Origin: Halomonas sp. Bachu 37
Lineage (GTDB): Bacteria; Pseudomonadota; Gammaproteobacteria; Pseudomonadales; Halomonadaceae
Direction of reading: 5' to 3'
Assembly: GCF_039691755.1 (NCBI RefSeq)
Contig: NZ_CP137552.1
Location: 1,054,001-1,118,000, forward strand
DNA length: 64,000 bases
The translations under genes and the position numbers were made by a program. Each line of letters begins with the position of its first letter. The first letter of the stretch is position 1. Positions 1 to 64,000 of this stretch are shown here, in pieces. The notes under the pieces are model-generated. The model saw only the letters and a list, made by a program, of their open reading frames with translations, was not told the origin of the DNA and ran no database searches.

Positions 1-117
1 GAAGAACACCGCCTCGAGCGTGTGCCCTTGTTCTAATAAAGTGATGGCGAAGCGAAGTGCCGAATGAGCGGCCTGGCAGCTATACGGCGGCCCCATGACC
101 AAAAGCGCATATCGCAT
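1..117 (-). CDS. tusD: TusD sulfurtransferase, partial (N-terminal 39 residues)
   Basis: Reverse-strand frame that opens with ATG at 117 and runs off the left edge. The visible residues begin MRYALLVMGPPYSCQAAHSA, the typical N-terminus of TusD (DsrE-family) in the TusBCD complex, which relays persulfide sulfur from TusA to TusE for 2-thiolation of tRNA wobble uridine. The catalytic cysteine lies beyond the window. It is downstream of yccA on the same strand, separated by a hairpin terminator. The yccA-tus neighbourhood is common in gammaproteobacteria. tusC and tusB would be expected further left. Confidence 0.8.
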   Translation of the reverse strand, partial: MRYALLVMGPPYSCQAAHSALRFAITLLEQGHTLEAVFF

Positions 118-132
118 GCTACTCGGGTTCCT

Positions 133-168
133 GAAAAAGACTAACCCCGCCGCAAGCGGAGGGGTTAG
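133..168 (-). terminator. Rho-independent terminator after yccA
   Basis: An 8-bp perfect stem (CTAACCCC/GGGGTTAG at 141-148 and 161-168) is followed on the minus strand by the T-rich run TCTTTTTC. It sits between the yccA stop and the tusD start and should end the yccA transcript. Confidence 0.8.
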
Positions 169-191
169 TAACCAAACTTACGTAGAGAATA

Positions 192-869
192 TCAATCGCT
201 GCTCATGATACCCAGCAGGGAAAGCAGGCTGACGAACAGGTTATAAATCGAGACATAGAGAGTGATCGTTGCGAGGATATAGTTGGTCTCGCCTGCACGA
301 TGAATGATCTCGCTGGTCTGGTAGAGGATTGCCGCCGAGGCGAACAGGACAAAGCCTGCGGAAACCATCAACGACAAAGCCGGGATATTGAAAATAAGGC
401 CCGCCACCATGGCCAGAATCAGAACGATCGCCCCGGCCATGAGGAAGTTGCCCAGAAAACTAAAGTCTTTCTTGGTAACCAGCGCCACCGCCGAAAGCCC
501 CACGAAAGTCAGGCCGGTCATGGCCAATGCATTCATGATCAAGGCGGCGCCGTTAGGCAACGTCAGATAGGCGCTCAGAATAGGTCCCAGGGTAAAGCCC
601 ATGAATCCTGTAAAAGCGAATGTCGCCAATAGACCTGCTGCTGAATTGGCTGTCTTGTGTACCAGGAACATGAGCCCGTAAGCACCGATAAAAAAGACGA
701 ATATATTCATCCTCTCGATACCCAGAGCCATGGCGCCACCTGCCGTGACCGCAGAGAAAAGCAATGTCATGGCAAGCAGTGCATAGGTGTTGCGTAATAC
801 CTTGTTTGCACTGACCGAACTGACACCACGTTGCGTCTGATGCGTCACGTTGGAATCTTGATAAGCCAT
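192..869 (-). CDS. yccA: Bax inhibitor-1 / YccA family membrane protein
   Basis: 225 residues with a short polar N-terminus (about 1-22) followed by seven hydrophobic segments, the BI-1/YccA (UPF0005) layout. Family members are inner-membrane proteins; E. coli YccA modulates FtsH protease. The end of the protein (LFVSLLSLLGIMSSD) is typical of the YccA branch. The ATG at 869 is preceded by an AGGGAG ribosome site about 10 bases upstream. It is transcribed towards tusD, with a terminator in between. Confidence 0.9.
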   Translation of the reverse strand: MAYQDSNVTHQTQRGVSSVSANKVLRNTYALLAMTLLFSAVTAGGAMALGIERMNIFVFFIGAYGLMFLVHKTANSAAGLLATFAFTGFMGFTLGPILSAYLTLPNGAALIMNALAMTGLTFVGLSAVALVTKKDFSFLGNFLMAGAIVLILAMVAGLIFNIPALSLMVSAGFVLFASAAILYQTSEIIHRAGETNYILATITLYVSIYNLFVSLLSLLGIMSSD

Positions 870-1001
870 CGTTGGAATGCTCCCTAAAAGCGTAATATCA
901 CAACAGACAAGAATGCCGGTCTATGGTTCCCGACGCAAGTTATCTTCTACGCGCCTTCAACGCAAGTGGCGACCATGTCAACGATAATAGCTATTCAACA
1001 C

Positions 1002-2141
1002 TTATCGTGCAGAAAGGCCAACCCGTGTTCGGCGTATCGTTTCTCTCAGCAACGCTGGCCATAGCCGTACACAAACGAAGGCCACCTTTCGTCCCAAGCG
1101 ATAGGACAGCACATCGGCAAGTCGCTCGGCATCGCGTACAGGCTGCCTGAGATCCTTGAAGGCCAGGCGTTGATACGTCACGGAATCGCCACCGGTGGAA
1201 TAAACGTGGGTAGCCAGTGAAGCCGTATGCAGGGCAATGGCAATTCCATCGCCTGCAAATGACGGAATAACCGCTGTTTGGTCTCCCAATGGGAAGAGAC
1301 CTGGCACCGAGTCATCGGGTGAACGGATATATCCATAGGGTATACCGGATACTGCCAAAGGCTCGCACCAGCACGGTGATAAACTGGCGAGACGCTGGTT
1401 CATATGGGACGAAGTGCTACCAAGCCAATCAAGTATCTTGGCCCAATTACCTCCACATGCTTTATAGATGTCCTGCGTGATCAAGAAGCTGAGGTTGACA
1501 CCGCCCTCCTCTATCGGCTCCAAGCCGGCGTAACCGCCATTGAATAAATGGATTTCAACTGTATTCCTCCATATATCCTGCTGCATTGCGCTGGGGCTAA
1601 AATGCATCTTAAGCCCGATAAAACCATGGTGGCGGGATGCTTGCACATTGCGTTTCCAGTGGCGAAGTTCATGCTTGCCAGTGGCGAGAAATACCGACTT
1701 TGCTGAAAGCACTGTGCCAGCTCGCCCCAAAACAGACTGGTTTGAGGACCTCAGTTTCCATCCATCGCCCGCCCGTGACAAATGTCTGACCGTTGTTCCA
1801 AGCTCCACGGCGGCACCCGCAGCGTCAGCATGCTCAAGCAAGGCCGAATCCAGTCTGCATCGGGACAAGCTCCATGCGGTGAATGGTAGGTTGAAGGCAA
1901 GTTCATGCTCGCCATTATAAAACCGCGCATGGCGAATAGGTTCAGCACCTAACGCAACAATATCCAACCCGAGTTCCTCGAGATATTGCGCGGCTTCATA
2001 GCTGATGAACTCACCACAAACCTTGTGGTGTGGGCCTCGCTTTCGTTCCAGCAGACGCACCGGTATGCCTCGCCTGGATAATCCGATTGCCGCCGCAGCC
2101 CCCGCCGGCCCGCCCCCGATGATTACCGTCTCGTCGCTCAT
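1002..2141 (-). CDS. FAD-dependent oxidoreductase (geranylgeranyl reductase-like) of the type III PKS cluster
   Basis: 379 residues from the ATG at 2141. An upstream in-frame start at 2195 lies inside the methyltransferase gene; the ATGA overlap with the methyltransferase stop (2138-2141) argues for 2141 and translational coupling. A Rossmann FAD-binding motif GGGPAG sits at about residues 9-14, and the GDQTAVIPSFAGDGIAIAL stretch matches the second FAD contact of the geranylgeranyl reductase / PHBH superfamily. Enzymes of this family reduce or hydroxylate lipid or polyketide substrates. It is third in a PKS-methyltransferase-oxidoreductase trio, which suggests a tailoring step. The actual substrate cannot be read from the sequence. 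Confidence 0.8.
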   Translation of the reverse strand: MSDETVIIGGGPAGAAAAIGLSRRGIPVRLLERKRGPHHKVCGEFISYEAAQYLEELGLDIVALGAEPIRHARFYNGEHELAFNLPFTAWSLSRCRLDSALLEHADAAGAAVELGTTVRHLSRAGDGWKLRSSNQSVLGRAGTVLSAKSVFLATGKHELRHWKRNVQASRHHGFIGLKMHFSPSAMQQDIWRNTVEIHLFNGGYAGLEPIEEGGVNLSFLITQDIYKACGGNWAKILDWLGSTSSHMNQRLASLSPCWCEPLAVSGIPYGYIRSPDDSVPGLFPLGDQTAVIPSFAGDGIAIALHTASLATHVYSTGGDSVTYQRLAFKDLRQPVRDAERLADVLSYRLGRKVAFVCVRLWPALLRETIRRTRVGLSAR

Positions 2142-2854
2142 CGAATCGGTGATTCCTTGACACAAGAAACACATAGGCGGAACGGAAAAAACCATTGAAC
2201 ACGCACACGATCATCCAGCCCAGCCTCAGCGATCAGCCGTTGCCAATCAGCCTTGGTAAAGGCGCGCGCCACCGATACGGCAGCATCATGGCGGATCAGT
2301 CGATTGCGACTAAACAGTGCGGTGGCTCCCTTGATAAAATAATAAGGAAGCGGATTTCGATGCAGATCATTGATAAACCAGCCTTTTCGCGCTCGCCTTT
2401 GCATCCAGCGCATGAAATCGACAATCTGTGTATCTGTAAGATGATGCGTAAACAACGACGATATGACGATATCTACCGGCTGATCTGGCTCGAACTCGAG
2501 TACATTCGCGGTTTCGTAACTTCCTGCTGAAGACGATGGCCTGGATTCGGCCGATTTCTTTGACCACGGGTTCAGGTCAACACCGACCATACTGCAACCC
2601 ACCTCCTCGACACGAGTAGGCCATTTTCTAGCAATTTGCCGCAACATGTCCCCACCGCCGCTGGCGGCATCAAGAACAAAAAGACGTTCACTGCTTTCCA
2701 TCCAAGGACGAAGCCATTGCAGGGTCGGTCGATAGGCCAGCGTCAGGTGATTAATACGTTCGAGGCCGATGAGACAATCGTGGAATTCTTCATACGGAAT
2801 ATTCGCCTCATCCATGAGTTCCTTTTTGCCACTGCGTTGACTGAAGTCCGGCAT
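2138..2854 (-). CDS. Class I SAM-dependent methyltransferase of the type III PKS cluster
   Basis: 238 residues. SAM-binding motif I reads VLDAASGGGDMLRQIA (about residues 60-75), followed by an acidic motif II (MVGVDLNP). The middle holds DIVISSLFTHHLTD, as in UbiE/COQ5-like enzymes. The ATG at 2854 is only about 10 bases after the PKS stop. A second ATG at 2815 has a stronger AAGGA ribosome site, but the SQRS...LMDE N-terminus encoded upstream is typical for this family, so the longer form is preferred. The gene overlaps the next one by ATGA. It probably methylates the PKS product; position and substrate are unknown. Confidence 0.8.
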   Translation of the reverse strand: MPDFSQRSGKKELMDEANIPYEEFHDCLIGLERINHLTLAYRPTLQWLRPWMESSERLFVLDAASGGGDMLRQIARKWPTRVEEVGCSMVGVDLNPWSKKSAESRPSSSAGSYETANVLEFEPDQPVDIVISSLFTHHLTDTQIVDFMRWMQRRARKGWFINDLHRNPLPYYFIKGATALFSRNRLIRHDAAVSVARAFTKADWQRLIAEAGLDDRVRVQWFFPFRLCVSCVKESPIR

Positions 2855-2864
2855 GTATCTTTTA

Positions 2865-3917
2865 TCATCCTTGATGTACGAAACGCATGCTTTCGATGGT
2901 CAGTCCAGGTCCAAATGCCATTGCCAGGCCTGGACCCGGTTTTTGGGGGTTGTTCAACATATTACGAAGCACGAACATGATGGTTGCCGATGACATGTTG
3001 CCGAACTTTCGGAGCACTTCCCGCGACTCGCTAAGCTGATGCTCTTCGAGCTCCGCTCCCGCTTTTACCGCGTCCAACACCGTACGTCCGCCGGGGTGAA
3101 TTGCCCAGTGCTTGATATCACTGCGTGCGTAACCGTCCAGCAGCGTGTTGAGCACAAGCGGTAGATTCTTGGCAATGGCACCCGGCACTTTTCCTGACAA
3201 ATGCATGTCGAAACCTTGGTTACCAACGCGCCAGGTAATTAAATCATCAGTTTCCGGCATCACATCCGAGTCGAAACCTTGGATTTCGAGGCCGATGGGC
3301 TGCGCCGACACGATGCTTGCTGCGCAACCATCGGCAAAAATCGCAAACGATAGAATCTCTTCGAGCGTTCCCGTGGATTTGAGGTGAAGGGTGCAAAGCT
3401 CGAGATTAAGCACCAGCACTTTCGCGTGAGGCTCCGAACGAGCAATATGCCGGGCTAACTTGAGCGCATTGATCGCAGCGTAACACCCCATAAAGCCTAC
3501 GGTGGTACGCTCGATATTACCCGGCAGCCCGTAGTGCTGAATCAATTGATGATCCAGCCCCGGTGCATAAAATCCAGTGCAGGTTGTTGTGATCAAGTGG
3601 GTGGTGCCGGTGAGGTCAAGTTGGTCCAAGGCGCGCTTTGCCAAGGTGAAAGCGAAGCGTTCGTAAAATTCCATACGTGCCTGAGTACCAGGAAAAGCAC
3701 CATTCCGATAGAAGCTCTCTATATCCAGCTTATCGTCATCCGGATGAGGTTGCAGGAACGAGTATCGATGTTCTATCTGGGATCGTTCTGCCATTCGTTG
3801 GAACAGCTTGATTGAACGCTTGTCCGGCAGAAGCTGCGGGCAGTACTCGATGAACTTGCCATGGATATCAAAGTCCGGCACAGCAGTGGCGATATTATTT
3901 ATATAGATTTTTTTCAT
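2865..3917 (-). CDS. Type III polyketide synthase (chalcone/stilbene synthase fold)
   Basis: 350 residues from the ATG at 3917, which has an AGGGA ribosome site; the upstream GTG at 3941 lacks one. The complete catalytic triad is visible: Cys113 in TTTCTGFYAPGLD, His274 in WAIHPGGRT and Asn307 in FGNMSSATIM. Type III PKSs are homodimeric and extend acyl-CoA starters with malonyl-CoA to give alkylpyrones or alkylresorcinols. First gene of a three-gene operon with a methyltransferase and an FAD oxidoreductase, an arrangement also found in other bacteria. Starter and product cannot be predicted here. An AT-rich leader lies upstream. Confidence 0.9.
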   Translation of the reverse strand: MKKIYINNIATAVPDFDIHGKFIEYCPQLLPDKRSIKLFQRMAERSQIEHRYSFLQPHPDDDKLDIESFYRNGAFPGTQARMEFYERFAFTLAKRALDQLDLTGTTHLITTTCTGFYAPGLDHQLIQHYGLPGNIERTTVGFMGCYAAINALKLARHIARSEPHAKVLVLNLELCTLHLKSTGTLEEILSFAIFADGCAASIVSAQPIGLEIQGFDSDVMPETDDLITWRVGNQGFDMHLSGKVPGAIAKNLPLVLNTLLDGYARSDIKHWAIHPGGRTVLDAVKAGAELEEHQLSESREVLRKFGNMSSATIMFVLRNMLNNPQKPGPGLAMAFGPGLTIESMRFVHQG

Positions 3918-3941
3918 TATCAGTTCCCTATGAAATTTCAC

Positions 3942-4302
3942 TTATCACCGCGATTACTATGAAATTAATTTCACAACGGAAATAAGAGGCCCATCCATGG
4001 TGCCAATACACTTCACGTGATGTTATTCACAAACATACAAATGCCCAAAAATCTAACGCAATTATGAAAATAGTATTTAAACACTCTGATGTAAAGGCGC
4101 CCAACTGCAGCAACAAGGCATTACGAAATACTTGTGATTAATTTACTGGTCAATACTTTCATGAAATATGCTTAGCCACGCCAGCTTTAAACAAGAAAAC
4201 TAATCGGAAGCGCCGTAAGCTGAAAAGGTTAAAGTAAAAAGGGCCAAGCATTTCGATTCAGGAAATCGACTGCCAATGATAAGACATTAACTCTCAGGCA
4301 AC
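3942..4302. other. AT-rich intergenic region upstream of the PKS operon
   Basis: About 360 bases without a convincing gene and clearly richer in A+T than the flanking genes. It must hold the promoter of the PKS operon (reading left), but I could not pick a single convincing -35/-10 pair. No repeat of the neighbouring tRNA 3' end was found in it. Confidence 0.6.
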
Positions 4303-4332
4303 AAAAAAGCCGCTGAAATCAGCGGCTTTTTT
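4303..4332 (-). terminator. Terminator of tRNA-Ser
   Basis: A perfect 14-bp inverted repeat (AAAAAAGCCGCTGA / TCAGCGGCTTTTTT) with a 2-base loop, located a few bases past the tRNA CCA end. Because of the A-tract and T-tract it can work in both directions. Confidence 0.85.
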
Positions 4333-4338
4333 AATAAG

Positions 4339-4429
4339 TGGCGGAGGGACAGGGATTCGAACCCTGGATAGGCTATTAACCTATGCCGGTTTTCAAGACC
4401 GGTGCATTCAACCGCTCTGCCATCCCTCC
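4339..4429 (-). tRNA. tRNA-Ser(UGA)
   Basis: 91-nt class II tRNA on the reverse strand. Acceptor GGAGGGA pairs with TCCCTCC, discriminator is G, and CCA is encoded. The anticodon loop CTTGAAA gives anticodon TGA (serine UCA codons), there is a long variable arm, and the T-loop reads GGTTCGAATCC. A sigma70-like promoter lies just upstream and a strong terminator just downstream. Confidence 0.95.
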
Positions 4430-4444
4430 GGCTTACGGGTGCGT

Positions 4445-4472
4445 ATATTAACAGAACTTCCTTGGAAGTCAA
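4445..4472 (-). promoter_or_regulatory. Sigma70-type promoter of tRNA-Ser
   Basis: On the minus strand TTGACT (4472-4467), a 16-base spacer and TAATAT (4450-4445) place the start about 7-10 bases before the tRNA 5' end. It fits the 48-base gap between the tRNA and cvrA. Confidence 0.65.
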
Positions 4473-4477
4473 CGACC

Positions 4478-6184
4478 TCAATAAAGTCGTAGCCCTATGC
4501 GCGTAATATTTCCTTTATCCATTTCGCTCACTACCCAGTGTATGCCGTGCCAATCGACATCGTCCCCCACCACGGGGTGGCCGCCAACACGCAGGGAGAC
4601 GAACTCGGCCAGGCTCATGTCCTGTTCTCCTGGGCTGAGGGTCAAGCCGTAGGCTTGGGCGACATCCTGCATGAGGGCGCTACCATCCAGAGTGAAGGTA
4701 CCGAAGAAAGCGCGCTCCTGCTTGAGCCTCGCATCACCATTGAATAATCGATTCAGGGCGGGAAGATCATCCGTTCGACCAATGACGCAAATAACGTCCC
4801 CCAAGCGCAATCGTGTACTGCCCTTGGGGTGGAGCATGACATGGCTGCGGAACAGAGCGGAAATGAGTGCCCCGGAGGGAAAGCGTAACAGGCGGATCGG
4901 GACGTCCTCTAGGTCCTGATTCTCGACCACATAGACGAACATCTCGAAATCATTTTCGGGAAGAATTCCCAGAGGCCCGCGCTGATTGGGGGTGGTTCCG
5001 GCGGGAACTTCCACACGTAGCCATTTCGCCATCCAGGAAATCGAGCCCCCCTGGACCAGAAGAGACATCAACACAACGGCGAAGGCGACATTGAAGTACA
5101 AGGAAGCGTTTTCCACACCACCGATCACCGGGAATATCGCCAACACGATGGGAACGGCGCCCCGCAGCCCTACCCAGGCAATGAAAAAGGTCTCGCGCCA
5201 GCGAAACCTGAAGAAGGGCTTGATCGTCAGCAATACCGCCAATGGCCTGGCCAGGAAAATCAGACCCAATGCCACCACCCCGCCCGGCAGTGCGTATTCC
5301 AGCATTTCACTGGGCGTAACCAATAACCCCAGTATCAGGAACAAGCCTATCTGACTCAACCAGGCCAGGCCATCGTGTACCGGCAGGATGAAATTAAGGT
5401 GGCGACCCGGCTGATTGCCGATCATCAAGCCGGTCAAGTAGATCGCCAGAAAGCCGCTGCCACCTAATATGCTGGTAAGCCCGAAGACACTAAACCCCAA
5501 GGCCAACGCCAGCATGGCGTACAGGCCCGGCGCCAGGTCCAGCCAACGCAACAGCTTGGCGCTGAGCCAGCCGGCGCCCAACCCCAGGATCAGCCCCACA
5601 CCGAATTGAGAGACAAGGAACAATAGCGTTTCGCCGATGCCGCCGATCTCCCCGACCAGAAGCTCGACCAGCATCAAGGTCAGGAATATAGCCATGGGAT
5701 CGTTGGTGCCGGACTCGATTTCCAGGGTGGCTCCCACCCTTTCATTGAGATTCACCCCGCGGCCACTGAGCATGGAGAATACCGCCGCCGCATCAGTGGA
5801 GCCCACTATGGCCCCGACGAGAAGGCCTTGAGTCAACGAAAGCTCGAAGACCCACATGGCAATCAGTCCCACCACCCCGCTGGTGATGAATACACCTGCG
5901 GTGGCAAGCGACAACGCCGGTTTGAAGCCGACCCGGAATGTTTTCAAGCGAGTCCGAAGGCCACCATCCAACAGAATCATGGCCAGGGCGAGATGGCCAA
6001 TCAAAAAGGCTAGTGAATAATCGCTGAATTCGATGCCGAGAATACCCTCTTCCCCTGCCAGCATTCCCAGCCCCAGGAAGATCAACAGCAGAGGCAGCCC
6101 GACGAGGGCCGACAAGCGGCTGGCGAGAATGCTGAGTGACATTAAAAATCCACACAGCAGGAAAAGTGTATTGATCGAATCCAC
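4478..6184 (-). CDS. cvrA: K+/H+ antiporter, CvrA/NhaP2 type
   Basis: 568 residues from a GTG at 6184 preceded by AAGGAG at 9 bases. An in-frame start at 6217 has no ribosome site. Residues 1 to about 390 form a CPA1-type membrane domain with around 12 hydrophobic helices, including the GSTDAAAVFSML motif at the ion site. A soluble RCK-C/TrkA-C module (about 400-480, NDFEMFVYVVEN ... LRLGDVICVIGRTDDL) and a CorC-like tail (about 490-568) follow, the architecture of CvrA/NhaP2. The family exports K+ in exchange for H+ and contributes to osmotic and alkaline adaptation. Transcribed alone, ahead of the tRNA-Ser. Confidence 0.9.
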   Translation of the reverse strand: MDSINTLFLLCGFLMSLSILASRLSALVGLPLLLIFLGLGMLAGEEGILGIEFSDYSLAFLIGHLALAMILLDGGLRTRLKTFRVGFKPALSLATAGVFITSGVVGLIAMWVFELSLTQGLLVGAIVGSTDAAAVFSMLSGRGVNLNERVGATLEIESGTNDPMAIFLTLMLVELLVGEIGGIGETLLFLVSQFGVGLILGLGAGWLSAKLLRWLDLAPGLYAMLALALGFSVFGLTSILGGSGFLAIYLTGLMIGNQPGRHLNFILPVHDGLAWLSQIGLFLILGLLVTPSEMLEYALPGGVVALGLIFLARPLAVLLTIKPFFRFRWRETFFIAWVGLRGAVPIVLAIFPVIGGVENASLYFNVAFAVVLMSLLVQGGSISWMAKWLRVEVPAGTTPNQRGPLGILPENDFEMFVYVVENQDLEDVPIRLLRFPSGALISALFRSHVMLHPKGSTRLRLGDVICVIGRTDDLPALNRLFNGDARLKQERAFFGTFTLDGSALMQDVAQAYGLTLSPGEQDMSLAEFVSLRVGGHPVVGDDVDWHGIHWVVSEMDKGNITRIGLRLY

Positions 6185-6248
6185 GGTGCCTCGCTCCTTG
6201 CAACCAACTGCGCCCATTATCGCATGTCTGTCTGGATTTTACTGATGC

Positions 6249-6267
6249 GGCAGTGCCAAACACTGCC
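6249..6267. promoter_or_regulatory. Inverted repeat in the divergent cvrA / binding-protein promoter region
   Basis: Perfect 7+7 inverted repeat GGCAGTG-CCAAA-CACTGCC in the 176-base divergent spacer. There is no T-tract, so an operator or leader hairpin is more likely than a terminator. No known factor could be assigned. Confidence 0.35.
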
Positions 6268-6360
6268 CTATCATGTATGAAAATTTATGCATGAAAGGTG
6301 GTCAGCAAGTTTCACCAGCAGATACACTTCAACCTCGCCGACTCCCTGGAGCTATTGCAC

Positions 6361-7551
6361 ATGCCTCGATCAGTCTTTTCATCCGCTGGTTCATCATTGA
6401 CGCGCCATCGCCCGGCCGGCCGGCCAGCGGAAAGACACCTCACGGCATGGTTAGCTCTTCTGCTGGCAGCGCTTTTGAGTTATTCCAGCGCGCTATGGGC
6501 AGAACCGGAGGCGCAAGATGCTTCCCCGACACCCGAGACCGAGGAGGCGCTGTCGCTGGATACCGAGGTCAATGTGCCTGAATTCATTGAGTCCACCGCT
6601 CCCGCAGAGCCAGTCGCGGAAGTGCCGGTCACGACGGTGATCCCAGCAGATCCTATCGAGCCACCTCCCATCGAGATCGTGGAGATAATGCTGGACTGGT
6701 ATCCCAGTCCTCAACACGCGGCATTGATGATCGCGATCGAACAGGGATTATTCGCCGAGCTGGGGCTCGACGTTACGCTTATCACTCCCGGCGACCCCTC
6801 TCTGCCTTCCAAGATGTTGGCCGCAGGTGAGGTGGATTTTGCCTTGACTCGACAGCCTTTGCTGCACCTTCAAGCCCATCAGGGAACTCCCCTGGTGCGC
6901 ATCGCCACGTTGATCGAAACATCGTTGACCGCCGTAATAGTGGCTGGCAGCTCGCTTGACGAGACACCTCCGGCCGCCTTGCATTATGGTTATTCCACCC
7001 TCGACAGCCGCGATGTCCTGCTGAGTTACTTGCGTTCCCGAACCTCCCCGCGTGCCGATGATCCGGCGCCCGAGCTGCTCCACTTCAATGTTGCCAATGC
7101 ATTACGCGAAGAGCGAGTCGAGGCGGTGGCGGACGGCTTCTTCCATTATTTGCCCACACAGCTGGAAACCGATGGCATCGCCAATACCGTGATACGCCAC
7201 GAAGCGCTGGACATCCCACGCCATGAAGGGCTAGTGATGATCGCCAACCAGGAACACTTGCGTCGCCAGCGCGACACCATAGTGCGGCTTATCGGAGCCC
7301 TGGAAGAAGCTTCGCACTGGATGGTCGAACACCCCGAGGAAGCCTGGGAGTTGCTTGTCCAGGCACGTCCGGTACTGGATAACAGCGTCAACCAAGAAGC
7401 CTGGACGGATATCTTGCATCGAGTGGCATTGCGCCCCGCGGCACTCGATTACGCAGGCTATGCCAGATTCGAAAGTTTCCTGCATGAGGCGGGACTAGTC
7501 GATACCCCCTTGCCCGTGGAACGCCTGGCTCTTGATCCTTATGCGCTTTGA
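6361..7551 (+). CDS. Orphan NMT1/THI5-like ABC substrate-binding protein
   Basis: 396 residues from the ATG at 6361; an upstream in-frame GTG at 6298 lacks a ribosome site and would spoil the signal peptide. A hydrophobic stretch (HLTAWLALLLAALLSYSSALWA, about residues 27-48) is a signal peptide or anchor. An unusually long Pro/Glu/Ala-rich linker (about 50-100) leads to an NMT1-type periplasmic binding domain (LDWYPSPQHAALMIAIEQGLF ... DVTLITPGDPSLPSKMLAAGEVDFALT). Family members bind pyrimidine or thiamine precursors, or sulfonates and nitriles. No permease or ATPase is encoded nearby, so its transporter must be elsewhere. Confidence 0.75.
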   Translation: MPRSVFSSAGSSLTRHRPAGRPAERHLTAWLALLLAALLSYSSALWAEPEAQDASPTPETEEALSLDTEVNVPEFIESTAPAEPVAEVPVTTVIPADPIEPPPIEIVEIMLDWYPSPQHAALMIAIEQGLFAELGLDVTLITPGDPSLPSKMLAAGEVDFALTRQPLLHLQAHQGTPLVRIATLIETSLTAVIVAGSSLDETPPAALHYGYSTLDSRDVLLSYLRSRTSPRADDPAPELLHFNVANALREERVEAVADGFFHYLPTQLETDGIANTVIRHEALDIPRHEGLVMIANQEHLRRQRDTIVRLIGALEEASHWMVEHPEEAWELLVQARPVLDNSVNQEAWTDILHRVALRPAALDYAGYARFESFLHEAGLVDTPLPVERLALDPYAL

Positions 7552-7580
7552 ACCATTTTCGCCGGTAGCGATGAGTTGTC

Positions 7581-8972
7581 ATGACCGATAGGCCGTTGAT
7601 CTTTATCGACCTCGAGACCACCGGAACCCGGACCACACGAGACAGGATCATCGAGATTGCGGCTTACAAGACGATGAACGGGGAAACGGTTTCTCGCTGG
7701 GTGAGCCTGGTAAACCCACAAAATGCTGTTCCGGCGCCTATCACCCGGCTCACCGGCCTGGACGAAGGGATACTGGAAACAGCTCCATCCTTTGCCGAGC
7801 TCGCACGGGATTTCATGGAATGGCTTGGTGACGGTATCCTCGTCGCCCACAATGCACGTTTCGACTATGGTTTTCTGCGCAACGAGTTCAAGCGCGCTGG
7901 GCTCGCTTACCGCGCCCGAATCCTGTGCACCTTGAGGCTTTCACGCCGCCTCGATCCCAGCGCCAGGGAGCATGGCCTGACGGCGCTACTGGAGCGAAAC
8001 GGCATCTCCCCTGCCAGCCATCATCGAGCCGATGACGATGTCAGCGCCTTGATGACCTTATGGCGAAAATGGCAGGAGGGCATGTCCGCAACTGTTTTTA
8101 TCCGGATGCTCGAGCTCGAGCGTCGTCATGCGAGCCTGCCGGCCCACCTCGACGCCAGCATTCTCGAGCAAATTCCGTCAACGCCAGGCGTCTACCTCTT
8201 CTACGGGCATAATCGAGTACCGTTATATATCGGCAAGAGCATCAACTTGCGCAGCCGAGTGCTAGGTCACTTCCAGCGAGACTACCAGGAAGAGCGCGAG
8301 ATGCGACTCGCCCAGCAAGTCCAGCACATCGAGTGGCATGAGACATCGGGGGATCTAGGCGCACAACTGCTCGAGTCACGACTGATCAAGCAGTTGTCTC
8401 CGGTCATGAATAGAAAGCTGAGACGACAGTCGAACCTGTCCACATGGCAATGGAAAGAAGAGATGAACGCTCCTCGCCTGCTCAGCGGCAACCAGGTAGA
8501 TATGCAGGTCGAGGCATCTCTGTTCGGCTTGTTTCGTAGTGCTCGGGATGCGCAGAACGCCCTGCGACAGATTGCCGACGAGGCGCAGCTTTGCCCGCGC
8601 CTGCTGGGGCTGGAAAAAGGCAAGGGACGCTGTTTCTCGAGTCAGTTAGGCAAATGCCGCGGCGCTTGCCATGGCAGCGAAAGCATCACCGAGCATAGCC
8701 GCCGGGCTCGGCAAGCCCTTTCTCACCTCAAGCTTCGAGCCTGGCCTTGGCAGGGCCGAATCGCTATCGGGGAAGCCCCGACCCCAGCCTCGTCAAGAAC
8801 GTGGCATATCGTGAATAACTGGTGTTATCTCGGGGCTGTCGACCATCTCCAGGACGCTGCCAAGCTTGGCCGCGATACGGTGCAATTCGATGGCGACAGC
8901 TACCGGATTCTCAACCGCTTTCTACGTGATAGAGAAAGCCAAGAACTCGAAGTCGTCAACCTGGAACATTAA
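7581..8972 (+). CDS. DnaQ-type exonuclease fused to a GIY-YIG (Cho/UvrC-like) endonuclease
   Basis: 463 residues. An N-terminal DEDDh exonuclease (about 1-170) shows FIDLETTG, HNARFDYGFLRNEF and HHRADDD, which supply the metal-binding acids and the catalytic His. A GIY-YIG nuclease (about 190-280) shows TPGVYLFYG and PLYIGKSINLRSRV. The C-terminal part carries a Cys-rich CFSSQLGKCRGAC segment as in UvrC/Cho. This DnaQ-Cho fusion is a known but poorly studied family thought to act in nucleotide excision repair, with 3' incision and trimming in one polypeptide. It follows the binding protein by 29 bases and may be co-transcribed by default. Confidence 0.85.
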   Translation: MTDRPLIFIDLETTGTRTTRDRIIEIAAYKTMNGETVSRWVSLVNPQNAVPAPITRLTGLDEGILETAPSFAELARDFMEWLGDGILVAHNARFDYGFLRNEFKRAGLAYRARILCTLRLSRRLDPSAREHGLTALLERNGISPASHHRADDDVSALMTLWRKWQEGMSATVFIRMLELERRHASLPAHLDASILEQIPSTPGVYLFYGHNRVPLYIGKSINLRSRVLGHFQRDYQEEREMRLAQQVQHIEWHETSGDLGAQLLESRLIKQLSPVMNRKLRRQSNLSTWQWKEEMNAPRLLSGNQVDMQVEASLFGLFRSARDAQNALRQIADEAQLCPRLLGLEKGKGRCFSSQLGKCRGACHGSESITEHSRRARQALSHLKLRAWPWQGRIAIGEAPTPASSRTWHIVNNWCYLGAVDHLQDAAKLGRDTVQFDGDSYRILNRFLRDRESQELEVVNLEH

Positions 8973-8986
8973 GCGGCCAAGCCGCT
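8972..8986. terminator. Short hairpin between convergent genes
   Basis: AGCGGC-CAA-GCCGCT inverted repeat at the junction of two convergent genes. It has no T-tract, so it is at best a weak terminator. Confidence 0.3.
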
Positions 8987-9821
8987 ACTTGCCAGCCGAG
9001 TCACTATTTTCTTGAGCGTCGAGGAACAAGCGTACCGCCTCCTGAAATGCCTCGGGCTGCTCCGCATGCAGCCAGTGCCCGGCATTCTTCAACGCCACGA
9101 CACGCAAGCTGGGAAGGACATTCCGAGTCGTTTCGAGATTGTCCTGATTTACGTAATGCGAATTCGCGCCACGCAACAGCAAGGTCGGCCCCGTATATGG
9201 CTGGCTGCCTGCCGGCGGAGCGATGATATCTTCATATCCCGCCTCGATTTGATCCAGCCCGATACGCAACTCAAGCGTGTTTTCTCCACCACGCTCGAGA
9301 TTCGTGGCCAGAAACAGACGCGTCGCCCGTTCCTCGACGTGCTCCGCCAGAAGATCATCGGCTTCGCGCCGGTTTTTCGGTCGCCCTTCTTCCAGGCGTC
9401 GCAGTCCGGCGAATACCGCATCGTGGCCATGCTCATAGGCAACGGCGGCAATATCGGCCACGATCAAGGAAGCAACACGGCCCGGAGCCTGTCGCGCCAC
9501 GCTGATGGCAACCTTTCCGCCCATCGAATGGCCGAGCACATGGGCACGCTCGATCTCGAGCTGGTCAAGCAGCGCCAGCACATCCCCCGCCATGGCGGCG
9601 TAGCTCATGCCCCAGGCGTGGGGAGAACGGCCATGGTTGCGCAGGTCCACTGCGATGACACGCCGTGTCTGCTGCCATGCCTTGATATGGCTGCGCCAAT
9701 TATCGGCACTTCCCAGAAGGCCGTGAATGACGATCAAGGGCAAGGCGTCGGCATTCGATGTACCGACATCCAGATACTGGAGCGAGACATATTGCGAGGT
9801 TTCTTGATGCTGCGCTTCCAT
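8985..9821 (-). CDS. Alpha/beta hydrolase, YbfF-like acyl-CoA esterase
   Basis: 278 residues with the alpha/beta-hydrolase landmarks: oxyanion region VIHGLLGSADNW, nucleophile elbow GHSMGGK and a terminal His in NAGHWLHAEQPE. The LLGSADNW and DLRNHGRSPH motifs are typical of the YbfF group of short-chain esterases / acyl-CoA thioesterases. The ATG at 9821 has GGAG 6 bases upstream. Convergent with the DnaQ-Cho gene and downstream of the queuosine-precursor transporter. The true substrate is not known. Confidence 0.75.
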   Translation of the reverse strand: MEAQHQETSQYVSLQYLDVGTSNADALPLIVIHGLLGSADNWRSHIKAWQQTRRVIAVDLRNHGRSPHAWGMSYAAMAGDVLALLDQLEIERAHVLGHSMGGKVAISVARQAPGRVASLIVADIAAVAYEHGHDAVFAGLRRLEEGRPKNRREADDLLAEHVEERATRLFLATNLERGGENTLELRIGLDQIEAGYEDIIAPPAGSQPYTGPTLLLRGANSHYVNQDNLETTRNVLPSLRVVALKNAGHWLHAEQPEAFQEAVRLFLDAQENSDSAGK

Positions 9822-9845
9822 GGTTTGCTCCTTGTTCTTTCGCCT

Positions 9846-9877
9846 CGTACGGCTGCCTCATTCAGGGCAACCGTACG
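9846..9877. terminator. Long hairpin between queT-like gene and ybfF-like gene
   Basis: A 12-bp stem (CGTACGG+CTGCC paired with GGCAA+CCGTACG, one G-U pair) around an 8-base loop. No clear T-run follows, so termination would be imperfect. It lies in the only gap between two same-strand genes. Confidence 0.4.
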
Positions 9878-9888
9878 TTGGCGACAGA

Positions 9889-10563
9889 TTAACGGCTGGG
9901 TGCCGGCTCGAGATCCTGCTGATGGGTGAAGGTCACCAGCCGACGCGTCAACCAGGCCAGCAGGATGCCATACAACGGCAAGAAGAATAGCAGACTGATC
10001 CCCAGCTTGATGACGTAGTCCACCCAGGCGATTTCCATCCAGTTGGCGGCCATGAACGGATCAGGGCTGTGGTAAAACGCCATCGAGAAAAAGGCAAAGG
10101 TATCGGCAAGGTTACCGAGAATCGTGGAGCAGGCCGGGGCCACCCACCATGCCCGCATATGGCGTAGCCTGTCGAAGACGCGAACGTCGAGGAGCTGGCC
10201 GATCACATAGGCCATGAAGCTTGCCAGGGCGATCCTGGCGACGAACAGATTCCACTCCCCCAGCGCTTCCAGGCCCGCGTAGCTACCGCGCGGGAAAACG
10301 ACCGAGACGATATAGGAAATGAGCAGCGCTGGCACCATGACCCGCACAATGATCGCACGGGCCGGCTCCTTGCCGAACAGCCGCACGGTCAAATCGGTAG
10401 CCAGGAAAATGAAGGGAAAACTGAACGCCCCCCAGGTCGTATGGAACCCAAAGAGAGTAAAGGGCAACTGCACCAGGTAATTGCTGGCAGTAATGATGAG
10501 GATATGAAATGCCACCATCAGGGCGAGACAACGGCGATACTGGGTTTCCGTCAGGGCAAACAT
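9889..10563 (-). CDS. yhhQ: Queuosine precursor transporter (YhhQ/QueT, COG1738)
   Basis: 224 residues from the ATG at 10563, which follows an AAAAGGA ribosome site; an upstream in-frame start at 10680 would overlap the promoter region. About six hydrophobic helices are visible. VUT/COG1738 family motifs include FLATDLTVRLFGKEPAR, FMAYVIGQLLDVRVFDRLR and TILGNLADTFAFF. E. coli YhhQ imports the queuine precursors preQ0 and preQ1 for queuosine tRNA modification. The leader can be drawn as a preQ1-I-like pseudoknot covering the ribosome site. Confidence 0.88.
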   Translation of the reverse strand: MFALTETQYRRCLALMVAFHILIITASNYLVQLPFTLFGFHTTWGAFSFPFIFLATDLTVRLFGKEPARAIIVRVMVPALLISYIVSVVFPRGSYAGLEALGEWNLFVARIALASFMAYVIGQLLDVRVFDRLRHMRAWWVAPACSTILGNLADTFAFFSMAFYHSPDPFMAANWMEIAWVDYVIKLGISLLFFLPLYGILLAWLTRRLVTFTHQQDLEPAPSR

Positions 10564-10570
10564 CGAGAAT

Positions 10571-10614
10571 GTTCCTTTTTGGGCTTGGAAAGCGGGAGGG
10601 GTTAGGGAACCCTC
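10571..10614 (-). promoter_or_regulatory. Candidate preQ1-type riboswitch in the yhhQ leader
   Basis: Reading the minus strand 5' to 3', GAGG (10614-10611) pairs with CCUC (10599-10596). The loop holds GUUCC (10610-10606) and UAAC. After a small hairpin (GCUU-UCC-AAGC) comes an A5 tract and GGAAC (10575-10571), which is fully complementary to the loop GUUCC and overlaps the ribosome site. A hairpin, an A-rich linker and a pseudoknot to the ribosome site form the preQ1-I plan, and the family regulates COG1738 genes elsewhere. The extra hairpin in the linker departs from the usual compact form. Confidence 0.4.
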
Positions 10615-10637
10615 GTGGGATCGCGCCCAAGGCGCGT

Positions 10638-10654
10638 CAGGGCGGGCATTATAC
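10638..10654 (-). promoter_or_regulatory. -10 element of the yhhQ promoter
   Basis: A consensus TATAAT on the minus strand (GCGTATAATGCCC) about 85 bases before the yhhQ ATG. The -35 region is poor. It sits upstream of the proposed leader structure. Confidence 0.45.
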
Positions 10655-10670
10655 GCATCCCGTATCGGAA

Positions 10671-10697
10671 AGAAAGCCACCTGCAGGCAGGTGGCTT
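10671..10697 (-). terminator. Terminator after prpE
   Basis: Perfect 11-bp stem AAGCCACCTGC / GCAGGTGGCTT with a 2-base loop, followed on the minus strand by TTCTTTCC. It lies 73 bases past the prpE stop and separates prpE from yhhQ. Confidence 0.7.
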
Positions 10698-10769
10698 GAG
10701 GGAAGATGAATTGCTGTCCGTTACGCCTTGCGCAGAAACCAGCATGACTTGACGCTTATGGCAAGTCGA

Positions 10770-12680
10770 TCATGTCGGCCGGGCCTGATCGGCCGCTCCG
10801 ACGTTGCGCTCCAGCATGATGTCGTGAACGTCTTGCAGGCTAGCGGGATCATCAATCGTGGATGGCACACCGAACTCCTTGCCATCGGCAATACTACGCA
10901 GCAACTTGCGCAGGATCTTGCCTGAACGGGTCTTGGGTAATCTCGATACTACCAGCACCTGCTTGAAACAGGCGATCGGGCCGATCTGCGCTCGCACTCG
11001 TGCGATCAATTCCTCTTCCAACGTCACTTCATCACCCTGGAAGCTATCTTTGGGAATGACCAGGCCGATGGGAACCTGCCCCTTCAGTTCGTCATGAATG
11101 CCGATGACGGCACACTCCGCCACTGCGGGATGAGAGCCGACCACTTCCTCCATCTCGCCGGTCGAGAGCCGATGACCGGCGACATTGATCACATCATCGG
11201 TGCGACCCATGATGAAGAGATAACCGTCATCGTCGAAGTAGCCACCGTCGCCGGTCAGGTAGTAACCGGGAAACGCCGCCATGTAAGCGCTATGGAAACG
11301 CTGGGGATCACCCCAAACCCCCGTCAGGCATCCCGGAGGCAGCGGTTGCTTGATGACCACGCTGCCCTGCTCCATGGGGCCGGTGCTCTCCCCATCCCGG
11401 TCGAGTATCTGCACGTTGAAGCCCGAGACCGGAACGGTAGCGGAACCGGCCTTGGTCGGCATCGGCTCGATACCGCGCATGTTGGCGGCAATGGGCCACC
11501 CGGTTTCGGTTTGCCACCAGTGGTCGATAACCGGCACATCGAGCAGATCATCAAGCCAATGAAAGGTCGGCGGGTCCAAGCGTTCCCCGGCGAGGTACAG
11601 CGCCTTCAGGCTGGAAATATCGTAGCGCTCCAGCTGAGCACCTTCGGGGTCCTCTTTCTTGATTGCACGAAAGGCAGTCGGCGCAGTGAAGAAGCTCTTT
11701 ACACGATACTCCTGAATCAAACGCCAGAAGGCCCCGGAATCCGGGGTCTTGATCGGCTTGCCCTCGTAGACCACGGTGCTGCACCCCATCAGCAAGGGGG
11801 CGTAGACGATATAGGAGTGGCCTACGACCCACCCGACATCCGATGCGGAAAAGAACACCTCCCCCGGCGCCATGTCGTAAATGGCCTCCATGGAATAGTG
11901 CAAGGCGACGGCATAGCCACCGGTATCGCGTACGATGCCCTTGGGTTTTCCTGTCGTGCCCGAGGTATAAAGCACGTAGAGAGGATCCGTCGCCTTGACC
12001 GGCACACACTCGGCCCATTCCGCCTGCTCGATCAACTGTTGCCAGTCGTGGTCCTTCGCCCCAAGGTCGGCGAGACACGCTTCGCGCTGCAGGATGACCG
12101 TGGCATCCGGCGCATGGGCACTCAACTGCAAGGCCTCGTCGATAATCGGCTTGTAGGGCAGCACCTTGTCGACTTCCACCCCACAGGAAGCGGCAACGAT
12201 CACCTTGGGTTGAGCGTCGTCGATCCTGATCGACAATTCGTGGGGAGCAAATCCGCCGAACACGACGGAGTGAACCGCACCAAGGCGCGCGCAGGCGAAC
12301 ATGGCCACCAGAGCCTCGGGCACCATCGGCATGTAGATAACCACCCGATCACCCTTCTCTACTCCAAGCTGCTTGAGCGCGCCGGCAAATCGGGCGACCT
12401 GATCGCATAACTGGCGAAAGGTCAGAGTCGACTTCTGCTGAGTGACCGGCGAATCCCAGTAGATAGCCGGTTGATCGCCACGCCCTTGTTCCACATGGTG
12501 ATCCAGCGCGGCATGGCTGATATTCATTTCACCGTCGCTGTACCAACGGGCATGCCCCTGTTCGTCATAGGTCAGAATGGAAGTGGGTGGAGTAAACCAG
12601 GGAATGCGCTTGGCCTGTTGCGCCCAGAACGCTTCAGGATCGCTAATGGAACGGGAAAATTCCTGTTGGTATCGGCTCAT
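10770..12680 (-). CDS. prpE: Propionyl-CoA synthetase
   Basis: 636 residues, normal for PrpE/Acs-type ANL ligases. The AMP-binding motif YTSGTTGKPKGIV lies near residue 245, WWQTETGWPI near 400, and the C-terminal catalytic lysine is in LPKTRSGKILRK near 600. The ACAS_N start (YQQEFSRSISDPEAFWAQQAKRIPW) and the HALDHHVEQGRG region favour propionyl- over acetyl-CoA synthetase. It activates propionate for the methylcitrate or methylmalonyl route; no prpBCD genes are in the window. The upstream region has two copies of GATTGTTGACA that resemble GntR-type operators. Confidence 0.88.
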   Translation of the reverse strand: MSRYQQEFSRSISDPEAFWAQQAKRIPWFTPPTSILTYDEQGHARWYSDGEMNISHAALDHHVEQGRGDQPAIYWDSPVTQQKSTLTFRQLCDQVARFAGALKQLGVEKGDRVVIYMPMVPEALVAMFACARLGAVHSVVFGGFAPHELSIRIDDAQPKVIVAASCGVEVDKVLPYKPIIDEALQLSAHAPDATVILQREACLADLGAKDHDWQQLIEQAEWAECVPVKATDPLYVLYTSGTTGKPKGIVRDTGGYAVALHYSMEAIYDMAPGEVFFSASDVGWVVGHSYIVYAPLLMGCSTVVYEGKPIKTPDSGAFWRLIQEYRVKSFFTAPTAFRAIKKEDPEGAQLERYDISSLKALYLAGERLDPPTFHWLDDLLDVPVIDHWWQTETGWPIAANMRGIEPMPTKAGSATVPVSGFNVQILDRDGESTGPMEQGSVVIKQPLPPGCLTGVWGDPQRFHSAYMAAFPGYYLTGDGGYFDDDGYLFIMGRTDDVINVAGHRLSTGEMEEVVGSHPAVAECAVIGIHDELKGQVPIGLVIPKDSFQGDEVTLEEELIARVRAQIGPIACFKQVLVVSRLPKTRSGKILRKLLRSIADGKEFGVPSTIDDPASLQDVHDIMLERNVGAADQARPT

Positions 12681-13091
12681 TGGGTTCCGCCTGCTGTATC
12701 GAACGAGAAGATCGTTGCGCCTGCCTGTGTGCTTATTAGAGTGTTTCGCTCGTAGCGTCTAATGGCACCGCAAGACTTGATTGTTGACACTCTAGAGGAT
12801 TAAACCCTTTATCGCTTCATACTATGGGCTAAAAGCCGACCAAAGGCGTAAACCAAACGCCACGATTGTTGACAACAGTCAATTAATTTTAGGTTCGAGA
12901 GTGAGGCAAAAACCAAGCGGAAGGAAAAATTCTTATATCATTGATACATCGTTAAACAAGAACTTGGACAGGTCGCGCTGAAGTAATGATGATAAGAAGA
13001 TCACCATATCGCGACGCAGTTGCATGCAAATGCCGCCTGATCACTAACAACACGCCATGGGGACACCCATTGCACTGGCAGGGAGAATGTC
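12681..13091. promoter_or_regulatory. Divergent control region between prpE and the arsR-like gene
   Basis: 411 bases without a gene. It contains two direct copies of GATTGTTGACA (12779-12789 and 12864-12874), 85 bases apart. The second overlaps a TGTTG-A-CAACA palindrome (12867-12877) and a TTGAC-AACA-GTCAA inverted repeat (12869-12882). A TATCA-T-TGATA palindrome (12936-12946) and TTGCATGCAA (13020-13029) lie closer to the arsR-like gene. The first pair resembles GntR-family (PrpR-like) operators; the others are unassigned. Confidence 0.5.
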
Positions 13092-13412
13092 ATGCCCCCT
13101 TCATCCAGCGCCGCCTCACGCCTTCTCGATCAGGACGGTCGAGCCATTGCCAACGGCACCCAGCTGCTCAAGGCGATGGCCAATGAAAAGCGCTTACAGA
13201 TACTATGCTTGCTGGCTGACAAGGAACTTTCCGTTACCCAGATCAACCAGCAATTGACACTGAGCCAATCAGCGTTGTCCCAGCATCTGGCCATTCTCAG
13301 ACATGACGGCCTGGTCAACACTCGCCGGGATTCTCAAACCATCTATTACTCGTTGAACAGCAAAAGTGCCAGCGCAATACTTGAGATACTCGCCAGGTAC
13401 TATGCCGGCTAA
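13092..13412 (+). CDS. ArsR/SmtB-family transcriptional regulator (HlyU-like)
   Basis: 106 residues forming one winged helix: LLKAMANEKRLQILCLLADKELSV, recognition helix LSQSALSQHLAILRHDGLV and wing TRRDSQTIYYSL. The ELCVCDL metal-site motif of ArsR is absent and only one cysteine is visible, so a metal sensor is unlikely. The LSQSALSQHL..LR..GLV...R..QTIYY pattern recalls HlyU-like regulators. The ATG has an AGGGAG ribosome site. Divergent from prpE and convergent with sohB. Target genes are unknown. Confidence 0.85.
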   Translation: MPPSSSAASRLLDQDGRAIANGTQLLKAMANEKRLQILCLLADKELSVTQINQQLTLSQSALSQHLAILRHDGLVNTRRDSQTIYYSLNSKSASAILEILARYYAG

Positions 13413-13415
13413 GGC

Positions 13416-14468
13416 TCAATGCTTTTGCCACCGAGCCGCATCCAGCGCCCCCACCAATTTGACTATGGCACTTTCCACGCCCCCGGATATGGCCAGACCC
13501 AGCTTTTTGCTCAGTGGTTTGGGACCATCAAGTCTGACCAACAGCACCTGGGCCTCCTTCATGCGTTCGACCAGATAAGCTTCACTGGTATCTACCGCAT
13601 CCACCAAACCGTTTTGCAAGGCTTCGCTGCCATACCATATCTCCCCAGTGGCAAGCGCATCGATATCCATGGACGGGCGGCGTTGCGCCACATAGTCCTT
13701 GAATAGACGATGGGTATTTTCCAGATCCTCCACGAACTTTTCTCGTCCCTCGTCCGTGTTCTCACCCAGCATGGTCAAGGTGCGCTTGTATTTACCGGCG
13801 GTAAGCAGCTCGACATCGACATCGTGGCGCTTCAGCAGGCGATGGACATTGGGAACCTGGGCAACCACCCCGATCGATCCGATGACGGCGAATGGCGCCG
13901 CTCTGACTTGAGAGGCCGTACAGGCCATCATGTACCCGCCACTGGCAGCCACCTTGTCCACGCAGACTACCGTCTTCAAGCCGGCATTACGCAAACGGTC
14001 CAGCTCGGCTGATGCCAGACCATAGGCATGCACCAGGCCACCGCCAGATTCCAGCCTGACCACTACCTCGTCGTCGTGTTCCGCCACCTCCAGCAACGCC
14101 GAAATCTCCTGGGCCAGATGGTCCGTTCCAGAAGCCTTGATGTCACCATGGTAATCCAGCACCCAGACATGTTCCGGCCTGACCTCCGGTAGATTCTTCG
14201 AGCCGCCTTCCTTGCCTTTCAGACGCGCCTTGTCATCGCGACGAAACTTCTTGAGCAACTTCTTGCGGCTATTGGGAGCGGCAGTCGCCATGGCGAGACG
14301 GCGGCGGCGATAGCGCCGCTGATCGTTCAAGACCTCGATGTGCAGGTTGAGCTGTTCATCGCTGTCCTGACGCATTTTCGCTACAAGCGCTATCCCGACA
14401 CCAATCACCACCAGCACGATGATGATCTGCAACGTAAACGTGCCCATCTGGATGGCCCATTCACTCAT
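13416..14468 (-). CDS. sohB: Inner-membrane serine protease SohB
   Basis: 350 residues. An N-terminal membrane helix (about 9-28, FTLQIIIVLVVIGVGIALVA) and a basic cytoplasmic stretch precede a peptidase S49 domain. Nucleophile serine is in VAASGGYMMACTA, and the general-base lysine is expected in GKYKRTLT, about 50 residues later. This is the normal length and layout of SohB, a signal-peptide-peptidase-like protease that degrades membrane-derived peptides. It lies 3 bases from the convergent arsR-like gene. Confidence 0.9.
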   Translation of the reverse strand: MSEWAIQMGTFTLQIIIVLVVIGVGIALVAKMRQDSDEQLNLHIEVLNDQRRYRRRRLAMATAAPNSRKKLLKKFRRDDKARLKGKEGGSKNLPEVRPEHVWVLDYHGDIKASGTDHLAQEISALLEVAEHDDEVVVRLESGGGLVHAYGLASAELDRLRNAGLKTVVCVDKVAASGGYMMACTASQVRAAPFAVIGSIGVVAQVPNVHRLLKRHDVDVELLTAGKYKRTLTMLGENTDEGREKFVEDLENTHRLFKDYVAQRRPSMDIDALATGEIWYGSEALQNGLVDAVDTSEAYLVERMKEAQVLLVRLDGPKPLSKKLGLAISGGVESAIVKLVGALDAARWQKH

Positions 14469-14626
14469 GGTGACTCCTTGTTAATACATGAGAACTACGC
14501 CGTTTTTACGCGCTCTCATGCTTGATTAAAACGAATGTTTGAAATAACCTCTGGGCAGTTTATCCGCACCGGCCTCCGGTGCCAATCCATTACCGCCTGA
14601 AAGGGCCTCGATAGAAGAGCGCAACA

Positions 14627-14938
14627 ATGTCGACCAACACTCTGGAAAAACTGCAAAGTCGTTTCGATCCCGAAGCCGCCAAGGGCATGGATGAAGTGTT
14701 TCAATTCCATTTCAGCGATGCCGGCAGTCACTATCTGGTCATCAAGGATGGAACTCTGGGTGTCCATGAAGGGGAACACGACGACCCGTCTGTCAGCCTC
14801 AGCATGAGCACCGATACGCTGAAGGGTATCATGAGTGGCGACATCAACGGCATGACCGCATTCATGACCGGCAAGCTCAAGGCGACAGGCAATGTGATGC
14901 TGGCAACCAAGCTCTCGTCTCTATTTCCCAGCAAATAA
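14627..14938 (+). CDS. SCP2 sterol-binding domain protein
   Basis: 103 residues covering a single SCP2 fold: SRFDPEAAKGMDEVFQFHFSD ... YLVIKDGTLGVHEGEHDDPSVSLSMSTDTLKGIMSGDINGMTAFMTGKLKATGNVMLATKLSSLF. The DxxxxGxxxxxxAFMxGKLKxxGNxMLA segment is the SCP2 signature for binding hydrophobic ligands. Bacterial stand-alone SCP2 proteins are presumed lipid carriers. Followed by a clear terminator. Confidence 0.85.
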   Translation: MSTNTLEKLQSRFDPEAAKGMDEVFQFHFSDAGSHYLVIKDGTLGVHEGEHDDPSVSLSMSTDTLKGIMSGDINGMTAFMTGKLKATGNVMLATKLSSLFPSK

Positions 14939-14995
14939 ATTAGTTAGCGAGTAGACTATTCCGGCAAAAAATTGTTTCAGCGAAAAAGTTCCACC

Positions 14996-15021
14996 GGGGT
15001 GGCGTAAAGACCACCCTTTTT
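14996..15021 (+). terminator. Terminator after the SCP2 gene
   Basis: GGGTGG (14997-15002) pairs with CCACCC (15011-15016), followed by TTTTTGCTTT. It lies between the convergent SCP2 and nudC genes. Confidence 0.75.
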
Positions 15022-15070
15022 GCTTTCTTCAAACTTTCCTGTCACGGCTATGTACTGCCACTGGCCTTGT

Positions 15071-15865
15071 TTACAAGTGGGCCAGATGGGTTTCTATCAG
15101 CTCGCGGGAGATGGAAAAGACCGGCGGCAAGCTGGGGAGATGACGGGGGGAGAACCAGGCGGCATCGCTGATCTCAACGCCATCGATACGGATACGCCGC
15201 GTGGTGGCTTCAGCGAAGTAGCCCAGCATCAGCGAATGGGGAAACGGCCAAGCCTGGCTACGGTGATAGCGAACACGGTCGATGGTCACCCCCACTTCCT
15301 CGAAGACCTCTCGATGCACGGCCTCCTCCGCCGACTCACCCGGCTCGATAAAACCGGCGAGGGTCGAATACCGCCCGGCGGGAAAACGCGGGCTGCGAGC
15401 CAGCAACATCGCTTCTCCACACGTCACCAACGTAATGATGCAGGGGGAGATACGCGGATAGTTGCGATGTCCGCAGGCATGGCAATGCATGGCGAATTCC
15501 GCTTCCAGCTTGGAGGCTTTCGCTCCGCAGCGGCCGCAGAAGCGATGATTTTCCAACCAGGCACTCACCTGCAAGGCGGTAGAGACCAGCCCGTACCAGG
15601 ATTCAGGTAACCGCGCCAGCCAGTTGCGTCCATCGATCCAGCTTTCGTTTGCAGCCGTTGTCAGACGCAGCCCCACCGGCTCATCGTGCCAATAACATAA
15701 TGGCTGGACGTCGTCTCCCCAGGCTTGCCTGGGCTGCAACGGTATCAACTCCTCACCGAGTGAGAGCAATTCGTCTGGCTGGGCAGGCGCGGGGGCTATC
15801 TTGCCCTGGGCCAGCAACATAATACGCCCCTCGCTTTCGCCGACAGGGATCTCGCGTCTAAGCAT
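15071..15865 (-). CDS. nudC: NAD(H) pyrophosphatase / RNA deNADding enzyme NudC
   Basis: 264 residues from the ATG at 15865, overlapping the dnaQ stop by a few bases; a longer reading to 15940 would run deep into dnaQ. A zinc ribbon (FCGRCGAK ... CHACGHRNYPR) precedes the Nudix box GFIEPGESAEEAVHREVFEEVG. The downstream SQAWPFPHSLMLGY motif is diagnostic of NudC, which cleaves NADH and removes NAD caps from RNA. Last gene of the rnhA-dnaQ-nudC run. Confidence 0.9.
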   Translation of the reverse strand: MLRREIPVGESEGRIMLLAQGKIAPAPAQPDELLSLGEELIPLQPRQAWGDDVQPLCYWHDEPVGLRLTTAANESWIDGRNWLARLPESWYGLVSTALQVSAWLENHRFCGRCGAKASKLEAEFAMHCHACGHRNYPRISPCIITLVTCGEAMLLARSPRFPAGRYSTLAGFIEPGESAEEAVHREVFEEVGVTIDRVRYHRSQAWPFPHSLMLGYFAEATTRRIRIDGVEISDAAWFSPRHLPSLPPVFSISRELIETHLAHL

Positions 15866-16592
15866 GTTCACCCGCCGTGTACGGCCAGGCGATACTCGCG
15901 GCGGCACATTTGGCCTGATGAGCGGCTTGTTCATCCGCACTGGGACGAATCACCCGTAACCGCCCCGGCTCGAGTTGCAGGCGATTGATCGCCATCCCCT
16001 CGTCGACAACCTGCTGAGAGCTGGACTGGCTTTCGCTATTGGCCTCCAGTGTGAGCGCCGTCTGCCCGCCGGTCATCGCCAGGTAGACTTCCGCCAGTAT
16101 CTCCGCATCCAGCAACGCCCCGTGGAGAACGCGGTGGCCGTTATCGATCGCGTAACGCTTGCACAATGCATCCAGGCTATTGCGCTGCCCTGGGTGCTTC
16201 TGGCGCGCCATGACCAGGGTATCGAGTACTCCGCAGTAGTCTGCGACCGGCCCCAATGGCATGGTACCCTGAGAGTTTAGCTGCGCCAGTTCATGGTCGA
16301 TGAACCCTACGTCGAACGGCGCATTGTGGATGATCAGTTCCGCTCCCTGGATGAATTCCCAGAAGGCTTCCGCTACATCCGCAAAGACCGGCTCGTTGGC
16401 CACCTTCTCGTTGGTAATGCCGTGTACCGCCACGACTTCGGCATCGATATGCCGCTGAGGATTGATGTATTGATGATAGGTTCGGCCGGTAAGACGACGG
16501 TTGATCATTTCCACCGCACCGATTTCCACCAGTCGATGCCCGTCTCTGGGGTCGATACCCGTGGTTTCGGTATCAAGGATGATCTGACGCAT
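15858..16592 (-). CDS. dnaQ: DNA polymerase III epsilon subunit (proofreading exonuclease)
   Basis: 244 residues from the ATG at 16592, preceded by AGGGAG. DEDDh motifs: Exo [12 protein letters not shown], Exo [18 protein letters not shown], Exo [23 protein letters not shown]. The [19 protein letters not shown] stretch is typical of proteobacterial epsilon. The C-terminal tail is the region that binds the alpha subunit. It overlaps rnhA by about 20 bases, the usual rnhA-dnaQ pairing though here on the same strand. Confidence 0.93.
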
Positions 16593-17061
16593 GGCGGACT
16601 CCCTGGTTGTGTTCGTCAATGGCGGCGTTGGCTAGGGCATCGGCTCGCTCGTTCTCGACATGGCCGCTGTGGCCCCTTACCCAATGCCACTCCACTTCGT
16701 GGCGTTGTGTTTCCTCATGCAGCGTTTTCCACAACTCGGCATTCTTCACCGGCTGGCGCCCAGCGGTTTTCCAGTTCCGCTTGAGCCAATTGTGTATCCA
16801 CTGGGTAATACCCTGGCGCACATATTGGGAATCGGTCCATAGCGTGACGCGGCAAGGCTTTTTCAATTCACGCAGCGCCATGATAGCCGCCATCAGCTCC
16901 ATGCGGTTATTGGTGGTGAGCGTTTCATAACCTTTCAGCGTCTTTTCATGCGAGCCACTATACAGAATTGCCCCCCACCCCCCCGGGCCGGGGTTGCCAC
17001 GACAGGCACCATCGGTATAGATGGTGACCTCGGGCTTGTCGTCATTTGAGGCGTGACTCAC
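16573..17061 (-). CDS. rnhA: Ribonuclease HI
   Basis: 162 residues. Catalytic acids are visible in [18 protein letters not shown] (Asp), NRMELMAAI (Glu), [10 protein letters not shown] (Asp) and [10 protein letters not shown] (Asp), with the basic loop [12 protein letters not shown]. Degrades RNA in RNA-DNA hybrids. Overlaps dnaQ at its 3' end. Confidence 0.95.
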
Positions 17062-17091
17062 GCGACCATCCTTTCATTCATTATATTGCGG

Positions 17092-17853
17092 TCATTCATG
17101 GGGCCGGCGACTGGAGCCCGAGCGAGTCGCCCCCAGCGAGGCCTTGCCCAGCGTGGAGGAAAGACCGAATCTGAGACGATTGACATGGGCTCGCTGCTGC
17201 TTGCGCCGGGCTCGAATCATGTAACTAGCGGAAATGGGGAGGTTATAGCGTCTCCCCAATGTTTCCCATACGTTGGAGGGCGTGTGGCGCCCTGGCAGCT
17301 GGAAACCGCAATAGTCTACTCGGTCTATTTCAAAATCGACAAATGCCAGCCAATCTCCCAACTGGGACGGTGTACGCCAGGTTCCGCTCCATGGGTAGCG
17401 CTGGCGTCTACCGGGCCATTGTCTGTCCAGCCCTGCCAAGCCGTACGGCATGAAGCCGAAAATAATCAGCGCACCGTCATCGGAGGTGACTCGAGCGGCC
17501 TCCTGCAAGGCGTGGTGAGCGTGGGGCAAGCTTTCGAGCAGATGGTGTATGACGGTCAAGGCCAGGCAGCCATCCGGTAACGGCAGCGCTTGCGGTTCAC
17601 ATATCAACGTCCGCTCATCCTGGGCCATCTCCCTGACGGGCGCCCAGCGCAGCACATGGCGAATCGGACACATTGTGGTCAGCGGGGCCGCCATTCCCAT
17701 TTCCAGGCTGTGAGCGCCGAATAGGCGCTCACACACCGGGCCAAGGCATGCCCGCTGGGCCTCCCATTGGGACTGACCCGCTCGAGTTTGCCAATAGTCC
17801 CGGCTTTCCTCCAGACACCGAGCCAGTTCCATCGCCTTTGTCGAATTTGACAT
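17092..17853 (-). CDS. Class I SAM-dependent methyltransferase next to rnhA (YafS-like)
   Basis: 253 residues from the ATG at 17853; the reading to 17991 would overlap gloB and lacks support. The SAM-binding region is partly diverged, with MGMAAPLT in place of a classic motif I, but LPLPDGCLALTVIHHLLESLPHAHHALQEAARV and LIIFGFMPYGLAGL match motifs of this methyltransferase family. A methyltransferase divergent from gloB and upstream of rnhA is a conserved layout (E. coli yafS). Substrate unknown. Its start is 100 bases from the gloB start, so the two share a promoter region. Confidence 0.75.
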   Translation of the reverse strand: MSNSTKAMELARCLEESRDYWQTRAGQSQWEAQRACLGPVCERLFGAHSLEMGMAAPLTTMCPIRHVLRWAPVREMAQDERTLICEPQALPLPDGCLALTVIHHLLESLPHAHHALQEAARVTSDDGALIIFGFMPYGLAGLDRQWPGRRQRYPWSGTWRTPSQLGDWLAFVDFEIDRVDYCGFQLPGRHTPSNVWETLGRRYNLPISASYMIRARRKQQRAHVNRLRFGLSSTLGKASLGATRSGSSRRPHE

Positions 17854-17953
17854 GAAAAGCGCTTCCCTCCACAGTAACGGCTTTTTGGCAACCTCTTTCA
17901 CTTGCCGCGGCGCCCCTTCGCGCCGCGCCAGCCCGATCACAAGGATCCCGCCG

Positions 17954-18721
17954 ATGCTGAGCGTGACACCGATCCCTGCACTTAGCGACAACTATATCTG
18001 GCTCCTGAGACAGGATTCGAGTCAAGACGTTTGTGTGGTGGACCCCGGTGAAGCCGCTCCCGTTCTCGCCTTGCTGGAACGCGAAGAGCTGGTGCTGAAT
18101 ACCATCATGATCACTCATCACCATGCCGATCACACTGGTGGCCTGAAAGAGCTGATCAAGCGCTACCAGCCCCGGGTCATTGGCCCCGACAACCCGGCAA
18201 TCAACGGGATCGACGAGGTAGTGGGAGACGGCGATGAAGTCCGCGTCATGGGCCGCTTGTTCGAGGTAATCGCGACGCCGGGGCATACGTTGGATCACGT
18301 CAGCTACTTCACCGCTGGCATTCCGCCGTTGCTGCTCTGTGGCGATACCCTGTTCGCGGCGGGATGCGGGCGTATTTTCGAAGGTACTCCCGAGCAGATG
18401 TATCGCTCGCTGAGCCGGCTTGCACGTTTGCCCGAGGATACACTGGTCTTTGCCGGGCACGAATACACGCAAGCCAACCTCAAGTTTGCCACTGCCGCCG
18501 ATGGCGATAATGCCGAAGTCGCCAATGCACTGGAAGAGTGCCGAAAAGCCCGGGCACTGGATCGTCCCACCTTACCCAGCACGATAGGACGCGAGCTGAA
18601 AATCAATCCATTTCTGCGCACCGGTGATGATCGTATGCGCGCCGCAGCGGCCATGCAAGGTAGTGCCGACGATGATCTGGCCACTTTCACCACGCTGCGT
18701 GAATGGAAAGATAATTTCTGA
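17954..18721 (+). CDS. gloB: Hydroxyacylglutathione hydrolase (glyoxalase II)
   Basis: 255 residues from the ATG at 17954, with AAGGA 8 bases upstream. The metallo-beta-lactamase motif THHHADHTGG lies at about 54-63. Other metal ligands are in ATPGHTLDHVSY and CGDTLFAAGCGR, and the C-terminal substrate domain carries FAGHEYTQANLKFA. Hydrolyses S-lactoylglutathione in methylglyoxal detoxification. Followed closely by mltD. Confidence 0.93.
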   Translation: MLSVTPIPALSDNYIWLLRQDSSQDVCVVDPGEAAPVLALLEREELVLNTIMITHHHADHTGGLKELIKRYQPRVIGPDNPAINGIDEVVGDGDEVRVMGRLFEVIATPGHTLDHVSYFTAGIPPLLLCGDTLFAAGCGRIFEGTPEQMYRSLSRLARLPEDTLVFAGHEYTQANLKFATAADGDNAEVANALEECRKARALDRPTLPSTIGRELKINPFLRTGDDRMRAAAAMQGSADDDLATFTTLREWKDNF

Positions 18722-18751
18722 ACGTTGCCCTAAAAGAGCACCTGTTACGGT

Positions 18752-19921
18752 ATGACCTATCGAACTCTACGCCAACGCCTACTGATCACAGCTGCGGGAG
18801 CCTTCCTTCTTGGCTCCGTGCTGGTATCGGCGAGCACGACGCAAGCCTCTGCCATTCAACGGCCCGGTATCTCGAGCATTTCTGCCACCTCCTTCTGGAG
18901 TGCACTGGAGCTGCAACAGCAGGATGCCTGGTCCGCCTTGCGCGAGACCTTCCAATGGCAGGACGAGCACCGCTCCCTGGCGACGAGAGACCAAGCCCGA
19001 GTGCAGAAGTGGATCGATCACTACCTCTCGAACCCGGAAAACATCGTTGAGATCGCCGAACGCGCAAGGCCTTGGCTCGTCTGGATCACCCAACAGATCG
19101 AAGCCCGAGGTTTGCCGGGCGAGCTGGCATTGCTCCCTTTTATAGAGAGTTCATTCGACCCTGCTGCTCGCAGTCACCGCGGAGCGGCCGGCCTGTGGCA
19201 ATTCATGCCGCGTACCGGCGATGCCCTGGGCCTGGTACGTAACGGCAACTATGACGGTCGCCTGGACGTGGTCAATTCCACCCGTGCCGCGCTGGAATAT
19301 ATCGAGCTCCAGGCGGAACAGTGGTACGAGGGCGACATCCCTCTCTCGCTAGCTGCTTACAACGCCGGGGCCGGCACGGTCAACCGAGCGCGCCGAAACG
19401 CGGAAAACCAAGGGCTGTCGGCAACGTACTGGAGTCTTCAGTTGCCCAATGAAACCATGCAGTACCTGCCCAAGCTGTACGCCATATCCGCGATAATCAA
19501 CGACCCTGATCGCTATCAGGTCGAGCTACCGGATATTCATGCCGAGCCAGCATTCGCCAAGGTGCAACTAAAGCAGGCGGTAAGCCTGACGGACGCGTCA
19601 CGCATATTGAACGTTCACAAACGGGATCTCGCCAAACTCAATCCAGGACTGCTCAATGGGGTAGTCGAGCCACGTACGGCACGCACACTTCTGGTTCCAG
19701 ATGATGTCGATACCTCGCGTCTGGCCAGTCTGACCCAGGTGGCCGAGGTAGATACGACCCGGAACATGGGCGATACGACCCATGTCGTCCAACGGGGTGA
19801 CAGCCTGTCCGCGATCGCGGCCCGCTACAATGTCAGCCAGCGGGATCTGGCGCGCTGGAATGCGCTGGAGCAACCCGGGGCTTTACAACCGGGGCAACTC
19901 CTGACACTTTCTGAGCGCTAG
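18752..19921 (+). CDS. mltD: Membrane-bound lytic murein transglycosylase D
   Basis: 389 residues. Signal peptide at about 1-33 ending TTQASA. SLT domain (about 115-250) with catalytic Glu in LALLPFIESSFDPAARS and the GAAGLWQFMP signature. A single clear LysM peptidoglycan-binding repeat sits at the C-terminus (HVVQRGDSLSAIAARYNVSQRDLARWN). E. coli MltD has two LysM repeats, so this is a shorter form. Cleaves glycan strands in the periplasm; gloB-mltD adjacency is common in gammaproteobacteria. Confidence 0.92.
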   Translation: MTYRTLRQRLLITAAGAFLLGSVLVSASTTQASAIQRPGISSISATSFWSALELQQQDAWSALRETFQWQDEHRSLATRDQARVQKWIDHYLSNPENIVEIAERARPWLVWITQQIEARGLPGELALLPFIESSFDPAARSHRGAAGLWQFMPRTGDALGLVRNGNYDGRLDVVNSTRAALEYIELQAEQWYEGDIPLSLAAYNAGAGTVNRARRNAENQGLSATYWSLQLPNETMQYLPKLYAISAIINDPDRYQVELPDIHAEPAFAKVQLKQAVSLTDASRILNVHKRDLAKLNPGLLNGVVEPRTARTLLVPDDVDTSRLASLTQVAEVDTTRNMGDTTHVVQRGDSLSAIAARYNVSQRDLARWNALEQPGALQPGQLLTLSER

Positions 19922-19953
19922 GTTATTGAATCCCGTGCATAAGGAAGCCGACA

Positions 19954-21807
19954 ATGCGGTGTGTCGCAAACCATCTAATTGCCCTGCTTTTGCTCTTGGC
20001 ACCGTCGGCTTTCGCCACCAGCACTGAGAGTCGCGACCAGTTTACCGCGACACATGCTCTTTCCCTCTACGACACACCGGCGCTGGACGAAGACTTTCCC
20101 TACTTTCCTCACGTCAATCCAGATGCCCCCAAGGGGGGCAGCATGGTACGGACGGCCGTAGGCAGCAGTTTCGACTCCACCAACCCCTTCATCATCCGGG
20201 GAACCCCGGCGACCGGCATTTCGCAAATCTACGACACTCTGATGGCCAGCAACCCGGGCGAACCCTTCAGCCTGTACGGCTTGCTGGCCCATCGTGTTCG
20301 TCTGGCGGACGACCGCAGTTGGATCGAGTTCGACTTGCGCCCCGAGGCACGCTTTCAGGATGGCCAGCCTCTCACCGCTCATGACGTGGTGTTCAGCTTC
20401 AACCTGCTACGAGAGGAAGGCAACCCTTTCTACAGCAGTTACTATGCCGGGGTGGAAGGGGTCGAAGCACTGGATGATTACCGCGTCAGATTCGATTTCA
20501 ACGACACCCAATCCCGCGAATTGCCTCTTATTGTCGCGCAGCTTCCCATCCTGCCCCGCCATTACTGGGAATCGCGCGACTTCTCCTCCCCGACGCTGGA
20601 GAAACACCCCGGTTCCGGCCCCTACCGCATTGCCGAGGTGGACCCAGGCAGGCGAATCGTCTTTGAGCGCGACGAGACATACTGGGGCAAGGACCTGCCC
20701 GTCAATCGCGGACGTTACAACATCGACCGATTGGCTTTCGATTATTATCGCGACCGGGAAATTTCCTGGGAGGCCTTCAAGGCCGGTTTGACCGATTTTC
20801 GCACCGATGCCCGCGCCTCCACCTGGGCCATTGGTTACGACTTTCCCGCCTATGAGGATGGTCTGGTCAAGCGCCTTACGGTACCCGACGTGAATCCTTC
20901 GATGATGCAGGCATTCGTGTTCAACTTGCGCAAGGACAAGTTCAGCGATCCTCGCGTGCGCGAAGCGCTCAGCCTGACTTTCGATTTTCCTTGGCTGAAT
21001 ACCAATATCTTCTACGGCACCTATCAGCGAACCCAAAGCTTCTTTGAGAATTCCGAGATGGAAGCCGAAGGTTTGCCTGGGGACGAGGAGCTCGCCCTGC
21101 TCGAGCCTCACCGGGAGGCCATCGTAGCGGAGCACGGTTCCGATAGGCTATTCACCGAGCCGTTACCCATCGACCATCCGCAGGAGTTACGCGAACGGCT
21201 GCGCTTGGCACTCGACCTGCTGCGGGATGCCGGATATGAGGTCAGAAACGGCGTGCTGGTCAATAGCGAGACGGGGCGTCCACTGGAGCTTGAAGTGTTG
21301 CTCTACGACTCCGCCCTGGAACGTGTCGTCCAGCCCATGCTGCGCAACATGGCACGGCTGGGCGTACAGACCAGCATCCGCATCGTGGACATTAACCAAT
21401 TCCTCAACCGGCAGCGCAACTTCGACTTCGACATCGTCATCAGTCACTTTCCCCAATCCAACAATCCGGGTAACGAGCAACGTGATTTCTGGACATCGGC
21501 AACGGCGGAGACACCACAGAGTCGTAACCGGATGGGATTGAAAAATCCCGTTGTCGATGAACTGGTGGAGCGCCTGATACGTGTCGATAATCGCGAGGAG
21601 CTCAACCACATCGTACAAGCGCTTGATCGGGTGCTACGCTGGGGATTCTATGTCATTCCCCATTATCATTCGGGGGAGACACGTATCGCCATCTGGGATA
21701 AATTCCGCTATCCCGAACCGTTCCCGGAATACGCCATGGATCTTGACGCCTGGTGGGTGGACACCGAGCGAGAAGATGAAATTCAGCGTCGCGTACGCCG
21801 CCGCTGA
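19954..21807 (+). CDS. yejA: Peptide ABC transporter substrate-binding protein YejA
   Basis: 617 residues, family length. Signal peptide about 1-21 ([15 protein letters not shown]). SBP_bac_5 domain with [43 protein letters not shown] and the long YejA-type C-terminal half. Captures oligopeptides in the periplasm; in E. coli the Yej system takes up microcin C. First gene of yejABEF and 32 bases after mltD. Confidence 0.93.
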
Positions 21808-21827
21808 TTCACCCAGAGGAATCCTAC

Positions 21828-22901
21828 GTGGCTCGTTATACCCTGCGCCGATTGTTACTGATGATTCCGACTCTGCTGGGCATCATGTTGCTGAATTTCA
21901 TTATCGTGCAAGCAGCCCCAGGCGGGCCGATCGACCAGATGATGGCACGCTTCGAAGGCGCCGATGCCATGGCCAGCACGCGCCTGGACATGGGCGGGGC
22001 CGATATTCAGGTCAATGACGAATCTCGCGGCGCCCGAGGAATCGACCCGCGTTTCATCGAACAGCTCGAGCAGCAGTTCGGTTTCGACAAACCCGCCCAC
22101 GAGCGTTTTCTGGGCATGATGGGGGATTATCTCACCTTCGATTTTGGCACCAGTTTCTTTCGTGACCGCCCTGTTATCGACCTGATGATAGAGCGCCTGC
22201 CGGTATCGATTTCGCTGGGATTGTGGACCACCCTTCTGGTATATCTCATCTCGATTCCCCTGGGCATTCGCAAGGCGCTTCATCACGGCTCACGATTCGA
22301 TGTCTGGAGCTCAGGCCTGGTCATCGTCGGCTACGCCATTCCCGGCTTTCTGTTCGCCATCATGTTGATCGTGGTATTCGCCGGCGGCACCTACCTGGAC
22401 TGGTTTCCCTTGCGGGGCCTGACCTCTCCCGACTTCGAGCAGCTTTCTGTCCTAGGCAAGATAAAGGACTACTTCTGGCATATCACCCTGCCGGTCGTCG
22501 CCTCGGCCATAGGAAGCTTCGCCACCTTGACCATGCTCACCAAGAACAGCTTTCTCGATGAAATTCACAAGCAATACGTTCTCACCGCCCGCGCCAAGGG
22601 CGCCGGGGAGCAGCGGGTGCTCTACGGCCATGTGTTTCGCAACGCCATGCTGATCATCATCGCCGGTCTACCCGCTGCTATGATCGGCATCTTCTTCACC
22701 GGCGCTTTGCTGATCGAGGTAATCTTCTCTTTGGACGGGCTCGGCCTGCTCGGTTTCGAAGCCGTCATGCAGCGTGACTACCCGGTTATCTTCGGAACCC
22801 TTTTCCTCTACACCTTGATCGGCCTGGTGCTGAAACTGATCTCCGACCTAACCTATGTATGGGTGGACCCACGCATCGATTTTGCCACTCGGGAGTCCTG
22901 A
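21828..22901 (+). CDS. yejB: Peptide ABC transporter permease YejB
   Basis: 357 residues, six predicted helices in the DppB fold. N-terminal [27 protein letters not shown] is the standard first helix. The EAA loop is seen at [22 protein letters not shown] periplasmic insert at about 30-90 is characteristic of YejB. Starts 20 bases after yejA, most likely with GTG at 21828, preceded by a GAGGA ribosome site. Confidence 0.93.
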
Positions 22902-22904
22902 GCG

Positions 22905-23981
22905 ATGAGCCAACTCTCCTCCCGACTTTCACCCATCACCCGGCGGCGCCTGGCGGCATTCAAGGCCAACCGCCGTGCGCGTGTTTCACTGTGGCTTTTC
23001 GGTCTGCTATTCATCATCAGTCTGTTGGCGGAGCTGATTGCCAACGACAAGCCCATCGTCATGCAATATCAAGGACAGTGGTATTCGCCCTTGCTGGTGG
23101 ATTACCCGGAGACCGAGTTCGGCGGGTTTCTTCCTACCCGTACCGATTATCTCGACCCCTTCATCCGCGAGCAGATCAGCGAACACGGCTGGGCCCTGTG
23201 GCCATTGATTCCGTTCTCCTACCAGACACTCGATATGCAGATGACGCGCCCTTCACCCGCGCCTCCGGACCGGCGCCACTGGCTGGGCACCGACGACCAG
23301 GGCCGGGACGTGCTGGCCCGGGTCATCTACGGCTTTCGCCTGTCGGTAGCATTCGCGCTGGTATTGACCGCCGGTTCGCTGGTCTCGGGCGTCGTGATCG
23401 GCGGTGTACAAGGATACTTCGGCGGCAAGGTGGATTTGATCGGTCAGCGTCTTACCGAGATATGGTCCGGCCTGCCGGTACTGTTCCTTCTGATAATCCT
23501 GGCCAGCTTCGTCCAGCCGGGTTTCTGGTGGCTACTGGGCATCATGTTGCTGTTTTCCTGGCTGGGGCTGGTGGATATCGTGCGCGCGGAATTCCTGCGC
23601 GCACGTAACCTCGAGTATGTCCGTGCGGCCAAGGCCATGGGGCTTCCTTCACGCTTGATCATGTGGCGCCACGTCCTGCCCAACGCCATGGTCGCCACCC
23701 TAACCTTCATTCCCTTTCTGTTTACTGGTGCCATCGGCACCTTGACGGCGCTCGACTTCCTGGGATTCGGCTTGCCTCCCGGCTCTCCTTCTCTGGGCGA
23801 GCTTGCCGCCCAGGGCAAGAACAATCTTCATGCCCCCTGGCTGGGAATCACGGCATTCTTGACCCTCGCCATCATGCTTTCATTGCTGGTATTCATCGGT
23901 GAAGGTCTGCGCGACGCCTTCGATCCGCGCCATATTCACCAGGGCCGCCTTGCCCAGGATAAGGAGCAGGCCCATGAATGA
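22905..23981 (+). CDS. yejE: Peptide ABC transporter permease YejE
   Basis: 358 residues, DppC-type fold with a long periplasmic stretch (about 50-125) typical of YejE. EAA loop at VRAAKAMGLPSRLIMWRHVLPNAM. HWLGTDDQGRDVLARVIYGFR is the conserved entry to the transport domain. Three bases separate it from yejB, and its end overlaps the yejF start. Confidence 0.93.
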   Translation: MSQLSSRLSPITRRRLAAFKANRRARVSLWLFGLLFIISLLAELIANDKPIVMQYQGQWYSPLLVDYPETEFGGFLPTRTDYLDPFIREQISEHGWALWPLIPFSYQTLDMQMTRPSPAPPDRRHWLGTDDQGRDVLARVIYGFRLSVAFALVLTAGSLVSGVVIGGVQGYFGGKVDLIGQRLTEIWSGLPVLFLLIILASFVQPGFWWLLGIMLLFSWLGLVDIVRAEFLRARNLEYVRAAKAMGLPSRLIMWRHVLPNAMVATLTFIPFLFTGAIGTLTALDFLGFGLPPGSPSLGELAAQGKNNLHAPWLGITAFLTLAIMLSLLVFIGEGLRDAFDPRHIHQGRLAQDKEQAHE

Positions 23982-25572
23982 GCCACTACTGGAACTGGAT
24001 CGCCTATCCGTGGAATTTGATGGCATCAAGGTAGTCAAGGAGCTGTCCCTTACCATTGCGCGTGGCGAAACGCTGGCGCTGGTGGGCGAATCGGGGTCTG
24101 GAAAATCCGTCAGCGCCCTGGGCGCAATGAACCTGCTGCCGGCCAACGCCCAGGTTTCCGGTCGGCGTCGCTTGGCGGGAGTCGACCTTTCGACGCTCTC
24201 CGCTGCGCAATGGACCGGGGTACTGGGAAATCAAGTGGGTTTCATCTTTCAGGAACCCATGACATCGCTCAACCCGCTGCATACCGTCGGCAAGCAGATC
24301 GGCGAAGCCTTGCGTCTGCACCAGGGACTGCGGGGTCGCGAAGCCAGAGCCCGATCCTGCGAACTACTTGCCCAGGTCAAGTTACCCCGGCCAGAAGAAC
24401 TGGTGGATACCTGGCCGCACCAACTTTCCGGTGGGCAACGCCAGCGGGTGATGATCGCCATGGCCATTGCCAATCGCCCGGCTCTGTTGATTGCCGATGA
24501 ACCCACCACTGCTCTGGACGTCACTGTCCAGCAGGAGATTCTGGCACTGTTGCGCGAACTGCGCGACCAGCACGGCATGGGCATGCTGTTCATCACCCAC
24601 GACTTGAACCTGGTGCGCCGCTACGCCGACCGGGTCTGCGTCATGTATCGGGGCCAGGAGCAGGAAAGCGGCCCCGTCGAGCAAGTATTTTCCCATCCAG
24701 CGAGCAGCTACACCAAGGCTTTGCTGGATGCCGAACCGGAAGGTCGCCCCACGCCGGTCGGCCGCGTTGCCCCGCTACTACAAGCGAAAGGGTTAGGAGT
24801 GAGTTTCAAGCGGCCCAAGAAGCGTCTGTTCTCAAGACAACCTCCTGATTTCGAAGCGGTGAAGCCACTGGATCTGTATATCGCTCCCGGCGAGACATTA
24901 GGCATTGTGGGTGAATCCGGCTCGGGCAAGACCACCTTGGCAGCGGCATTGATGCGCCTCACCCCAAGTAGTGGCAGCATTCAGCTTGGGGATGTAAAAC
25001 TGAACGAACTGAGCGGCAATGTCCTGCGCCGCCAACGCTACCGCATGCAGATGGTCTTCCAGGACCCTTACGGGGCGTTATCACCTCGCATGTCGGTGTT
25101 CGATATCGTCAGCGAGGGGCTACGCTTTCATTTTCCGCGGCTGACGACCCAAGAGATCGCTCAACGCGTCAAGGCCACCCTGGAAGAAGTGGGCCTGCCG
25201 GAAAGCTGCGCTTCACGCTATCCGCATGAATTTTCCGGCGGCCAGCGCCAGCGCATTGCCGTGGCCCGGGCCATCATACTCGAGCCGGAACTGATCGTAC
25301 TCGATGAGCCCACCTCGGCCCTGGACCGCAGCGTGCAGAAGCAGCTCATCACGCTGTTACGCGAACTTCAGCGACGCCACGGTCTGAGCTATCTGTTCAT
25401 CAGTCATGACCTGGCGGTCGTGCGTGCCATGGCTCACAGGATTCTGGTGCTCAAGGAAGGACAAGTGGTGGAAGAAGGAGAATGTCTGGAGGTACTGGAA
25501 AATCCGCAGCGGCCGTATACCCGTCAACTAGTCACGGCCGCCGGGTTAGATGAAGCAAGACCGGTCGCTTAA
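23974..25572 (+). CDS. yejF: Peptide ABC transporter double ATPase YejF
   Basis: 532 residues from the ATG at 23974, which overlaps the yejE stop; an upstream in-frame start at 23899 lies within yejE. Two complete ABC modules: Walker A GESGSGKS and GESGSGKT, signature LSGGQRQR and FSGGQRQR, Walker B LLIADEPTTALD and LIVLDEPTSALD. Powers the YejABEF importer. Confidence 0.95.
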   Translation: MNEPLLELDRLSVEFDGIKVVKELSLTIARGETLALVGESGSGKSVSALGAMNLLPANAQVSGRRRLAGVDLSTLSAAQWTGVLGNQVGFIFQEPMTSLNPLHTVGKQIGEALRLHQGLRGREARARSCELLAQVKLPRPEELVDTWPHQLSGGQRQRVMIAMAIANRPALLIADEPTTALDVTVQQEILALLRELRDQHGMGMLFITHDLNLVRRYADRVCVMYRGQEQESGPVEQVFSHPASSYTKALLDAEPEGRPTPVGRVAPLLQAKGLGVSFKRPKKRLFSRQPPDFEAVKPLDLYIAPGETLGIVGESGSGKTTLAAALMRLTPSSGSIQLGDVKLNELSGNVLRRQRYRMQMVFQDPYGALSPRMSVFDIVSEGLRFHFPRLTTQEIAQRVKATLEEVGLPESCASRYPHEFSGGQRQRIAVARAIILEPELIVLDEPTSALDRSVQKQLITLLRELQRRHGLSYLFISHDLAVVRAMAHRILVLKEGQVVEEGECLEVLENPQRPYTRQLVTAAGLDEARPVA

Positions 25573-25608
25573 CTCTCTTGCCCTTACTGTCTAGACCTTA
25601 CATTCCCT

Positions 25609-25634
25609 AGAAGTTAGAAAAAGAAGTTAGAAAA
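25609..25634. repeat. 13-bp tandem duplication at the rsuA stop codon
   Basis: AGAAGTTAGAAAA occurs twice in direct tandem. The copy at 25622-25634 covers the rsuA stop codon (TAA on the minus strand), so the duplication extends the 3' untranslated end without altering the protein. Confidence 0.8.
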
Positions 25635-26331
25635 GGGCGACTTCATCGGCAGTAAGCTCACGCCACTCCCCCGGTGCCAACGATTCATCCAGCACCAGCG
25701 GACCGATGGCTTCGCGATGCAGCGTCTCGACATGGTTGCCCAATGCCGCGAACATGCGTTTCACCTGATGATAGCGGCCTTCCGTGATCGCCAGGCGCGC
25801 CTGGGTCGGTGAGAGCATTTCGAGTTCGGCGGGATGCGTCAGCTCCTCTTCGCCATCAAGCAAGAGCCCCTCAGCTACCCGTTCGACAGCGTCCTGCGCT
25901 TGTGCCTCGCTCCATGGTGTTGCCAGGGTGGCAATATAAACCTTGGGGCAGCGCTTTTTCGGCGCACTGACTCGATGCGACCAGTGACCATCGTCGGTCA
26001 ACAGCAACAGGCCGGTGGTATCCACGTCCAGGCGGCCTACCGCCTGCAGGCGCTCCGCCTTGGGCAAGTCGACAAGCTCAACCACCCGGGGATACAAACC
26101 ACGCCTCGCCGTGCATTCAACACCGGTGGGCTTATGCATCATCACGTAGCGCAATCCCACCAGTTCGAGGGTGGCGCCATTCCAGCTGACCCTGTCCTGC
26201 TCGATATCAAGCTGCACGGCGCCCTGCTTGACCACCTCGCCATTCACCGTGACTTCTTCGCGTTTCAAGGCGCGCTTGGCCAGGCTGCGTGTCAATTCGG
26301 TGGTTTCACTCAAAAAACGATCCAGGCGCAT
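25627..26331 (-). CDS. rsuA: 16S rRNA pseudouridine(516) synthase
   Basis: 234 residues from the ATG at 26331; the longer reading lies in the upstream gene. N-terminal S4 domain (MRLDRFLSETTELTRSLAKRALKREEVTVNGEVV) and catalytic Asp in VGRLDVDTTGLLLLTDDG. The GLYPRVVELVDLP and EGRYHQVKRMFAALGN motifs are RsuA-type. Start and upstream stop share one base (TAATG), implying coupling to the omega-amidase gene. Confidence 0.92.
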   Translation of the reverse strand: MRLDRFLSETTELTRSLAKRALKREEVTVNGEVVKQGAVQLDIEQDRVSWNGATLELVGLRYVMMHKPTGVECTARRGLYPRVVELVDLPKAERLQAVGRLDVDTTGLLLLTDDGHWSHRVSAPKKRCPKVYIATLATPWSEAQAQDAVERVAEGLLLDGEEELTHPAELEMLSPTQARLAITEGRYHQVKRMFAALGNHVETLHREAIGPLVLDESLAPGEWRELTADEVALF

Positions 26332-27146
26332 TAATGGCCGACTCCAGGTAACAGTTGAAAACGATCGGCATCCTGCCAAGCGGGAAATTTTTCCCGAAAT
26401 TTGTCCAGCTCGCTCTTGTCCAGGGTGCCGGTTTGCAAGAAGGTCTGATGGGGCGAATGATCGATCACAGGCTCACCCTTGAAATCGACAAGCATCGAGT
26501 CGCCTGCATATTCCAACCCCTTGGCGTCCTCCCCTACCCGATTAACGCCCAGGACATAGCAGAGGTTTTCCACCGCACGGGCCTGCAGCAAGGTACGCCA
26601 CGGGTGACGCCGCGGAGCCGGCCAGTTGGCAATGCAAAGCAGGACATCATACTCGAAATGCTCCTCGGCGGAAGGCTGCTGGCGCAACCAGACCGGGAAG
26701 CGCAGGTCGTAGCAGACACTCAGCAGTATTTTGAAGCCTTTCAGCTCCACGATCAGCCGCTGATCGCCCATGGCGTAGCGTTCGTGTTCCCCCGCCATGC
26801 GGAACAAGTGGCGCTTGTCATAGTGGATCAATTCGCCATCGGGCGTGGCCCAGACCAGGCGATTGAAATAGGCATCGCCTTCACGGATAGCGATGCTTCC
26901 CGTCACCACGCAGCCGCGCTGACGTGCCTGTTGGGTTATCCAGGCCACGCTGGGGCTCGCCTCCATGGGCTCGGCCATCTCGCGAGAGTTCATGGTGAAC
27001 CCCGTGGCGAACATTTCCGGCAGGATGATGAGATCGGTATCGTTTTCATCCAGGTCGCCCAGCATGCGTTCCAGGTGCTGATGATTGGCGTCCGGATCCT
27101 CCCAGCGTAAATCACACTGCACCAGGCTGGCTCTTAGCTTGCTCAT
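26331..27146 (-). CDS. Omega-amidase YafV-like (nitrilase family)
   Basis: 271 residues from the ATG at 27146 with AAGGAG upstream; the TTG at 27152 is less likely. Catalytic triad Glu44 (ILPEMFATGF), Lys111 (HYDKRHLF) and Cys145 (LLSVCYDLRFPVW). The FATGFTMNSREMAEP and LRFPVW motifs match YafV/Nit2-type omega-amidases that hydrolyse 2-oxoglutaramate or 2-oxosuccinamate. Same-strand and overlapping with rsuA. Confidence 0.88.
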   Translation of the reverse strand: MSKLRASLVQCDLRWEDPDANHQHLERMLGDLDENDTDLIILPEMFATGFTMNSREMAEPMEASPSVAWITQQARQRGCVVTGSIAIREGDAYFNRLVWATPDGELIHYDKRHLFRMAGEHERYAMGDQRLIVELKGFKILLSVCYDLRFPVWLRQQPSAEEHFEYDVLLCIANWPAPRRHPWRTLLQARAVENLCYVLGVNRVGEDAKGLEYAGDSMLVDFKGEPVIDHSPHQTFLQTGTLDKSELDKFREKFPAWQDADRFQLLPGVGH

Positions 27147-27157
27147 CGGCAACGCTC

Positions 27158-27185
27158 CTTGGTTAACGTGGCTCTTGGTTAACGT
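27158..27185. repeat. Direct repeat upstream of the omega-amidase gene
   Basis: CTTGGTTAACGT occurs at 27158-27169 and 27174-27185, a 16-bp period in the divergent spacer before rarD. GTTAAC is itself palindromic. It may be a tandem duplication or a paired binding site. Confidence 0.4.
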
Positions 27186-27262
27186 ATCCAGTAGTTGGCG
27201 GCTCTCGGCCTACGCTCAGTTCATAATGTGCTAGATTAGCATTTTTCGTCGGCGAGGCCGCC

Positions 27263-28171
27263 ATGCTGCGTAGTACCCAAAGTGACCCCGATGCCGCCAA
27301 GGGGGTGGCGTTCGGTGTGTCCGCTTATGTCATGTGGGGATGTTTTCCTCTTTTCTTCGCCCTGTTCCAGGGAGTTCCCGCGTACGAGATTCTCATCCAC
27401 CGGGTCATCTGGTCGTGCGTATTCCTGATTGGCTTGATTTCGCTGCTGAAGCGCTGGAGCCCGGTGGTTCAGGCGCTGTCCCAACCGCGCAGGCTGGGCC
27501 GGGTACTCGGTTGTGCTTTGCTGATTGCCTTGAACTGGGGCATCTATATTTATTCGGTGGAAACCCACCAGGTTCTGCAGGCAAGCCTGGGCTACTTCCT
27601 GACCCCGCTGGTTAACGTGGCACTGGGTGTGCTGGTGCTGAGGGAGAGCATGGCACGTCTGCAGCTGGTCGCGCTGGGGCTGGCCACGCTGGCTATCGTT
27701 ATCCAGTTCCTGCTGCTGGGTGAGCTTCCCTGGATCAGCCTGGTTCTGGCGTTTTCCTTCGGTACCTACGGTCTCTTTCGCAAGCAGGTTCCGTTGGATG
27801 GCCTCTCGGGACTTTTCGTCGAAACGCTCTTGCTACTCCCGCTAGGGCTACTGGCGCTTTCCTGGCTTAGCCTTCAAGACCTCTCGCATTTCGGTGAGCA
27901 AGAAAAAACCACCATGCTGCTGGTGACCAGCGGGATAGTCACGGCGCTGCCATTGATGGCTTTCGCGGGCGCGGCCAGACGCCTGCGCCTGGCGACGCTG
28001 GGGTTTCTGATGTACATCAACCCCAGCATCCAGTTCCTGATTGCACTCAGCGTGTTCAAGGAACCGCTGAACACTATCCAGCTTGTTACCTTCCTGCTGA
28101 TCTGGACGGGCCTGGCTCTGTACTCGTGGTCGGCCTGGCAGTCACGTCCGCGCGAGGCTGCTGCCAGCTAG
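27263..28171 (+). CDS. rarD: RarD-type EamA permease
   Basis: 302 residues with about ten hydrophobic helices. RarD landmarks include GVSAYVMWGCFPLFFALFQGVPAYEILIHRVIWS, NWGIYIYSVETHQVLQASLGYFLTPLVNVALGVLVLRE and INPSIQFLIALSVFKEPL. RarD proteins are drug/metabolite-superfamily exporters, first linked to chloramphenicol resistance; natural substrate unknown. The last 30 bases overlap the 3' end of the convergent chemoreceptor gene. Confidence 0.92.
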   Translation: MLRSTQSDPDAAKGVAFGVSAYVMWGCFPLFFALFQGVPAYEILIHRVIWSCVFLIGLISLLKRWSPVVQALSQPRRLGRVLGCALLIALNWGIYIYSVETHQVLQASLGYFLTPLVNVALGVLVLRESMARLQLVALGLATLAIVIQFLLLGELPWISLVLAFSFGTYGLFRKQVPLDGLSGLFVETLLLLPLGLLALSWLSLQDLSHFGEQEKTTMLLVTSGIVTALPLMAFAGAARRLRLATLGFLMYINPSIQFLIALSVFKEPLNTIQLVTFLLIWTGLALYSWSAWQSRPREAAAS

Positions 28172-29824
28172 TTTAGGGCGAGAGGTGAAGGGCAAGGCCT
28201 TGGTTTCATAAGACTGGGCTTCATGAGCCCGGGATTCGTCCTGGACCTGCGGCTGGGGTTGGTAACCGATGCGGAAGCCGCCCCAATGCTTGCCATTCAC
28301 ATACACCGGCACGGAGAGGTCATGCATGATCTCTCCCGTGTCGCGCTTGTAGGTCTGCAACAACAGTGCTTTCTCATGGGCGCCACAGCGGCTTCCCGTG
28401 GGGTCGTCGAAGATGCGTTTGTTACGGCAGAATTTCAGATCGTGCTGATACTCGCCGGTCGGCGGTTGGCTGACGGCCTGGTTGTGGGTGGGCACGTAGC
28501 CGTTGCGGTCACAGGCGATGGCGTAGCTCAAGCCCAGCTCCTTCAGCAAGGGCTCCTGAATGTCGGGAAGGTAGCGGTCGGTAAAACGGTCGAAGCCGGT
28601 GGTGTATTGCGGCGGGTTGGTACCTTCGATCGGCTTGTAACGCGGTTCGAATAACCCGCTCTGCTGCAGCTCTCCCTTGGCGATGGCTCGCTCGAACTGC
28701 TTGCCCAGTTTATCGGCCGCGGCCCTGGCGGCATGAAATACCTGCTGATGACGCCCCTCGAGACGCTGTTGCGCCAGCTCCGCATCCACGCCTTCGGCTG
28801 CGGACATCAAGGCACGCGCCTGCTGGGCCAGGTCGTGCATGTTGCGATTGCCCTCGTCGACTTCCTGCTCGAGCTGACGCAGGCTCTCCATCACGGTCTG
28901 GCTATGCTCTTTTGTGTTTTCCATGGCGCCAGCCACACTGGTGATCTCGTGATGTACCTGGTCGAAGTCCCCGGTGATATGCGACAGGCTCTCGCCGACG
29001 GCCTTGATGCCGTGAGAGCGCTCGCTGATTCGCTCCATCAGGTGACCCATGGTCTCCACCACGCTCTGGCCACTCTGGTGCATATCCTTGACCAGAGTTT
29101 CCACGTTGCGAGTAGCGTTCGATGTCTTCAGTGCCAGTTCCCGCACTTCTCCCGCTACTACCGCGAAGCCGCGCCCATGTTCACCGGCCCTGGCCGCCTC
29201 TATCGAAGCATTCAGGGACAGTAAATGCGTCTGTTCAGCAACATCTTCGATCATCGAGGTGACATTGCGCACACGCTCGATTTTTTCATTCAGTGCATTG
29301 AGCATTTCCAGGGCCTGGCCAGAGCGCTCGGCGATCTGCATCATTTCCGCAATCACTTCATCCAGTTCGATGCGATTATCGTGCCCCGCCTGTCTCGCGC
29401 TTTCCGCCAACGACGCCACCTGAGTGGCACTGGAAGTGACCTGAACGATGGCGGCATTGATGGCCGTCATGCTGGAGGAGGCCTCGCGCGCCATGGACTC
29501 CTGCCGGTCCAGCCGCTGATCCATCTGGTCAGCATGGTGGGAAACTTCCGCCGAGGCGATAGCGGTACTGCTGGCTCGTTGCATCAAGCGATAGGCCATC
29601 GCTCTCAATGAGCGATAATCGCGTAGCGGTCCGCTGACTTTTCCGGAGCGCTCGAGCTTCTTCTGCTCGGCTCGATAGACACCGAGAAAACCGCTCAAGA
29701 CCCCCAATGCCCCACTGAACGCTGCCAGAACCAGACCTGCATAAACCCACCCGGCTCCCAGCGAGGCCAGAAGAAGGGAGAGCAGAAAGCCACCCAAGGA
29801 AAGCACTAGCGGAATTATGTGCAT
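28142..29824 (-). CDS. Methyl-accepting chemotaxis protein with a C-terminal sensor-like region
   Basis: 560 residues. Two adjacent hydrophobic segments (about 3-47) leave almost no periplasmic loop. The signalling domain (about 90-340) has the hairpin tip EDVAEQTHLLSLNASIEAARAGEHGRGFAVVAGEVRELA. After the signalling domain, residues about 365-535 form a separate domain with PQYTTGFDRFTDRYLPDIQEPLLKE, YAIACDRNGYVPTHN, a Cys-bearing CRNKRIFDDPTGSRCG and HWGGFRIGY, reminiscent of Cache/PAS folds. Sensing would therefore be cytoplasmic and downstream of the signalling domain. No che genes are nearby. Confidence 0.88.
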   Translation of the reverse strand: MHIIPLVLSLGGFLLSLLLASLGAGWVYAGLVLAAFSGALGVLSGFLGVYRAEQKKLERSGKVSGPLRDYRSLRAMAYRLMQRASSTAIASAEVSHHADQMDQRLDRQESMAREASSSMTAINAAIVQVTSSATQVASLAESARQAGHDNRIELDEVIAEMMQIAERSGQALEMLNALNEKIERVRNVTSMIEDVAEQTHLLSLNASIEAARAGEHGRGFAVVAGEVRELALKTSNATRNVETLVKDMHQSGQSVVETMGHLMERISERSHGIKAVGESLSHITGDFDQVHHEITSVAGAMENTKEHSQTVMESLRQLEQEVDEGNRNMHDLAQQARALMSAAEGVDAELAQQRLEGRHQQVFHAARAAADKLGKQFERAIAKGELQQSGLFEPRYKPIEGTNPPQYTTGFDRFTDRYLPDIQEPLLKELGLSYAIACDRNGYVPTHNQAVSQPPTGEYQHDLKFCRNKRIFDDPTGSRCGAHEKALLLQTYKRDTGEIMHDLSVPVYVNGKHWGGFRIGYQPQPQVQDESRAHEAQSYETKALPFTSRPKLAGSSLART

Positions 29825-29976
29825 GGCGTGAGCTCTTGTTATTGAATTAAGCCGTTAATCGAATGCCCATCTTGCGATGACTCGACGTCAAAGCCGGATG
29901 AGGACTTCCATCCGACTATTGAGCTTAACGTGTTATGAGACCAAGCGAAGTAGCACTTTGGGGGGATACGAGAACG

Positions 29977-31248
29977 TCAATTCGCTGCTTTCAGCGCCTG
30001 ATCGATATCTGCCAGGATATCGTCGATGTGTTCGATTCCGATGGAAAGGCGCACCATGTCCGGTTTCACCCCCGCCGCTTCGAGTTCGGTTTCGTCGAGC
30101 TGTCGGTGCGTGGTGGCAGCGGGTATCGACGAGCAGCTCTTGGCATCGCCGATGTTGACCAGACGCAGGATCAGTTGAAGCGCGTCATAGAATTTAGTTC
30201 CCGCCTCCTGACCGCCCACGATACCGAAGCTCAAGATACCCGAGGCCTGTCCGTCCATGTATTTTTGAGCAAGGGCGTGGTCCTTGTGGTTGGACAGACC
30301 AGCGTACTGCACCCAGCTGACTTGGGGATGTTGTTGTAGATGCTCGGCGACCCGGCGGGTATTGGCGCAGATGCGCTCGATACGCAAGGCCAGGGTCTCC
30401 AGTCCCTGCAGCAGGTTCCAAGCTGCCTGAGCCGAAAGCGCCGCTCCCATATTGCGCAGGGGCACCACGCGGGCGCGGGCGATAAAAGCCGCATCGCCCA
30501 CATCGCGGGTGTAACTGACCCCGTGATAGGAGACATCCGGCTCGTTCAGCAGCGGAAAACGCTCGGCGTGCTGGGCCCAGGGGAACTTGCCCGAGTCAAT
30601 GATCACACCACCGATGGTGGTGCCGTGACCACCGATGTACTTGGTGGCGGAATGGACGACGATGTCCGCCCCATGTTCGATGGGCCGCCACAGAAATGGT
30701 GTGGCCGTGGTGTTATCGACGATGACCGGTACGCCGTGGCGATGGGCCAGGTCGGCCAATGCCGCGATATCGACAATCCCTCCGGAAGGATTGCCCACGC
30801 TTTCGCAATATACGGCCTTGGTGCGCTCGTCGATCAGCGCTTCGATACCGGCAAGGTCGTCCTTGTCGGCAAAACGCGTCTCGATCCCCTGACGTGGCAG
30901 GGTATGGGCGAACAGATTGTAGGTACCGCCATACAGCTCGCTGATGGAGACGATATTGTCGCCAGCCTCGGCAATGGTCTGAATGGCATAGGTGATCGCC
31001 GCCATTCCCGACGCTACCGCCAATCCGGCAATGCCGCCTTCAAGCGCAGCCAGCCGCTGTTCCAGCACCGCACAGGTGGGATTCATGATGCGGGAATAGA
31101 TATTGCCTTCCACCTTGAGATCGAACAGATCAGCGGCGTGCTGGGCATTATCGAAGGAGAAGGATGTCGTCTGATGAATGGGCACCGCGACGGCGTGCTG
31201 CTCATCGGCCACATAACCATGGTGCAAGGCGATGGTTTCAGGCTTCAT
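29977..31248 (-). CDS. metY: O-acetylhomoserine sulfhydrylase (aminocarboxypropyltransferase)
   Basis: 423 residues, full length for MetY. PLP-binding lysine in VVHSATKYIGGHGTTIGG. N-terminal KPETIALHHGYVADEQHAVAVPIHQTTSFSF and YSRIMNPTCAVLEQRLAALEGG, and the C-terminal SRLSIGIEHIDDI-like block, are typical of Cys/Met PLP enzymes; the inserts match MetY rather than MetB. Makes homocysteine from O-acetylhomoserine and sulfide. The nearby SulP transporter is divergent, a plausible sulfur-assimilation neighbourhood. Confidence 0.92.
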   Translation of the reverse strand: MKPETIALHHGYVADEQHAVAVPIHQTTSFSFDNAQHAADLFDLKVEGNIYSRIMNPTCAVLEQRLAALEGGIAGLAVASGMAAITYAIQTIAEAGDNIVSISELYGGTYNLFAHTLPRQGIETRFADKDDLAGIEALIDERTKAVYCESVGNPSGGIVDIAALADLAHRHGVPVIVDNTTATPFLWRPIEHGADIVVHSATKYIGGHGTTIGGVIIDSGKFPWAQHAERFPLLNEPDVSYHGVSYTRDVGDAAFIARARVVPLRNMGAALSAQAAWNLLQGLETLALRIERICANTRRVAEHLQQHPQVSWVQYAGLSNHKDHALAQKYMDGQASGILSFGIVGGQEAGTKFYDALQLILRLVNIGDAKSCSSIPAATTHRQLDETELEAAGVKPDMVRLSIGIEHIDDILADIDQALKAAN

Positions 31249-31420
31249 TGGGTATCCTTATACTATTGGCGTTGGCTGTTATAGTTAATTGAACGGTTAT
31301 CGCGAAGTCGTTTCCGATATCGCTTTTCCAAAGGCTAACCAAGGCTGAACGCAAGTTCTATTGTCGTTTAGCCGGGTTGGCATATTCCAACCTGTCCCGA
31401 GGGACACGGTACCGAGGCTC

Positions 31421-33121
31421 ATGCTCAAACGTTACCTACCTCTGCTCAGCTGGCTGCCTCATTATCATCGACGCCTGTTCGGCGCCGACCTGCTGGCGGG
31501 AATCATCGTTACCATCATGGTGATTCCCCAGTCGCTGGCCTACGCCCTCCTGGCCGGGCTGCCCGCAGTTGTGGGCCTTTATGCCAGCATCCTGCCGCAA
31601 CTACTTTACTGCGTATTCGGCACCAGCCGAACCCTGGCCGTTGGTCCGGTGGCGATTATTGCCTTGATGACTGGAGCTGCCTTGTCCGGCGTCGCGACGC
31701 CGGGAAGCGATGAGTATGTGCAGGCGGCGTTGGTGCTGTCGTTGATTTCCGGTGTCATGCTGATCGCCATGGGCGTTCTCAAGATGGGCTTTTTCAGCAA
31801 CTTTCTCAGCCATCCAGTCATTTCCGGCTTTCTTACCGCCTCGGGAATATTGATAGCTGCCAGCCAGCTGGGCAGTATTCTGGGCATCGAAAGCGCCGGT
31901 TTTACGCTGGTCGAGCGTCTAGCCAGCCTGCTGCCCAATCTAGCGCAGCTGCACTGGCCGACTTTGACGATCGGCCTCGGCACGCTGGTCTTTCTCGTCG
32001 CCATGCGTCGATACGGTAAGCGGACCATGACCCACGCCGGGCTACCGGCCGGCATTGCCGATCTGTTGGCAAAGGCCGGCCCGGTCTTCGCCGTGGTTCT
32101 AACTACCTTGATTACCCTCCACTGGGGACTCGATGAAAAAGGCGTCGACGTGGTCGGGGCGATTCCGTCGGGCCTTCCGGCGCTGACCTTCCCCTGGCCT
32201 GAAACCAGTTTATGGCGCGCCTTGTTGATACCGGCCTTGCTGATCAGTCTTGTGGGGTTTGTCGAGTCTGTCTCCATGGGACAGATGCTGGCCGCCAAGC
32301 GTCGCCAGCGAATCTCGCCCAACCAGGAGTTGATAGGGCTCGGCAGTGCCAACCTGGCGGCGGGAATCACGGCGGGGATGCCGGTCACCGGTGGGCTGTC
32401 ACGCACGGTCATCAACTATGACGCGGGAGCGCAGACTCCGGCAGCTGGAGCCTTTGCGGCACTGGGCATCGCCCTGGTCACGCTCTACATGACCTCGCTG
32501 TTGCACTACTTGCCGATCGCCACGCTCGCCGCCACCATCACCGTGTCGATACTGACGTTGGTGGATATTTCCATGCTGCGCCAGACCTGGCGCTATTCGC
32601 GTAGCGATTTCGCCGCCATGGCGGTGACCATCGTCTTGACCCTGGTGGAGGGCGTCGAGGCCGGGATCATTGCCGGCGTCACCCTATCGATCAGCCTGTT
32701 TCTCTACCGGACCAGCCGCCCCCACAGCGCCCTGGTCGGCCGCGTCCCCGGCACCGAACATTTCCGCAACATTACGCGCCACGATGTCGACACCGCAAGC
32801 CATCTTGCATTGCTCCGTATCGATGAAAGTCTCTACTTCGCCAATGCCCGATATCTGGAAGACACCATCTACAATCTTGTCGCCAGCCGCCCCGAGCTCG
32901 AGCACGTGGTATTGATCTGCTCCGCGGTCAATCTCATCGATGCATCGGCGCTGGAAAGCCTGGACGCGATCAACGCTCGCTTGAAGGATTCCAGCGTCAC
33001 CTTGCACCTCGCCGAAGTGAAAGGCCCTGTCATGGACCAGCTCAAGCAGAGCGATTTCATCGACGACTTGACCGGCCGGGTCTTTCTGAGCACCTATTCC
33101 GCCTGGCGCGAACTCTCTTGA
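31421..33121 (+). CDS. SulP family anion (sulfate/bicarbonate) transporter
   Basis: 566 residues from the ATG at 31421; an earlier in-frame start at 31361 adds a non-hydrophobic leader without a ribosome site. The SulP domain (about 1-425) begins PLLSWLPHYHRRLFGADLLAGIIVTIMVIPQSLAYALLAGLPAVVGLYASI; helices 8-10 include the NLAAGITAGMPVTGGLSRTVIN signature. A C-terminal STAS domain (about 450-560) follows. SulP proteins carry sulfate, bicarbonate or dicarboxylates. Divergent from metY, which would fit sulfate, but the substrate is not certain. Confidence 0.88.
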   Translation: MLKRYLPLLSWLPHYHRRLFGADLLAGIIVTIMVIPQSLAYALLAGLPAVVGLYASILPQLLYCVFGTSRTLAVGPVAIIALMTGAALSGVATPGSDEYVQAALVLSLISGVMLIAMGVLKMGFFSNFLSHPVISGFLTASGILIAASQLGSILGIESAGFTLVERLASLLPNLAQLHWPTLTIGLGTLVFLVAMRRYGKRTMTHAGLPAGIADLLAKAGPVFAVVLTTLITLHWGLDEKGVDVVGAIPSGLPALTFPWPETSLWRALLIPALLISLVGFVESVSMGQMLAAKRRQRISPNQELIGLGSANLAAGITAGMPVTGGLSRTVINYDAGAQTPAAGAFAALGIALVTLYMTSLLHYLPIATLAATITVSILTLVDISMLRQTWRYSRSDFAAMAVTIVLTLVEGVEAGIIAGVTLSISLFLYRTSRPHSALVGRVPGTEHFRNITRHDVDTASHLALLRIDESLYFANARYLEDTIYNLVASRPELEHVVLICSAVNLIDASALESLDAINARLKDSSVTLHLAEVKGPVMDQLKQSDFIDDLTGRVFLSTYSAWRELS

Positions 33122-33169
33122 ACCGACCTCCCGCCGTTTATTAAACCATTCGCATTGAACCATTCACTC

Positions 33170-33196
33170 AACGCCAGGCTCATGCCTGGCGTTTTT
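33170..33196 (+). terminator. Terminator after the SulP gene
   Basis: AACGCCAGGC-TCAT-GCCTGGCGTT stem followed by TTTTCC, about 50 bases past the stop codon. Confidence 0.85.
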
Positions 33197-33405
33197 CCAT
33201 AGCTACAATCCCGTAGCTTGCTGCGCTCCATCGTTTCCTTAGGTTCCTTCAGCTGTTGTCGTTTGACGGGAGCATTGACATTCCCCTGACCGCCTCCCTA
33301 CTATCAATCGACCAATAAGCAAAATCAAATACCGCACAGCAAAACACATGTTGCCTATTGTTACTTACAATGACCTGCGACATCACAAACAAAATAAGGA
33401 GCGTT

Positions 33406-33807
33406 TATGCGCCAGTTACACCAATATGCGTCCTTGGCTGCACTTCCCTTTACCCTGTTAGTCATTAGCGTAAGCCAAGCGAATGAAATCGAAAGTGTAC
33501 CGAGGCCCACCTGGCGTTTGGCGGTTTGACCTGGGATGACGTCGAGCGGGTCGACTATCCCGGTTATGGGCGTTCCTTCGACGGCATTATTGCCGGCGAT
33601 GTCGATGCCTCCTTCACCACCACGGTGACGCCGCCGGCCCAGCAATTGGCCAACAGTTCTAGGGGCATAAGCTGGCCGGAACTGGACCCGAACGATGAGC
33701 AGGCGTGGAAGCGCATGATGGCGGTAGCTCCCTACTTCCGTCCCCACGAAGTGACCTCCGGTGCTGGCGGGGTAATCGCCCTGCTTCCCGCCGTGGCATT
33801 CGCGTGA
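33406..33807 (+). pseudogene. TAXI-type TRAP transporter receptor, decayed
   Basis: An ATG at 33406 with AAGGAG upstream starts a signal peptide (LAALPFTLLVISVSQANE), but the frame stops at 33526 after 40 codons. The following sequence, in another frame (about 33508-33807), encodes AHLAFGGLTWDDVERVDYPGY ... SFDGIIAGDVDASFTTTVTPPA and VAPYFRPHEVTSGAG, which match the second half of TAXI-family solute receptors. Intact members are about 320-370 residues; most of the binding domain is deleted and the end is lost. No TRAP permease follows. A terminator directly follows. Confidence 0.8.
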
Positions 33808-33849
33808 TGGGGTCAGCGGCATCGGCTCGGTACCGCCGTGTAGATCACT

Positions 33850-33876
33850 GCCGTCTCCCGTCGAGACGGCTTTTTG
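33850..33876 (+). terminator. Terminator after the TAXI pseudogene
   Basis: GCCGTCTC (33850-33857) pairs with GAGACGGC (33863-33870), followed by TTTTTG. It separates the pseudogene from the enoyl-CoA hydratase gene. Confidence 0.8.
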
Positions 33877-33913
33877 CTTGAATTCAGGAAACTCAACGAA
33901 TCTGGAGATAGGA

Positions 33914-35332
33914 ATGACGTCATGCGTCCACTACCAGCGTCACGATGATATCGGCGTGATAAGCATCGACAATCCCCCAGTCAATGCGCTTAGCCATGCG
34001 GTGCGTAGCGGTATTTGCCAGGCACTGGACGAGGGACAGGCCGATGACGCCGCCGCTGCTCTGGTCATCATGGCAACGGGTCGGACCTTCATTGCCGGCG
34101 CGGACATTCGGGAATTCGGCAAGCCGCCGCAAGCGCCTTTGTTGCCCGATGTGATCGCCCGACTGGAAAGCAGCTCCAAGCCGATTGTCGCCGCACTGCA
34201 TGGCACGGCATTGGGCGGCGGGTTGGAGGTGGCATTGGGTTGCCAGGTGCGTATCGCCCTGCCCGGCACACGGGTCGGACTGCCCGAGGTCAAGCTCGGC
34301 TTGCTGCCCGGCGCCGGCGGTACCCAGCGCCTGCCACGCCTGGCGGGAATGCAGACCGCCCTCGACATGATCACCAGCGGCCGCTTCGTCAGCGCCGATG
34401 AAGCCCTTGAGTCAGGAATAGTGGATGCCATCAGCGCGGAAAACGATCCGCTACAAGCCGGCATTGCGATGGCACGAGACGTTATCGCCGGTCGGCTAAC
34501 CCCGCGGGTTACCGGCCAGTTGCCAGCGCCAGAAATCGACGAGGCGGCACTCGCCCACTATCGCAGCAAGCTGGAAAGCGAAGCCCCTGAGTTGTTCTCT
34601 CCTTTTCGCTGTATCGATGCCATCGAAGCCAGCAGCCAGGGTTCACTCGAAGAGGGATTGCGTCGGGAGCGGGAACTGTTCCTCGCCTGTATGGACTCGC
34701 CCCAGCGTGCGGGATTGATCCACGCCTTTTTCGCCGCCCGCAGCCCGCATAAGGTACCCGACGTGGACAGCGCGCCAACCCTTGAACGCATTGCCCTGTT
34801 GGGCTCGCATCCTCTGTTCGAGCAGCTCGAGGCCAACGCCGAACGTGCGGGCATCGAACTGGTGAGGCACGCAGATGAGTCGACACGGGCCTGTCTCGTG
34901 GCGCCGGGCCATGACATTCCCACCTCTTGCCAGCCGGGATGCATGAAGGTCATGCTCTGGGAGCTGGAAAGCAGTCTCGATAATCCCAATGCCGATGCCG
35001 ATGCCGAGATGCTGCTGGTCATGAAGTCGTCCAACGGCCCGCTGGAAATCGTTCTCCGGACCGGCACTCAGGCGCAGCAGCAAGCCCTGGCCAACACCTT
35101 GAAGGCGCTGCGCAAGAGCATCGTGGTGAGCTGCGAGCAAAGCATCCTGGCCACACTGCTGAACGCCAGCCAAGGCCTGCCCGCGGAACAACATTACTTG
35201 GCCTGGCAGGAAGCAAGCCAGCGAATTGCCGCCGAAGGATTCTGTTACCGCCCCAGCGACATCGATTTTCTCGCTGTCGAGGCGCTCGCGTATCCGCGCC
35301 ACCTGGGCGGCCCGCATCGCCAGGCAGAATAA
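33914..35332 (+). CDS. Enoyl-CoA hydratase with a contracted, degenerate 3-hydroxyacyl-CoA dehydrogenase half (FadJ-like)
   Basis: 472 residues from the ATG at 33914 (GGAG upstream); full FadJ-type enzymes have about 700. The crotonase domain (1 to about 190) is intact: [11 protein letters not shown] oxyanion region, [14 protein letters not shown] and [21 protein letters not shown] keep both catalytic glutamates. The linker (about 215-290, ending [15 protein letters not shown]) matches FadJ-like proteins. The dehydrogenase part is then shrunk to about 180 residues: the GxGxxG NAD motif reads LLGSHPLF and the catalytic His region is missing, while the terminal [20 protein letters not shown] still resembles the FadJ C-terminus. 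Probably hydratase only; the separate dehydrogenase at 40.7 kb could complete the step. Confidence 0.82.
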
Positions 35333-35350
35333 ACATCAATTAGAAACTCG

Positions 35351-35376
35351 AAAGGCCTCTTGCGAGGCCTTTTTAT
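35351..35376. terminator. Terminator between convergent hydratase and etfA genes
   Basis: Perfect AAAGGCCTC-TTGC-GAGGCCTTT stem, followed on the plus strand by TTTATT. Strong for the hydratase gene; on the minus strand the tail is weaker. Confidence 0.8.
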
Positions 35377-35405
35377 TATCCAACGCTTTTACCTACGCGA
35401 AACTC

Positions 35406-36344
35406 CTACAGCTTGCTCTCGAGCTCCGGCAGGATCTCGAACAGGTCTCCCACCAGGCCGTAATCCGCCACCTGGAAGATCGGCGCTTCCTCGTCCTTGT
35501 TGATGGCGACGATCACCTTGGAGTCCTTCATCCCCGCCAGGTGCTGGATGGCACCGCTGATGCCCACGGCGATGTAGAGTTCGGGGGCGACGATCTTGCC
35601 GGTCTGACCCACCTGCATGTCGTTGGGCACAAAGCCCGCGTCCACCGCCGCTCTTGATGCGCCGATGGCGGCCCCGAGCTTGTCGGCGATGCCGTCGAGC
35701 AGCTTGAAGTTGTCGCCGTTGCCCATGCCGCGGCCACCGGAGATGACGACCTTGGCTCCGGCCAGTTCGGGTCGGTCGGATTGGGCCAGTTCCTGCTTGA
35801 TGAAGGTGGACTGGGTGTTCTCGACCACGACGTCGACCGTTTCGACAGTGGCGTCGTTGCCTTCGCCCACGGCGTCGAAGCCGGTGCTGCGCACGGTGAT
35901 GACCTTGAGTGGGTCGGCGCTCTGCACGGTGGCGATGGCGTTGCCGGCGTAGATCGGGCGCTTGAAGGTGTCGGCGCCGTCGACTTCGACGATCTCGGAT
36001 ATCTGCGAGACGTCCTTGAGCGCGGCGAGACGCGGCAGGACGTTCTTGCCGGTGGTGGAGGCGCTGGTGAGGACGTGGCTGTAGTCGTCGGCCAGGGCGA
36101 CCAGCAGTGCCCCGAGGGGCTCGGCGAGCTGGTGGGCGTAGACGGCGTTGTCGGCAAGGCGGACCTTGGCGACGCCGTCGAGCTTGGCGGCGGCGTCGGC
36201 GGCGGCTTGCACGCCGTCACCGGCGACGAGGACGTTGATGTCGGCGCCATTGTCGGCGGCAATGCGTTGGGCGGCGGCGACCACGTGGGCGGTGGCGCCG
36301 GCCAGCTGGCCGTCGTGGAGATCGGCGAGTACCAGTATGCTCAT
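35406..36344 (-). CDS. etfA: Electron transfer flavoprotein alpha subunit
   Basis: 312 residues from the ATG at 36344, with TAGGAG upstream. N-terminal [29 protein letters not shown]. The C-terminal FAD domain shows [41 protein letters not shown] and [34 protein letters not shown]. Accepts electrons from acyl-CoA dehydrogenases and passes them to the ETF:quinone oxidoreductase. A longer open frame running on to 37112 is an artefact of GC-rich third positions over etfB. Downstream of etfB by 14 bases. Confidence 0.95.
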
Positions 36345-36358
36345 GCAATTAGCTCCTA

Positions 36359-37108
36359 TCAAAGCACCTTGGCTTCGTTCTTGAGTTTGTCCACGAGCTC
36401 GTCGACGGAGCCCACCTTGACGCCGCCCTTGCGTTCGGCGGGGGATTCGACCTTGAGCAGGGTGACCTGGGAACCGGTGGCGACGCCCAGGTCCTCGGGG
36501 GTCTTGCTGTCCAGCGGCTTCTTCTTGGCTTTCATGATGTCGGGAAGCTTGGCGTAGCGCGGCTCGTTCAAGCGCAGGTCGGTGGTGACGATGGCCGGCA
36601 GCGTCAGTTCCACGGTCTGCAGGCCGCCGTCGATCTCGCGGGTGACGGTGATCTTGTCGCCGTCGACCGTGACCTCGGAGGCGAAGGTGCCCTGGGGCAG
36701 GTTGGTCAGCGCGGCGAGCATCTGGCCGGTCTGGTTGTTGTCGGTGTCGATGGCTTGCTTGCCGAGGATCACCAGGTTGGGTTGCTCGTCTTCCACCACC
36801 TTGGCCAGCAGCTTGGCCACGGCCAGGGATTCGACCTTGTCGTCGGTGGCGACGTGGATGGCGCGGTCGGCGCCCAGCGCCAGGGCGGTGCGCAGTTGTT
36901 CCTGGGCGGCCTTGGGGCCGATGGTCACCGCCACCACTTCCGTGGCCACACCCTTCTCCTTCAGGCGTACTGCTTCTTCCACGGCGATCTCGCAGAAGGG
37001 GTTCATGGCCATCTTGACGTTGGTCAGTTCCACATCGGAGTGGTCGGGCTTGACCCGGATCTTGACGTTGTAGTCGATGACGCGTTTGACCGCGACGAGG
37101 ATTTTCAT
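36359..37108 (-). CDS. etfB: Electron transfer flavoprotein beta subunit
   Basis: 249 residues from the ATG at 37108, with AGGAG 8 bases upstream. [22 protein letters not shown] start, [16 protein letters not shown], and the ETF-beta signature [52 protein letters not shown]. Binds AMP and forms the heterodimer with EtfA. First gene of etfBA. Confidence 0.95.
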
Positions 37109-37157
37109 ACACAAGCTCCTGTTTTCATGAACAAAACCCTATTTCATACATATCAGC

Positions 37158-38546
37158 TCACCACCCTGCCAGCAGGAACCAGACCGCCAGCAAAGGAATC
37201 GAAGCACAAAGAAAAATACCATTCCAGCGGTAACCGATACGGGTCGAAGGAATGCCGGTGAAGCGCGACAGAATCAGCATCGAGGCCGTCATCGGTGAGG
37301 ACATCAAGGCCAATGCCCAGCCCACCATCAACGATGCGCCTATCAATGGCGAGGAAAGCCCCGCTATATTCAGCTGCGGTAGCAAGCCGGCCAGCAGGGT
37401 CACGGTGACAATGGGATTGATGCCGACCTGCGCCAGCCCCATCACCAGCAACATGGCAATGACGACGGTAAAACCTCCCAGTGAATCCAGCAACGTCAAA
37501 GCCGTTGCGAGGCTCGCCGTATCCACCAGCCCCACGCACAGATGGCCGAGATAACCTGCTGAACCCAGCACCACCAATTCGTTTCCGGCCGGCGCCAGCA
37601 ACCAGGGCAACTGACGATGGAGGCTGTGTGCTGCCGCTACCGTACCACCCCAACCAAGCCGACGGCGCTGCCAAGCCAGCCAGACGAAAGCAGCTGTCGG
37701 TGCGCCCATCAAGGCGGCGATGGGCAAACGTACCTCCAGCCCCCAGGAGAATACGAAAACCAGCATGACGATGGCTGTCAGCAACAAGCAAAAATGGGCC
37801 AGAGGCCGCAGTGAAGGTGGCGATCGACGATCTCCCTGTACGGCGGGATGAGGACCAGTCAGATGATCGATTGCCCAGCCGGACAGGAAAATGACCAGAG
37901 CGGCACCGAGTACATAGGGAGCCAGCTCAGGCCATGTCAGGCCCGGTATGGTGGAAAGCACCACCGCTACGCCGATGCCCATGGGAGAAATCAGCGGTGC
38001 CAGGGAGAATCCGCGCAGAAGCGCCAGCATCATGCGCCGTTGGCGGGCCTGCTGCACCCAGGTCCGCCCTTGGGCAGCCACCAGAGTATTGCTTTTCTCG
38101 ATCATCGAAGCGAACAGATTGAGCACCCCAATGTTGAGAATGATGCCGAACAGCGCCGCCCCCAGTGACAAGATGGGATATCGCCTGCTGGGTGGTTGCA
38201 GCAACATGCTCTGACCACAGCGCCGCACCAGACGAGAGCGATAGGCCGGCAGGCGCAACAGGCTCAAGGCCACGATGAACGTCACAAAGAAGGCGAAGCG
38301 CCCTGCAGCCTCGAAGAGCAGCAAACCGGGAGCGTCGGCTCGCCACAGGACCAGCAACGTAAGCAAGGTCGCAACGCCGAGAAGCCCCCGGGCCATTACC
38401 GAAAGCCCATGGCGGACCGAAAGAAGATAACTGCCCAAGGCCAGCACTCCTGCCGCCTGAACCACTGCATTTCCCGCTACCAGATGCCACAAGGTGGTTA
38501 ACGTGACGATGCCCAGCAAGGAAGCCTGGAATCGCGCCTTGGTCAC
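37158..38546 (-). CDS. Polytopic membrane protein of unknown function
   Basis: 462 residues with about 11-13 hydrophobic helices and no soluble domain. The GTG at 38546 overlaps the thioesterase stop (GTGA), so it is translated as part of the same operon. Two matching stretches, APLISPMGIGVAVVLSTIPGLTW and MGLAQVGINPIVTVTLLAGLL, sit in the two halves and recall the paired hairpins of ion-transporter-superfamily carriers (CitT/ArsB/DcuC-like), but I do not recognise the family. Operon context with a thioesterase and acyl-CoA dehydrogenase suggests transport of an organic acid. This is inference only. Confidence 0.7.
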   Translation of the reverse strand: MTKARFQASLLGIVTLTTLWHLVAGNAVVQAAGVLALGSYLLSVRHGLSVMARGLLGVATLLTLLVLWRADAPGLLLFEAAGRFAFFVTFIVALSLLRLPAYRSRLVRRCGQSMLLQPPSRRYPILSLGAALFGIILNIGVLNLFASMIEKSNTLVAAQGRTWVQQARQRRMMLALLRGFSLAPLISPMGIGVAVVLSTIPGLTWPELAPYVLGAALVIFLSGWAIDHLTGPHPAVQGDRRSPPSLRPLAHFCLLLTAIVMLVFVFSWGLEVRLPIAALMGAPTAAFVWLAWQRRRLGWGGTVAAAHSLHRQLPWLLAPAGNELVVLGSAGYLGHLCVGLVDTASLATALTLLDSLGGFTVVIAMLLVMGLAQVGINPIVTVTLLAGLLPQLNIAGLSSPLIGASLMVGWALALMSSPMTASMLILSRFTGIPSTRIGYRWNGIFLCASIPLLAVWFLLAGW

Positions 38547-38986
38547 TCAGGCACGCCTTGTTGGGTTTCGCTACCGCTACGACGCCGAAAGGCCCCTTCC
38601 GCCAATGCCACCAGGTTACCCGCTTCGTCTCGAACCTCGCCACTGGACATGAATGTCTTGGCACCTCCGCCACGTACCGTTCCCGTAGCCCGCAAGACGC
38701 CGTGCCGTGCCGGGCTGACGAAGGTGGTGGTCAACGATAGCGTCATCCCCTTGCGCACGTGTCCCGGTGTCGAGCAGTAGAGTCCCGCCAGGCTGAGCGC
38801 ACTGTCGAGCATCGAGGTGAGCACGCCGCCGTGCACGATGCCGCTTCGGTTGAGATGCTTGTCAGCGATATTCAATTCGATGACGACGAACTCCTGCGTC
38901 CACTCGACCACCTGCATGCCCAACAGTTCGTGATATCCCATGAGGCTTTGCGAAGTCTCGGCACCGTGTCGGTCAGCATCACTCAT
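38543..38986 (-). CDS. PaaI-family hotdog thioesterase
   Basis: 147 residues. Hotdog motif HLNRSGIVHGGVLTSMLDSALSLAG (about 41-65) with the catalytic Asp in MLDSA, then TLSLTTTFVSPARHGVLRATGTVRGGGAKTFMSSGEVRDEAGNLVALAEGAFRRR. Hydrolyses acyl-CoA thioesters. Start ATG at 38986 overlaps the end of the broken acyl-CoA synthetase gene, whose AAGGAG serves as ribosome site. Confidence 0.85.
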   Translation of the reverse strand: MSDADRHGAETSQSLMGYHELLGMQVVEWTQEFVVIELNIADKHLNRSGIVHGGVLTSMLDSALSLAGLYCSTPGHVRKGMTLSLTTTFVSPARHGVLRATGTVRGGGAKTFMSSGEVRDEAGNLVALAEGAFRRRSGSETQQGVPE

Positions 38987-39000
38987 TCACCTGCTCCTTT

Positions 39001-39230
39001 TGTGCGATGTCCCTTAGCCGTCCCTTAGCCGTCCCTTGAGAATCTTGCCGCTGGCGGTGGCCGGCAGGCTTTCCATCAGCATAATCTGTGTGGGCCGTTT
39101 GTACGGTGCCAACCGCTCGGCGATGAAGTTTCTCAGCTCCGCCTCCTCCAGCATGGTGCCCGGCTCGCCCTGGACGAAGGCGACCGAAGATGTTTTCATC
39201 CGGCACCTGACGAGGGGTGGGCAACGTCAT
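39001..39230 (-). pseudogene. C-terminal remnant of an acyl-CoA synthetase
   Basis: Only the AMP-binding C-terminal domain of an acyl-CoA ligase remains. VPDE is read in one frame next to the acyl-CoA dehydrogenase stop, then SSVAFVQGEPG and FIAERLAPYKRPTQIMLMESLPATASGKILKGRLRD in another. An extra A in an A4 run near 39195 explains the first shift. A tandem 11-bp duplication at about 39010-39036 (AAGGGACGGCT twice plus a partial copy) causes premature stop TAA; removing one copy restores RLRDIAQKEQVNE and a stop overlapping the thioesterase start. The N-terminal part, some 450 residues, is gone. Confidence 0.8.
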
Positions 39231-40381
39231 TACGACGCCTCCCGCACCATGTTACGGGCAATGACCAGCTGCTGGATCTGGGTGGTGCCTTCGTAGATAC
39301 GGAACAGACGGACGTCACGATAAAAGCGTTCCACAGCGTACTCGGACATGTAGCCCGCGCCGCCGTGTACCTGAACGGCGCGATCCGCCACACGGCCGAC
39401 CATTTCGGCGCAGAAGAGCTTGCTGCAGGAGGCCAGGGTCGAAACGTTCTCACCCGCGTCCTTGCGCCGTGCTGCGTCCAGCACCATGCACCTGCCGGCA
39501 TATGCTTCGGTCTTGCTGTCGGCCAGCATGGCCTGCACCAACTGATGATCGGCCAGCTGGGCGCCGAACTGCTGGCGTTCCATGGCGTAGTTGAGCGACT
39601 CCTCGACCAGACGGTCGGCCACGCCCACGCACACGGAGGAGATATGCAGCCTGCCGCGATCGAGGACCTTCATCGCCGTCTTGAACCCTTGGCCCTCCTT
39701 GCCGCCGATGATGTTTTCCGCCGGCACACGGCAGTTCTCGAAGATGATATCGCAGGTATGGGCCCCCTTCTGGCCCATCTTGTTATCCGCCGGGCCACGC
39801 TTGAGCCCAGGCGTATCGCCATCGACGATAAACGCCGTGATTCCCTTGGCGCCCTTGACACTGGTATCGGTACGCGCCATCACGGTAAAGACATCCGCTT
39901 CGGGGCCGTTGGTGATGTACCGCTTGGTCCCGTTGAGGACATAATGATCGCCATCGCGTATCGCCGTGGTCCGCAGGCTGGCGGCGTCCGACCCGGAATC
40001 CGGCTCCGTCAGGCAGAAGGAACTCAACAGCTCACCTGTCGCCAGCCGCGGCACGTACTTCTCTTTCTGTTCAGGGGTGCCGTCGATCAGGATGCCCTGG
40101 GCGCCGATGCCGTTATTGGTACCGAAGACCGAGCGGAACGCCGGTGATGTCTTGCCGATCTCCATGCCGACCAGGACCTCTTCCTCCATGGTCAGGCCGA
40201 GACCGCCATACTCTTCGGGAATCGACAGGCCGAACAGCCCCATCTCCTTCATCTCTTCCAGCAGCTCGGCGGGTACCGCATCGTCTTCGGCAAGACGTGC
40301 TTCATTGGGAATCAAGCGCTCGCGCACGAAACGTGAAATGGTATCGAGCAGCTGATTGAGAAGTTCGGGATCGCGAATCAT
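39230..40381 (-). CDS. Acyl-CoA dehydrogenase
   Basis: 383 residues, full family length. FAD/substrate motifs SSFCLTEPDSGSDAASLRTTA and YVLNGTKRYITNGPEADVFTVMAR; FERQQFGAQLADHQLVQAMLAD-type helix; catalytic-end block RFYRDVRLFRIYEGTTQIQQLVIARNM with the Glu of YEGT as general base. Oxidises acyl-CoA to enoyl-CoA and feeds EtfBA. Its stop abuts the acyl-CoA synthetase remnant, pointing to an ancestral acd-ligase-thioesterase-membrane protein operon. Divergent from the hydroxyacyl-CoA dehydrogenase. Confidence 0.92.
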   Translation of the reverse strand: MIRDPELLNQLLDTISRFVRERLIPNEARLAEDDAVPAELLEEMKEMGLFGLSIPEEYGGLGLTMEEEVLVGMEIGKTSPAFRSVFGTNNGIGAQGILIDGTPEQKEKYVPRLATGELLSSFCLTEPDSGSDAASLRTTAIRDGDHYVLNGTKRYITNGPEADVFTVMARTDTSVKGAKGITAFIVDGDTPGLKRGPADNKMGQKGAHTCDIIFENCRVPAENIIGGKEGQGFKTAMKVLDRGRLHISSVCVGVADRLVEESLNYAMERQQFGAQLADHQLVQAMLADSKTEAYAGRCMVLDAARRKDAGENVSTLASCSKLFCAEMVGRVADRAVQVHGGAGYMSEYAVERFYRDVRLFRIYEGTTQIQQLVIARNMVREAS

Positions 40382-40675
40382 GACGTGTCCTCAAGGAATT
40401 GGCGGGATTGCCCCGGGAGCGATAAACGGCGGGATCACAAGCCGCCTTGATGTCGGCCTGTTTCGCTACCGCTTGCTTTGCTTGTCAGGCACTTTTGCAT
40501 AGCCTAGGATGGCAGTCAATAAACGGAACATGGTTTTGCTTAGCGAAACAATATACAGGCTAACTATTTCATCCCACCCATCTTTGAGCAGCCGCCTTGC
40601 CGTTGCTTGCGATGACACAGCCATCGCGACCAGAACGCTGGCGAAACTCACGCCCCGTAGCAGAGGACACCTTTA
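40382..40675. promoter_or_regulatory. Divergent promoter region of the beta-oxidation genes
   Basis: 294 bases with a 17-bp near-palindrome GTTTTGC-TTA-GCGAAAC at 40533-40549 and an exact inverted copy of its right half, GTTTCGCTA, at 40460-40468. Such TTTCGC..GCGAAA patterns resemble IclR-family operators, and an IclR regulator is encoded just downstream of the right-hand gene. Confidence 0.5.
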
Positions 40676-42214
40676 ATGACCACACCCCAGCAGCAAACCC
40701 AGTTGCCCTTTCACACACTAGGCATCGTCGGCACCGGAGCCATGGGGCGCGGTATCGCGCAACTGGCCGCCCAGGCGGGGGTCAAGGTAATGCTACATGA
40801 CACGCGTGACGGCGCGGTACAGGAGGCCAAGGAGTTCATTGGCGGCTTGTGGGACCGCAGCCTCCAGAAGCAACGCTTGAGCCAAGCCCAGGTGGAACAA
40901 TACAAGGCCTCTCTGTATCAAGCCGATGGCCTGGATGACTTGTCCGAATGCGACATCGTCGTTGAAGCTATCGTGGAAAAGCTGGAAGCCAAGCAGCAGC
41001 TCTTCCAGGAACTGGAAAATATTCTGGAGGAACGCGCGGTACTGGCGACCAACACTTCGTCGTTATCGGTTACGGCGATAGCTTCCGCTTGCCAGCGCCC
41101 CGAGCGCGTCATCGGCTTTCACTTCTTCAATCCCGTGCCGCTGATGAAAATTGTCGAAGTCATCCCGGGGCTGCGCACGGCAATGGCGGTAACCGAGCGC
41201 GTCGAAGCACTGGGACAGGCCATGGGGCACTTTACCGCGCGAACCACCGACACACCGGGGTTTCTGGTCAACCATGCCGGGCGCGCCTACGGCACCGAGG
41301 CCTTGAAGATTCTGGGCGAGAATGTGGCCGACCATGCCACCATCGATCGCATCCTGGTGGATCAAGGCGGCTTTCGCATGGGGCCGCTCAGCCTGCTCGA
41401 TCTGACCGGTCTGGATGTTTCCCATGCGGTGATGGAATCGATCTACCATCAATACTACGAGGAGGCACGCTTTCGCCCCTCACCCATTACGCGCCAGCGC
41501 TTGAATGCCGGATTGCTGGGGCGCAAGAGCGGAGAAGGTTTCTATCGCTACGAAGACGGCAAGGCCGTGGTGGAAGACGAGCCGCCCATTGCCCAGTCGG
41601 CGCCACGCCCGGTATGGCTTGGCGTCGATGAGCAATCTGACCGCCAGGCTCTGGCTGCACTGATAAACGCTGCCGGCTGGCCTTTGGAAACTGCTGAAGA
41701 GCCCAGTAACGAGGCCCTTTGCCTGCTGGCTCCCTTGGGCGAAGACGCTACCACCTGCGCCCTGCGTCTGGGTCTGGACACAAGTCGCTGTGTCGCCGTG
41801 GACATGCTCGCCGGGCTGGCGTCGCGGCGAACCTTGATGACCACTCCCGCCACATCGGCGGAAATGCGCGATGCCGCCACGGCCCTGCTGGGCGCCGATG
41901 GCACCAAGGTCAGTGTGATAAACGACAGCAACGGCTTCGTCCTGCAGCGCGTGGTGGCCTGTATCGTCAATGTCGGGGCCGATATCGCCCAGCAAGGCGT
42001 CGCCGCACCCGATACCATCGACCGCGCCGTCGAGCTTGGCCTGGGCTATCCCCAAGGTCCGCTACGTATGGGAGATCACTACGGTAGCCGACGCATCCTG
42101 ACGATTTTGGAGAACCTGCTGGCCGCCACCGGTGACCCGCGTTATCGCCCCAGCCCCTGGCTGCGTCGAAGGGCCGCCTTGAACCTGCCCCTCAACACCC
42201 TGGACAACCGCTGA
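40676..42214 (+). CDS. 3-hydroxyacyl-CoA dehydrogenase, two-domain (PaaH-like)
   Basis: 512 residues. NAD-binding motif GIVGTGAMGRGIAQLAAQAG at about 14-33. Catalytic-site block VIGFHFFNPVPLMKIVEVIPG gives the HxFNP His, and ARTTDTPGFLVNHAGRAYGTEAL belongs to the C-terminal 3HCDH domain. A second C-terminal 3HCDH repeat (about 400-505, VINDSNGFVLQRVVACIVN ... ELGLGYPQGPLRMGDHYG) is present, as in PaaH/PaaC-type enzymes of about 500 residues. Oxidises 3-hydroxyacyl-CoA with NAD+. Could replace the activity lost from the contracted FadJ-like protein upstream. Confidence 0.92.
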   Translation: MTTPQQQTQLPFHTLGIVGTGAMGRGIAQLAAQAGVKVMLHDTRDGAVQEAKEFIGGLWDRSLQKQRLSQAQVEQYKASLYQADGLDDLSECDIVVEAIVEKLEAKQQLFQELENILEERAVLATNTSSLSVTAIASACQRPERVIGFHFFNPVPLMKIVEVIPGLRTAMAVTERVEALGQAMGHFTARTTDTPGFLVNHAGRAYGTEALKILGENVADHATIDRILVDQGGFRMGPLSLLDLTGLDVSHAVMESIYHQYYEEARFRPSPITRQRLNAGLLGRKSGEGFYRYEDGKAVVEDEPPIAQSAPRPVWLGVDEQSDRQALAALINAAGWPLETAEEPSNEALCLLAPLGEDATTCALRLGLDTSRCVAVDMLAGLASRRTLMTTPATSAEMRDAATALLGADGTKVSVINDSNGFVLQRVVACIVNVGADIAQQGVAAPDTIDRAVELGLGYPQGPLRMGDHYGSRRILTILENLLAATGDPRYRPSPWLRRRAALNLPLNTLDNR

Positions 42215-42321
42215 GTGCTGACCGGAAACGCCGCCTTACGTTGATTCCTGGATGCCTGCGTTACAAGAGGACTTTTTCATGATCTGGATTCCAGGGTAGC
42301 GTCAATAAAGACACGCGAGCT

Positions 42322-42337
42322 ATGCGATACTTCGCAT
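42322..42337. promoter_or_regulatory. Inverted repeat at the iclR-type gene start
   Basis: ATGCGA-TACT-TCGCAT, 6+6 with a 4-base centre, overlapping the upstream candidate ATG of the regulator. A position for autoregulation; the sequence differs from the element upstream of the acyl-CoA dehydrogenase. Confidence 0.35.
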
Positions 42338-43184
42338 GCCAAACGAAATCGTCGAGAAGCCCATGAAACGACTGGATGACACAACAAATACTACAACAAG
42401 CGAGAGCGAGTCTTCCGAAAAGGATCGCAACTTCGTCACCGCTCTGGCCCGGGGGCTGGAACTGCTGCGTGCCTTCGGCGCCAAGGAGGAATATCTGGGC
42501 AATGCCGAACTCTCCAACCGCACCGGTATACCGCGGCCGACGGTTTCGCGCCTCACCTACACCCTCACCCAGCTAGGTTACCTTCAGCATAACCAGTATC
42601 TCGAAAAGTACCGTCTGGGCGCGGGTATATTGGCGCTGGGGTATCGTTACCTGGCCAATATCGGTATTCGCGACATTGCCCGGCCTCACTTGCAACAACT
42701 GGCAGACTCCACCGATTGCAATGTCAATCTCGGCGCTGCGGAGAAGACCTCCATGGTCTATTTGGAAACCTGCCACGGCAGCGGCCCGTTGATCATCCGT
42801 CTCGATGTCGGTTCACGCCTGCCCTTGGCCACGACGGCCATCGGCCGCGCCTGGCTGTGCGGGCTGCCCGATGAACGGCGAGACAAGGTACTGCAGGAAC
42901 TCAAGCAGCTTTATGGCAAGGACTGGCCAAAACTGGAAAAGGGTATTCAGAAGAGCCGCGAAGACTACGCGCGCTATGGATTCTGCCTTTCCGAAGGGGA
43001 GTGGCAGACCGATATCAGCGCCGTCTCGATGCCGCTTGTCCTGGAAGATGGTGCGGAAATCATGGCTATCAACTGTGGCGGTGCGAGCCTGCGCCTGTCT
43101 CACGAACGTCTGGTGGAAAAAATCGGCCCGCGCTTGAAGGAAGTCGCCGATAACATTCGCCACGAACTCGCTCCCAAGCGCTGA
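42336..43184 (+). CDS. IclR-family transcriptional regulator
   Basis: 282 residues from 42336; an ATG at 42363 with a weak GAG ribosome site would give 273 and may be the true start. Winged helix at about 27-95 (FVTALARGLELLRAF ... GNAELSNRTGIPRPTVSRLTYTLTQLGYL), then an IclR effector domain ending VSMPLVLEDGAEIMAINCGGASLRLSHERLVEKIGPRLKEVADNI. Similar to regulators of aromatic-acid and acyl-CoA catabolism. Directly follows the hydroxyacyl-CoA dehydrogenase and probably controls the divergent acd / dehydrogenase promoters. Confidence 0.88.
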   Translation: MPNEIVEKPMKRLDDTTNTTTSESESSEKDRNFVTALARGLELLRAFGAKEEYLGNAELSNRTGIPRPTVSRLTYTLTQLGYLQHNQYLEKYRLGAGILALGYRYLANIGIRDIARPHLQQLADSTDCNVNLGAAEKTSMVYLETCHGSGPLIIRLDVGSRLPLATTAIGRAWLCGLPDERRDKVLQELKQLYGKDWPKLEKGIQKSREDYARYGFCLSEGEWQTDISAVSMPLVLEDGAEIMAINCGGASLRLSHERLVEKIGPRLKEVADNIRHELAPKR

Positions 43185-43344
43185 GCTGACATCATTTGAT
43201 ACAAGACTCTATGCAACTGACAGCGTTCGGCATAAGCGACCGACCGGCACACCATCTTGCACCGCGCCCAGAGGTCTGGGTAAGGTAAGGAATAAAATCA
43301 AGCGTTTCCGTCTCGTACGGATAACCGGGGCAGAGGAGGCATGG

Positions 43345-44460
43345 ATGTCGGGCCCATGGATTGATTGCCAAACCAATCAGCTGGCGTTTTCGGACGAGTG
43401 GGTATTGGCACACTACACTGAAATCAAGGCTGCCATTCATTCATTGCCATCTCAACGCTCGGTCACAAGGATTTCTCTGCAAGGATTACAGGCCATCGAT
43501 ACAGCAGGCGCTTCCTTGATGGTGGAATTACTAGGGCCCGCACGGGTTCAGGAAGTCGATGACTGGGCGCCCGATCTCAGCGCTGAACAGCGAGCTCTGT
43601 TGAAGCGCGTCGCCACTGCCATGGTGTCTCCCCTGGAACCCGAGGACACCACGCCCTCACGCCTGGTCGCCGCGTTGGAAAGCCTGGGCCGAAACGTCAC
43701 GGGGCTATGGATGCAGCAGCGTCAACTCCTGGGTTTTATCGGCCTGGTGCTAGCCACCCTAGTGTGGGTGTTGATAAGACCCCGTCATTGGCGTATTACC
43801 GCCACCGTGGCCCAGGTACAGCAAACCGGCCTTAACGCCGTTCCCATCGTGGCACTGCTCACCTTCATGGTAGGAGCGGTGGTGGCGTTTCTTGGGGCCA
43901 CTGTGCTCAGCGATTTCGGCGCGACCATCTATACCGTCAATCTGGTTGCTTTCGCCTTTTTGCGGGAATTCGGCGTACTGCTTGCCGCCATACTGTTGGC
44001 CGGACGTACTGCCAGCGCCTTTACCGCGCAATTGGGGGCGATGAAGTCCAATGAGGAAATCGATGCGTTGCGAGCCCAGGGTCTGAATCCGGTCGAACTG
44101 CTCGTTCTGCCTCGGGTGCTTGCCCTATTGATCAGCCTGCCCCTGCTCACCTTTGTCGGTATGCTATGCGGCTTGGCGGGGGGCGCGGCTGTTGCGGTGG
44201 GAACGTTGGATATTTCGCTTACCCAGTATCTGTACACCATCGAGCGTGATATCCCGCTGAAGCACTTCCTGGTCGGCCTGGGTAAAGCCCCGTTATTCGC
44301 TTTCGTCATCGCGGTCATCGGATGTCTGGAAGGCTTCAAGGTGAGTGGCAGTGCCCAATCCGTGGGTGAGCACACTACCTCCAGCGTCGTGCAATCGATC
44401 TTCATGGTGATACTGCTGGATGCGCTCGCTGCGCTCTTTTTCATGGAGATGGGATGGTGA
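43345..44460 (+). CDS. MCE-system ABC permease with N-terminal STAS domain (MlaE-like)
   Basis: 371 residues from an ATG with GGAGG upstream. An N-terminal STAS-like domain (about 1-95, VTRISLQGLQAIDTAGASLMVELLG) precedes an MlaE/YrbE permease (about 110-371): PIVALLTFMVGAVVAFLGATVL, FLREFGVLLAAILLAGRTASAFTAQLGAMKSNEEIDALRAQGLNP. In the canonical Mla system the STAS protein MlaB is separate; here it is fused. First gene of a four-gene lipid-transport operon, overlapping the ATPase gene. Confidence 0.9.
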   Translation: MSGPWIDCQTNQLAFSDEWVLAHYTEIKAAIHSLPSQRSVTRISLQGLQAIDTAGASLMVELLGPARVQEVDDWAPDLSAEQRALLKRVATAMVSPLEPEDTTPSRLVAALESLGRNVTGLWMQQRQLLGFIGLVLATLVWVLIRPRHWRITATVAQVQQTGLNAVPIVALLTFMVGAVVAFLGATVLSDFGATIYTVNLVAFAFLREFGVLLAAILLAGRTASAFTAQLGAMKSNEEIDALRAQGLNPVELLVLPRVLALLISLPLLTFVGMLCGLAGGAAVAVGTLDISLTQYLYTIERDIPLKHFLVGLGKAPLFAFVIAVIGCLEGFKVSGSAQSVGEHTTSSVVQSIFMVILLDALAALFFMEMGW

Positions 44461-45281
44461 ATGCCCCTCGGCATGAGACCGTGATCCGAGTGCGCGGGCT
44501 GGTTAACCGCTTCGGCAGCCACAGCGTTCACGAAGCGCTCGACCTTGAGCTTTTACGCGGCGAAATACTCGGCGTGGTCGGGGGCTCGGGAACGGGAAAA
44601 TCGGTCCTGCTTCGCAGCATCGTCGGCCTCAAGCCACCCGATGAAGGACGCATTGAGGTATTCGGGCAGGAACTGGCTCACCTCTCTTCCCGGGAGCGAG
44701 CCCAAATGGAGCGGCGGTTCGGCGTGCTCTTTCAACAGGGAGCCTTGTTCAGTTCGATCAACCTGCAGGAGAATATCGCCCTGCCCTTGATAGAGCACGC
44801 CCGGCTATCGCGTGCCGATGCCGAGCACCTTGCTCGCATCAAGCTTTCCCTGGTGGGTCTGCCACCCCAGACTGCACTGCAGTTCCCCGATTCTCTCTCC
44901 GGCGGCATGATAAAGCGAGCCGCCTTGGCCCGGGCCATGGCACTCGATCCCGACGTATTGTTCCTCGATGAACCGACGGCTGGACTCGACCCCATCGGCG
45001 CAGCGGCGTTCGACCGGCTGTTGCTGACCTTGCGGGACGCGCTAGGCTTTAGTGTATTTCTGGTGACTCACGATCTCGACACCCTGTATGCCACTTGTGA
45101 CCGCGTGGCGGTACTGGCGCAAAAACGCGTATTGGTCGCGGATACGCTGGACAAGGTGGCTACAACCGAGGATGAGTGGATTCAGGACTATTTTCATGGT
45201 CCACGCGGCAGAGCCGCTCAGCAGGCCGTCTCGCAACAGCCTCGCCACCTATCATCGCCTGACCAGGAGCCACAATCGTAA
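44454..45281 (+). CDS. MCE-system ABC ATPase (MlaF-like)
   Basis: 275 residues. Walker A GGSGTGKSV, signature LSGGMIKRAALARAM, Walker B VLFLDEPTAGLDP and His switch VTHDLDTL. The GGMIKRAALARA form is typical of MlaF/Mkl ATPases. Start overlaps the permease stop by a few bases, and its own stop touches the start of the MCE gene. Confidence 0.92.
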   Translation: MVNAPRHETVIRVRGLVNRFGSHSVHEALDLELLRGEILGVVGGSGTGKSVLLRSIVGLKPPDEGRIEVFGQELAHLSSRERAQMERRFGVLFQQGALFSSINLQENIALPLIEHARLSRADAEHLARIKLSLVGLPPQTALQFPDSLSGGMIKRAALARAMALDPDVLFLDEPTAGLDPIGAAAFDRLLLTLRDALGFSVFLVTHDLDTLYATCDRVAVLAQKRVLVADTLDKVATTEDEWIQDYFHGPRGRAAQQAVSQQPRHLSSPDQEPQS

Positions 45282-46219
45282 TGGAAACACGCGCCCATCA
45301 TGTCGTGATCGGTTTATTCACCGTGGCAATAACTGTCGCCGCGCTGCTATTTGCATTATGGATCAGCAGAAGCAGTAGTGACCGCGAATACGAGACTTAC
45401 CGCATCCTGTTCGAGCGCAGCGTAAGCGGTCTTTCCACTGGTAGTAAGGTCCAATACAGCGGCATTGAAGTGGGTGAGGTTACCCAGCTTGAATTGGCGC
45501 CGGATGACCCTCGCCAGGTGATTGCGCGGATACGCGTCGGCAGCGGTACTCCGATCAAGGAGGACACGCGAGCACGCCTTGCCTATGCCAACATCACCGG
45601 CAGCATGACCGTGCAGCTGCATGGCGGCACCCCGGAAAGCCCACCGCTGACCAGCTCTAACGATGAACCACCCCTCATCATCGCCGACCCTTCCCCCCTT
45701 GCTACGCTCTTCGATGAAGGCGGTGATATCATCAATAATATCAATACGATACTTGAAAATATCAATGATCTTTTCAATGATCAAAATGCAAAGCAAGCCG
45801 GCAATATTCTTGCCAACCTGTCAGATATTACCGATATGGTGGTCGCTCAGCAGGAAGCGCTGGATACCAACATGAAACTCTTCAGCGAATTGTCGCGCGA
45901 AGCCACGCGCACCGTCACAAGTGTCAATGAGCTCACTCATTCCGTGCAACATTTGCTGGAACAGGAGGGCGAAGCCGCCTTTCGCAATGCTTCTCAGGCC
46001 AGCTCGAGTCTTGCCAATGCCGCACGACATGTCGATCGATTGGTGACGGACAATGCCAGCGCCATCGAAGTCGGCCTGCAGGGAACGCGCGATATCGCTC
46101 CCGCGTTAGAGGAGTTACGCGCCACCTTGTCCAACCTCAACCGTATCACTCGCCGACTCGAGGAAAATCCACGCGACTTTCTACTGGGAGGTGACCGCAT
46201 CGAGGAGTTTCGCCCATGA
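45281..46219 (+). CDS. MCE-domain protein (MlaD-like)
   Basis: 312 residues. One N-terminal membrane helix (about 6-28), then an MCE domain (about 38-118): FERSVSGLSTGSKVQYSGIEVGEVTQLEL ... RARLAYANITGSMTVQLHGG. A long helical tail (about 145-300) resembles the MlaD/PqiB-type barrel or tunnel helix. It anchors in the inner membrane and guides lipids across the periplasm. Overlaps the following lipoprotein gene by ATGA. Confidence 0.9.
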   Translation: METRAHHVVIGLFTVAITVAALLFALWISRSSSDREYETYRILFERSVSGLSTGSKVQYSGIEVGEVTQLELAPDDPRQVIARIRVGSGTPIKEDTRARLAYANITGSMTVQLHGGTPESPPLTSSNDEPPLIIADPSPLATLFDEGGDIINNINTILENINDLFNDQNAKQAGNILANLSDITDMVVAQQEALDTNMKLFSELSREATRTVTSVNELTHSVQHLLEQEGEAAFRNASQASSSLANAARHVDRLVTDNASAIEVGLQGTRDIAPALEELRATLSNLNRITRRLEENPRDFLLGGDRIEEFRP

Positions 46220-46845
46220 TAGCTCACGCCGCACACTCGAAGTGGCTAAGATGGCTCCCCGCCTGCGCCATGGCAATAGCCTCCAGCAGCTGCACCCTCC
46301 TTCCGGAAAAAGAAGCAATAACGCTATATACCCTTCCAGCCGCCCCTATTCCCAGCCAAACACAATCGCCCAGTACAGCCAGCCTAGTGGTGGCTACACC
46401 GGAAGCGGATCGCCTGTTGGACAGCGAAAGAATCGTGGTGGCGCCCGAGCCCAATGTCATCAATATCTACGGTGGCGCGCGCTGGCATGCTACAGCGCCA
46501 ATCATGGTGCGGGAGCGGCTGATCAAGGCACTGCAGCAGAGCGAGCTCTTTACTACCGTGAATAGTGACCGCCTGCCCGGCGATCTGGCACTCATCAGCG
46601 AGCTACGGCGTTTCCAAAGTGAGTACACGCAAGACGTGACACAGGCCGTCATCGAGCTGGATACCCAGTTACGTGACCCGCGGAGCAACCGGCGCCTGGC
46701 CAGCCGCCAGTTTTCCGCAACCGCCATCGCCGAGAACGAGGAAATTCCGAGTGTCGTCGCCGCCTTCGGCGAAGCCGGTGATCAACTCAGTCTTGCCGTC
46801 GTGGAGTGGCTGGCCGAGGAGAGAGACAAGCTTGTCAGTGAATGA
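46216..46845 (+). CDS. ABC-type transport auxiliary lipoprotein (PqiC-like)
   Basis: 209 residues with a lipoprotein signal ending in the lipobox ASSSC (Cys about residue 26), then LLPEKEAITLYTLPAAP. Matches the DUF330/PqiC group: VVVAPEPNVINIYGGARWHATAPIMVRERLIKALQQSELF and YTQDVTQAVIELDTQLRDPRSNRRLASRQF. Such lipoproteins are the outer-membrane partner of MCE systems. Convergent with pxpC, 6 bases apart. Confidence 0.88.
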   Translation: MIAHAAHSKWLRWLPACAMAIASSSCTLLPEKEAITLYTLPAAPIPSQTQSPSTASLVVATPEADRLLDSERIVVAPEPNVINIYGGARWHATAPIMVRERLIKALQQSELFTTVNSDRLPGDLALISELRRFQSEYTQDVTQAVIELDTQLRDPRSNRRLASRQFSATAIAENEEIPSVVAAFGEAGDQLSLAVVEWLAEERDKLVSE

Positions 46846-46851
46846 GTCCCG

Positions 46852-47829
46852 TCAACGCGCATCATCGATTCGTGCGCGAAAAGCCCGCGCCTGCGTCAAC
46901 GCCCATTCATGTGAAACCGGGCGTATCCTTACCTCCCGACCCGGCAGGCATTGCGCCAGGCGCGAGGCTCCCAGCGGGGTCAAGGCGCCGAGACGCGGAT
47001 AACCACCAATGGTCTGGCGATCGTTGAGCAGTACGATCGGCTGGCCATCGGGAGGGACCTGGACCGCTCCAAGGCCGATCCCTTCGGAGATCATGCTCGT
47101 TATATCGCTCTCGAGTCTGGGTCCGCGCAGTCGAACTCCCATGCGGTCGGCACGATCATCGACTTTCCAAGGCTGATTGAAGGCCGCAAACAGGCTGGCA
47201 CCCGAAAAGCGCCCGACTTGCGCCCCCGGGATCAGCGGCAACTCACACGTCTGGTCATAATCAGGAATTTCCTGATGCGGTACCTGGCGATGGCGAGTCA
47301 CCGGATCAATCTCAGCCACCCGAAGTTTGTCGCCTGCTTTCAAGGCGACCCCTTGGCCATCATGGCCCCCTAGCCCTTCTCTCACCACCGCTGAAACGCT
47401 ATCGAGAACCGGGTCGGCCTGAAAGCCACCCGTTACGGCAAGATAAGCGCGTACCCCAGAAACCGGCGCACCGAAGCACAACCGCTGTCCCGGCATAAGC
47501 GTGGCTGTCCGCCACAAGGGAGCGGGACGCCCCTCCAGCATCACGCCGAGATCCGCCCCGCACACGGCAATATTCAAGCGCTTGGTGGCTTCAAGCGTCA
47601 AACCACCTAGCGTTACTTCCAACGCCGCACTCCCCCAACCGTTCCCCACCAAGGCATTGGCCCATGCCCATGCATGCAAATCCACCGGACCACCTTGGGT
47701 AACCCCCAGGTGACGCACGCCGAAACGCCCGGCATCCTGTAGCAAAGCCAAGGGTCCGGCCTGGATTACACGCAACCCCTCGGCAGCGGGCGAAGAAGAA
47801 ACGGATGCAAGTGTTCTGGCTTGATTCAC
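46852..47829 (-). CDS. pxpC: 5-oxoprolinase subunit C (biotin-dependent carboxylase-like)
   Basis: 325 residues from a GTG at 47829 that overlaps the pxpB stop (GTGA). KipA/AHS2 family signature: VIQAGPLALLQDAGRFGVRHLGVTQGGPVDLHAWAWANALVGN, and VQVPPDGQPIVLLNDRQTIGGYPRLGALTPLGASRLAQCLPG. With PxpA and PxpB it hydrolyses 5-oxoproline (pyroglutamate) to glutamate using ATP. Confidence 0.92.
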   Translation of the reverse strand: MNQARTLASVSSSPAAEGLRVIQAGPLALLQDAGRFGVRHLGVTQGGPVDLHAWAWANALVGNGWGSAALEVTLGGLTLEATKRLNIAVCGADLGVMLEGRPAPLWRTATLMPGQRLCFGAPVSGVRAYLAVTGGFQADPVLDSVSAVVREGLGGHDGQGVALKAGDKLRVAEIDPVTRHRQVPHQEIPDYDQTCELPLIPGAQVGRFSGASLFAAFNQPWKVDDRADRMGVRLRGPRLESDITSMISEGIGLGAVQVPPDGQPIVLLNDRQTIGGYPRLGALTPLGASRLAQCLPGREVRIRPVSHEWALTQARAFRARIDDAR

Positions 47830-48569
47830 TTCGCTTTCCCCTTTTCTCCCGTAATGGTTGTTGATGACTCCATAGGCCGGATATCGCCCCCCAGTTTTTT
47901 GTATTCACCGAAAGATAACGGTATAAATCTGACTCGATCTCCTACCTGCAGCAAGCTGAAGCCTTGTCGATGGCGATCGAACAACGTGGCGGGAGTTCGG
48001 CCTAGAATATTCCATCCTCCGGGACTCACAAGGGGATAAGCTGCCGTCTGCCGCCCCGCCAGGGCAACGCTTCCCGCCGGTATTCGCTGGCGCGGCGTCT
48101 CCAGCCTTGGCGTTTCTATGCGCGAGTCGACACTGCCCATGAAAGCAAAACCGGGAGCAAAGCCCAACGCAAATACTCGGTACAGCTTGTCTGAATGACA
48201 GTCGATGACGGCTTGTAGCTCCATACCTGCGCGCTCGGCCACACGCGGCAAGTCCGCGGCAAAGCGTACGTCGTAACAGACTGGTACTTCTTTGATCTTC
48301 CCCGAACCCAGGCTGGTACCAGGCTCCAGAGTGGCTAACAGCGATGCCAGAACCTCACGCGCCTGGCCGGGCGCCAGCGTGAAGGGGTCGAATATCACCA
48401 GCAGCGTGGTGTAGGAAGGAATCAAGTCGACCAGTGCCTTCCCGAATGCTGCCTCGCAGCGTTTGGCCAAGGCGCTCAACCAGGCCACGTTGGTTTCCTC
48501 GATTTCGTCGAACAGCCGCACCAGCCAACCGTCAAGGCCGGCAGATTCGATACGTGGCAAATGACTCAT
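47826..48569 (-). CDS. pxpB: 5-oxoprolinase subunit B (KipI-like)
   Basis: 247 residues, AHS1 family: [104 protein letters not shown]. Overlaps pxpA by ATGA and pxpC by GTGA, so the three subunits are translationally coupled. Confidence 0.92.
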
Positions 48570-49315
48570 GACGCCAGCTCGTCCAGCGCACTACGGATGG
48601 CTTTCACGGCAGCAATCGATTCGGGGTTGTCACCGTGAACGCAAAGCGTATCGGCATGAAGCACCAGTTCCCTTCCGTCACTTGCGATCAAGGGAAGTCC
48701 ACGGGCGATGCGCGTTGCCTGTTCGACGATGACTGCCGGATCGTGATGAACCGCCCCTCTCTCCCGTCGTGACACCAGGCGCCCGGCGCCATCATAGGCT
48801 CGATCGGCAAAGGCCTCGAACCACAGGGTAACGCCATGTTGCGCCGCGAGGTCGCTTACAGCAGACGTGTCCCGAGTCGCCATGGTCATCAACGGCAGCG
48901 CAGGATCGAAAGCCAGGATCGCCCGCATCACCGCCGAAAAAATTTCCGGGTCGCGGCTCATGTCGTTGTAGAGCGCACCATGGGGTTTCACGTAGCCCAG
49001 GCTCATGCCTTCGGCCTTGCAGATACCGTCCAGGGCTCCGATTTGATAAAGCACGAAGTTTTCCACTTCCTGCGGTGAGCAAACCATCGAACGACGCCCG
49101 AATCCGACCAGATCGGGGTAGGCCGGATGCGCCCCCACAGTCACCCCGTGCTCTTTCGCCAGACGAACCGTTGCCCGCATCACATCAGGATCTGAAGCGT
49201 GATAGCCACAAGCAACGTTTGCCAGATGAACGTGAGGCATAACCTCATGATCCATCCCCATGATCCAAGAACCGAAGCTCTCACCCATATCGGCATTGAG
49301 CTGTAGATGTTTCAT
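48566..49315 (-). CDS. pxpA: 5-oxoprolinase subunit A (LamB/YcsF family)
   Basis: 249 residues from the ATG at 49315, with GGAG upstream; an in-frame start at 49372 adds an unrelated leader. [38 protein letters not shown] start, [28 protein letters not shown] and [21 protein letters not shown] are the family signatures. First gene of pxpABC, divergent from the TRAP transporter genes. Confidence 0.93.
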
Positions 49316-49380
49316 GGAAGACTCCACAATCTGTTTTAAAAACAATTTATCAACGTTTTGACGATAAAACACCGTCCATT

Positions 49381-49401
49381 AGTCGACACTACGTTGACTA
49401 G
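49381..49401. promoter_or_regulatory. Imperfect palindrome in the pxpA / dctP divergent region
   Basis: TAGTCGAC-ACTAC-GTTGACTA, with 7 of 8 arm positions pairing, in the 210-base spacer between pxpA and dctP. GTTTT-GACGAT-AAAAC lies close by (49356-49371). A candidate operator for the MarR-type regulator encoded at the end of the TRAP operon. Confidence 0.4.
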
Positions 49402-49525
49402 ACATTGAGCAGATCCTTAACCTTCGCTAGTACAGTCGCTATGCTGAATGTGGCTGGCACTGGTAGCCAGTGGATTTGGCCGTCCAGTCGACCTGATAAC
49501 AACATCCGATAACCGAGGAATCACC

Positions 49526-50530
49526 ATGACCTCTCGCTATTCGAAACTCTCTTTATTAACCACTGCCGCCGCTCTGGGTATTGGTCTCGCCGGCCTGAGC
49601 ACCACCGCCCAGGCTGCCACCGAATGGGATATGCCGACCCCTTATGGCGATCGTACTTTCCATACTGTGAATATTCGTGAGTTTGCCGATGACGTCCGCG
49701 AAGCCACCGATGGCGAGCTGGACATTACCGTCCATTCCAATGGATCACTGATCGGCCATGCCGAGATCAAGAATTCGGTGCGTCGTGGCATCGTGCCCAT
49801 CGGCGAGCTGATCATGTCTCGTTTGGCCAATGAAAATCCCATCTTCGAAGTGGACTCCGTGCCCTACCTGGCTAGTAGCTACGACGATGCCTGGTCATTG
49901 TGGGAAGCCTCTCGAGACATCATAGCCGAGGAACTTGAACAACAAGGATTGCGCCTATTGTTCGCTGTGCCATGGCCACCGCAAGGGATATACACCAACA
50001 AGGCCATCGAGACCGGCGACGACCTCGAGAATCTGAGCATGCGAGCCTATAACACCGCCAGCGAGCGCATCGCTCAGCTCACCGGTGCAGTCCCGACCCA
50101 GGTCGAAGTGCCCGATATCCCCACTGCCTTCAGTACCGGTCGTGTCGAGGCCATGATCACCTCTCCCGCCACCGGCGCTGATACCAAGGCATGGGACTAT
50201 CTGAGCCATTTCAACCACGCTCAGCTATGGCTACCCAAGAACATGATCATCGTCAGTGAAAAAGCCTTCTCGCGCCTCGATGAAGCCACTCAGCAGGCCG
50301 TGCTCGACGCTGCCGCCGAAGCAGAGACACGCGGTTGGGACATGAGCCGTCAGGAGACCGATGACGCCATCGCCGTGCTCGAGGAGAACGGCATCGTTGT
50401 CAGCGAGCCCAGCGAGGAATTGGCCGAGACCCTTCGGAAAGTCGGCGAGACCATGACCGATGAGTGGGTCGAAAGCGCCGGTGAACAGGGACAGACCATC
50501 CTCGACGCCTACGAAAACAATCGGGAGTAA
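49526..50530 (+). CDS. TRAP transporter substrate-binding protein (DctP)
   Basis: 334 residues from the ATG at 49526, which follows GAGG and begins a clear signal peptide (about 1-31, ending TTAQA). DctP fold: TPYGDRTFHTVNIREFADDVREATDGELDITVHSNGSLIG, FEVDSVPYLASSYDDAWSLW, and LSMRAYNTASERIAQLTGAVPTQVEVPDIPTAFSTGRVEAM with the conserved Arg of the carboxylate site. Binds an organic acid in the periplasm; the neighbouring pxpABC suggests 5-oxoproline. Confidence 0.9.
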   Translation: MTSRYSKLSLLTTAAALGIGLAGLSTTAQAATEWDMPTPYGDRTFHTVNIREFADDVREATDGELDITVHSNGSLIGHAEIKNSVRRGIVPIGELIMSRLANENPIFEVDSVPYLASSYDDAWSLWEASRDIIAEELEQQGLRLLFAVPWPPQGIYTNKAIETGDDLENLSMRAYNTASERIAQLTGAVPTQVEVPDIPTAFSTGRVEAMITSPATGADTKAWDYLSHFNHAQLWLPKNMIIVSEKAFSRLDEATQQAVLDAAAEAETRGWDMSRQETDDAIAVLEENGIVVSEPSEELAETLRKVGETMTDEWVESAGEQGQTILDAYENNRE

Positions 50531-50602
50531 TCCCAACCCGACCGCCCCGGCTACTTCATTCAGCACGGCCGGGGCGCTCCTGGCCTACTCGGGGATTTTT
50601 TC

Positions 50603-51154
50603 ATGACCTATCGACTGCGCCCTCTCTACAATTTGGGCGGCTATCTGGCGGCTACCTGCCTTACGCTTATATGCCTGCTCATCACTGCCCAGATTGTCGG
50701 ACGAATCATTGATCGTATCATCACGGGAATCGGCGGTGACCGAATCGGCCTTGCCATCCCCGGCCTCTCGGAAATATCAGGCTTTCTGCTGGTCGGCGCC
50801 AGTTTCCTCGGGCTGGCATATACGTTCGTGCATGGCGGGCATATTCGCGTGACATTGCTGATCGGCCGTCTCCCACCGGCAACCCGGGTCTGGTTCGAGG
50901 TATTCTGCCTTGCCATCGCCCTTGCACTCAGTGTCTACCTGGCATGGAATCTCTATTGGCTGCTGGATGACAGCATCGCCTTCAACGAGACTTCTTACGG
51001 CCTGCTGCGAATTCCCTTGTGGATTCCCCAATCGGCGATGCTCGCCGGCGTGGCCCTGCTGTGTCTCGCCCTGCTGGAGAGCGCCCTTTACACTCTGACC
51101 ACGGCCATCCGTGATCCACACGACTTCATCGTCGATGACAGCGGCCCCGAGTGA
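50603..51154 (+). CDS. TRAP transporter small permease (DctQ)
   Basis: 183 residues, four hydrophobic helices (about 12-30, 52-72, 88-108, 130-155). The FLLVGASFLGLAYTFVHGGHIRVTLLI motif is typical of DctQ. Lies between dctP and dctM in one operon. Confidence 0.9.
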   Translation: MTYRLRPLYNLGGYLAATCLTLICLLITAQIVGRIIDRIITGIGGDRIGLAIPGLSEISGFLLVGASFLGLAYTFVHGGHIRVTLLIGRLPPATRVWFEVFCLAIALALSVYLAWNLYWLLDDSIAFNETSYGLLRIPLWIPQSAMLAGVALLCLALLESALYTLTTAIRDPHDFIVDDSGPE

Positions 51155-51169
51155 GCCCGGAGAATCCCC

Positions 51170-52468
51170 ATGCTTGTTATGTTGACCTTGCTCTTCGGCG
51201 TCCTTCTCGTACTGCTCGGCAGCGGTGTCTGGGTCGCCTTTTCCCTACTGGGCCTGGGCTGGCTGGGTCTTTCGCAGTTCACTTCGATTCCCACCGGCGA
51301 TGTCATGGCCTCCGATATCTGGGGTTCCAGCTATAGCTGGGAGCTGACCGCCCTGCCGATGTTCATCTGGATGGGCGAGATACTGTTCCGTTCGCGTCTC
51401 GCCGACGACATGTTCACCGGGCTGTCGCCCTGGATGCAGCGTATACCCGGTCGCCTGTTGCATACCAACGTGGTGGGTTGCGGTCTCTTTGCCGCCGTGT
51501 CAGGTTCCTCCGCGGCTACCTGCGCCACCATGGGCAAGATGACCATTCCGGAGCTGACCCGTCGCGGCTATGACGAACAGCTGGTCATCGGCACTTTGGC
51601 CGGCTCCGCCACGTTGGGACTGCTGATTCCGCCCTCGATCATACTCATCGTCTTTGGCGTGGCCACCGACCAGTCCATCGCTCGTCTTTTCGTGGCCGGC
51701 ATCCTGCCAGGACTGATGCTGATTTCGTTGTTCGCCCTCTACCTGATGCTGTGGTCCTGGCGCCATCCTGATCGTGTGCCCCCTGCCGAGGCGGGCCTGC
51801 CGATAGGCGAGAAGCTGAAACGCTCACGGCGATTGATCCCCATGCTGGCATTGATCATCGGTGTGATCGGTTCCATCTATACCGGCCTGGCCTCCCCCAC
51901 CGAGGCGGCAGCCGTCGGTGTGGTGCTGTCGCTGCTGCTCGCTCGCGTCCAGGGCAGCATGGGTCTCACCATGTTCCGCGATGCGCTGCTGGGTGCGGTG
52001 CGCACCTCCACCATGATCGCCTTCATTCTTGCCGGGGCCTCCTTTCTCACCGCTGCCATGGGCTTTACCGGCTTGCCCAGCGACCTTGCTGCCTGGATCG
52101 GCACTATGGGGCTTTCTCCCTGGATGCTGCTCGTCGCCTTGACGATATTCTTTATCCTGCTGGGTTGCTTTCTCGACGGTATTTCGGTGGTGGTACTGAC
52201 CACTTCCATCATGCTGCCCATGGTGGAAGCGGCAGGCATCGACCTGATATGGTTCGGTATCTTTCTGGTAATCGTGGTTGAAATGTCTCAGATCACACCG
52301 CCAGTCGGCTTCAATCTGTTCGTCCTGCAGGGCATGACCGGTCGCAATATACTCAGCATTGCCTGGGCGGCCATGCCCTTCTTCTTCCTGATGATGCTTG
52401 GCGTGGTGTTGATCAGCCTCTTTCCCGGTATCGTCACCTGGCTACCCGAAGTCATGGCCAATCGTTAA
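51170..52468 (+). CDS. TRAP transporter large permease (DctM)
   Basis: 432 residues, about 12 helices. Hallmarks: ALPMFIWMGEILFRSRLADDMF, VVGCGLFAAVSGSSAATCATMGKMTIPELTRRGYDEQLVIGTLAGSATLGLLIPPSIILIVFGVATD and EMSQITPPVGFNLFVLQGM. Na+-coupled importer subunit partnering DctQ and DctP. Confidence 0.93.
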   Translation: MLVMLTLLFGVLLVLLGSGVWVAFSLLGLGWLGLSQFTSIPTGDVMASDIWGSSYSWELTALPMFIWMGEILFRSRLADDMFTGLSPWMQRIPGRLLHTNVVGCGLFAAVSGSSAATCATMGKMTIPELTRRGYDEQLVIGTLAGSATLGLLIPPSIILIVFGVATDQSIARLFVAGILPGLMLISLFALYLMLWSWRHPDRVPPAEAGLPIGEKLKRSRRLIPMLALIIGVIGSIYTGLASPTEAAAVGVVLSLLLARVQGSMGLTMFRDALLGAVRTSTMIAFILAGASFLTAAMGFTGLPSDLAAWIGTMGLSPWMLLVALTIFFILLGCFLDGISVVVLTTSIMLPMVEAAGIDLIWFGIFLVIVVEMSQITPPVGFNLFVLQGMTGRNILSIAWAAMPFFFLMMLGVVLISLFPGIVTWLPEVMANR

Positions 52469-52485
52469 AAAAACAAGGAGTGTTC

Positions 52486-53004
52486 ATGTCGGTCAAGCCA
52501 AAACCGAGGGGACCCATCGTCTCCTCGGAGCATCTATCGCACAGCTCCCAGGAACTTTCCGAGTTCGAATTCGGCCTCATCATTTCCGGCAACGCCTTCC
52601 ATCGCTGGATGGTGCGCTGCATGACCGCTACGGGCTATCCGGAGCTTAGCTCACTGGATGTGCTGGTACTGCATAGCGTCAATCATCGCAAGCGGGCCAA
52701 GCGACAATCCGATATCTGCCTGGTACTCAACGTGGAGGACACCCATACCGTGACCTATGCGCTGAAGAAGCTGGGGAGACTGGGACTGGTCAGTGGCGAA
52801 AAACAGGGCAAGGAAACGTTTTTCTGCACCACCGATGAGGGCCGAGAATCCTGTAGGAAATATGCGGAGATCCGCGAGGCCTGTCTGGTGGAATCGCTCT
52901 CCTCCATGGGAGTCGAGCCGGAGGAAATGAGTCGCTTGGCGGGCATGCTACGCGCCATGTCGGGTCTCTATGACCAGGCCGCCCGGGCTGCGGCATCGCT
53001 TTAA
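52486..53004 (+). CDS. MarR-type winged-helix regulator of the TRAP operon
   Basis: 172 residues from the ATG at 52486, with AAGGAG at 6 bases; a GTG two codons earlier is too close to it. Central winged helix: SSLDVLVLHSVNHRKRAKRQSDICLVLNVEDTHTVTYALKKLGRLGLVSGEKQGKETFFCTTDEGRE. The RA..LSDI...LNVEDTHTVTYALKKL pattern is a known MarR subgroup (YkmA-like) often found with transporter operons. Last gene of dctPQM and likely regulator of the divergent pxp/TRAP promoters. Confidence 0.82.
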   Translation: MSVKPKPRGPIVSSEHLSHSSQELSEFEFGLIISGNAFHRWMVRCMTATGYPELSSLDVLVLHSVNHRKRAKRQSDICLVLNVEDTHTVTYALKKLGRLGLVSGEKQGKETFFCTTDEGRESCRKYAEIREACLVESLSSMGVEPEEMSRLAGMLRAMSGLYDQAARAAASL

Positions 53005-53023
53005 GCATCGCCAGGATTCCTGG

Positions 53024-54850
53024 TCACTCCGCAAGAGCGGCCCTGGGATCGCGAGGATAGAAGCGTTCCGGCTGGCGTTCCATGTGGGTAAAAGCGCGGG
53101 TGTCCTTGTAGGGCATCTTCATGAAGCCAGAAACTCCAAGCCCTTCGATGGCACCGATTGCTTCGAGAATGGTATCCAACTGGTGCCGAAACTCTTCTTC
53201 CCGCGCGGGATCCAGCAGCCGATAGTAACTATGGATCTTGAGATGGTTCGGCAATGCCTCGAAGATGATCATGCCGGTATGGTGGATCTCGTTGAGCCGG
53301 CGCAGCGCCGCCATTATTGGCTCTGGCAAGATCAGCAGCTCCTCGGGATCGGGGCCGTCCTCGAAGTAACTGTGCTGGCGGGTTTGGTCCTCGAGTTCCG
53401 GCACCGAACTGGTCTCGTAGGGAAGCCGCATCCCCTCGAGCGGCTGGAAGGGCTCGTCGGGATGGTCGCGCTCGAGGTGCAAGGTATCGCGTGCGTTGAA
53501 CAGACAGCTCTTGAAGATGCCGCGCCGATGGATTGCCCGGGCCAGATGCACCATGTTATTGACTGCCGCGATGAACGCCGGCTTCAAGCTTGCGTCGTGG
53601 AGATTCAGCGAGGTATCGATATATACCCCCTCCCGCTCCCAACGTACGGCCAGCCCACCCACCACCGGATACTTGCCCAGACGGCTTACCGCTGCGAGAA
53701 ACGCCTTTTCCGTTTCCCCCATTCCCTGCATGAAATTCTTGTAGTAGCGATCCAGTTGCACGTCGTTGACGTCATTGAGCACTTCCTGGCCGCTGACTTC
53801 GCGCAAGAATTCCTTGCGCGAGCTGTATACCACCGTATCGATATCCCGCTGAGTCGCCCTGACCCATACCGGGACAAGGCATGAAACGGGAGCCTGGGGA
53901 AGGTCAATCATCACCAGACGGGACAACCTCGGCATTGCCTGGATGAAGTGCTCACCGGCACGGGCCCGGGTGCGCGGGTCGGGATCGAGCATGCCGTCGA
54001 GAGTGCGGGCGAACTCCATCGGCAGGCCCAGAGAGGTGGCAGGAATGGCGCGATGGCCGAAGCGGCACGATTGCGCCGAGGCCAGGGCATAGAGCGTTCC
54101 CGCCACGCCCTGCTCATCGAAACGGGGAGAAGAGAGCGCACCATTGAGCTGTTCTTCGCCGATGAAGTAGACATCTCCCAGGCGGGCATTGGTCTGTTGC
54201 AGGTTATCCGACATCAGCTCCATGACATTGGCCGCCACGAACTGCTGGTTGGCATCCAGCTGCGCGAATACCGAGGAGCCCCAGTCGATCAAGGCGATGT
54301 CTTCATGGTCCGGATCGAATACCAGATTGGAGGGCTTGATATCGCCGTGTACCACGGGGCGCGAACCGGGACCGGTCTCACGCCGCAACGCCGTCAGAAT
54401 TTCACCGAGCTGCGCGGCGATGCGCATGATCAAGCGTGGCGACAGGCGCCCGCTGCGCAGCGAGAACTCTTCCAGGTTCAAGCCGGGCGCTCGTTGCATA
54501 ACCAGAATCGATTGCCCGCGGACACGCTGGAACGCCACCAGGGCGGGCACCCGGGGATGCTTGACCTGTTCGAGCATGAAGGCTTCTTCCTCCAAGCGCT
54601 CCTGCAGGGCATGGGGTAGCGTTACCCGGGTGAACTTGAATACGTACTGATCACCCAGCGCCGTGGTGCCGGCGAATACGAAGCCATAGGCACCCTTGCC
54701 GATCAATTGAATATCCCGATAACCCAGCTGGGCCAACTGCGCCTCGCACAGGGCCACCCACTCCCTGAGCTTGCGCGCATCGTGATGGCTGAGCAGATAG
54801 ATCGACTGCTCTTCGGGAATATAAAACTGCTGCAGGGGCGCCTGGCTCAT
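53024..54850 (-). CDS. Eukaryotic-like Ser/Thr protein kinase linked to the branched-chain 2-oxoacid dehydrogenase operon
   Basis: 608 residues. Kinase domain (about 45-320): glycine loop IGKGAYGFVFAG at 50-61, Lys72 in YVFKF, catalytic loop VHGDIKPSNLVF with Asp170, and metal loop IDWGS (Asp189; DWG instead of DFG). The key residues for activity are all present. The C-terminal half (about 320-608) has no domain I recognise; it carries YYKNFMQGMGETEKAFLAAV and GGLAVRWEREGVYIDTSLNLHDASLKPAFIAAVNNMVHLARAIHRRGIFKSC. No transmembrane helix or PASTA repeats, so cytoplasmic. Its ATG is 2 bases after the E2 stop: fourth gene of the E1alpha-E1beta-E2 operon. A regulatory role on the complex is inference. 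Confidence 0.85.
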   Translation of the reverse strand: MSQAPLQQFYIPEEQSIYLLSHHDARKLREWVALCEAQLAQLGYRDIQLIGKGAYGFVFAGTTALGDQYVFKFTRVTLPHALQERLEEEAFMLEQVKHPRVPALVAFQRVRGQSILVMQRAPGLNLEEFSLRSGRLSPRLIMRIAAQLGEILTALRRETGPGSRPVVHGDIKPSNLVFDPDHEDIALIDWGSSVFAQLDANQQFVAANVMELMSDNLQQTNARLGDVYFIGEEQLNGALSSPRFDEQGVAGTLYALASAQSCRFGHRAIPATSLGLPMEFARTLDGMLDPDPRTRARAGEHFIQAMPRLSRLVMIDLPQAPVSCLVPVWVRATQRDIDTVVYSSRKEFLREVSGQEVLNDVNDVQLDRYYKNFMQGMGETEKAFLAAVSRLGKYPVVGGLAVRWEREGVYIDTSLNLHDASLKPAFIAAVNNMVHLARAIHRRGIFKSCLFNARDTLHLERDHPDEPFQPLEGMRLPYETSSVPELEDQTRQHSYFEDGPDPEELLILPEPIMAALRRLNEIHHTGMIIFEALPNHLKIHSYYRLLDPAREEEFRHQLDTILEAIGAIEGLGVSGFMKMPYKDTRAFTHMERQPERFYPRDPRAALAE

Positions 54851-54852
54851 GG

Positions 54853-56220
54853 TTACCCCAGGTACAGCAGCATGCTCTCCGGTGCTTCCAGATAGCCTTT
54901 CCAGCTATTGCAGAAGCGGGCGATGGCGCCACCATCGATCAAACGATGGTCCCCTGCCCAGGTCACCGTCATTATGGCCCGCTTTACCACATTCCCCTCG
55001 GCATCGAAGCGCGGTAGCCACTGGGTCTTGCCGATCGCCACGATGGCGGCTTCCGGCGCATTGATGATCGGTGCCGCGTAGGTTCCTCCCAAGGCACCGA
55101 TATTGGAAATACTGATGGTGCCTCCCTTGAGGTCGGCCTGATCCACCCGCCCGTCACGCGCCGCGGCTGTCAGGCGCGCCACCTCCCGGGCGATTTCCAG
55201 TACGCTCAAGCGTTCGACGTGCTTGACGTTGGGCACCAACAAACCCGCCTTGCTATCCACCGCCATGCCGATATTGCAGGCGGTGTAATAGTGAATTTCA
55301 TCAGCGACAGGGTTCAACCTGGCATTGATGATAGGATGCTCGGCCACGGCAAGGGCGAGTGCCTTCATGAACAGCGGCATCAGCGTCAAGCGAGTTTCCC
55401 GTGCTTCAGCCTGCGGCTTGAGGCGTTCGCGTAGCGCCAAAAGTTCGGTGACGTCGATCTCCTCGCCGAACTGGAAATGCGGAATCGTAGTGGCTGACTC
55501 GACCATCCGCTTGGCCATGACCGCGCGGATACCACGTAACGGCTCCACACGGAATTCCTCATCAGCCCTATTCTTGTCCGGCGTCGTCTGGCCTTGGCGG
55601 TTATCGGACGGGCCCTGTTCCAGGTAATCGAGCACATCTTCCTTGAGCACGCGCCCTTGCTTGCCCGAGCCAGGAATACTATCCAGTCGCAGCTCATGCT
55701 CGCGTATTAGCCGACGGACCGCCGGGCTGGCGGGCACTCGTCCATAAGGGCCCTTCCCCGCACTGGCGGTCGCACTCTGTTCGGCGCTGGCTTCAATGGT
55801 GTTCGCCGGATCGCGCGGGGCGGGTTGAGGCGTGCTGGACTCCGACGAGCCGACATCGCTTCGCTTAGGCTCCCTATCACTATCGCCCAGCTGCGCCTGT
55901 CGGCTGTCTTCACCGTTCTGCTCGTTTTCGCCTGCCTTGTTTTCATCTGCACCGTTCTCACCCGAGTCGCTTTCACCCGAATCGTTTTCACCGACATAGG
56001 CGTACAAGGGAGCATGTACCTTGGCGATACTGCCCTTGTCGACATACAAGCGGGTGATGCGACCGGCTTCGGGTGCGGTGATTTCCACCAGCGCCTTATC
56101 CGTCATCACCTCGACGATGGGCTGATCCTCTTCGATGATATCGCCCTCCGCAACGCGCCATTCAACCACTTCACACTCGACAATCCCTTCGCCGATATCC
56201 GGCAGCATGAAATCGCTCAT
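54853..56220 (-). CDS. bkdB: Branched-chain 2-oxoacid dehydrogenase E2 (dihydrolipoamide acyltransferase)
   Basis: 455 residues. Single lipoyl domain with Lys42 in MTDKALVEI. A linker (about 76-165) rich in acidic SGE/AGE/NGED units. E1/E3-binding domain (about 168-205, ASPAVRRLIREHELRLDSIPGSGKQGRVLKEDVLDYL). Catalytic domain (about 225-455) with AGDHRLIDGGAIARF, the HxxxDG active site. Transfers branched acyl groups to CoA. The gene for the dedicated E3 (lpdV) is absent here, so the general E3 may serve. Overlapping operon with E1 genes and a kinase. Confidence 0.9.
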   Translation of the reverse strand: MSDFMLPDIGEGIVECEVVEWRVAEGDIIEEDQPIVEVMTDKALVEITAPEAGRITRLYVDKGSIAKVHAPLYAYVGENDSGESDSGENGADENKAGENEQNGEDSRQAQLGDSDREPKRSDVGSSESSTPQPAPRDPANTIEASAEQSATASAGKGPYGRVPASPAVRRLIREHELRLDSIPGSGKQGRVLKEDVLDYLEQGPSDNRQGQTTPDKNRADEEFRVEPLRGIRAVMAKRMVESATTIPHFQFGEEIDVTELLALRERLKPQAEARETRLTLMPLFMKALALAVAEHPIINARLNPVADEIHYYTACNIGMAVDSKAGLLVPNVKHVERLSVLEIAREVARLTAAARDGRVDQADLKGGTISISNIGALGGTYAAPIINAPEAAIVAIGKTQWLPRFDAEGNVVKRAIMTVTWAGDHRLIDGGAIARFCNSWKGYLEAPESMLLYLG

Positions 56221-56244
56221 TTGTTCTTCTCCCGTCCTGTGACG

Positions 56245-57222
56245 TCAAAAATCGACGCTTTCGCGAATTGCCTCGAAAATCTTCAGATGATCCGGTAGAT
56301 ACTCTTTTTCCAGGGTCAAGGGAAAAGGTGTATCCAATCCGGTGACGCGGGCAATCGGCGACTCCAGATACAGGAAACAACGCTCTTGAATGGTGGTGGC
56401 GATTTCACCGGCAAACCCACCGGTGCGGGGCGCTTCGTGGGTGATCACCAGCCGCCCCGTTTTCAGTACGGATTCGACCACGGTGTCCTCATCCCACGGC
56501 AGCAGGCTTCGCAGGTCGATCACTTCGCAGGAGATACCGGCCTCTTCCGCCAGTTCTACCGCCTTGCCGATCACTTCCATCTGGGCGCCCCAGCCGACCA
56601 GCGTGATATCCGTGCCCTCTTTGATGATATCCGCCTCACCGAGGGGAAGCTGGTAGTCCTCTTCGGGTACCTCACCCACCGAGGCGCGATAGAGCCGCTT
56701 GGGTTCGAAGAAGATCACCGGATCGGCATCGCGAATGGCAGCCAGCAACAGCCCCTTGGCCTGGTAGGGATTGCGAGGCACCACGATCTTCAAGCCAGGC
56801 GTATGGGTGAAATAGGCCTCGGGCGATTGCGAATGATAGAGCCCGCCCGAAATGCCGCCGCCATAGGGGGTGCGGATCGTCAGCCCGCCGACATTGAACA
56901 GATCTCCCGAGCGGTAGCGGAACTTGGCGGTTTCGTTGACGATCTGGTCGAAGGCGGGAAAGATGTAATCGGCGAATTGTATTTCGGCGACCGGAACCGA
57001 TCCCTGGGCCGCCAGTCCATTGGCAAAGCCGATGATTCCCTGCTCTACCAGAGGAGTATTGAAGCAACGAGCCTTGCCGTATTTCCCCTGCAGGTTGCTG
57101 GTGGCCCGGAAAACGCCACCGAAAATTCCCACATCCTCGCCGAAGCAGATGACTTTCTCGTCTTCGGCCATGGCGATGTCGAGCGCATTGTTGATCGCCT
57201 GCAGCATGTTCATGGTCGGCAT
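56245..57222 (-). CDS. bkdA2: Branched-chain 2-oxoacid dehydrogenase E1 beta subunit
   Basis: 325 residues from the ATG at 57222, just after the E1alpha stop; the longer reading to 57297 runs into E1alpha. Transketolase_C-type protein: [68 protein letters not shown] and [42 protein letters not shown]. The Glu in CFGEDVG contacts thiamine diphosphate. Forms the alpha2beta2 decarboxylase with the previous gene. Confidence 0.93.
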
Positions 57223-57223
57223 T

Positions 57224-58429
57224 CTAGCGCTCCCCCTGGTCGTTGCTGTCGACAGCCACTTCTGGGTCCAGCGAGCGTGCCCCACGCGGATAGGCATCGG
57301 GGTACTTGCGAATATGGCGTTTCAATTGGTCGAACTGGTTCTGCAGCGACGGCGTCACCTCGGCATAGACTTCGCTGACCAGACTATCCAGTGGCGGCGG
57401 CGGCCGTTTTTCCGCACGCTTCATGGTTTCCAGCACTTCCCGACGCAGGCTCTCCTGAAGCTCCTTCTCTTCCTCTTCACTCCACCACTGCTGTCCCAGC
57501 ATCCACTTCTGCATGCGCAGTAGCGGGTCCTGGTCATGCCATATCTGCTCCTCGCTCTTGGAGCGATAGCCCGAGGGGTCGTCCGAGGAGGAGTGCGCCG
57601 CCAGGCGATACGTCATCGCCTCGATAAGCACGGGCTGATTGTTTTCCACGGCAATCCGGCGCGCCTGCCGCGTCGCTTCATAGACCGCCAGGATATCGTT
57701 GCCATCGACGCGGATCACATGCATGTGGTAACCGAAGGCCCGCGGAGCGATGCCGTCGGCGGCGAACTGCTCGACAGCGGGAGTGGAGATTGCATAACCG
57801 TTATTGCGACAGAAGAAGATCACCGGCACCGCATGCACCGAGGCCATGTTCAGCGCCGCGTGGAAGTCGCCTTCCGAGGCGGCGCCCTCACCGAAGAACG
57901 TGATGGTGCAATGGCCGTCTTCGGCCAGTTTCTGACCGTAAGCGTAGCCGGTAGCCTGGGGGATCTGGGTCGCCAGCGGCGAGGAAATCGTCATGTAATG
58001 CAGCTTGCGCGAGCCGTAATGCACCGGCATCTGCCGGCCTTTACCGTAATCCAGCTCGTTGCCGAACAACTGATTCATGAACTCATCAAAAGTGAAGCCG
58101 CGATATACTAGAGCACCTTGCTCGCGATACTGCGCCATGATCATGTCGGCATCGTCGAGTGCGGCCGTGGCGCCGATCACGGCGGCTTCCTCGCCGGTAC
58201 ACTGCATGTAGAAACTCAAGCGCCCCTGACGTTGCGCCGCCATCATGCGTTCGTCGAGTACCCGAGTGGCCAGCATGGCTCGATAGATTCGCCGCGCGTG
58301 ATCACGGGACAGCTGGGGGGCGGTCGCGCCTTCACGCAGACAACCGTCGGGATCAAGTAGCCTAAAAGTAGGAATGGAGAATTCATCACCGGTCAGAAAG
58401 ACCGGCTCATGCACGTGCGGTGTGGTCAT
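57224..58429 (-). CDS. bkdA1: Branched-chain 2-oxoacid dehydrogenase E1 alpha subunit
   Basis: 401 residues. Thiamine diphosphate motif [33 protein letters not shown] (about 178-210). The phosphorylation loop is well kept: [12 protein letters not shown] at 279-290, where Ser280 and Ser290 align with the two serines phosphorylated in the animal enzyme. Decarboxylates the keto acids of Val, Leu and Ile. First gene of the operon, preceded by an AAGGAC ribosome site; a short CCCC-AAAA-GGGG inverted repeat (58447-58458) lies in the leader. Confidence 0.92.
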
Positions 58430-58566
58430 GTTTATTGTCCTTGTAACCCCTTTTGGGGGCAGTGTTGTCGGTCATGCCCTGTTATGCCAGAGGATTTCCC
58501 TAGCATAGGTCAACGCAACAGCAACACACTAGCGCAGCAGCTCCTCCTTGGGCATTCGACCTGAGT

Positions 58567-59325
58567 TCAATACGCACGCAACCAGCGCTGCAATTGTTCA
58601 AACGCACTATCGATCGTCAGCGCCAGCAGTCCTATCACGATAGCGCCCTGGACTACATAGGCCGTGTTGTCGTTGACGATGCCGGCAATAATGGGGTCGC
58701 CAAGGTTACTCGCTCCGACAGTCGCGCCGATCGCCGCCGTGGCGATATTGATGGTGACGGAGGTCCGAATTCCCGCCAGGATGACGGGGGCAGCAATGGG
58801 CAGCTCGACCTTGCGCAGTATCTGTCCAGAGGTCATGCCCATTCCCCGCGCTGCTTCCTTGATATTCATATCCACGTCCTGCAAGCCCGCTAGAGTATTG
58901 CGCACGATCGGCAGTAACCCGTAGAGCACCAGCGCCACGATGATCGGCAAAGTGCCGAAACCCAACACGGGAACGGCAAGCGCCAGCACGGCGACCGGGG
59001 GGAAGGTCTGGCCGATCGACGCCAACTGCGCCACCAGCGGCAGGAAATCACGACCGACGGGACGAGTCACGGCAATGGCGGCGCTCACCCCCAGCGCAAT
59101 CGCTACGCACGCGGCAAGGGTAACCACCAGCAGATGCTGCCCGAGCAGCCGGGAAAGTTCGGCACGTTCATAGATCAGATTGCGGCTATCCGGCTCCACG
59201 AACCGTAGCACCGCCTCTAGCTGAGGCATGAAACTCACCGCCAGCACCAGCAATAGCAACCAGATCACCGGCACTGCGACTCCTTTCATTGATTTGCCGG
59301 ATCGTGACGACGTCTCACTGGTCAC
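58567..59325 (-). CDS. yehW: Glycine betaine-type ABC transporter permease YehW
   Basis: 252 residues, five to six helices. RNLIYERAELSRLLGQHLLVVTLAACVAIALGVSAAIAVTRPVGR and the EAA-type loop IKEAARGMGMTSGQILRKVELPIAAPVILAGIRTSVTINIATAAIGATVGA are typical of OpuBB/OpuBD-like permeases. Last gene of osmF-yehY-yehX-yehW; overlaps yehX by 11 bases. Confidence 0.9.
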   Translation of the reverse strand: MTSETSSRSGKSMKGVAVPVIWLLLLVLAVSFMPQLEAVLRFVEPDSRNLIYERAELSRLLGQHLLVVTLAACVAIALGVSAAIAVTRPVGRDFLPLVAQLASIGQTFPPVAVLALAVPVLGFGTLPIIVALVLYGLLPIVRNTLAGLQDVDMNIKEAARGMGMTSGQILRKVELPIAAPVILAGIRTSVTINIATAAIGATVGASNLGDPIIAGIVNDNTAYVVQGAIVIGLLALTIDSAFEQLQRWLRAY

Positions 59326-60262
59326 TAGTATGCTCCTTGATCAATTTGCGCAGCGACAGCTCACCGATGGGCACATCGTGTGCGTCGACGACAGTCAACC
59401 GATCGGTGTGATCGCGCAGCATCAAGGACAAGGCGTGACGAAGTGAGAGCGTACTTTCTACTCTGGAATGAGCAGGCAGTGTGGGGCCCAGCGGCAGCAT
59501 ATGGCTCGATACCTTGGTCAGCCCGGCCTGTTTCAGGCCACGCTCCACTCCGCCGAGCATGGATTCGACGAACTTGTCCGCAGGCTTGCTCAACAATGCC
59601 AGTGGGGTGCCCTGCTGGATGATTCGACCGTCTCGCATGATGACCAATCTATCGGCCAGCTTGAGGGCCTCGTCCATATCGTGCGTCACGAAAACGATGG
59701 TCTTGTGCAAGCGTGATTGCAAGGCGCGCAATTCGTCCTGTAGCTTTTCCCGGGTGATCGGGTCGAGCGCCCCGAAGGGCTCGTCCATCAGCAGGATATC
59801 GGGATCGGCCGCCAGTGCACGGGCCACACCGACACGCTGAGCCTGTCCTCCAGAGAGTTGGTGAGGATACTTGTCGGCAAACTCTCCGATCGGCAGGCCG
59901 AGTAGTTCCATCAATTGCTGTACCCGCTCACGTACATCGGAAGCGGGCCATTTGAGCAAACGCGGTACCAGGGCAATATTGCGCGCCACCGTCCAGTGGG
60001 GAAAGAGCCCGGTACTCTGGATCGAATAGCCGATGCGCCTGCGTAACTTGACCTCGTTGAATTCGCGGATCGGCTGCCCATCGAGATGGATCTCGCCTTC
60101 ACTGTGTTCGATCAGGCGGTTGATCATGCGCAGTGTCGTGGATTTGCCGCAGCCCGAGGTACCCACCAGGGCACAGAACTCGCCCTTGTCGACCTTGAAG
60201 GAAATATCGTCAACCGCTACATCGTCGCCAAAGCGCTTGGTGACATTAAAAAGCTCTATCAT
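59315..60262 (-). CDS. yehX: Glycine betaine-type ABC transporter ATPase YehX
   Basis: 315 residues. Walker A GTSGCGKST, signature LSGGQAQRVGVARAL, Walker B ILLMDEPFGALDP and VTHDMDEALKLADR. A C-terminal CBS-like segment (about 255-310, VESTLSLRHALSLMLRDHTDRLTVVDAHDVPIGELSL) may sense ionic strength, as in OpuA. Overlaps yehY by ATGA. Confidence 0.92.
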   Translation of the reverse strand: MIELFNVTKRFGDDVAVDDISFKVDKGEFCALVGTSGCGKSTTLRMINRLIEHSEGEIHLDGQPIREFNEVKLRRRIGYSIQSTGLFPHWTVARNIALVPRLLKWPASDVRERVQQLMELLGLPIGEFADKYPHQLSGGQAQRVGVARALAADPDILLMDEPFGALDPITREKLQDELRALQSRLHKTIVFVTHDMDEALKLADRLVIMRDGRIIQQGTPLALLSKPADKFVESMLGGVERGLKQAGLTKVSSHMLPLGPTLPAHSRVESTLSLRHALSLMLRDHTDRLTVVDAHDVPIGELSLRKLIKEHTSDQ

Positions 60263-61458
60263 CTCGCCCCTCCCGGGCGCAAGGCGTCACTGATAGCGCC
60301 CAACAGGGCATCCACCATCAAGGCCATCAACAAGATGGGTAACGCACCCAGGAGCACCATATCCATGGCGGCCTGGCCCAACCCCTGGAAAATGAAGGTC
60401 CCCAGACCGCCGGCACCGATCAAGGCAGCTACCGCCGTGAGGCCTATCGCCTGCACCAGTGTAATGCGAAGCCCTTCCAGCAAAACCGGTAGCGCCAATG
60501 GCAAGCGTACCTGGAAAAAAACCTGCCGAGCATTCATGCCCATTCCCCGTGCCGCTTCGATCACCGCGGGGCTGACCGCTTCCAACGCCACGAACGTGTT
60601 ACGTACCATCGGCAACAAACTATACGCGACCAGAGCCAGCAAGGCCGGAGCCCAACCGATGCCACTGACGCCCCAGCGGGCCAATGTGGGAAACTCGGCG
60701 GCAAGCCAGGCCAGGGGAGCCAGCAACAGGCCGAAAAGGGCCAGGCTAGGAACGGTTTGCAGAAAATTGAGCAGACCGAATGCCGCCTTCTGCAATCGGG
60801 AGTAGCGTCGCATCAACAGCGCCATCGCCACTCCCGCCACAACACTGATGCTCGCTGTAGCGGCCACTAGCGCAATATGCCGTGCCATCGCGGCTGAAAA
60901 CTGATCGCTGCGCACGTGATATTCGCGCATGAGCGCCAGCGGTTCCAGCCACAAGCCCAGGCACAACCACCAGAGCAGTCCCACCGGGACGATGAGTCCC
61001 CAGCTCATGAGACGGGAAAGGGCCAGCCGTTGGCGCAACTCCACCAGCGCCAGCAATAGCACGAACAGGATCGCCCAGAATCCCGCCCCGATACCTAGCC
61101 GAGCCTGGGGCATGTCAGCTTCGATGAGCCTATACCCCGCAATCATCAAGGCAAAGGGCATAAGCACGAGCAGCGTCATTACCAGCGCCAGGAGAATGGG
61201 ATAGTGTTGCCGGTTCGCAAGCAGACTCAATCCAACGACACTCAGCAATAACACTGCGCCGAGCGCGGCCCCCAACCAGCCCAACGCACTGATGGCGCCG
61301 TGACCGACACCCGGCACGATTCGGTTGGGAGCTACGCTGGCAAGATCCAGCCCCACGAATGCCGCCAAGGCGACACTGGCCAAGACCAGCAGCACCCAAT
61401 TGGGGGACAATCTTCGGCGTGAGGTTTCCATTGCCGCCATTTCATCCTTGAGCGACAT
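60259..61458 (-). CDS. yehY: Glycine betaine-type ABC transporter permease YehY
   Basis: 399 residues with about ten helices. The N-terminal half carries extra helices (about 20-180), as in YehY. The transport core follows, with VAAGVAMALLMRRYSRLQKAAFGLLNFLQTVPSLALFGLLLAPLAWL and IEAARGMGMNARQVFFQVRLPLALPVLLEGLRITLVQAIGLTAVAALIGAGGLGTFIFQGL. Starts 3 bases after osmF. Confidence 0.9.
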   Translation of the reverse strand: MSLKDEMAAMETSRRRLSPNWVLLVLASVALAAFVGLDLASVAPNRIVPGVGHGAISALGWLGAALGAVLLLSVVGLSLLANRQHYPILLALVMTLLVLMPFALMIAGYRLIEADMPQARLGIGAGFWAILFVLLLALVELRQRLALSRLMSWGLIVPVGLLWWLCLGLWLEPLALMREYHVRSDQFSAAMARHIALVAATASISVVAGVAMALLMRRYSRLQKAAFGLLNFLQTVPSLALFGLLLAPLAWLAAEFPTLARWGVSGIGWAPALLALVAYSLLPMVRNTFVALEAVSPAVIEAARGMGMNARQVFFQVRLPLALPVLLEGLRITLVQAIGLTAVAALIGAGGLGTFIFQGLGQAAMDMVLLGALPILLMALMVDALLGAISDALRPGGAR

Positions 61459-61461
61459 GAA

Positions 61462-62472
61462 TTATTTTTCCAAACTGTCGAGATAGTCTGCCGCCACGTT
61501 TTCGGCGGCCAGACCGTTGACAGCTACCTCGGCATTCAATGACTGGAGCGTTTCCAGGTCCAGAGTGGAAAAGACATCGGCAAGGACCGACTCGATTTGC
61601 GGATACGCTTCGAGCACTTCCTGGCGAATCACCGGGGCCGGCTGATAGACCGGCTGCACGCCCAGGGTATCTTCGAGCACCACCAGGTCGAGAGCCTTTA
61701 GGCCGCCATCGGTGCCGTAGGTCATGGCGGCATTGACCCCGCTGGTCTGCTGGGCGGCTGCGCGCATGGTGGCGGCGGTATTGCCGCCGGAAAGCACCAG
61801 CAGCTGGTCAGAATCAAGATCGAAACCATAGGCTTCCTGAAAAGCCGGCAAGGCCTGCTCGGATTCGACGAACTCGGCACTGGCGGCAAACTTGAATTCA
61901 CCGCCGCTGTCCAGGTACTCGGCCAGGTCTTCTAGCGTCGCCAAGTCATGCTCGCGAGCCAGGTCTCCGCGTACGCTCATGGCCCAGGTGTTGTTGGCCT
62001 GGGCGGGAGTCAGCCAGACCAGACCGTTCTCGGCATCGCGTTCACGCACGGTGTTATAGGCTTGTTCAGCATCGTGCCAGACGTCGCTGTCGCTCATGTC
62101 GAAGAAAAAGGCGCCGTTACCGGTATATTCCGGATAGAGGTCGATATCGCCGGTTTCCAGCGCGCCGCGAACAATACTGGTCGCGCCCAGCTGCAAGCGA
62201 TCTTCCGTTTCGATGCCTTCCTTTTCCAGCGCCTGAATGATCAGCTCGCCAAGGACTGCTCCTTCGGTGTCGATCTTGGAAGAGACAACCACTGGATCCT
62301 CGGCATGAGCCTGGGAGGCGACGCCTAATGCAGCGCAGGACAGCATCGCCACCGACCACCGGGCGAATGAAGATCGAGCGGGGGCTGGTGAGCCGGGGGA
62401 GCATGAGAAATAGTGAGGGTGACGATGAGAAGAACGAAAAGCGGAGGCTAATGGTTTGATAGAAAAGGACAT
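61462..62472 (-). CDS. osmF: Glycine betaine-type periplasmic binding protein OsmF (YehZ)
   Basis: 336 residues from the ATG at 62472; an in-frame start at 62502 is possible. The signal region is long, with the hydrophobic core at about 43-56 (VAMLSCAALGVASQAHA). OpuAC domain: DPVVVSSKIDTEGAVLGELIIQALEKEGIETEDRLQLGATSIVRGALETGDIDLYPEYTGNGAFFF, the OsmF signature. In E. coli the Yeh system is a low-affinity, osmotically induced betaine-type importer. Likely relevant to osmoadaptation of a halophile; ligand not proven. Confidence 0.88.
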   Translation of the reverse strand: MSFSIKPLASAFRSSHRHPHYFSCSPGSPAPARSSFARWSVAMLSCAALGVASQAHAEDPVVVSSKIDTEGAVLGELIIQALEKEGIETEDRLQLGATSIVRGALETGDIDLYPEYTGNGAFFFDMSDSDVWHDAEQAYNTVRERDAENGLVWLTPAQANNTWAMSVRGDLAREHDLATLEDLAEYLDSGGEFKFAASAEFVESEQALPAFQEAYGFDLDSDQLLVLSGGNTAATMRAAAQQTSGVNAAMTYGTDGGLKALDLVVLEDTLGVQPVYQPAPVIRQEVLEAYPQIESVLADVFSTLDLETLQSLNAEVAVNGLAAENVAADYLDSLEK

Positions 62473-62570
62473 GGCGAATCTCACTCGTTGGCGTGGGTTC
62501 ACTCGAGTATAAGAGCCGATAGCGTTGATGTCAGATTCGGGCCGAATATTACAACGCTATCGGATGCTTG

Positions 62571-64000
62571 CTAGTCGCGGTTGTTCACCGATTCCACGAC
62601 CCATTGAGTACCTTCCCGGGAATCCTTCAGAATGATCCCCAGCGCTGCCAGCTCATCGCGAATTCTGTCGGCCATAGCGAAGTCCCGGGCCTTCTTGGCG
62701 TCGGCGCGCTGCTGGATTCGAGCTTCGATCTCGGTTTTCTCCAAGGGCAAAGCTTCGCCGCTGCCATGCAGAAAATCCGCCGGAGCTTGTTGCAACAAGC
62801 CTAGCACTCCCCCCAACCGTTTGAGCTCACGTGCCAGTTCACGTGCCTGCTCGGGATATTCCGCTCGCACTCGATTGAGCTCACGGGTGAGATCGAACAA
62901 GACGGAAAGCGCTTCCGGGGTATTGAAGTCATCGTCCATTACCGCAGTGAAGCGTGATGCATAGTCACTGGAGGACTTTTCTGAAGCCGTATCGCCTGAA
63001 GGGGCTTCGTTCGATCCCGCTGGCCTATCCAGTTCCACTTCGTTCAGGGCGTTATAGAAGCGCTCCAGCGACTTGCGAGCTTCCGCCAGTGCCTCCGGCG
63101 CGTAATTGATGGGGCTTCGATAATGGCTCGCCACCAGCAGGTAACGCACCACTTCCGGGTCATGCTCGGCCAGCACCTCGCGAATGGTGAAAAAGTTGCC
63201 CAAGGACTTGGACATCTTTTCCTGGCTGACTCTGACCGCACCGGCATGCATCCAGGTGTTGACGTAGGTCTTGCCAGTGGCGGCTTCGCTCTGGGCAATC
63301 TCGTTTTCGTGATGGGGAAAGGTAAGATCCGGCCCCCCGCCGTGAATATCGAACGTATCGCCCAGGCAGCACGTGGACATCGCCGAGCATTCGATATGCC
63401 AGCCGGGACGACCCTCGCCCCAAGGCGATGGCCAACTGGCCTCATCGGGCTTGGCGGATTTCCACAACACGAAGTCCAGCGGATCTTCCTTGTGCTCGTC
63501 CACCTCGACTCGTGCCCCCGAGCGCATGGCGTCGAGGTCGCGATTGTTCAGCTTGCCGTAGTCGGCGAACTTGCGAACCCGATAGTAGACATCGCCATTT
63601 TTCGCGGCATAGGCAAAGCCCTTGTCTATCAGCGTCTCGATCATGGCGATGATTTCATTGATATGCCCGGTCGCACGAGGCTCATCCGAGGGTGGAAGGA
63701 CATTCAGACGCGCTTCGTCTTCATGCATCGCATCCACCATGCGCTCGGTCAAGGAGGTGATGGTCTCGCCGTTTTCGCTCGCCCGCTTGAGTATCTTGTC
63801 GTCGATATCGGTGATATTGCGTACATAGGTGACATCCCAGCCGCGCCAGCGCAGATAGCGGGTGATCACATCGAACGCCACCATCACCCGGGCATGGCCC
63901 AGGTGGCAGTAATCGTAAACCGTCATGCCGCACACATACATGCTGATCTTGCCGGCCACCAGCGGAGTAAAGGGTTCCTTGCGTCGCGTTAGCGTGTTGT
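62571..64000 (-). CDS. cysS: Cysteinyl-tRNA synthetase, partial (N-terminus cut)
   Basis: The frame continues past a GTG at 63957-63959 to the window edge, reading [20 protein letters not shown]; only the first few residues are missing. 475 residues are visible. HIGH-type motif CHLGHARV, zinc ligands in MYVCGM, CSAMS and [13 protein letters not shown], and [12 protein letters not shown]. Normal C-terminal extension ends [23 protein letters not shown]. Charges tRNA-Cys. Confidence 0.96.

Follow-up and report, generated by a model that had tools for sequence, protein, structure and literature searches.

A candidate branched-chain 2-oxoacid dehydrogenase kinase of the Hanks type encoded at the end of the bkd operon in Halomonas and its relatives

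Positions 53024-58429 of the window (the whole stretch of 64,000 nucleotides of Halomonas sp. Bachu 37 analyzed here) carry, on the minus strand, a four-gene operon encoding E1alpha, E1beta and E2 of a branched-chain 2-oxoacid dehydrogenase (BCKDH), followed by a 608-aa Hanks-type Ser/Thr kinase. We consider it fairly likely that this fourth gene encodes a kinase dedicated to its own dehydrogenase and acting on the phospho-loop of E1alpha, which would make it an independent bacterial counterpart of the BCKDH kinase. The preliminary description of this locus had raised such a kinase control of branched-chain amino acid catabolism as a possibility, and the comparisons reported here support that reading in part. 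As far as sampled, the kinase is confined to genomes with a mitochondrial-type BCKDH, and the survey of related genomes supports a tie between kinase and dehydrogenase that reaches well beyond one operon.

The operon and the E1alpha phospho-loop

All four genes are read from the minus strand. E1alpha (401 aa, 57224..58429) is of the mitochondrial BCKDHA type, with 331 bits against PF00676 and 402 bits against human BCKDH E1alpha (1dtw chain A), compared with 230 for the Thermus protein and 149 for human PDH E1alpha. The NCBIfam model for PDH (TIGR03181) scores 371 on this protein, under its cut-off of 411, and by these scores E1alpha is closer to the BCKDH than to the PDH type. E1beta (56245..57222) was recognized by its Transket_pyr and Transketolase_C domains, its start being taken from the translation. 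This start lies at 57222 or slightly downstream, 1 base past the E1alpha stop, and a longer in-frame ORF extends to 57297. The E2 acyltransferase (54853..56220) comprises one lipoyl domain (PF00364), an E3-binding domain (PF02817) and a catalytic domain (PF00198). The kinase gene (53024..54850) starts 2 bases past the E2 stop, as previously described, with bases 54851-54852 lying between this stop and the kinase ATG.

The phospho-loop of E1alpha (codons 279-290, 57560..57595, minus strand) aligns without gaps to residues 291-302 of 1dtw, which agrees with the earlier placement of its two serines at the animal BCKDH sites: Ser280 falls on residue 292 (site 1 position) and Ser290 on residue 302 (site 2 position). 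We assigned these residues by counting along the 1dtw chain A alignment; residues 292 and 302 are the published phosphorylation sites 1 and 2. Three of the five human chains with alignments shown are variants in which precisely the site-1 residue is replaced by N, D or E. At the level of sequence, acceptor serines are present at both the site 1 and site 2 positions, as in the animal BCKDH that is switched by a kinase.

To describe the conservation of these sites, we used the E1alphas of the fetched loci (101 distinct sequences plus 11 of a kinase-less type), a subset of the 139 genomes described below. Ser280 is invariant (101/101), and position 290 is Ser or Thr in 90/101 sequences (88 S, 2 T, 4 L, 4 A, 2 N and 1 G) as against 0/11 in the kinase-less type. 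Site 2 is lost in 10 E1alphas that come with a kinase (A, L or N), and the only sequence of the 101 with Gly at 290 is that of G287, the sole E1alpha for which no kinase was found. The site-1 position holds a hydroxyl residue in all 11 kinase-less-type E1alphas as well (6 Ser, 5 Thr), so that its conservation alone proves nothing, and the earlier caution that a conserved loop is not proof was well placed. We rejected site conservation as proof on this ground, the loop being kept in kinase-less-type E1alphas also. The site-2 position is, in these alignments, the clearest separator of the two E1alpha groups; because these are different clades, the contrast is not independent evidence.

The kinase and its C-terminal region

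The kinase matches Pkinase (PF00069) with 60.5 bits over residues 44-201, above the Pfam cut-off of 31.7, the match covering only positions 1-153 of the 263 in the profile. Lys72, the Asp170 of HGD and the Asp189 of DWG were found where the preliminary description had located them, and an alignment of 32 kinases showed K72, E89, HGD168-170 (D170), K172, N175 and DWG189-191 (D189) to be invariant (32/32). HGD takes the place of HRD in this family and DWG that of DFG, HGDxKPSN and DWG being present in 112/112 kinases read. An AF2 model predicts a protein-kinase fold (pTM 0.82), which Foldseek aligned to PknA/PknE with TMt of 0.68-0.71. On the Pkinase cut-off, the catalytic residues and the predicted fold, the protein would be classed as a Hanks-type (eukaryotic-like) Ser/Thr kinase, and the active site looks intact in the kinases read. 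The domains of the mitochondrial PDK/BCKDK enzymes (BCDHK_Adom3 and GHKL ATPase) gave no Pfam match in the kinase. A search of the genome itself with PF10436 found none, a genome-wide negative that is weak because no control gave a match either, and no relative of the kinase was found in the viral contigs searched.

The C-terminal region (residues 312-608, ~300 aa, 53027..53917, minus strand) is modeled by AF2 as two helix-strand-strand-helix-strand-strand units (pLDDT 77.4), and a search of this region against Pfam returned nothing at E<=10. With this model as a query, Foldseek yielded 465 matches at E<=10 and 0 at E<=0.001; these candidate relatives, the best of which has an E-value of 0.14, were discarded as chance, leaving no known fold. 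They include PCNA, the AAV Rep origin-binding domain and HemS, and the probabilities are at most 0.08 among the 50 matches listed. A comparison of the two units with hhalign gave a gapless register of 61 columns (probability 4%, E-value 0.011), only a hint of a duplication.

The loop between the two C-terminal units (codons 493-499, 53354..53374 on the minus strand as computed from the ORF) has the sequence HSYFEDG in every one of the 112 kinases read, of which 109 are distinct, columns H493-G499 being invariant, and lies in a stretch that AF2 models with low confidence (pLDDT <50 at residues 487-502). It resembles the HS[ST]SDD of the E1alpha phospho-loop, a likeness that was spotted after the fact. 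We counted the pattern HSxx[DE]D over all ORFs of at least 200 aa in the fetched loci and retrieved it in 111/112 kinase ORFs (the exception being the degraded G105 copy) and in 110/116 E1alpha-type ORFs (the exceptions being five paralogues of the kinase-less type and one half of a split Marinobacter similis gene), compared with 0/121 E2 ORFs, 0/115 E1beta ORFs and 1/1906 other ORFs, many of these others being spurious frames. Shuffling the window kinase 20,000 times produced at least one such pattern in 0.8% of the shuffles. We regard the apparent resemblance between HSYFEDG and HSSSDD as a lead rather than a result. In the kinase copy of G098, residues ~486-564 are unmatched (a gap of ~79 residues), which could mean that the kinase can do without the HSYFEDG loop or that the G098 assembly is faulty.

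Co-occurrence and linkage across genomes

We searched for the kinase and for this type of E1alpha in four overlapping draws of genomes, taken at the level of the family (151 genomes), order (174), phylum (299) and class (321), all within Pseudomonadota, with E1alpha cut-offs of 1e-60 (family), 1e-80 (order and phylum) and 1e-65 (class). The co-occurrence is near-perfect: both genes were present together in 139 distinct genomes, with the kinase alone in 1 and E1alpha alone in 1. The family draw yielded 113/151 genomes with both, none with E1alpha only, and a single one with the kinase only: in G131 the contig begins within E1beta, so that its end cuts the operon. Both were found in 20/174 genomes of the order draw, with E1alpha only in 1 (G287), and in 16/299 genomes of the phylum draw, with either one alone in 0. 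The class draw gave 3/321 with both and 0 with either alone when E1alpha was counted at >=475 bits; a further six genomes of this draw lack the kinase and have E1alphas that score lower, at 227-259 bits. Five additional E1alpha paralogues of the family draw (232-248 bits) are in kinase-carrying genomes. Two genomes tallied as holding both are G105, whose kinase is degraded and sits with E2 in a corrupted stretch of sequence, and G098, with the gapped kinase described above.

The carriers are for the most part marine and salt-loving bacteria, including Halomonas, Vreelandella, Marinobacter and Alteromonas. By its main text, a classification of prokaryotic kinases (PMC2877116) describes a Cluster 5 that occurs in Gammaproteobacteria only, with members in Shewanella, Marinobacter, Pseudoalteromonas and Alteromonas. 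Marinobacter and Alteromonas are common to both groups, which makes Cluster 5 a candidate match by taxa only; the word "dehydrogenase" is absent from that main text.

The kinase and E1alpha lie at most 5 kb apart in 108/113 genomes of the family draw. Among the named genomes, E2 is located upstream of the kinase on the same strand, within the available flank, in 77/80, and within 300 bp in 60 of these. The preliminary description had raised the prospect that in relatives the kinase might lie mostly away from bkd genes, which our survey does not bear out. The two genes have become separated in four lineages, where both are kept in 10/10 genomes seen: five genomes of one genus, G307 (69 kb apart), G514 and G538 (megabases apart), G588 (different contig) and Simiduia. 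The Simiduia kinase is not close to the G307 kinase and has no neighbor in common with it; the neighbors of unlinked kinases, identified in 3 of the 4 lineages, are genes unrelated to each other. Tree distances of the kinase and E1alpha correlate at 0.90, versus 0.92 for E1alpha and E1beta. Tree congruence and co-occurrence within clades are partly due to vertical inheritance.

No phosphatase was recognized beside the kinase among the recurrent neighbors read; a minority of all neighbors have an identity assigned. The animal BCKDH phosphatase is of the PP2C type, and the single PP2C_2 match in the Halomonas genome falls far from this locus, in a frame that also contains a kinase domain. Among the papers listed by full-text searches of a collection that excludes most subscription journals, we recognized none on this kinase acting on a bacterial BCKDH and saw no data on an inactivating phosphorylation of its E1alpha.

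Proposed function, alternatives and known systems

We propose that the kinase would phosphorylate the E1alpha phospho-loop, most likely mainly at Ser280, the site-1 position. A phosphate on Ser280 would disturb the loop needed for contact with the lipoyl domain of E2, and under scarcity of leucine, isoleucine and valine their breakdown would in this manner be turned off. The part played by the mitochondrial BCKDH kinase would in this way be filled by an unrelated, Hanks-type kinase, with a C-terminal region that would serve for docking to the complex or for sensing a metabolite and an HSYFEDG loop that may be a pseudosubstrate or an autophosphorylation site. We hold as doubtful a further proposal in which the Hanks kinase has converged on the serine of the animal kinase, HSYFEDG acts as a built-in copy of the substrate loop that inhibits until the complex displaces it, and the kinase, because no partner phosphatase was identified, may reverse its own reaction in the manner of AceK.

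The co-occurrence with E1alpha would fit any partner within the complex, and the kinase might thus serve the dehydrogenase through another target, such as E2, E1beta, E3, its own chain or a factor that regulates branched-chain amino acid genes. HSYFEDG could then be an autophosphorylation site, and site 2 is not strictly kept; however, the acceptor residues of E1alpha sit exactly at the animal positions, and the kinase loop resembles that of E1alpha, its pattern occurring in no E2 or E1beta ORF, which makes such a target on balance unlikely. The HGD in place of HRD and a secondary Pfam match to APH (37.9 bits) would suit an enzyme that in practice modifies a pathway metabolite rather than a protein, either as a small-molecule phosphotransferase or by transferring another group such as AMP. 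This we judge quite improbable: Pkinase scores higher (60.5 bits), HGDIKPSN retains the catalytic-loop Lys that is typical of protein kinases, and the best 60 PDB profile matches and the 50 Foldseek matches listed are all protein kinases.

Co-inheritance only, with a kinase of unrelated function carried along with the bkd genes in an old operon, would agree with the adjacency of the genes in most carriers and with a kinase tree correlation no higher than that between subunits. Against it, both genes are kept in the ten genomes of four lineages where linkage is broken, no genome of the four draws has the kinase without E1alpha apart from the contig-end case, and the unlinked kinases examined have neighbors unrelated to each other; we consider this explanation very unlikely.

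If the kinase does act on the E1alpha loop, the use of one serine by two unrelated kinases would be a clear instance of regulation converging on a single residue, a function would be assigned to the kinase family of Halomonas, Vreelandella, Marinobacter and Alteromonas, and the E1alpha loop would be a natural handle to switch 2-oxoacid dehydrogenases off. That animals control BCKDH covalently through a kinase of its own is textbook physiology, with ties to maple syrup urine disease and insulin resistance. The mitochondrial BCKDH kinase (BCKDK/BDK) and PDH kinases are dedicated 2-oxoacid dehydrogenase kinases of the GHKL fold; in an E1alpha of matching type, the proposed acceptors Ser280 and Ser290 occupy equivalent positions, whereas the Halomonas kinase has a predicted Hanks fold, is encoded in the operon and carries a C-terminal region without a known family. 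AceK, the isocitrate dehydrogenase kinase/phosphatase of enteric bacteria, has its own Pfam family and also dephosphorylates its target. Like the proposed BCKDH kinase, it is a bacterial kinase that serves a single metabolic enzyme and whose gene closes a metabolic operon, but its target enzyme differs and its Pfam family has no match on the Halomonas kinase. PknG of Corynebacterium controls the 2-oxoglutarate complex through the FHA protein OdhI and thus offers a bacterial Ser/Thr kinase in control of a 2-oxoacid dehydrogenase complex, as we propose for the Halomonas kinase, whose operon, in contrast, consists only of E1alpha, E1beta, E2 and the kinase.

The kinase gene and its product

Four minus-strand genes of the window follow one another with intergenic gaps of 1, 24 and 2 bases: those for E1alpha (57224-58429, Pfam E1_dh), E1beta (56245-57222, two transketolase-type Pfam domains), E2 (54853-56220, Pfam lipoyl, E3-binding and acyltransferase domains) and a 608-aa kinase (53024-54850, Pfam Pkinase). 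A winged-helix regulator (52480-53004, PF13463) is convergent with the kinase, with 19 bases from stop to stop. Betaine/choline-type ABC transporter-like genes (binding protein, permeases and ATPase; 58567-62502) lie upstream of the operon on the same strand and TRAP-transporter-like genes lie past the kinase (49448-52468), both named from reading only.

By sequence and predicted structure, the product looks like a genuine protein kinase. All 32 kinases compared, which come from diverse families, shared the catalytic residues K72, E89, H168, G169, D170, K172, N175, D189, W190 and G191, and HGDxKPSN and DWG were present in all 112 kinases read. A profile built from the 32 kinases and searched against the PDB retrieved 1309 distinct sequences at E<=0.01, the 60 listed all being protein kinases; the best single-sequence PDB matches were to bacterial StkP. 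Using the AF2 model (pLDDT 76.5, pTM 0.82) as a Foldseek query, all 50 matches listed were protein kinases, PknA and PknE among them. The Gammaproteobacteria-only kinase cluster of a 2010 classification (PMC2877116) includes some carrier genera and may be the same family. A full-text literature search, with most subscription journals outside its reach, found no published report of this kinase acting on bacterial BCKDH.

A phosphatase partner was not identified among the Pfam matches in the window's own genome or among the recurrent neighbours read. The only PP2C_2 match in that genome adjoins a Pkinase match (G000:C1:265432-266946, outside the window and 0.8 Mb away) in apparently one 577-aa open frame, likely a kinase/phosphatase fusion. 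In one relative (G155), the gene directly downstream of the kinase (L039:4865-6184) looks, from its sequence alone, like a response regulator that carries a PP2C/SpoIIE-type phosphatase domain, and in that genome it could serve as a reversal partner. A search of the window's own genome for a eukaryotic-type BCKDH kinase found none, a weak negative since the control search was also matchless.

Co-occurrence and linkage with E1alpha

We searched for the kinase and E1alpha in four overlapping genome draws. In the family draw (151 genomes), the kinase was found in 114 and E1alpha in 113, all 113 having both, and each gene occurred in 16 of the 24 genera; in the one kinase-only genome (G131) a contig end cuts the operon, the contig beginning inside E1beta. 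The remaining 37 genomes had neither gene at the cut-offs used, among them one from the same genus as the window and every genome sampled from eight genera. The order draw (174 genomes) yielded 20 kinases and 21 E1alphas, 20 of them together, the exception being an assembly in about 280 contigs (G287) with E1alpha but no detected kinase. Both genes were found in the same 16 of 299 genomes of the phylum draw and the same 3 of 321 of the class draw, where six further genomes gave no kinase match and only a weaker E1alpha (227-259 bits, 37-42% identity). Kinase matches scored at least 665 bits when uncut, the others being one cut by a contig end (518), a degraded copy in G105 (268) and a fragment (53). 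E1alpha scores split into at least 475 or at most 259 bits, except for a split Marinobacter similis gene (402 and 267 bits). The preliminary description was to be given up if the kinase stood mostly away from bkd genes in relatives; this was not the case, with both genes present in 139 distinct genomes.

Two of these loci have peculiarities of their own. The Marinobacter similis E1alpha (G603:C1:488150-489294, L150) is broken into two frames that overlap, and the kinase match next to it is full-length; the break is either a natural frameshift or a sequencing error. In G105, an 11-kb tract of a 239-kb contig (C8, about 99,500-110,600; L068 from ~7,500 to its end and L186 1-2,600) has an odd base composition (T ~4%, A ~36%, C ~36%) with rather sharp borders; it spans the expected place of E2, the kinase and more genes, with broken frames. 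Compared with relatives' kinase genes, T was kept at 35%, G at 57% and A at 93%, which may reflect strand-asymmetric hypermutation or an assembly fault.

The two genes were less than 5 kb apart in 108 of the 113 family-draw pairs; the other five, all from one genus, were 17-28 kb apart (three) or on separate contigs (two). We also inspected 80 loci from named GTDB species, the best 80 of at least 368 matches and thus not a random sample, spanning Halomonas, Vreelandella, Billgrantia, Marinobacter, Alteromonas, Glaciecola, Oceanospirillum, Balneatrix, Motiliproteus, Porticoccaceae and others. E2 lay at most 300 bp upstream of the kinase on the same strand in 60 of them and 0.9-7.6 kb upstream in 17, and two loci lay at contig ends; in one group the gene between E2 and the kinase reads as RlmJ and those beyond as TesB and gamma-carbonic anhydrase. 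The last locus, from Simiduia, had no bkd gene in its flank, with E1alpha elsewhere in the genome (542 bits). G307 (69 kb) and family f65 (G514, G538 and G588) also have separated pairs, so that both genes were kept after separation in ten genomes from four lineages. Simiduia and G307 are counted as two of these, since the closest relatives of the Simiduia kinase are linked ones and the two loci have no neighbour in common. The identified neighbours of the separated kinase in three of the four lineages (diguanylate cyclase, DUF3750 and tRNA synthetase; hybrid histidine kinase, TPMT and porin; Lgt and a bestrophin-like protein) revealed no common alternative context. The kinase is very probably functionally linked to the dehydrogenase complex; the genomic evidence backs this link and not any mechanism.

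The E1alpha loop as a candidate target

In PDB sequence comparisons, the window E1alpha scored 402 bits against human BCKDH E1alpha, 230 against the Thermus enzyme, ~217 against the 2-oxoisovalerate enzymes 1qs0 and 2bp7 and 149 against human PDH E1alpha, which places it with the mitochondrial BCKDH type. The gene after E2 in one relative (G287) reads as leucine dehydrogenase, which fits a branched-chain substrate. The loop aligned without gaps to human BCKDH E1alpha (1dtw), Ser280 falling on residue 292 (site 1) and Ser290 on 302 (site 2). Ser280 was invariant in all 101 distinct linked-type E1alphas, and position 290 was Ser in 88, Thr in 2, Leu in 4, Ala in 4, Asn in 2 and Gly in 1. In 11 E1alphas of the other type (six from the kinase-less class-draw genomes and five family-draw paralogues), position 280 was Ser (6) or Thr (5) and position 290 Asp (6), Pro (4) or Ala (1). 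The lone Gly belongs to G287, the sole genome whose E1alpha was found without a kinase (n = 1); of the ten E1alphas from kinase carriers in which site 2 is Ala, Leu or Asn, eight come from Vreelandella or Halomonas. Site 1, the functional site in animals, should be so here as well, provided that this loop is what the kinase acts on. These patterns support the E1alpha loop as the target, and fall short of proof because the loop has a role in catalysis too and the two E1alpha types form separate clades.

The kinase itself carries a similar motif. Its residues ~312-608 matched no Pfam family, and a separate AF2 model of this region (pLDDT 77.4), for which Foldseek returned no significant PDB match, comprises two helix-strand-strand-helix-strand-strand units. 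The loop between them, of low model confidence, reads HSYFEDG (residues 493-499) in 112 of 112 kinases and resembles HS[ST]SDDP of E1alpha; in the ORFs examined, hardly any other than those of the kinase and E1alpha had the common pattern HSxx[DE]D (shuffle probability 0.008, for a pattern chosen after the fact). The most natural guess is that HSYFEDG serves as a pseudosubstrate or autophosphorylation site; counting against it, the kinase match in G098 (G098:C40:32498-34063) apparently lacks residues ~486-564, which cover this loop and part of the second unit.

Overall, we lean towards the view that the kinase chiefly targets Ser280 of E1alpha, with an inhibitory effect. If Ser280 is indeed the target, the different fold of the kinase would mean that this switch evolved in bacteria separately from that of animals.
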